This document shows positions 1 through 11,984 of a stretch of 11,984 nt of DNA, one piece after another (the first letter of the stretch is position 1; the number at the start of each line of letters is the position of its first letter). The stretch comes from a bacterium (GTDB lineage Bacteria; Blakebacterota; Blakebacteria; Blakebacterales; Blakebacteraceae). A model generated the notes under the pieces. That model saw only the letters and a program-made list of their open reading frames with translations. It was not told the origin of the DNA and made no database searches. The translations under genes were made by a program, and so were the position numbers. Location: NCBI GenBank assembly GCA_025774615.1, contig JALGVQ010000124.1, forward strand, positions 1 through 11,984. Reading direction: 5' to 3'.

Positions 1-1
1 C

Positions 2-37
2 GGGCTCGACATCGAATCGGGAGAAGACGACCGGTGA
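2..37 (+). CDS. C-terminal end of an unidentified upstream gene (partial)
   Basis: One frame is open from the window edge and ends in TGA at 35-37, giving the tail GLDIESGEDDR. The stop overlaps the GTG start of the TRAP receptor gene as GTGA, the same arrangement seen between dctQ and dctM. This suggests the TRAP genes are later members of a longer operon that begins outside the window. Eleven residues are too few to assign a family, and an open frame this short can arise by chance. The coupling pattern is the main support. Confidence 0.4.
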   Translation, partial: GLDIESGEDDR

Positions 38-1065
38 GAAGGGTTCTCAAGGTCACGTCCCCTGCCCGTTCCTCTCTCTTCTCCCCCCTCTTCACCTTCC
101 TTCTCTTTCTTTCCCTTTTCTCGCTGACATCGTGTCAGGAGCAGTCCCGGCTCCGCGTCCTCAAGCTCGCCCACGGCCTCGACGTGACCCACCCGGTGCA
201 CCTGGCGATGGTCCATATGGGCGAGGTCCTCTCAGAAGTCTCTGAGGGCCTGATGCGGATAGATATCCACCCCGGCGGTCAGCTGGGTGAAGAACGCGAA
301 TTGATCGAGATGCTGCAGATCGGCAGTCTCGCCATGACCAAGGTCTCCGCCAGCCCGCTCGAATCGTTCGTGCCGGAGATCAAGGTGTTCAGCATCCCTT
401 ATCTCTTCCGGGACTACGACCACCTCTGGCAGGTGCTGGATGGGGAGATCGGTCGAAGGCTCCTCCTTGCCGGCCGGGATTTCTACCTGCGCGGGCTCTG
501 CTACTACGACGCCGGTCCGCGCAGCTTCTACACCCGCGACCGGCCGATCCGGACGCCTGCCGACCTCAAGGGAATGAAGATCCGGGTTCAGAAAAGCATA
601 ACCTCGACCCGGATGGTTCAGGCACTCGGAGGTTCCGCCACCCCGATCGACTGGGGGGAACTCTACTCGGCACTGCAGCAGGGGGTGGTGGACGGCGCCG
701 AAAACAATCCTCCCAGTTTCCATGTCAGCCGACATTACGAAGTCTGCCGCTACTACAGTCTCGATGAGCACACCTGGGTCCCCGACATCCTGCTCATCAG
801 CACGAAGGTCTGGGAGGGCCTCACCGCACAGGAACAGGCATGGCTCACCGAAGCGGTAGAGGCATCGGTGGATGTACAGCGCAGACTGTGGCGGGAGGCT
901 TCGGAGCGCTCGCTGGCCGAAGTCGAGGCCGCCGGCGTCGAGATCATCCGTCCGGAGACCAGCCTTTTCAGAGAAGCGGTGGAGGAGATGCACGAGAGTT
1001 ACGTGGGAACACCGATCGATCTCCTGATCGATGAGATCAAAGCGGTGGGGCGTGATGGGGGCTGA
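34..1065 (+). CDS. dctP: TRAP transporter substrate-binding lipoprotein (DctP family)
   Basis: This is the extracytoplasmic receptor of a TRAP transporter, which captures an organic acid or similar anion and delivers it to the DctQM permease. The start is GTG at 34, preceded by a GGGAGAAGA ribosome-binding stretch. Residues 13-33 form a very hydrophobic Ser/Leu/Phe signal ending in the lipobox LTSC, with Cys34 as lipid anchor. DctP hallmarks follow: GGQLGEERELIEML (residues 81-94), FSIPYLFRD (119-127), LKGMKIRVQ (178-186) and QGVVDGAENN (216-225). Arg184 is at the position of the family's conserved carboxylate-binding arginine. The length of 343 residues is normal for the family. The gene directly precedes dctQ, so it serves that permease. 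The ligand cannot be read from sequence. Many DctP receptors are free periplasmic proteins, whereas this one is predicted to be membrane tethered. The signal-peptide codons make the coding strand almost pure pyrimidine over 69-122. Confidence 0.93.
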   Translation: MRRVLKVTSPARSSLFSPLFTFLLFLSLFSLTSCQEQSRLRVLKLAHGLDVTHPVHLAMVHMGEVLSEVSEGLMRIDIHPGGQLGEERELIEMLQIGSLAMTKVSASPLESFVPEIKVFSIPYLFRDYDHLWQVLDGEIGRRLLLAGRDFYLRGLCYYDAGPRSFYTRDRPIRTPADLKGMKIRVQKSITSTRMVQALGGSATPIDWGELYSALQQGVVDGAENNPPSFHVSRHYEVCRYYSLDEHTWVPDILLISTKVWEGLTAQEQAWLTEAVEASVDVQRRLWREASERSLAEVEAAGVEIIRPETSLFREAVEEMHESYVGTPIDLLIDEIKAVGRDGG

Positions 1066-1567
1066 GAAACCATCTTCCCGCAGTCTGGAGCCACTGACCG
1101 GCCTGGTGCTGAAGGGGCTCTCGATACTCCTCATCGTGCTGATGACCGTCATGGTGCTCGATGTGACCTGGCAGGTTATCTCCCGATTCATCATGAACCG
1201 GCCGAGTTCCTTTACCGAGGAGCTCGCAGGATTCCTGCTGATCTGGATCGGTCTGTTGGGGGCCGCGTATGCCTTCGAGACGAGAGCCCACCTCGGCATC
1301 GATCTGCTCAGGGAAAAACTGGGTGCTGCCGGGTCGCTCAGACTCGATCTGGCGGTCAACCTGATCGTGATCCTTTTCGCGCTGGCGGTGATGGTCGGCG
1401 GCGGACTCAACCTCGTGGTCCTGGCGTTTCAGCTTCATCAGATCTCAGCCGCGATGGGAATCGGGATGGGCTTCGTCTATCTCGCCCTCCCCCTCTCGGG
1501 GCTCCTGATCATGCTCTTCGCGGCACGCGCGATCACGGACTCTCTCACCGACAGGGCAGGTGAGTGA
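1055..1567 (+). CDS. dctQ: TRAP transporter small permease subunit (DctQ family)
   Basis: This is the four-helix small membrane subunit of the TRAP transporter. Four hydrophobic segments are visible: LKGLSILLIVLMTVMVLDV, the GFLLIWIGLLGAAYAF region, LAVNLIVILFALAVMVGGG, and FVYLALPLSGLLIMLFAARA. The segment SSFTEELAGFLLIWIGLLGAA followed by AHLGIDLL is the conserved DctQ core. I chose ATG 1055, giving 170 residues and overlapping the dctP stop by 11 bases. A GTG lies immediately before it at 1052. An ATG at 1031 would add eight charged residues but has no visible ribosome-binding site. A GGTGGGG stretch at 1044-1050 sits close upstream of the chosen start. The stop overlaps the dctM start, so translation is coupled and the two subunits should be made in step. 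Confidence 0.9.
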   Translation: MGAEKPSSRSLEPLTGLVLKGLSILLIVLMTVMVLDVTWQVISRFIMNRPSSFTEELAGFLLIWIGLLGAAYAFETRAHLGIDLLREKLGAAGSLRLDLAVNLIVILFALAVMVGGGLNLVVLAFQLHQISAAMGIGMGFVYLALPLSGLLIMLFAARAITDSLTDRAGE

Positions 1568-2865
1568 TGGAGGCCCCGGTCCTCATCCTCCTTGTCAGTT
1601 TCATCGCCTGCCTTGCCCTCAGTGTGCCGATCGCGATCAGTATCGGTATCTCCACCGTGGTCACCATGCTGCTGACGATCCCCGCGGGACCGGCTGTGAC
1701 TACCGTGGCACAGCGAATGGCGACCGGGCTAGACTCATTCGCGCTCCTGGCGATCCCCTTCTTTATCCTGGCGGGGCAGTTGATGGCCCGCGGAGGGATC
1801 GCGGGAAGACTCATCGATTTTGCAAGGGTGCTGGTCGGGGGGTTCCCGGGGGGGCTCGCCTACATCAACATCGTGGCCTGCATGTTCTTCGGCGCCATCT
1901 CCGGTTCAGCGGTGGCGGCGACATCCGCCATCGGGGGCTTTATGATCCCCGCCATGGAACGGGAAGGGTACGAGCGGCCTTTCAGCGTCTCGGTGACGAT
2001 GACCGGATCGATCACCGGTCTCCTCATCCCTCCGAGCAACGTCCTGATCGTCTATTCGCTGGCGAGCGGTGGGGTTTCGATCGCCGCCCTCTTCCTCGCC
2101 GGCTACCTGCCGGGGATACTGGTGGGACTGGGTCTGATGGCTGTATGCGGGGTCATCTCCTCGATCCGGGCTTACCCGGCCGGTGAGCGCCCCTCGATGG
2201 CTGATGCACTCACCATATTCCTGAAAGCTATCCCGAGCCTCCTGCTGATCGTGATCGTCATGGGCGGGATCGTGGCCGGGCTCTTCACCGCCACCGAGGC
2301 GAGCGCGATAGCAGTCATCTATGCATTCATCCTGACGCTGGCCTACCGGGAGATCCGGATCAGGGAGCTTTCGGATATCCTGCTGAAGGCCGTGGAGACC
2401 ACCGCCATCGTGATGCTGCTGATCGGTACCTCCACGGCGATGTCGTGGATCCTCAGCTACGAGAACATCCCGCAGGAACTCACCGCAGCTCTGCTCTCGC
2501 TCACCGATAGCCGGATACTCATCCTTCTCTTCATCAATATTGTGCTGCTGCTGGTGGGCACTTTCATGGACATGACCCCGGCGGTGCTCATCTTCACCCC
2601 TATCTTCCTCCCGATCGCCGTCATGCTCGGGATGACGCCGCTGCACTTTGGCATCATGATGGTGCTGAACCTCTGCATCGGCCTCTGCACCCCGCCGGTC
2701 GGTTCGATCCTCTTTGTGGGCTGCGGCCTGGGGAAGACCTCGATCGCCGAGACCACCCGCGCCCTTCTGCCCTTTTACGCTGTGATGGTCCTTGCCCTGC
2801 TTCTGGTCACCTATCTGCCCTGGATCACTGAAGCCTTGCCCCGGTTGTTCGGATATTCGCTCTGA
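1567..2865 (+). CDS. dctM: TRAP transporter large permease subunit (DctM family)
   Basis: This is the roughly twelve-helix transport subunit, which uses an ion gradient (usually sodium in this family) to move the ligand handed over by DctP. The family core is clear: FDS-type text appears as LDSFALLAIPFFILAGQLM, then FFGAISGSAVAATSAIGG, then TGSITGLLIPPSNVLIVYS. Further on are GLFTATEASAIAV, FMDMTPAVLIFTPIFLPI and LNLCIGLCTPPVG, all typical of DctM. At 432 residues the length is normal. Two adjacent starts exist: GTG 1564, which overlaps the dctQ stop by four bases, and ATG 1567, which overlaps it by one as TGATG. I prefer the ATG. A GGCAGGTGAG stretch precedes both. No terminator is seen before the next gene 56 bases downstream. 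Confidence 0.94.
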   Translation: MEAPVLILLVSFIACLALSVPIAISIGISTVVTMLLTIPAGPAVTTVAQRMATGLDSFALLAIPFFILAGQLMARGGIAGRLIDFARVLVGGFPGGLAYINIVACMFFGAISGSAVAATSAIGGFMIPAMEREGYERPFSVSVTMTGSITGLLIPPSNVLIVYSLASGGVSIAALFLAGYLPGILVGLGLMAVCGVISSIRAYPAGERPSMADALTIFLKAIPSLLLIVIVMGGIVAGLFTATEASAIAVIYAFILTLAYREIRIRELSDILLKAVETTAIVMLLIGTSTAMSWILSYENIPQELTAALLSLTDSRILILLFINIVLLLVGTFMDMTPAVLIFTPIFLPIAVMLGMTPLHFGIMMVLNLCIGLCTPPVGSILFVGCGLGKTSIAETTRALLPFYAVMVLALLLVTYLPWITEALPRLFGYSL

Positions 2866-2906
2866 AGCAGAGGATATATATCGATGATGCCTTGGTCCTG
2901 TCGAAC

Positions 2907-2911
2907 AGGAG
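2907..2911 (+). promoter_or_regulatory. Ribosome-binding site that sets the GH20 start
   Basis: AGGAG lies ten bases before ATG 2922. The frame also has an upstream TTG at 2892, but that codon has no such site. The residues encoded from 2922 form a clean signal peptide, so 2922 is the better start. Confidence 0.7.
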
Positions 2912-2921
2912 AACAATCACC

Positions 2922-5006
2922 ATGAGTGCAAAATCGTTCATCATTGCCGCCATCACGATCACTCTGCTTTCAGGTGGTCTCTCTCCGGTTTCCATTCAAC
3001 CGGATGGATTCGAGCTTCTGCCTCAACCGAAGCGTGTTTCCGTCGAAGAGGGGCCCGGACTCTCTGCCGGCGGTCTGCATACCCTGGCCCTCGGTGAAGG
3101 AACAAACCGGCCTGCAGTATTGCCCCCCCTGCTCGATCGATTGCCGACAGGATCAGGAACCGGACCGGGTGTGCTTGAACTGGCACTCAGCAGCAGTGGC
3201 CTGACTCCCGAGCACCCTCAAGGGTACGAGTTGGCCATCACCGAAGGGTTCGTGCGGATCACCAGCCGGGGTGAGGCTGGTCTCTTCTACGGCTGTCAGA
3301 CCCTGCAACAGCTGCTCGAGGACGCTCAAGACCGGGGCATCGAGATCCCGGCAATGCACATCATCGACTGGCCCGATATCGACTATCGGGCGGTCCATTT
3401 CGACGTTAAGCATCACCTCGACCGGATGAAGTATTACTACGATGCCATCGACCGGCTTGCGGGGATGAAGATCAATGCCGTGATCTTCGAACTCGAGGAC
3501 AAGCTGCGCTACCGCAGACAGCCGGTGGTGGGCGCGGACAACGCAATGAGCATCGAAGAGGTGGCCGCACTGACTCGCTACGCCCGTGAACGTCACATCG
3601 AGATCAGCCCCCTGATCCAGGGACTCGGGCATGCCGCTTTCATCCTGAAGCACGAGGAGTACCGCGACCTGCGTGATGATCCGGCCAGTGACTGGGCCTT
3701 TGACCCCCTGAACGAACGCACCTATGAAGTGCAGTTCGACCTCTACCTCGATGCCATCGAGGCCACTCCCGGCAGCCGTTACCTGCATATCGGGGGCGAT
3801 GAGGTGCAGGTCGGGGCCAGCGAAGCGGGCCGGGCGACCGGACTCTCATCGTTCGAGCTCCAGATGCAATGGCTCGAACGGGTCGCGGCGTTCGCGGCCG
3901 AGCACGATCGCATCCCGATCATGTGGGACGACATGCCCCTCAAGGATGCCGGCGTCTGGCCGACGACTCTGCGCAACATGCCCGGGGAGGAGTTCGACAG
4001 CATCTGGAGCGCGGCTGACAGGAACCTGGCCGCGAGCATCAATCTCTTTCCCACCAACTGCGTATACATGCGCTGGAACTACGGATCGCCTCTGGTGGAT
4101 GGGAATATCCGCACCCTGGAGTGGTACCATCAGAACGACCTGCACGCCATGGCGGCTACCGCAGCTCAGACGACCTGGCCGATCCATCCGCGACGGGGCG
4201 GTAATGTTGTACCGATCCGCGATTTCAACCGACTGACAGCCGAAAACGGACTCGACGGAATTTTGTGTACCGCCTGGGATGACTCCTCACCTCACATGGA
4301 GTTCTACTGGCGTGGCTGGATCGCGCACGCTGAATACGCCTGGTCATCCGAGGGAAGAACAATCGATGAGTTCAATGCCGCCTACGGCCAGAGGCGTTTC
4401 GGTCCCGCTGGACGGGAGCTGGCATCGGTGGTCCACGACGGGCTCGAAGCCGCATTGAACGCAGGTGACGCGATCCTGCGCGAGAGCCCGGGTCGTCGCG
4501 GTCCCTTCCGGCCAGACGAGGCGATCGAGGCGGCGCTTACCATGCCCGATCCTGAGGCACCTGGTGAGTGGAGTGAGCGCAACGCCGATCGGCTCTCCAC
4601 CGCCCGGACTGAATTCAAGCGCTATCGGGAGACCGCGGCGACCTTCGTTGATCTCCAGAGACAGGCAACCCGCGGTCGCTACGCCCTGCGCCTGATGAAC
4701 GCCCTTAATGAGGTACAGGCATACTCCTGGCGGTTACTGCTGGCCACAGCTGAATGTGACGTGAGAGGTAAGGAAGCTGCCGGAGGACGGTTGATCGCTG
4801 AGATCGAACAGTTCCAGGAAGCCGAAACGGAGTTTCTCTCCATTTTCGGCGAGACCCGCTTCCTGAACAATCCACCCGGGTATGAGCTCGACCAGAATCA
4901 CCACCCGCACCTGGCCAACGTGCGCAACGATCCGTCGTGGATCTTCGGGATCGAGTCGGGATTCTGCGCCAGGGCACTGGCCTGGCTATCTGGAGATCTA
5001 TTCTGA
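2922..5006 (+). CDS. Secreted glycoside hydrolase family 20 protein (beta-N-acetylhexosaminidase-like)
   Basis: This is probably an exo-acting periplasmic or outer-surface hydrolase that removes N-acetylhexosamine from glycans such as chitin fragments, peptidoglycan or glycoproteins. The 694-residue product starts with a signal peptide (about residues 1-25, MSAKSFIIAAITITLLSGGL). A GH20b-like N-terminal domain follows (about 28-145; LLPQPKRVSVEEG, then GEAGLFYGCQTLQQLL). The TIM-barrel catalytic domain starts at DWPDIDYRAVHFDV, where Arg156 matches the family's sugar-binding arginine. HIGGDEV carries the catalytic pair Asp293-Glu294. QGLGHAAF (His237), WDDMPL and TAWDDSSPH are further GH20 landmarks. 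The C-terminal 200 residues are helical and not assignable. GH20 uses substrate-assisted catalysis by the 2-acetamido group. The text around the barrel start differs from textbook hexosaminidases, so the exact substrate is open. It follows dctM by 56 bases and may be co-transcribed. Confidence 0.85.
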   Translation: MSAKSFIIAAITITLLSGGLSPVSIQPDGFELLPQPKRVSVEEGPGLSAGGLHTLALGEGTNRPAVLPPLLDRLPTGSGTGPGVLELALSSSGLTPEHPQGYELAITEGFVRITSRGEAGLFYGCQTLQQLLEDAQDRGIEIPAMHIIDWPDIDYRAVHFDVKHHLDRMKYYYDAIDRLAGMKINAVIFELEDKLRYRRQPVVGADNAMSIEEVAALTRYARERHIEISPLIQGLGHAAFILKHEEYRDLRDDPASDWAFDPLNERTYEVQFDLYLDAIEATPGSRYLHIGGDEVQVGASEAGRATGLSSFELQMQWLERVAAFAAEHDRIPIMWDDMPLKDAGVWPTTLRNMPGEEFDSIWSAADRNLAASINLFPTNCVYMRWNYGSPLVDGNIRTLEWYHQNDLHAMAATAAQTTWPIHPRRGGNVVPIRDFNRLTAENGLDGILCTAWDDSSPHMEFYWRGWIAHAEYAWSSEGRTIDEFNAAYGQRRFGPAGRELASVVHDGLEAALNAGDAILRESPGRRGPFRPDEAIEAALTMPDPEAPGEWSERNADRLSTARTEFKRYRETAATFVDLQRQATRGRYALRLMNALNEVQAYSWRLLLATAECDVRGKEAAGGRLIAEIEQFQEAETEFLSIFGETRFLNNPPGYELDQNHHPHLANVRNDPSWIFGIESGFCARALAWLSGDLF

Positions 5007-5079
5007 TCAGCGCCCCGGTGAAGCTCTGCGGTACCGCCAATCCCTGAATTCACAGATCCACCTGGCGGAAGTCCACCTG

Positions 5080-5107
5080 TTCGACGGTTGGTGGTATCTT
5101 CTATATT
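5080..5107 (+). promoter_or_regulatory. Possible promoter giving a leaderless transcript of the small gene pair
   Basis: TATATT at 5102-5107 is a good -10 match and lies six bases before ATG 5114. A weak -35 (TTCGAC, 5080-5085) is 16 bases further upstream. Transcription would then start at or next to the ATG. No Shine-Dalgarno stretch is visible before that ATG, which fits a leaderless mRNA. The -35 match is poor. Confidence 0.3.
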
Positions 5108-5113
5108 GGGATC

Positions 5114-5287
5114 ATGCGAATCATCAAAGAGAGTATAACTGCCGACGAATTGATGGAGATGGCTCGGGAGGGATTCGGGGACATGGTCAACATCCGCCCG
5201 AGCAGGGGAAACATGAGTCGGGGCGTCGACGATGCGGCAATCAGAGAGTTGATCGAGAAGATCGTCGACAAGCTGGTTGAGGTATGA
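5114..5287 (+). CDS. 57-residue DUF5674-like protein, apparently with its middle deleted
   Basis: This small gene reads MRIIKESITADELMEMAREG, then FGDMVNIRPSRGNMSRG, then VDDAAIRELIEKIVDKLVEV. As I recall the DUF5674 family (about 105-115 residues, function unknown), its start resembles the first 25 residues here: MRII/VKE, an ITxEEL helix, then FGDMVKAVVDV. Its end resembles residues 25-57: MINIRPSxGNRSRGVxDxxIR, then a terminal helix. The roughly 50 residues normally between them are absent, with the join at the Met-Val of GDMV. The frame is intact and its stop overlaps the next gene as ATGA, so the gene may still be translated to drive its partner. It lacks a Shine-Dalgarno site and has a TATATT box just upstream. 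Alternatively it is a naturally short family member. The reading frame is clear; the family call rests on memory and not on a search. Confidence 0.6.
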   Translation: MRIIKESITADELMEMAREGFGDMVNIRPSRGNMSRGVDDAAIRELIEKIVDKLVEV

Positions 5288-5613
5288 CCGAACAGCACCC
5301 ATCCCTGGCAGCCGGACGGTGGAGAGAATTCCCACTCGTCGTACAGTTCGCCCACATCGGCAGTGAGGTGGAGCGGGCGCTGCGCTGGGAATCCAGGGGC
5401 AATGAGAAACGATCCCGCCGGGCTCTGGATCGTGGACTCGAGCTGCTCAGCCTGACTATCGCCGATCCCAGGCATAGTGGCCGTTTGAAGGAGATGACCC
5501 GTCTTCGCGAGGTCCTCCTGGACTACTTCCTCGGAGACAACCACCACGGATCGACACCGGAGTCCTGGCACAGGTACTTCCACCCGTTCGGAGTAGCTGC
5601 GAACAGAGAATAG
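5284..5613 (+). CDS. Conserved 109-residue helical protein, partner of the DUF5674-like gene
   Basis: This is a small soluble protein with no signal peptide or membrane segment. It opens with TEQHPSLAAGRWREF, continues with an amphipathic helix holding FAHIGSEVERALRWESRGNE, then RALDRGLELLSLTIAD, and ends with LREVLLDYFLGDN and SWHRYFHPFG. I recognise this pattern as a widespread uncharacterised family often encoded beside DUF5674 proteins. The all-helical make-up recalls HEPN-like folds, but the usual RxxxxH catalytic motif is not evident. The start codon is inside the ATGA overlap with the gene before it, with GAGG just upstream, so translation is coupled. A two-gene cassette of small proteins invites comparison with toxin-antitoxin modules, but nothing here proves such activity. 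The gene converges on the Rieske-ThDP gene 28 bases away. Confidence 0.8.
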   Translation: MTEQHPSLAAGRWREFPLVVQFAHIGSEVERALRWESRGNEKRSRRALDRGLELLSLTIADPRHSGRLKEMTRLREVLLDYFLGDNHHGSTPESWHRYFHPFGVAANRE

Positions 5614-5641
5614 ACCGGAGCGCGCAGCAGATACCGGGCCA

Positions 5642-7612
5642 CTATATCAGATCAACATCCCATTTCAGCTCGACCAGCGCGGGACCGTCATGATCCAGCG
5701 CTTCACCGAGTATGGTTTCCAGACCATCGAACGTCTCGACCCGGCGCCCGAACGCACCACACAGCTCGGCAAAGGCTGCGAAATCAGGGTTGCGCAGGTC
5801 GGTCTCCCATACCGGCATGTCTCCTGAACGCTGTTCCTTGGAGATCTTCCCCAACTCGTTGTTGTTGAGCAGGATATGGGTGATATCCATCCCGTATTTC
5901 ACGGCCGTGGTGAGCTCTCCCAGGTACTGTCCGAATCCTCCATCTCCTGTGATGGCGACAACCTTGCGTCCATGGAACGGTGAACCCTCCTCCTGAGCGG
6001 CAGCCCAGGCTCCCAGTGCCGCCGGGTAGCCGAATCCGATCGATCCCAGGTAGCCCGACATCAGGACAGGCTGCCCCTTCGACTCAAAATAGCGCCCGAA
6101 GGCATAGGTGTTGTTGCCCACATCGACCGTGATGATGGCGTCGTCGGGGATCACCCGGCCGAGCACAGCGAAGATACCTGCCGCGTTGAGTCCCTGACCC
6201 CGATCATCCCCGGCACGGGAGTCCTTCTCCGTCCGCCAGATCGCCCAGCGCTCGGCGATCTCATCCCGGGTATCTGTCCACCCCTCTGTACCCTCGAGTG
6301 CTGAATGGAGCGCGGATACCGTCCGGTCGATCTCGCCCCAGACAGGAACATCCACCGCGTGGAACTTGCCCAGGATCATGGCATCGAAATCGACCTGGAT
6401 CGTCGGTTTCTTGGGTGTGATGCCGGTGTGATTGCTGAAACTCGACCCGAGGACCAGCAGACAATCCGATTCATTCATGAACCAGCTTGCCACCGGTGTC
6501 CCGCTCCGGCCCAGGACACCACAGGCCAGAGGATGATCGTCAGGGATGAGTCCCTTCGCTTTGAAGGTGGTGATCACCGGAGCGTTGAGGAGCTCTGCGA
6601 GGCGCGTGATGCCCTCCATATGAAAGCGGGCCCCATGTCCCACGATGATGGCCGGACGTTTCGAGTCCTTCAGCAGATCCACCGCATTCCCGAGCGCATC
6701 CGGAGGGGGCGCAATAGCCCTGTCGGAGAGTCGCCCATCAGGGCTCCCCGGCTCACTCCCATCCGGAGCAGCCATCTCCTGTACCTCATCGGGCAGGATC
6801 AGGTGTGAGACTCCCCGGTTCAGGACGGCACTCTTGCAGGCGAGGGTGACCAGTTCGGCGTGGTTTGAGGATGCCAGAACCGGTTGAGTCCATTGCGCCA
6901 CCCGGCCGAAGGCGGCAGTCAGGTCTATCTCCTGGAAGGCGCCGGGACCCAGGACCTGGGTCTGGACCTGACCGGTGATGGCCAGGGCGGGCGCCCGGTC
7001 CACGTTGGCATCCCACAGGCCGGTGAGCAGATTCGTGGCACCCGGTCCCGCGATCGACAGACAGGCGGCAGGACGACCGGTCAGCTTCCCGTAGGCCGAC
7101 ACGGCAAACGCCGCAGCACCTTCATGCCTGACGCCGATGTAGCGGAGTTCTTCCGCCTCGACCCGGCGCCGTATGGCGTCGGCCATGCCCAGGTTCGAAT
7201 GGCCGACCATGCCGAACACCCAGCGGATATCCCAATTGACCATGGTTCCAGCCAGCAGGTCGGAGACCGTGAGGAGAGGAACAGGTTCAGGATCGAAACC
7301 CACATAGATCCCGTCATCCCGAACTTCCACCTCGAAAGTCTCAACCGAATCGTCAAAACCGCCGGGAGGACTCCCGGTGAGGGGATGGTAGTCCCAACCA
7401 TGCCAGGGACAGCGCAGGTACCCGTTCTCGATGGCACCCTCTCCGAGTGGCCCACCCTGATGAGGGCATCTGTTGTCCAGCGCGCCGTACTTCCCTTCGA
7501 AGTGGGTCAGGCACACGGTCTGCCCCCCACAGGTCACCTGGCGGACCCGTCCCTCCTCCAGCTCGCCGTGTTCCAGTACCTTGTGCCAGACCTTTTCAGA
7601 TGACTCGGTCAT
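5642..7612 (-). CDS. Rieske [2Fe-2S] domain fused to a thiamine-diphosphate-dependent enzyme
   Basis: The protein has 656 residues. Residues 8-106 are a Rieske ferredoxin-type domain with the cluster motif C49-P-H51 and C68-P-W-H71, separated by 16 residues. Residues from about 114 to 656 form a complete ThDP enzyme of the acetolactate synthase/pyruvate oxidase superfamily. It has an N-terminal Pyr domain with catalytic Glu164 in RHEGAAAFA, a central domain (about 300-440; VDLLKDSKRPAIIVGHGARF), and a C-terminal PP domain. The ThDP/Mg motif starts GDGGFGQY at 556 and ends LLNNN at 581-585. Such enzymes decarboxylate 2-oxo acids; the attached cluster suggests electrons are taken from or given to the active site. 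The reaction is unknown. ATG 7610-7612 is preceded by AAAGGAG (7621-7627) at eight bases, a strong site. No signal peptide is present, so it acts in the cytoplasm. The gene shares strand and direction with its upstream neighbour, 117 bases away. Confidence 0.92.
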   Translation of the reverse strand: MTESSEKVWHKVLEHGELEEGRVRQVTCGGQTVCLTHFEGKYGALDNRCPHQGGPLGEGAIENGYLRCPWHGWDYHPLTGSPPGGFDDSVETFEVEVRDDGIYVGFDPEPVPLLTVSDLLAGTMVNWDIRWVFGMVGHSNLGMADAIRRRVEAEELRYIGVRHEGAAAFAVSAYGKLTGRPAACLSIAGPGATNLLTGLWDANVDRAPALAITGQVQTQVLGPGAFQEIDLTAAFGRVAQWTQPVLASSNHAELVTLACKSAVLNRGVSHLILPDEVQEMAAPDGSEPGSPDGRLSDRAIAPPPDALGNAVDLLKDSKRPAIIVGHGARFHMEGITRLAELLNAPVITTFKAKGLIPDDHPLACGVLGRSGTPVASWFMNESDCLLVLGSSFSNHTGITPKKPTIQVDFDAMILGKFHAVDVPVWGEIDRTVSALHSALEGTEGWTDTRDEIAERWAIWRTEKDSRAGDDRGQGLNAAGIFAVLGRVIPDDAIITVDVGNNTYAFGRYFESKGQPVLMSGYLGSIGFGYPAALGAWAAAQEEGSPFHGRKVVAITGDGGFGQYLGELTTAVKYGMDITHILLNNNELGKISKEQRSGDMPVWETDLRNPDFAAFAELCGAFGRRVETFDGLETILGEALDHDGPALVELKWDVDLI

Positions 7613-7729
7613 CTCGGGTTCTCCTTTACAGGTTCAACACTTCCATCACTGGTTCAGTCATGCCACAGGACAGCAGACGAGGGACAACCGGCCACCAGAT
7701 TCATCACTTCATGATGGTGAAAGGACACA

Positions 7730-8743
7730 CTACGCCGGATCCTGGAGCAATCGACGAGTCGCTGACACTGCCTCATCAAGGAACGTCCAGGCCACTCGAC
7801 TCTGCTCCTCCTCATCAGTATACCGCGTCAGTGCCTCAGCGGTGAGAACAGCTCCGACCCAACCCTCGGTGTGCCAGTGTCCTTCAGTCAGATCGGGGAG
7901 GTCCGGAGCATCCGGGTAGGGCCATAGAGTGACATAGAAATAAGGGACGGCATAGCTGCCGTCACCCGGGGTCATTCCCATACCGATGCTTCTGGTCTTT
8001 TCAGGATCGGCGTCCCGATCGAGCGACAACAGAGCAGCGATATCGAAATGATGGGGCCAGCACCGGATCGGTGAAATCCCGGAACTATCAAGGCTCCCGC
8101 TGAATGCGGTCAGTAATCTGCTGCTGTTCCCGAACCAGTTCTGCAGATCCTGGTATTCGCGTTCCGATCGGTGAGAGAACGGTCCTCCAGAACCAACAGG
8201 ATGATCGGGAATATCTCTGGTGAACAGTGGTAGATCCCCTGTTCCTTCATGATAGCCTGCTTCATCTATCACGCCTGCAAGCCAGGCAGCAGCCTCGGCA
8301 ACACTCCGCTGATCAAGTGTCAATACCTGCAGAGTATTCATATCAGCATCGAGGAGCAGCAGTTCCATCCTCCCGATGTGGATCGCGGCATACACTGCAC
8401 GCGAACCGGCTTGCACTGCCGCGCCGCCAAGAATCGCTGGACCTTCCAGCCAGGTCAGACTGGTATGACTGTCATCCGGTACCCGCGGTACCAGGGCCTC
8501 ACCGACCGCACCCACGATCCGTGCCGCCCAGTGGGCCTGGATCCTGATATCGGTGAATGTTTCGATATCGACCGGATGCAACAATTCCCAGTCGGGAATG
8601 GGCTGTCCCACAAGCCCGAAGATGATCTTTAGAATCCCACCGGGGATATGGTGGGCCACCAGGGCCCCGGAAACACCTGAGGCGATGGCAATGGCAGAAA
8701 ATGCGATAGCGACAGGGAAGACCCACCAGAATTCCATCATCAT
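7730..8743 (-). CDS. Conserved protein of unknown function with a TauE/SafE-like N-terminal remnant
   Basis: Residues from about 52 to 337 form a soluble conserved family that I recognise only as hypothetical. Its landmarks are AHWAARIVGAVG, PDDSHTSLTWL, SPIRCWPHHFDIAAL, SIGMGMTPGDGSY, PYFYVTLWPYP and GHWHTEGWVGAVLTAE. The His- and Trp-rich blocks recall DUF5996-type proteins, but I am not sure of that label. The first 45 residues are different: FWWVFPVAIAFSAIAIASG is a membrane helix resembling the first helix of TauE/SafE permeases, and AHHIPGGILKIIFGL resembles a loop and helix from the middle of such permeases. The frame may therefore be a fusion with a shrunken permease gene. Three ATG codons in a row begin the frame (8735-8743), with GGAG 13 bases before the first, which is loose spacing. 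The true functional start may lie inside, but no good internal ATG is obvious before the conserved part. Confidence 0.75.
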   Translation of the reverse strand: MMMEFWWVFPVAIAFSAIAIASGVSGALVAHHIPGGILKIIFGLVGQPIPDWELLHPVDIETFTDIRIQAHWAARIVGAVGEALVPRVPDDSHTSLTWLEGPAILGGAAVQAGSRAVYAAIHIGRMELLLLDADMNTLQVLTLDQRSVAEAAAWLAGVIDEAGYHEGTGDLPLFTRDIPDHPVGSGGPFSHRSEREYQDLQNWFGNSSRLLTAFSGSLDSSGISPIRCWPHHFDIAALLSLDRDADPEKTRSIGMGMTPGDGSYAVPYFYVTLWPYPDAPDLPDLTEGHWHTEGWVGAVLTAEALTRYTDEEEQSRVAWTFLDEAVSATRRLLQDPA

Positions 8744-8976
8744 GCTCGACAGCCTACTCCATCCCCATTTGAACCGGCAATCTCCCTGAATCGCAACCTT
8801 TTCACCCGATGAGTCAACGATCTGGCGCGGATATTACAATGTTCAGTTGAATCGAATCTCACTAGATTCCGCCTGCCGCGGAACCGGATGGCGAAGAACA
8901 GCGAGGCTTCCGACCGTGAGTTGTGACAGCAGGTTGTGACGGTATTCCACAAACAGACTAAAAGCAGGCATACATC
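8744..8976. promoter_or_regulatory. Divergent intergenic region, probable shared promoter zone
   Basis: This gap separates two genes that start away from each other, so promoters for both must lie here unless the left gene is read from elsewhere. Two structures stand out. A perfect inverted repeat, GAATCT-cact-AGATTC, covers 8854-8869 and is preceded by a further direct copy of GAATC (8849-8853). A direct repeat of GTTGTGAC occurs at 8920-8927 and 8933-8940, a 13-base period, 37 bases before the rightward start. Either could be an operator, and TTGTGA could also serve as a -35 element. On the - strand, TTGACT near 8810-8820 is a possible -35 for the left gene with only a weak -10. No gene or RNA is seen in the gap. 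Confidence 0.4.
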
Positions 8977-9906
8977 ATGAAACTGCAGTTCAGACACTTC
9001 TTCACCGGAACGATCCTGGTCTTGCACCTCTCCTTAACTGGTTGTGCAACACCGGGTTCAGATCGGTTGTCGGAAAAGGATGCCGTTTTCACCTGCACCA
9101 TTACCGCAGACACTCGCCAGTATGCCGGGCCGGAATATCAATCCTCACAATATTTTCTGGGTGCCTGTGAGGCAATCCGTGAAGTTGGCAAGGGGTCCTT
9201 CATGGTCAGTGTCGGGGATATCGATCCACCACAACATGTGTTCGATACGATCAAAAAGACGCTGGGCGAGGACTATCCCTGGTATCCTGCGGTTGGCAAC
9301 CACGAAACGGAGACCCCGGAAGATATGGAATGGCTGAGGAACTGGGGAAGAGGAGACATTCCCGGTCTCGTCCGCAGAGGGCCGGAGAACAGTGAGGAGA
9401 CAACATATTCATTCGACTTCAGGAATGCTCATTTTGTCGTGCTCAACGAATTCTATGATGGCAGGTCAGATTCGATGAGAGAAGGAGATATCACTGAACC
9501 ACTCTACGACTGGTTGAGGAACGACCTCGAGACGAATTCCAGGCCCTTTGTTTTTGTGTTCGGTCATCTGCCGATAGTATCGATCCCTGACTTTCAGAAC
9601 GGACGACGTCGACATCAGACTGGGAACCTGGATGCTCATCCGGAGAACAGTCATCGGTTCCAGCAACTCCTGCGCGAACACGAAGTAACGGCCTACTTTT
9701 GTGGACACACACACAACTTCTCCTATTCGACGATAAACGGGTTGTGGCAACTCGACGTGGGACATGCGCGTGGAATCGGGGATAGAGGCGCCCCGAGTAC
9801 GTTCCTCAAGATCTTCGTTGGAAAACGCACGTGTTGGGTCGAAGTGTATCGGGATGACGCCGATGGCGGACCATACGCCCTGACCCACACCATCACACTG
9901 AACTGA
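8977..9906 (+). CDS. Calcineurin-like metallophosphoesterase lipoprotein
   Basis: This is a predicted envelope-anchored, two-metal phosphoesterase of 309 residues. A lipoprotein signal (residues 1-22) ends in the lipobox LTGC with Cys23 as anchor. The superfamily motifs occur in order: ADTR in the first metal position (normally DxH), GDID in SVGDIDPP, GNHE in YPAVGNHETE, GH in VFVFGHLP, and GHTH in YFCGHTHNF. The first motif has Arg where His or Gln is usual, a change seen in some bacterial subfamilies, so one metal ligand may differ. The remaining ligands look complete, so activity is likely; the substrate (phosphomonoester, phosphodiester or nucleotide) cannot be told. The start ATG 8977 has a weak GCAGG site eight bases upstream. 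It stands alone on its strand, divergent from the hypothetical gene and convergent with the broken dipeptidase gene. Confidence 0.85.
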   Translation: MKLQFRHFFTGTILVLHLSLTGCATPGSDRLSEKDAVFTCTITADTRQYAGPEYQSSQYFLGACEAIREVGKGSFMVSVGDIDPPQHVFDTIKKTLGEDYPWYPAVGNHETETPEDMEWLRNWGRGDIPGLVRRGPENSEETTYSFDFRNAHFVVLNEFYDGRSDSMREGDITEPLYDWLRNDLETNSRPFVFVFGHLPIVSIPDFQNGRRRHQTGNLDAHPENSHRFQQLLREHEVTAYFCGHTHNFSYSTINGLWQLDVGHARGIGDRGAPSTFLKIFVGKRTCWVEVYRDDADGGPYALTHTITLN

Positions 9907-9925
9907 TATGAAAAATCAGCGGTTC

Positions 9926-9960
9926 TGACCCTCTCGAGGATGATGTCGTCGAGAGGGCCA
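9926..9960. terminator. Terminator-like hairpin between convergent genes
   Basis: CCCTCTCGA (9929-9937) pairs perfectly with TCGAGAGGG (9949-9957) around an 11-base loop. One mismatch further out, two more pairs extend the stem to 9926-9960. It lies 20 bases after the phosphoesterase stop and 55 bases from the end of the opposing gene, so it could stop transcription from both sides. There is no clear T-run on either side, so simple intrinsic termination is not assured. Confidence 0.5.
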
Positions 9961-10014
9961 GCAATCATTACTGCATGATGGGGATGCCCGGTTACTCCGG
10001 TGGGCACCCTGAAT

Positions 10015-11624
10015 CTACTCCGGTGGAATCCTGAATTGATCGGGCCTTACCTTGAGAACCTTCCTCAGCCACTCCTCAGGGTAACCTCTGCTGCGACCGG
10101 TTATGTAGCCATCGTTATAACCCACGATCAGACTCTCCCCCAGCGCGCGCCAGCGTTCGATGTGAGACGGAGTAATCCGTGAGATATCGTACCGCGAGTT
10201 CCCGGTCGGTCTTGAGCAGTTCGATCGCCGTTTTCTCGACGGCCGGCTGCGACTCCAGGTAGTTACTCTCGATCTCGCTCTGCACCGCTCGCACATCCTC
10301 GATCATGTACGAATACATCAGGTTGGAGAAGTTGGAGACGAAATTGAACACCCACCAGGCTGAGTTCCATGAGAACTCTCGTATCGACCCGACCGTGTAC
10401 GATTCCGGTAGAACATTGATGCAGCAGTAGAAAGGAGTGTAGCAGGCGTAGTTGGTGTCATCAGGGCTGTACCACATGATCCCGCCCACCTCATCAGGGA
10501 TGCCCGACCGGGACTGGCTTACGAAGGAGAATGCTGTCTGCTGGGTCGAGATCGGACGTTCCCAGGAGTAACGGATCCCGTCCACCTCCCAGCCCAGCGG
10601 CCGCACACGGAACGGGTTTCCGAAAGGACCGGCGTCCATCCCCACCGTCATGTCGAAATCGGTACCCTCGTAGTGGTCACGCATCAGTGCGAAGACGTCG
10701 GCGACCGTTAGTTTCTCGTCGGGTCTGATGCTGAGGGGATACCGGTCGGCACCCTCAACACCCCTGTGATAGTCGGCGAGCAAGTCGAGGGAGGGGGCTG
10801 CCCGCCTGAAGATGCTCCAGACCCGTGCTTCAGTTACCCTCAGATCGGATGGCGTGGCCGGACAATGGCGTGGCCGGACAATACACTTCACAGTAACTGA
10901 AAGGATCACCTGAGTCGGGATCGTAGTAACCCTTCTCCACCGCGAATGAGATGACATTGTCGGAGTAGAGGCAGTTGTCAGGATCGTCGAGGGAGAATTC
11001 ACCGATCCGGGCCTTGTTGGCATGGGCGGAAATGTGACCGTCTGGCACCCTCGCCGCCACCCAGATAGCACCCTTGATGCCCCTTCCCGGCCCGATCATC
11101 TCCAGTATCCATGCTTCCTCCCTGTCTCCGATCGAGAATGATTCCCCGGAGGACCTGTAGCCATACTCTTCCACAAGCTCGGTCATCACCTGTATCGCTT
11201 CCCTGGCGGTCCTGGCGCGTTCCAGCGCGAGCTGCATCAGGTCAGGATAGCTCAGCAGACCATCCCGGTTGGTCAGATCACGGCGTCCGCCGAATGTGGT
11301 CTCCCCTATGGCCACCTGGTGTTCGTTGATGTATCCCACCACGGCATAGGTGTGGGGTATCTGTCTGATCTGCCCTCCGGCGATACCTTCCACAAAGGAT
11401 CCGTCGGGATGGTCTGCGGCCGGCGTATACTCCAGATGTGAGAGGAATTCGGCGTCACACGTGTAGGTGATCATCACCGAGCCGTCGACCGATGCACCGC
11501 CGGACACCAGGAGACTGGTACACGCATCGCTCTTCTGATCCGACCACTGTGCCTGGACCGTCGTGCCGATCAGAATGAACAGGATGAAGACCGTCGTGAT
11601 CGGGAAACGCATTCGGATACTCAT
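10015..11624 (-). pseudogene. Frameshifted secreted C69-family dipeptidase
   Basis: An intact copy would be a roughly 530-residue secreted dipeptidase of peptidase family C69, an N-terminal-nucleophile hydrolase. The start is ATG 11622-11624 with AAAGGA six bases upstream; an upstream in-frame GTG/ATG extension has no such site. The signal peptide MSIRMRFPIT...TTVQA is followed by DACTS, where Cys35 is the expected nucleophile. Family text includes HTYAVVGYINEHQVAIGETT, FTF-like GGRRDLTNRDGLLSYPDL and HISAHANKARIGEF. Translation leaves frame at a 16-bp tandem duplication and stops at 10830, giving about 264 residues. The body continues in another frame (TEARVWSIFRRAAPSLDL; YSWERPISTQQTAFSFVSQS; FSWNSAWWVFNFVSNF) down to YLTDYSVSH near 10177. 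It then needs a third frame for IERWRALGESLIVGYNDGY and the end YPEEWLRKVLKVRPDQF. Two lesions make function unlikely, unless the sequence is wrong or the repeat is reversible. Confidence 0.88.
10849..10882. repeat. Exact 16-bp tandem duplication inside the C69 gene
   Basis: GGCGTGGCCGGACAAT occurs at 10851-10866 and again, without a gap or mismatch, at 10867-10882. The AT before the first copy continues the repeat to 10849. Sixteen is not a multiple of three, so the second copy shifts the frame. Deleting one copy joins EVYCPATP directly to SDLRVTEARVWSIF in one frame, which is the order expected in the C69 family. Confidence 0.95.
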
Positions 11625-11785
11625 GACTGATCCTTTCGCCGGGGTGGCAGGAGGATGTACGGGCGGGACCGGCAATCAGAATCATATTAGCTATTGAAGA
11701 ATCGCATCTGCAAGCGATCTGCTCAGACCTGGCTTCTCCCCTGGTGATCCAGAAGGGAATTCAGAACAGAAGGGGACCGGTCCGA

Positions 11786-11984
11786 CTACAGCTTCGAACC
11801 GCAGAACCGGCAGTACGTGTCTTCAGGAGCCTGTCCTGAACGTGCACAGGCCGGACAGGTGACGCTACCTGCGGGTGCCTGGCTCGTCCGGGCCAGTTCG
11901 ACTGAAACGATCCCCGTCGGTATGGCGATGATCGCGTAACCGATGAGCATCATGATCGATGCCAGGAACTGCCCCAGAACGGTA
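11786..11984 (-). CDS. C-terminus of a voltage-gated-type ion channel with zinc ribbon (partial)
   Basis: The last 65 residues of a gene that begins beyond the right edge are visible. They start TVLGQFLASIMMLIGYAIIA, continue IPTGIVSVELARTSQA, and end with CPAC, a 12-residue-spaced CRFC, and GSKL. The first part matches the region just after the selectivity filter and the final pore helix of bacterial Kv-type potassium channels (ion transporter family), where TPLGQ, GYGIIAxPTGI and xELAR are typical. The two CxxC pairs (visible residues 43-46 and 58-61) form a small cytoplasmic zinc ribbon, known at the end of many members of this family. The selectivity filter is outside the window. The stop lies 161 bases upstream of the dipeptidase start, so this gene precedes the pseudogene on the same strand. 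A 10-bp palindrome (11774-11783) follows the stop but lacks a T-run. Confidence 0.82.
   Translation of the reverse strand, partial: TVLGQFLASIMMLIGYAIIAIPTGIVSVELARTSQAPAGSVTCPACARSGQAPEDTYCRFCGSKL

Follow-up and report, generated by a model that had tools for sequence, protein, structure and literature searches.

A conserved fusion of a Rieske domain to a pyruvate-oxidase-like ThDP enzyme and its linkage to a second Rieske protein

The window, by which we mean the whole stretch of 11,984 nucleotides analysed here, encodes a protein in which a Rieske [2Fe-2S] domain is joined to a complete ThDP enzyme, and this fusion is most likely a pyruvate-oxidase-type ThDP enzyme with a built-in Rieske outlet, undescribed in the literature searched. 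New here is a linked partner beside the fusion gene in many genomes, a second Rieske protein that carries a glutamate-synthase FMN domain and that we refer to as R-Glt. Known electron acceptors of ThDP enzymes include flavin, lipoamide and ferredoxin-type [4Fe-4S] clusters, and a built-in Rieske outlet would add a further electron route. Despite its generic annotation, the fusion is highly conserved in haloarchaea and in a wide range of bacterial phyla, R-Glt gives it a concrete, testable partner, and together they suggest an unstudied electron-passing pair. The preliminary description of this DNA knew of no characterised reaction for such a protein, in accordance with our own searches, in which we found no characterised member and no relevant paper on the fusion, R-Glt or DUF5996 in a literature coverage lying mostly outside the subscription journals.

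A Rieske domain joined to a complete ThDP enzyme

The fusion is read from an ATG at 7612 to a stop at 5644-5642, with no internal stop codon (Table 1). A Rieske domain joined to a complete ThDP enzyme had been proposed at 5642-7612, which the single reading frame and the four-domain Pfam order bear out with exact coordinates. The three ThDP domains match at residues 115-232 (TPP_enzyme_N), 309-435 (M) and 497-648 (C), each with an E-value between 2e-32 and 7e-29, so that the protein shows the N-M-C order, catalytic glutamate and GDG...N motif of the ThDP superfamily (PF02776/PF00205/PF02775). The Rieske domain scores 61.8 bits against PF00355, where the cut-off is 20.3, and carries the C-x-H ... 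C-x2-H ligands. An AlphaFold2 model built from 62 aligned sequences has a mean pLDDT of 89.7 and a pTM of 0.87, falling below 50 only at residues 1-4 and 219-225.

Pfam shows only Rieske and TPP_enzyme domains in the fusion: the mononuclear-iron catalytic domain of Rieske non-haem iron oxygenases is absent, and there are neither POR domains nor ferredoxin-type [4Fe-4S] motifs. An Rfam scan of the window gave no match, and no promoter or terminator signals above chance were found around the gene.

Table 1. Features of the fusion gene and its upstream neighbour in the window
Feature	Coordinates	Strand	Description
Rieske-ThDP fusion gene	5642..7612	minus	single ORF, 656 aa; Pfam Rieske and TPP_enzyme_N/M/C
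Rieske [2Fe-2S] domain	7370..7588	minus	residues 9-81; ligands C49, H51, C68, H71; Pfam PF00355, 6e-17
ThDP enzyme part	5669..7270	minus	residues 115-648; E164, GDG-N584 Mg/ThDP motif, nucleotide-binding middle domain; Pfam N/M/C domains
DUF5996-like gene	7730..8743	minus	directly upstream of the fusion; protein body about 8593-7733; distant PF19459 match

The fusion is a single, widespread clade

In a scan of genome contigs we obtained 241 relatives, and the loci of the best 80 of these, with 62-71% identity, were studied further. All 80 are near full-length and have both halves in a single reading frame, and they come from Myxococcota, Acidobacteriota, Planctomycetota, Latescibacterota, Nitrospirota, Nitrospinota, Gammaproteobacteria (Thiodiazotropha), Cyanobacteria, Bacteroidota/Rhodothermota, Gemmatimonadota and Actinomycetes. 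Further copies are borne on plasmids, four of them haloarchaeal (63-64% identity) and one from Mycobacteroides (55%); the next plasmid matches are 35% identical and start at residue 115, lacking the Rieske part. Similar fusions had been said to exist in databases, and the whole fusion is present in those 80 loci as well as on the plasmids. Two complete chromosomes (CP036296 and CP070763) and circular plasmids carry it, as do the cultured organisms Acanthopleuribacter pedis, Xenococcus sp. PCC 7305, Leptothoe kymatousa and Haloferax larsenii. Public annotation calls it merely a 'thiamine pyrophosphate-binding protein'.

In a maximum-likelihood (ML) tree of the ThDP part, 20 fusions form one clade (support 100/100) on a long stem of 1.9 changes per site, with the PoxB group as its sister (95/81). 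Haloarchaeal and bacterial phyla are intermixed inside this clade, and the mixing suggests horizontal transfer of the fusion. None of the 20 nearest unfused ThDP homologues contains a Rieske motif, and the fusion was not found in a genome of the same genus as that of the window.

Cofactor ligands are invariant and the active site departs from that of pyruvate oxidase

Among 67 full-length sequences, C49, H51, C68, H71, H138, E164, F226, Q227, G325, G327, G368, S370, F392, D408, D557, K589, I590, K592, E593 and Q594 are identical in all, whereas position 584 holds Asn in 62 sequences and Asp in the other five. The Rieske ligands and catalytic glutamate that had been recognised in the window, and the Mg-binding aspartate D557, are thus fixed in this set, and because the cofactor ligands do not vary across phyla, both halves look active, as the preliminary description had judged.

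The nearest solved relatives of the Rieske half are soluble ferredoxins of oxygenases, CarAc of carbazole dioxygenase (1vck, 1.6e-10) and that of toluene-4-monooxygenase (T4MO; 1vm9, 1e-7). The cluster environment reads HGW, where bc1 Rieske proteins of high potential have HGS-x-Y, so the potential should be low.

The ThDP half aligns with PoxB by phmmer (2e-62), with E50, F112, D433 and N460 of PoxB falling on E164, F226, D557 and N584. We take residues 251-254 (T251-I254), 274-278 (including F276) and 292 (D292) to be the FAD contacts of PoxB; these align with L367-S370, 390-394 (F392) and D408 of the fusion, almost all of them invariant among the 67 sequences, though this pocket is also common to ADP-binding relatives. 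The middle domain is likely to bind FAD. In contrast, Phe465 of PoxB, a residue that shifts into the active site and participates in electron transfer from ThDP to FAD, is replaced by Lys589 in all 67 sequences. The curated models also fall short: the best, PRK08611, reaches 372.6 of 742 bits, the PoxB model 288.8 of 792, and the acetohydroxyacid synthase (AHAS) model TIGR00118 269 of 538, below its cut-off. With curated models at half their cut-off and a key residue changed, the fusion fails membership of the pyruvate oxidase family by sequence, pyruvate-oxidase-like as it appears to be.

A second Rieske fusion, R-Glt, is linked to the first

By clustering the open reading frames of the best 80 of the 241 loci, we found R-Glt, a Rieske domain joined to a glutamate-synthase FMN domain (PF01645, 1e-89; 548 aa in locus L006). 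Its gene is linked to the fusion gene in 46 of these 80 loci, always on the same strand, or in 40 of the 69 that have more than 1.7 kb of upstream sequence. The gap is at most 151 bp in 33 of the 46, and the two genes touch or overlap in L013 and L034. Across 39 aligned copies, all four Rieske ligands are invariant, as are the three cysteines that bind [3Fe-4S] in glutamate synthase. Public annotation names the protein merely 'glutamate synthase-related protein'.

The association extends to whole genomes, with R-Glt present in 41 of 49 fusion-bearing genomes versus 3 of 97 remote genomes lacking the fusion (Fisher p 1.5e-24, the controls being phylogenetically unmatched). Within one class, R-Glt occurs in 26 of 77 genomes and the fusion in 2, both of which have R-Glt, leaving 24 of 75 genomes with R-Glt and no fusion. 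R-Glt is thus often alone, while the fusion is seldom without R-Glt. No common function was found among the neighbours of R-Glt in fusion-less genomes. A search of the genome from which the window comes, 82% complete, turned up no R-Glt.

Other neighbours of the fusion

Among the window and the best 80 of 241 relatives, 26 of the 81 loci have a DUF5996-like gene next to the fusion (the window and 25 others), and in several it is placed between R-Glt and the fusion. We call it 'like' because the window protein scores 20.1 bits against PF19459, below the 25-bit cut-off; 15 of 19 family members match PF19459 at E<=0.1, some reaching 1e-56, and a genome-wide search with PF19459 misses the divergent neighbours of the fusion. 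A model of the protein (pLDDT 93.8) had no Foldseek match in the PDB at E <0.001, and its best VIA match had a Z of 5.1; neither comparison was convincing enough to suggest a function. In the window, the first ~45 codons of this reading frame (8600-8743, minus) resemble a TauE/SafE remnant, 78% identical to a Haloferax permease over 23 aa (residues 22-44) and about 41% identical to its residues 98-119. This pattern would fit an exporter gene that lost an internal segment and was fused in frame to the DUF5996-like gene. A role in sulfonate metabolism, with an Xsc-like ThDP enzyme and the TauE remnant, was considered and rejected: the Xsc model gives the fusion merely 193 of 676 bits, and apart from the window remnant nothing at the other loci matches the TauE proteins of the haloarchaea.

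A Na+/H+ antiporter gene (CPA1) follows the fusion in 15 of the best 80 loci, and also in Halorarius; from this and the many marine or halophilic carriers, a salt or glutamate-osmolyte role was considered. A third Rieske protein, in which the Rieske domain is fused to a ferric-reductase/MsrQ-like membrane domain, lies within 6 kb in about ten loci (L004 1584-3140, L027 8767-9816, L036, L047, L067 and others); after it comes a protein of ~290 aa with weak similarity to DUF5818. In three cyanobacterial loci the fusion adjoins a flavodoxin-like gene for an NADPH-dependent FMN reductase (L061 2069-2824, L074 8020-8775 and L078 8191-8946). On plasmids (L105-L109, haloarchaeal and mycobacterial), the haloarchaeal fusions sit in regions with many redox and metal genes (MerA-like, DsrE, dihydrolipoyl dehydrogenase, TauE), and the Mycobacteroides plasmid (L107) has a flavodoxin gene and a cation:proton antiporter nearby. 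A fixed pathway operon that might reveal the substrate was sought and rejected, the flanks being diverse beyond R-Glt, the DUF5996-like gene, the CPA1 antiporter and the ferric-reductase-Rieske protein, and in a Pfam tally of 223 neighbours no family exceeded three members in either set.

Elsewhere in the window, complete TRAP transporter genes DctP, DctQ and DctM (34-2865, plus) precede a GH20 hexosaminidase-like gene (2892-5006), which together look like an amino-sugar uptake unit. A peptidase C69 gene (10115-11675, minus) is split into overlapping frames, 10830-11675 and 10115-11071, that match consecutive parts of PF03577; the split appears to be a frameshift, in the gene or the assembly.

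A proposed electron outlet and its alternatives

We tentatively favour, at a little short of an even chance, a soluble ThDP 2-oxo-acid oxidoreductase, probably FAD-assisted, that uses its Rieske cluster as an electron outlet. In this mechanism the ThDP would decarboxylate a 2-oxo acid, and the resulting carbanion would be oxidised, probably via FAD bound in the middle domain. The N-terminal low-potential Rieske cluster would then take the electrons in place of the quinone or O2 step of pyruvate oxidases, and they would leave singly, most plausibly to the Rieske domain of R-Glt or to a redox carrier common to both proteins; within R-Glt, the Rieske and [3Fe-4S] clusters would lead to FMN. This outlet model draws on the intact domains and invariant ligands, the redox pyruvate oxidases among the best family, fold and tree neighbours, the conserved FAD anchors, the likeness of the Rieske domain to electron-shuttle ferredoxins, and the linked second Rieske protein with its FMN domain and [3Fe-4S] cysteines. 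Counted against it are the invariant Lys589, the HKA synthases that superpose as well as PoxB, the half-cut-off PRK08611 score, the many genomes with R-Glt and no fusion, and the failure to find R-Glt in the window genome, with controls phylogenetically unmatched. The data establish the fusion itself, its conservation, its fixed cofactor ligands, its single clade and its genomic link to R-Glt and DUF5996-like genes, while the redox chemistry, the FAD, the direction of electron flow, the partner and the substrate belong to the model.

An oxidative decarboxylase passing electrons through iron-sulfur had been proposed from the window; it stands as the reading that comes most naturally and is strengthened by the linked R-Glt, while the oxidation of a 2-oxo acid is a part that we infer, in an active site that differs from pyruvate oxidase in Lys589 and the invariant His138. 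The accompanying contrast with flavin-based pyruvate oxidases finds no support, as the nearest relatives are FAD-dependent pyruvate oxidases and the PoxB FAD anchors are conserved; a Rieske exit added to the flavin route appears more likely than a flavin-free route. An extension of the outlet model that we consider doubtful is that the two Rieske clusters dock, so that 2-oxo-acid oxidation on ThDP would pay for reductive amination at the FMN and [3Fe-4S] centres of R-Glt. If so, the synthesis of an amino acid (glutamate) would be driven by carbon oxidation, with no need for NAD(P)H or ferredoxin.

A rather unlikely alternative makes the ThDP half a carboligase or hydrolase without redox function, comparable to HKA synthase, AHAS or cyclohexane-1,2-dione hydrolase, with the Rieske domain as a redox or oxygen sensor switch, or as a structural element. 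The HKA synthases 8xod, 8x3x and 8x3z are structurally as near to the fusion as PoxB (Z 41.6-42.0), Lys589 and His138 depart from the pyruvate oxidase active site, and AHAS is known to hold FAD in a structural role. The tree speaks for a different affinity, as it places the fusion beside the PoxB group and not beside CsmA, although CsmA is a long branch; the linkage to a second Rieske redox enzyme and the known shuttles among the closest Rieske relatives likewise count against this alternative.

Improbable, in our view, is an inward flow, in which a reductase would supply electrons to the Rieske cluster and, through it, to a reductive or oxygen-dependent reaction at the ThDP/flavin site, the same reductase serving R-Glt. 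It would fit the oxygenase-feeding role of the nearest solved Rieske ferredoxins, the FMN reductase genes beside the fusion in three cyanobacterial loci, the flavodoxin on the Mycobacteroides plasmid, and an R-Glt that by homology is a reductive FMN enzyme in need of electrons. However, the fusion lacks a non-haem iron domain, no reductase gene is constant in its neighbourhoods, and ThDP carbanions normally donate electrons.

A chimera of assembly or binning, or a dead gene, can practically be discarded: the window, a single contig, comes from a fragmented assembly (324 contigs, 82% complete), but the faults named in advance, an assembly error and loss of ligands in relatives, are contradicted by an identical join in 80 contigs of independent genomes, complete chromosomes and circular plasmids, by ligands kept in 67 of 67 full-length homologues, and by the single clade.

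Comparison with known systems

PoxB of E. coli (3eya/3ey9) and the C. glutamicum pyruvate:quinone oxidoreductase (9ev6) share with the fusion the three-domain ThDP fold (VIA-align Z 42.2 and 40.4, the former over 516 residues of 3eya), the catalytic glutamate, the G-x-FQE loop, the aligned FAD-anchor positions and the GDG...N motif. They differ in that identity is only 29% and 25% and the fusion has an extra N-terminal Rieske domain. The C-terminal membrane segment of PoxB has no counterpart in the fusion, which ends at residue 656 with the end of the C domain, and the invariant Lys589 stands where PoxB has Phe465. The HKA synthases CsmA (8x3z) and BbmA (8x3x) resemble the fusion in fold (Z about 42) and middle-domain sequence, whereas their solved chains have no Rieske domain, they are titled synthases, and they are distant on the tree. 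The fusion would resemble pyruvate:ferredoxin oxidoreductase in passing electrons from a ThDP intermediate to iron-sulfur, though that enzyme has another domain architecture and [4Fe-4S] clusters.

The Rieske ferredoxins CarAc and T4MO match the fusion over the whole domain and in their C-x-H ... C-x2-H ligands; they are separate shuttle proteins for oxygenases, whereas in the fusion the domain is attached to a ThDP enzyme. For R-Glt, the counterpart is the glutamate synthase large subunit (1ea0, 7mfm), whose FMN domain and [3Fe-4S] spacing C-x5-C-x4-C are both found in R-Glt; unlike glutamate synthase, R-Glt has neither a glutaminase domain nor the NADPH subunit, and it bears an N-terminal Rieske domain.

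Follow-up and report, generated by a model that had tools for sequence, protein, structure and literature searches.

Is the reading frame of a dipeptidase gene that carries a perfect tandem duplication broken in the cell, or was the break written into the sequence during assembly? The question is raised by a locus in a bacterial DNA stretch of 11,984 nucleotides (the window), which is the entire contig C179 of draft genome G000, an assembly of 324 contigs and 82% completeness. The preliminary description of the window had reported two identical 16-bp units placed head to tail in a C69 dipeptidase gene, the first frame of which ends at 10830, and had considered an on/off switch, decay and an assembly artefact.

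Both observations were confirmed. TRF gave a single perfect array at positions 10849–10882 (period 16, 2.1 copies, 100% matches; unit ATGGCGTGGCCGGACA on the plus strand), and about 6.5e-6 exact tandem units of at least 16 bp would be expected in the window by chance; the repeat is far beyond chance, which is negligible as an explanation. The C69 gene, encoded on the minus strand, is split exactly at this repeat by a +1 frame change, with the stop of the N-terminal frame at 10830.

The N-terminal part (10833–11675) contains a hydrophobic leader followed by the conserved nucleophile cysteine (residue 52, in SDACTS) and matches positions 76–234 of profile PF03577 (E = 4.4e-42), and the C-terminal part (10118–10864), out of frame with it, matches positions 234–401 (E = 1.5e-28). 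The frames 11675–10833 and 10864–10118 are two parts of one gene. A further break of the frame, which the preliminary description had noted as a downstream lesion, proved to be a 14-bp absence near position 10163 relative to the related genomes G001 and G002, placed by the alignments at 10160–10190; beyond it, the last part of the gene (10015–10165) runs in a third frame to a stop at 10015–10017, as follows from the ORF at 10015–10296 and the alignment to the G001 tail. Like other members of peptidase family C69 (PF03577; PepD-type dipeptidases, Ntn hydrolases), whose gene is continuous in relatives, the window gene has the conserved nucleophile, which is a cysteine in 82 of the 82 aligned relatives with a residue at that position, and both halves score well above the profile cut-off of 23 (144.9 and 100.3 bits). 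It differs from them in its frame, which in the draft is broken twice, at 10849–10882 and again near 10163.

Across the stop codon of the gene, at 9993–10036 on the minus strand, TRF also found a diverged 22-bp tandem pair (86% matches), the second copy of which is missing from the G001 ortholog in the alignment. We weighed this pair as proof of real duplications; its origin may also lie in two joined strain variants.

Comparison with near relatives, which the preliminary description had proposed as a check, found the 16-bp duplication in none of them. In G001, a genome of the same genus with 85% DNA identity to the window in the ortholog region, the 16-bp unit is missing from the aligned ortholog, and a different exact 13-bp tandem duplication breaks the frame 5′ of that site. 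The aligned ortholog of G002, a genome of the same family, has neither duplication, and the 14-bp absence is seen in neither genome. Apart from the indels described here, the window is collinear with both genomes in the alignment, as would be expected of an assembly error. More broadly, 85 of 93 related records have one open frame through both C69 halves, 6 keep the frame and contain one stop close to where the match begins, and 1 contains one half only; the G001 ortholog is the sole frame-changing record of the 93. Neither G002 nor any of the 91 related loci has the 16-bp unit repeated or a frame change at its site.

The dN/dS ratios between the window and G001, calculated for three successive pieces of the gene, were 0.106, 0.034, and 0.070, with the differences falling mainly in third codon positions. 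These values indicate that the codons flanking the lesion on either side are under strong purifying selection and that the constraint lasted nearly to the present. Since the ratios are as low as 0.03–0.11 on both sides, long-standing decay is excluded, leaving an error or an event of very recent date. The decay reading, which had been argued from the second lesion, is thus weakened, as strong purifying selection also acts on the codons that lie downstream of it.

Lesions of the same kind were found in genes that must be intact. Valyl-tRNA synthetase is indispensable, and in G001 its gene valS (L256, G001:C340 near 5340) has a 106-bp frame-breaking gap relative to G000 in a conserved part; this is a gap and not a duplication, and no junction homology was found at it by inspection. 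In G000, the der/EngA gene contains an exact 76-bp tandem duplication (L184 3814–3965, G000:C27) that shifts the KH domain to a frame other than that of the two GTPase domains. This is the sole copy of der in G000, as judged by a single KH-domain hit, and in G001 the gene reads through as a single open frame of 464 aa. In E. coli, B. subtilis, and N. gonorrhoeae, engA is an essential gene (PMC3323550). The rpoB and rpoC genes are intact in both drafts. It is difficult to see how living cells could carry the der and valS lesions.

To estimate how often such lesions recur, we counted exact two-copy tandem duplications with a unit of at least 12 bp and a length that is not a multiple of 3, using stretches sampled from G000 (417 kb in total) and G001 (235 kb) and 786 kb of controls from G002, G003, G047, G101, and 80 MAG loci. 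Four were found in G000, eight in G001, and one in the controls, where it sits inside a longer imperfect array; the excess in G000 and G001 over the controls is significant (P = 7.5e-5, computed with 0 control events, the array being omitted). All 12 frame-breaking duplications counted in the two drafts are exact, and only three single-mismatch pairs were seen, in G001, nearly all such duplications being exact. Homology at the duplication junctions is at chance level, with a mean of 0.67 bases against a random expectation of 1.01. Several of the duplications fall within genes that can be recognised, which in G001 encode a DUF1846 protein, a TrkA-type potassium channel, a TonB-dependent receptor, and an outer-membrane efflux protein.

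The DUF1846 gene (L203 3043–3086 and vicinity, G001:C26) has, besides an exact 22-bp duplication, a 45-bp absence relative to G000, and a bactofilin-like gene (L147 near 3880, G001:C10) has, close to its start, a 71-bp absence relative to G000 that is flanked by two TGTCGA copies.

We consider it probable that the 16-bp duplication arose from local misassembly of this fragmented metagenome-assembled genome, and we infer that the assembler rather than the cell produced it. Of the options raised in the preliminary description, the artefact agrees best with the finding that indispensable single-copy genes are disrupted by such lesions in both assemblies; since living cells cannot be without der and valS, joins of contig ends are the best explanation for lesions of this class. 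Two ends sharing a short overlap may have been abutted unmerged, so that 16 bases would be written twice, and the repeat at 10849–10882 is then a probable uncollapsed contig overlap. A blunt join of ends that do not meet would leave a missing stretch, as in the 106-bp gap of valS. In metagenome assemblies, local assembly errors, sequence duplicated where scaffolds are joined, and repeats given in a wrong copy number have been documented (Chen et al. 2020, PMC7111523). The case described here resembles them in the duplicate sequence at overlapping ends, the wrong local repeat copy number, and the occurrence of several lesions per draft; it differs in that duplicate ends at joins usually leave Ns between the copies (PMC7111523), whereas the window, known from its assembled sequence alone, has none between the 16-bp copies.

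This lack of Ns speaks against an artefact, and other observations point the same way. No exact duplication of this kind was found in the 80 other MAG loci, and the error would therefore have to be specific to the G000 and G001 drafts. Real deletions often show several bases of junction homology. By inspection, the 71-bp and 45-bp absences in G001 and the 14-bp absence in the window have 4–6 bases of it and in this respect would resemble what is often seen in real deletions. A real and very recent frameshift, in which the population lost the function of one among several C69 paralogs through the tandem duplication and the 14-bp deletion, is the main competitor of the assembly error, and we regard it as unlikely but worth serious consideration. 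Loss of the gene would be tolerable, given three further intact C69 genes in G000 (C311, C241, and C219); the same gene has a second lesion, its G001 ortholog has a lesion of its own, and the diverged pair across the stop codon is a hint that real duplications occur in the lineage. Such a frameshift, however, requires that a gene constrained until then was inactivated independently and very recently in two species, and it leaves the same lesion class in der, which cannot be lost, as well as the exactness of 12 out of 12 counted duplications, standing against it.

The idea of a phase-variable on/off switch, in which slippage would toggle the locus between one 16-bp unit and two, draws on a unit length that three does not divide, so that a change of copy number would shift the frame as in contingency genes with simple tandem repeats. 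In such genes relatives keep the tract in place but differ in its copy number, and one of the copy-number states has an intact frame. Here there are only two copies, position and sequence are not conserved, the unit being unrepeated in G001, G002, and the 91 related loci, the congener has its duplication at another site with another unit, and the 14-bp lesion keeps the gene broken in either state; the switch therefore fails as an explanation and has next to no probability. We give no more credence to a mutational process acting throughout the genus, such as the end-joining of staggered breaks, by which short tandem duplications lacking junction homology would arise at a high rate. The excess at different loci of both same-genus drafts and the chance-level junction homology agree with it, but indispensable single-copy genes are struck and nearly all duplications are exact, with the three single-mismatch pairs confined to G001. 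That the genus has a real, unusual process producing exact tandem duplications of 13–104 bp without junction homology at a high rate, and that part of the population thus transiently carries broken versions of many genes, important ones included, is very improbable; in the literature on microhomology-mediated duplications we found nothing directly applicable.

Elsewhere in the window, a 656-aa ORF on the minus strand (5642–7612) carries a Rieske [2Fe-2S] domain with its cluster motifs at the N terminus (residues 9–81), joined to an entire thiamine-pyrophosphate enzyme of the pyruvate oxidase/acetolactate synthase type. Among the matches listed from 145 genomes, those outside the window cover the thiamine-pyrophosphate part only.

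Taken together, these results indicate that what looks like a frameshift, a pseudogene, or a switch in a draft metagenome assembly can be an artefact. When reads are missing, a usable check is whether the same class of lesion occurs in indispensable single-copy genes. Claims of gene loss drawn from the G000 and G001 drafts call for caution, and at the locus studied here the organism itself most likely carries an ordinary, intact gene for a secreted C69 (Ntn-hydrolase) predicted dipeptidase.
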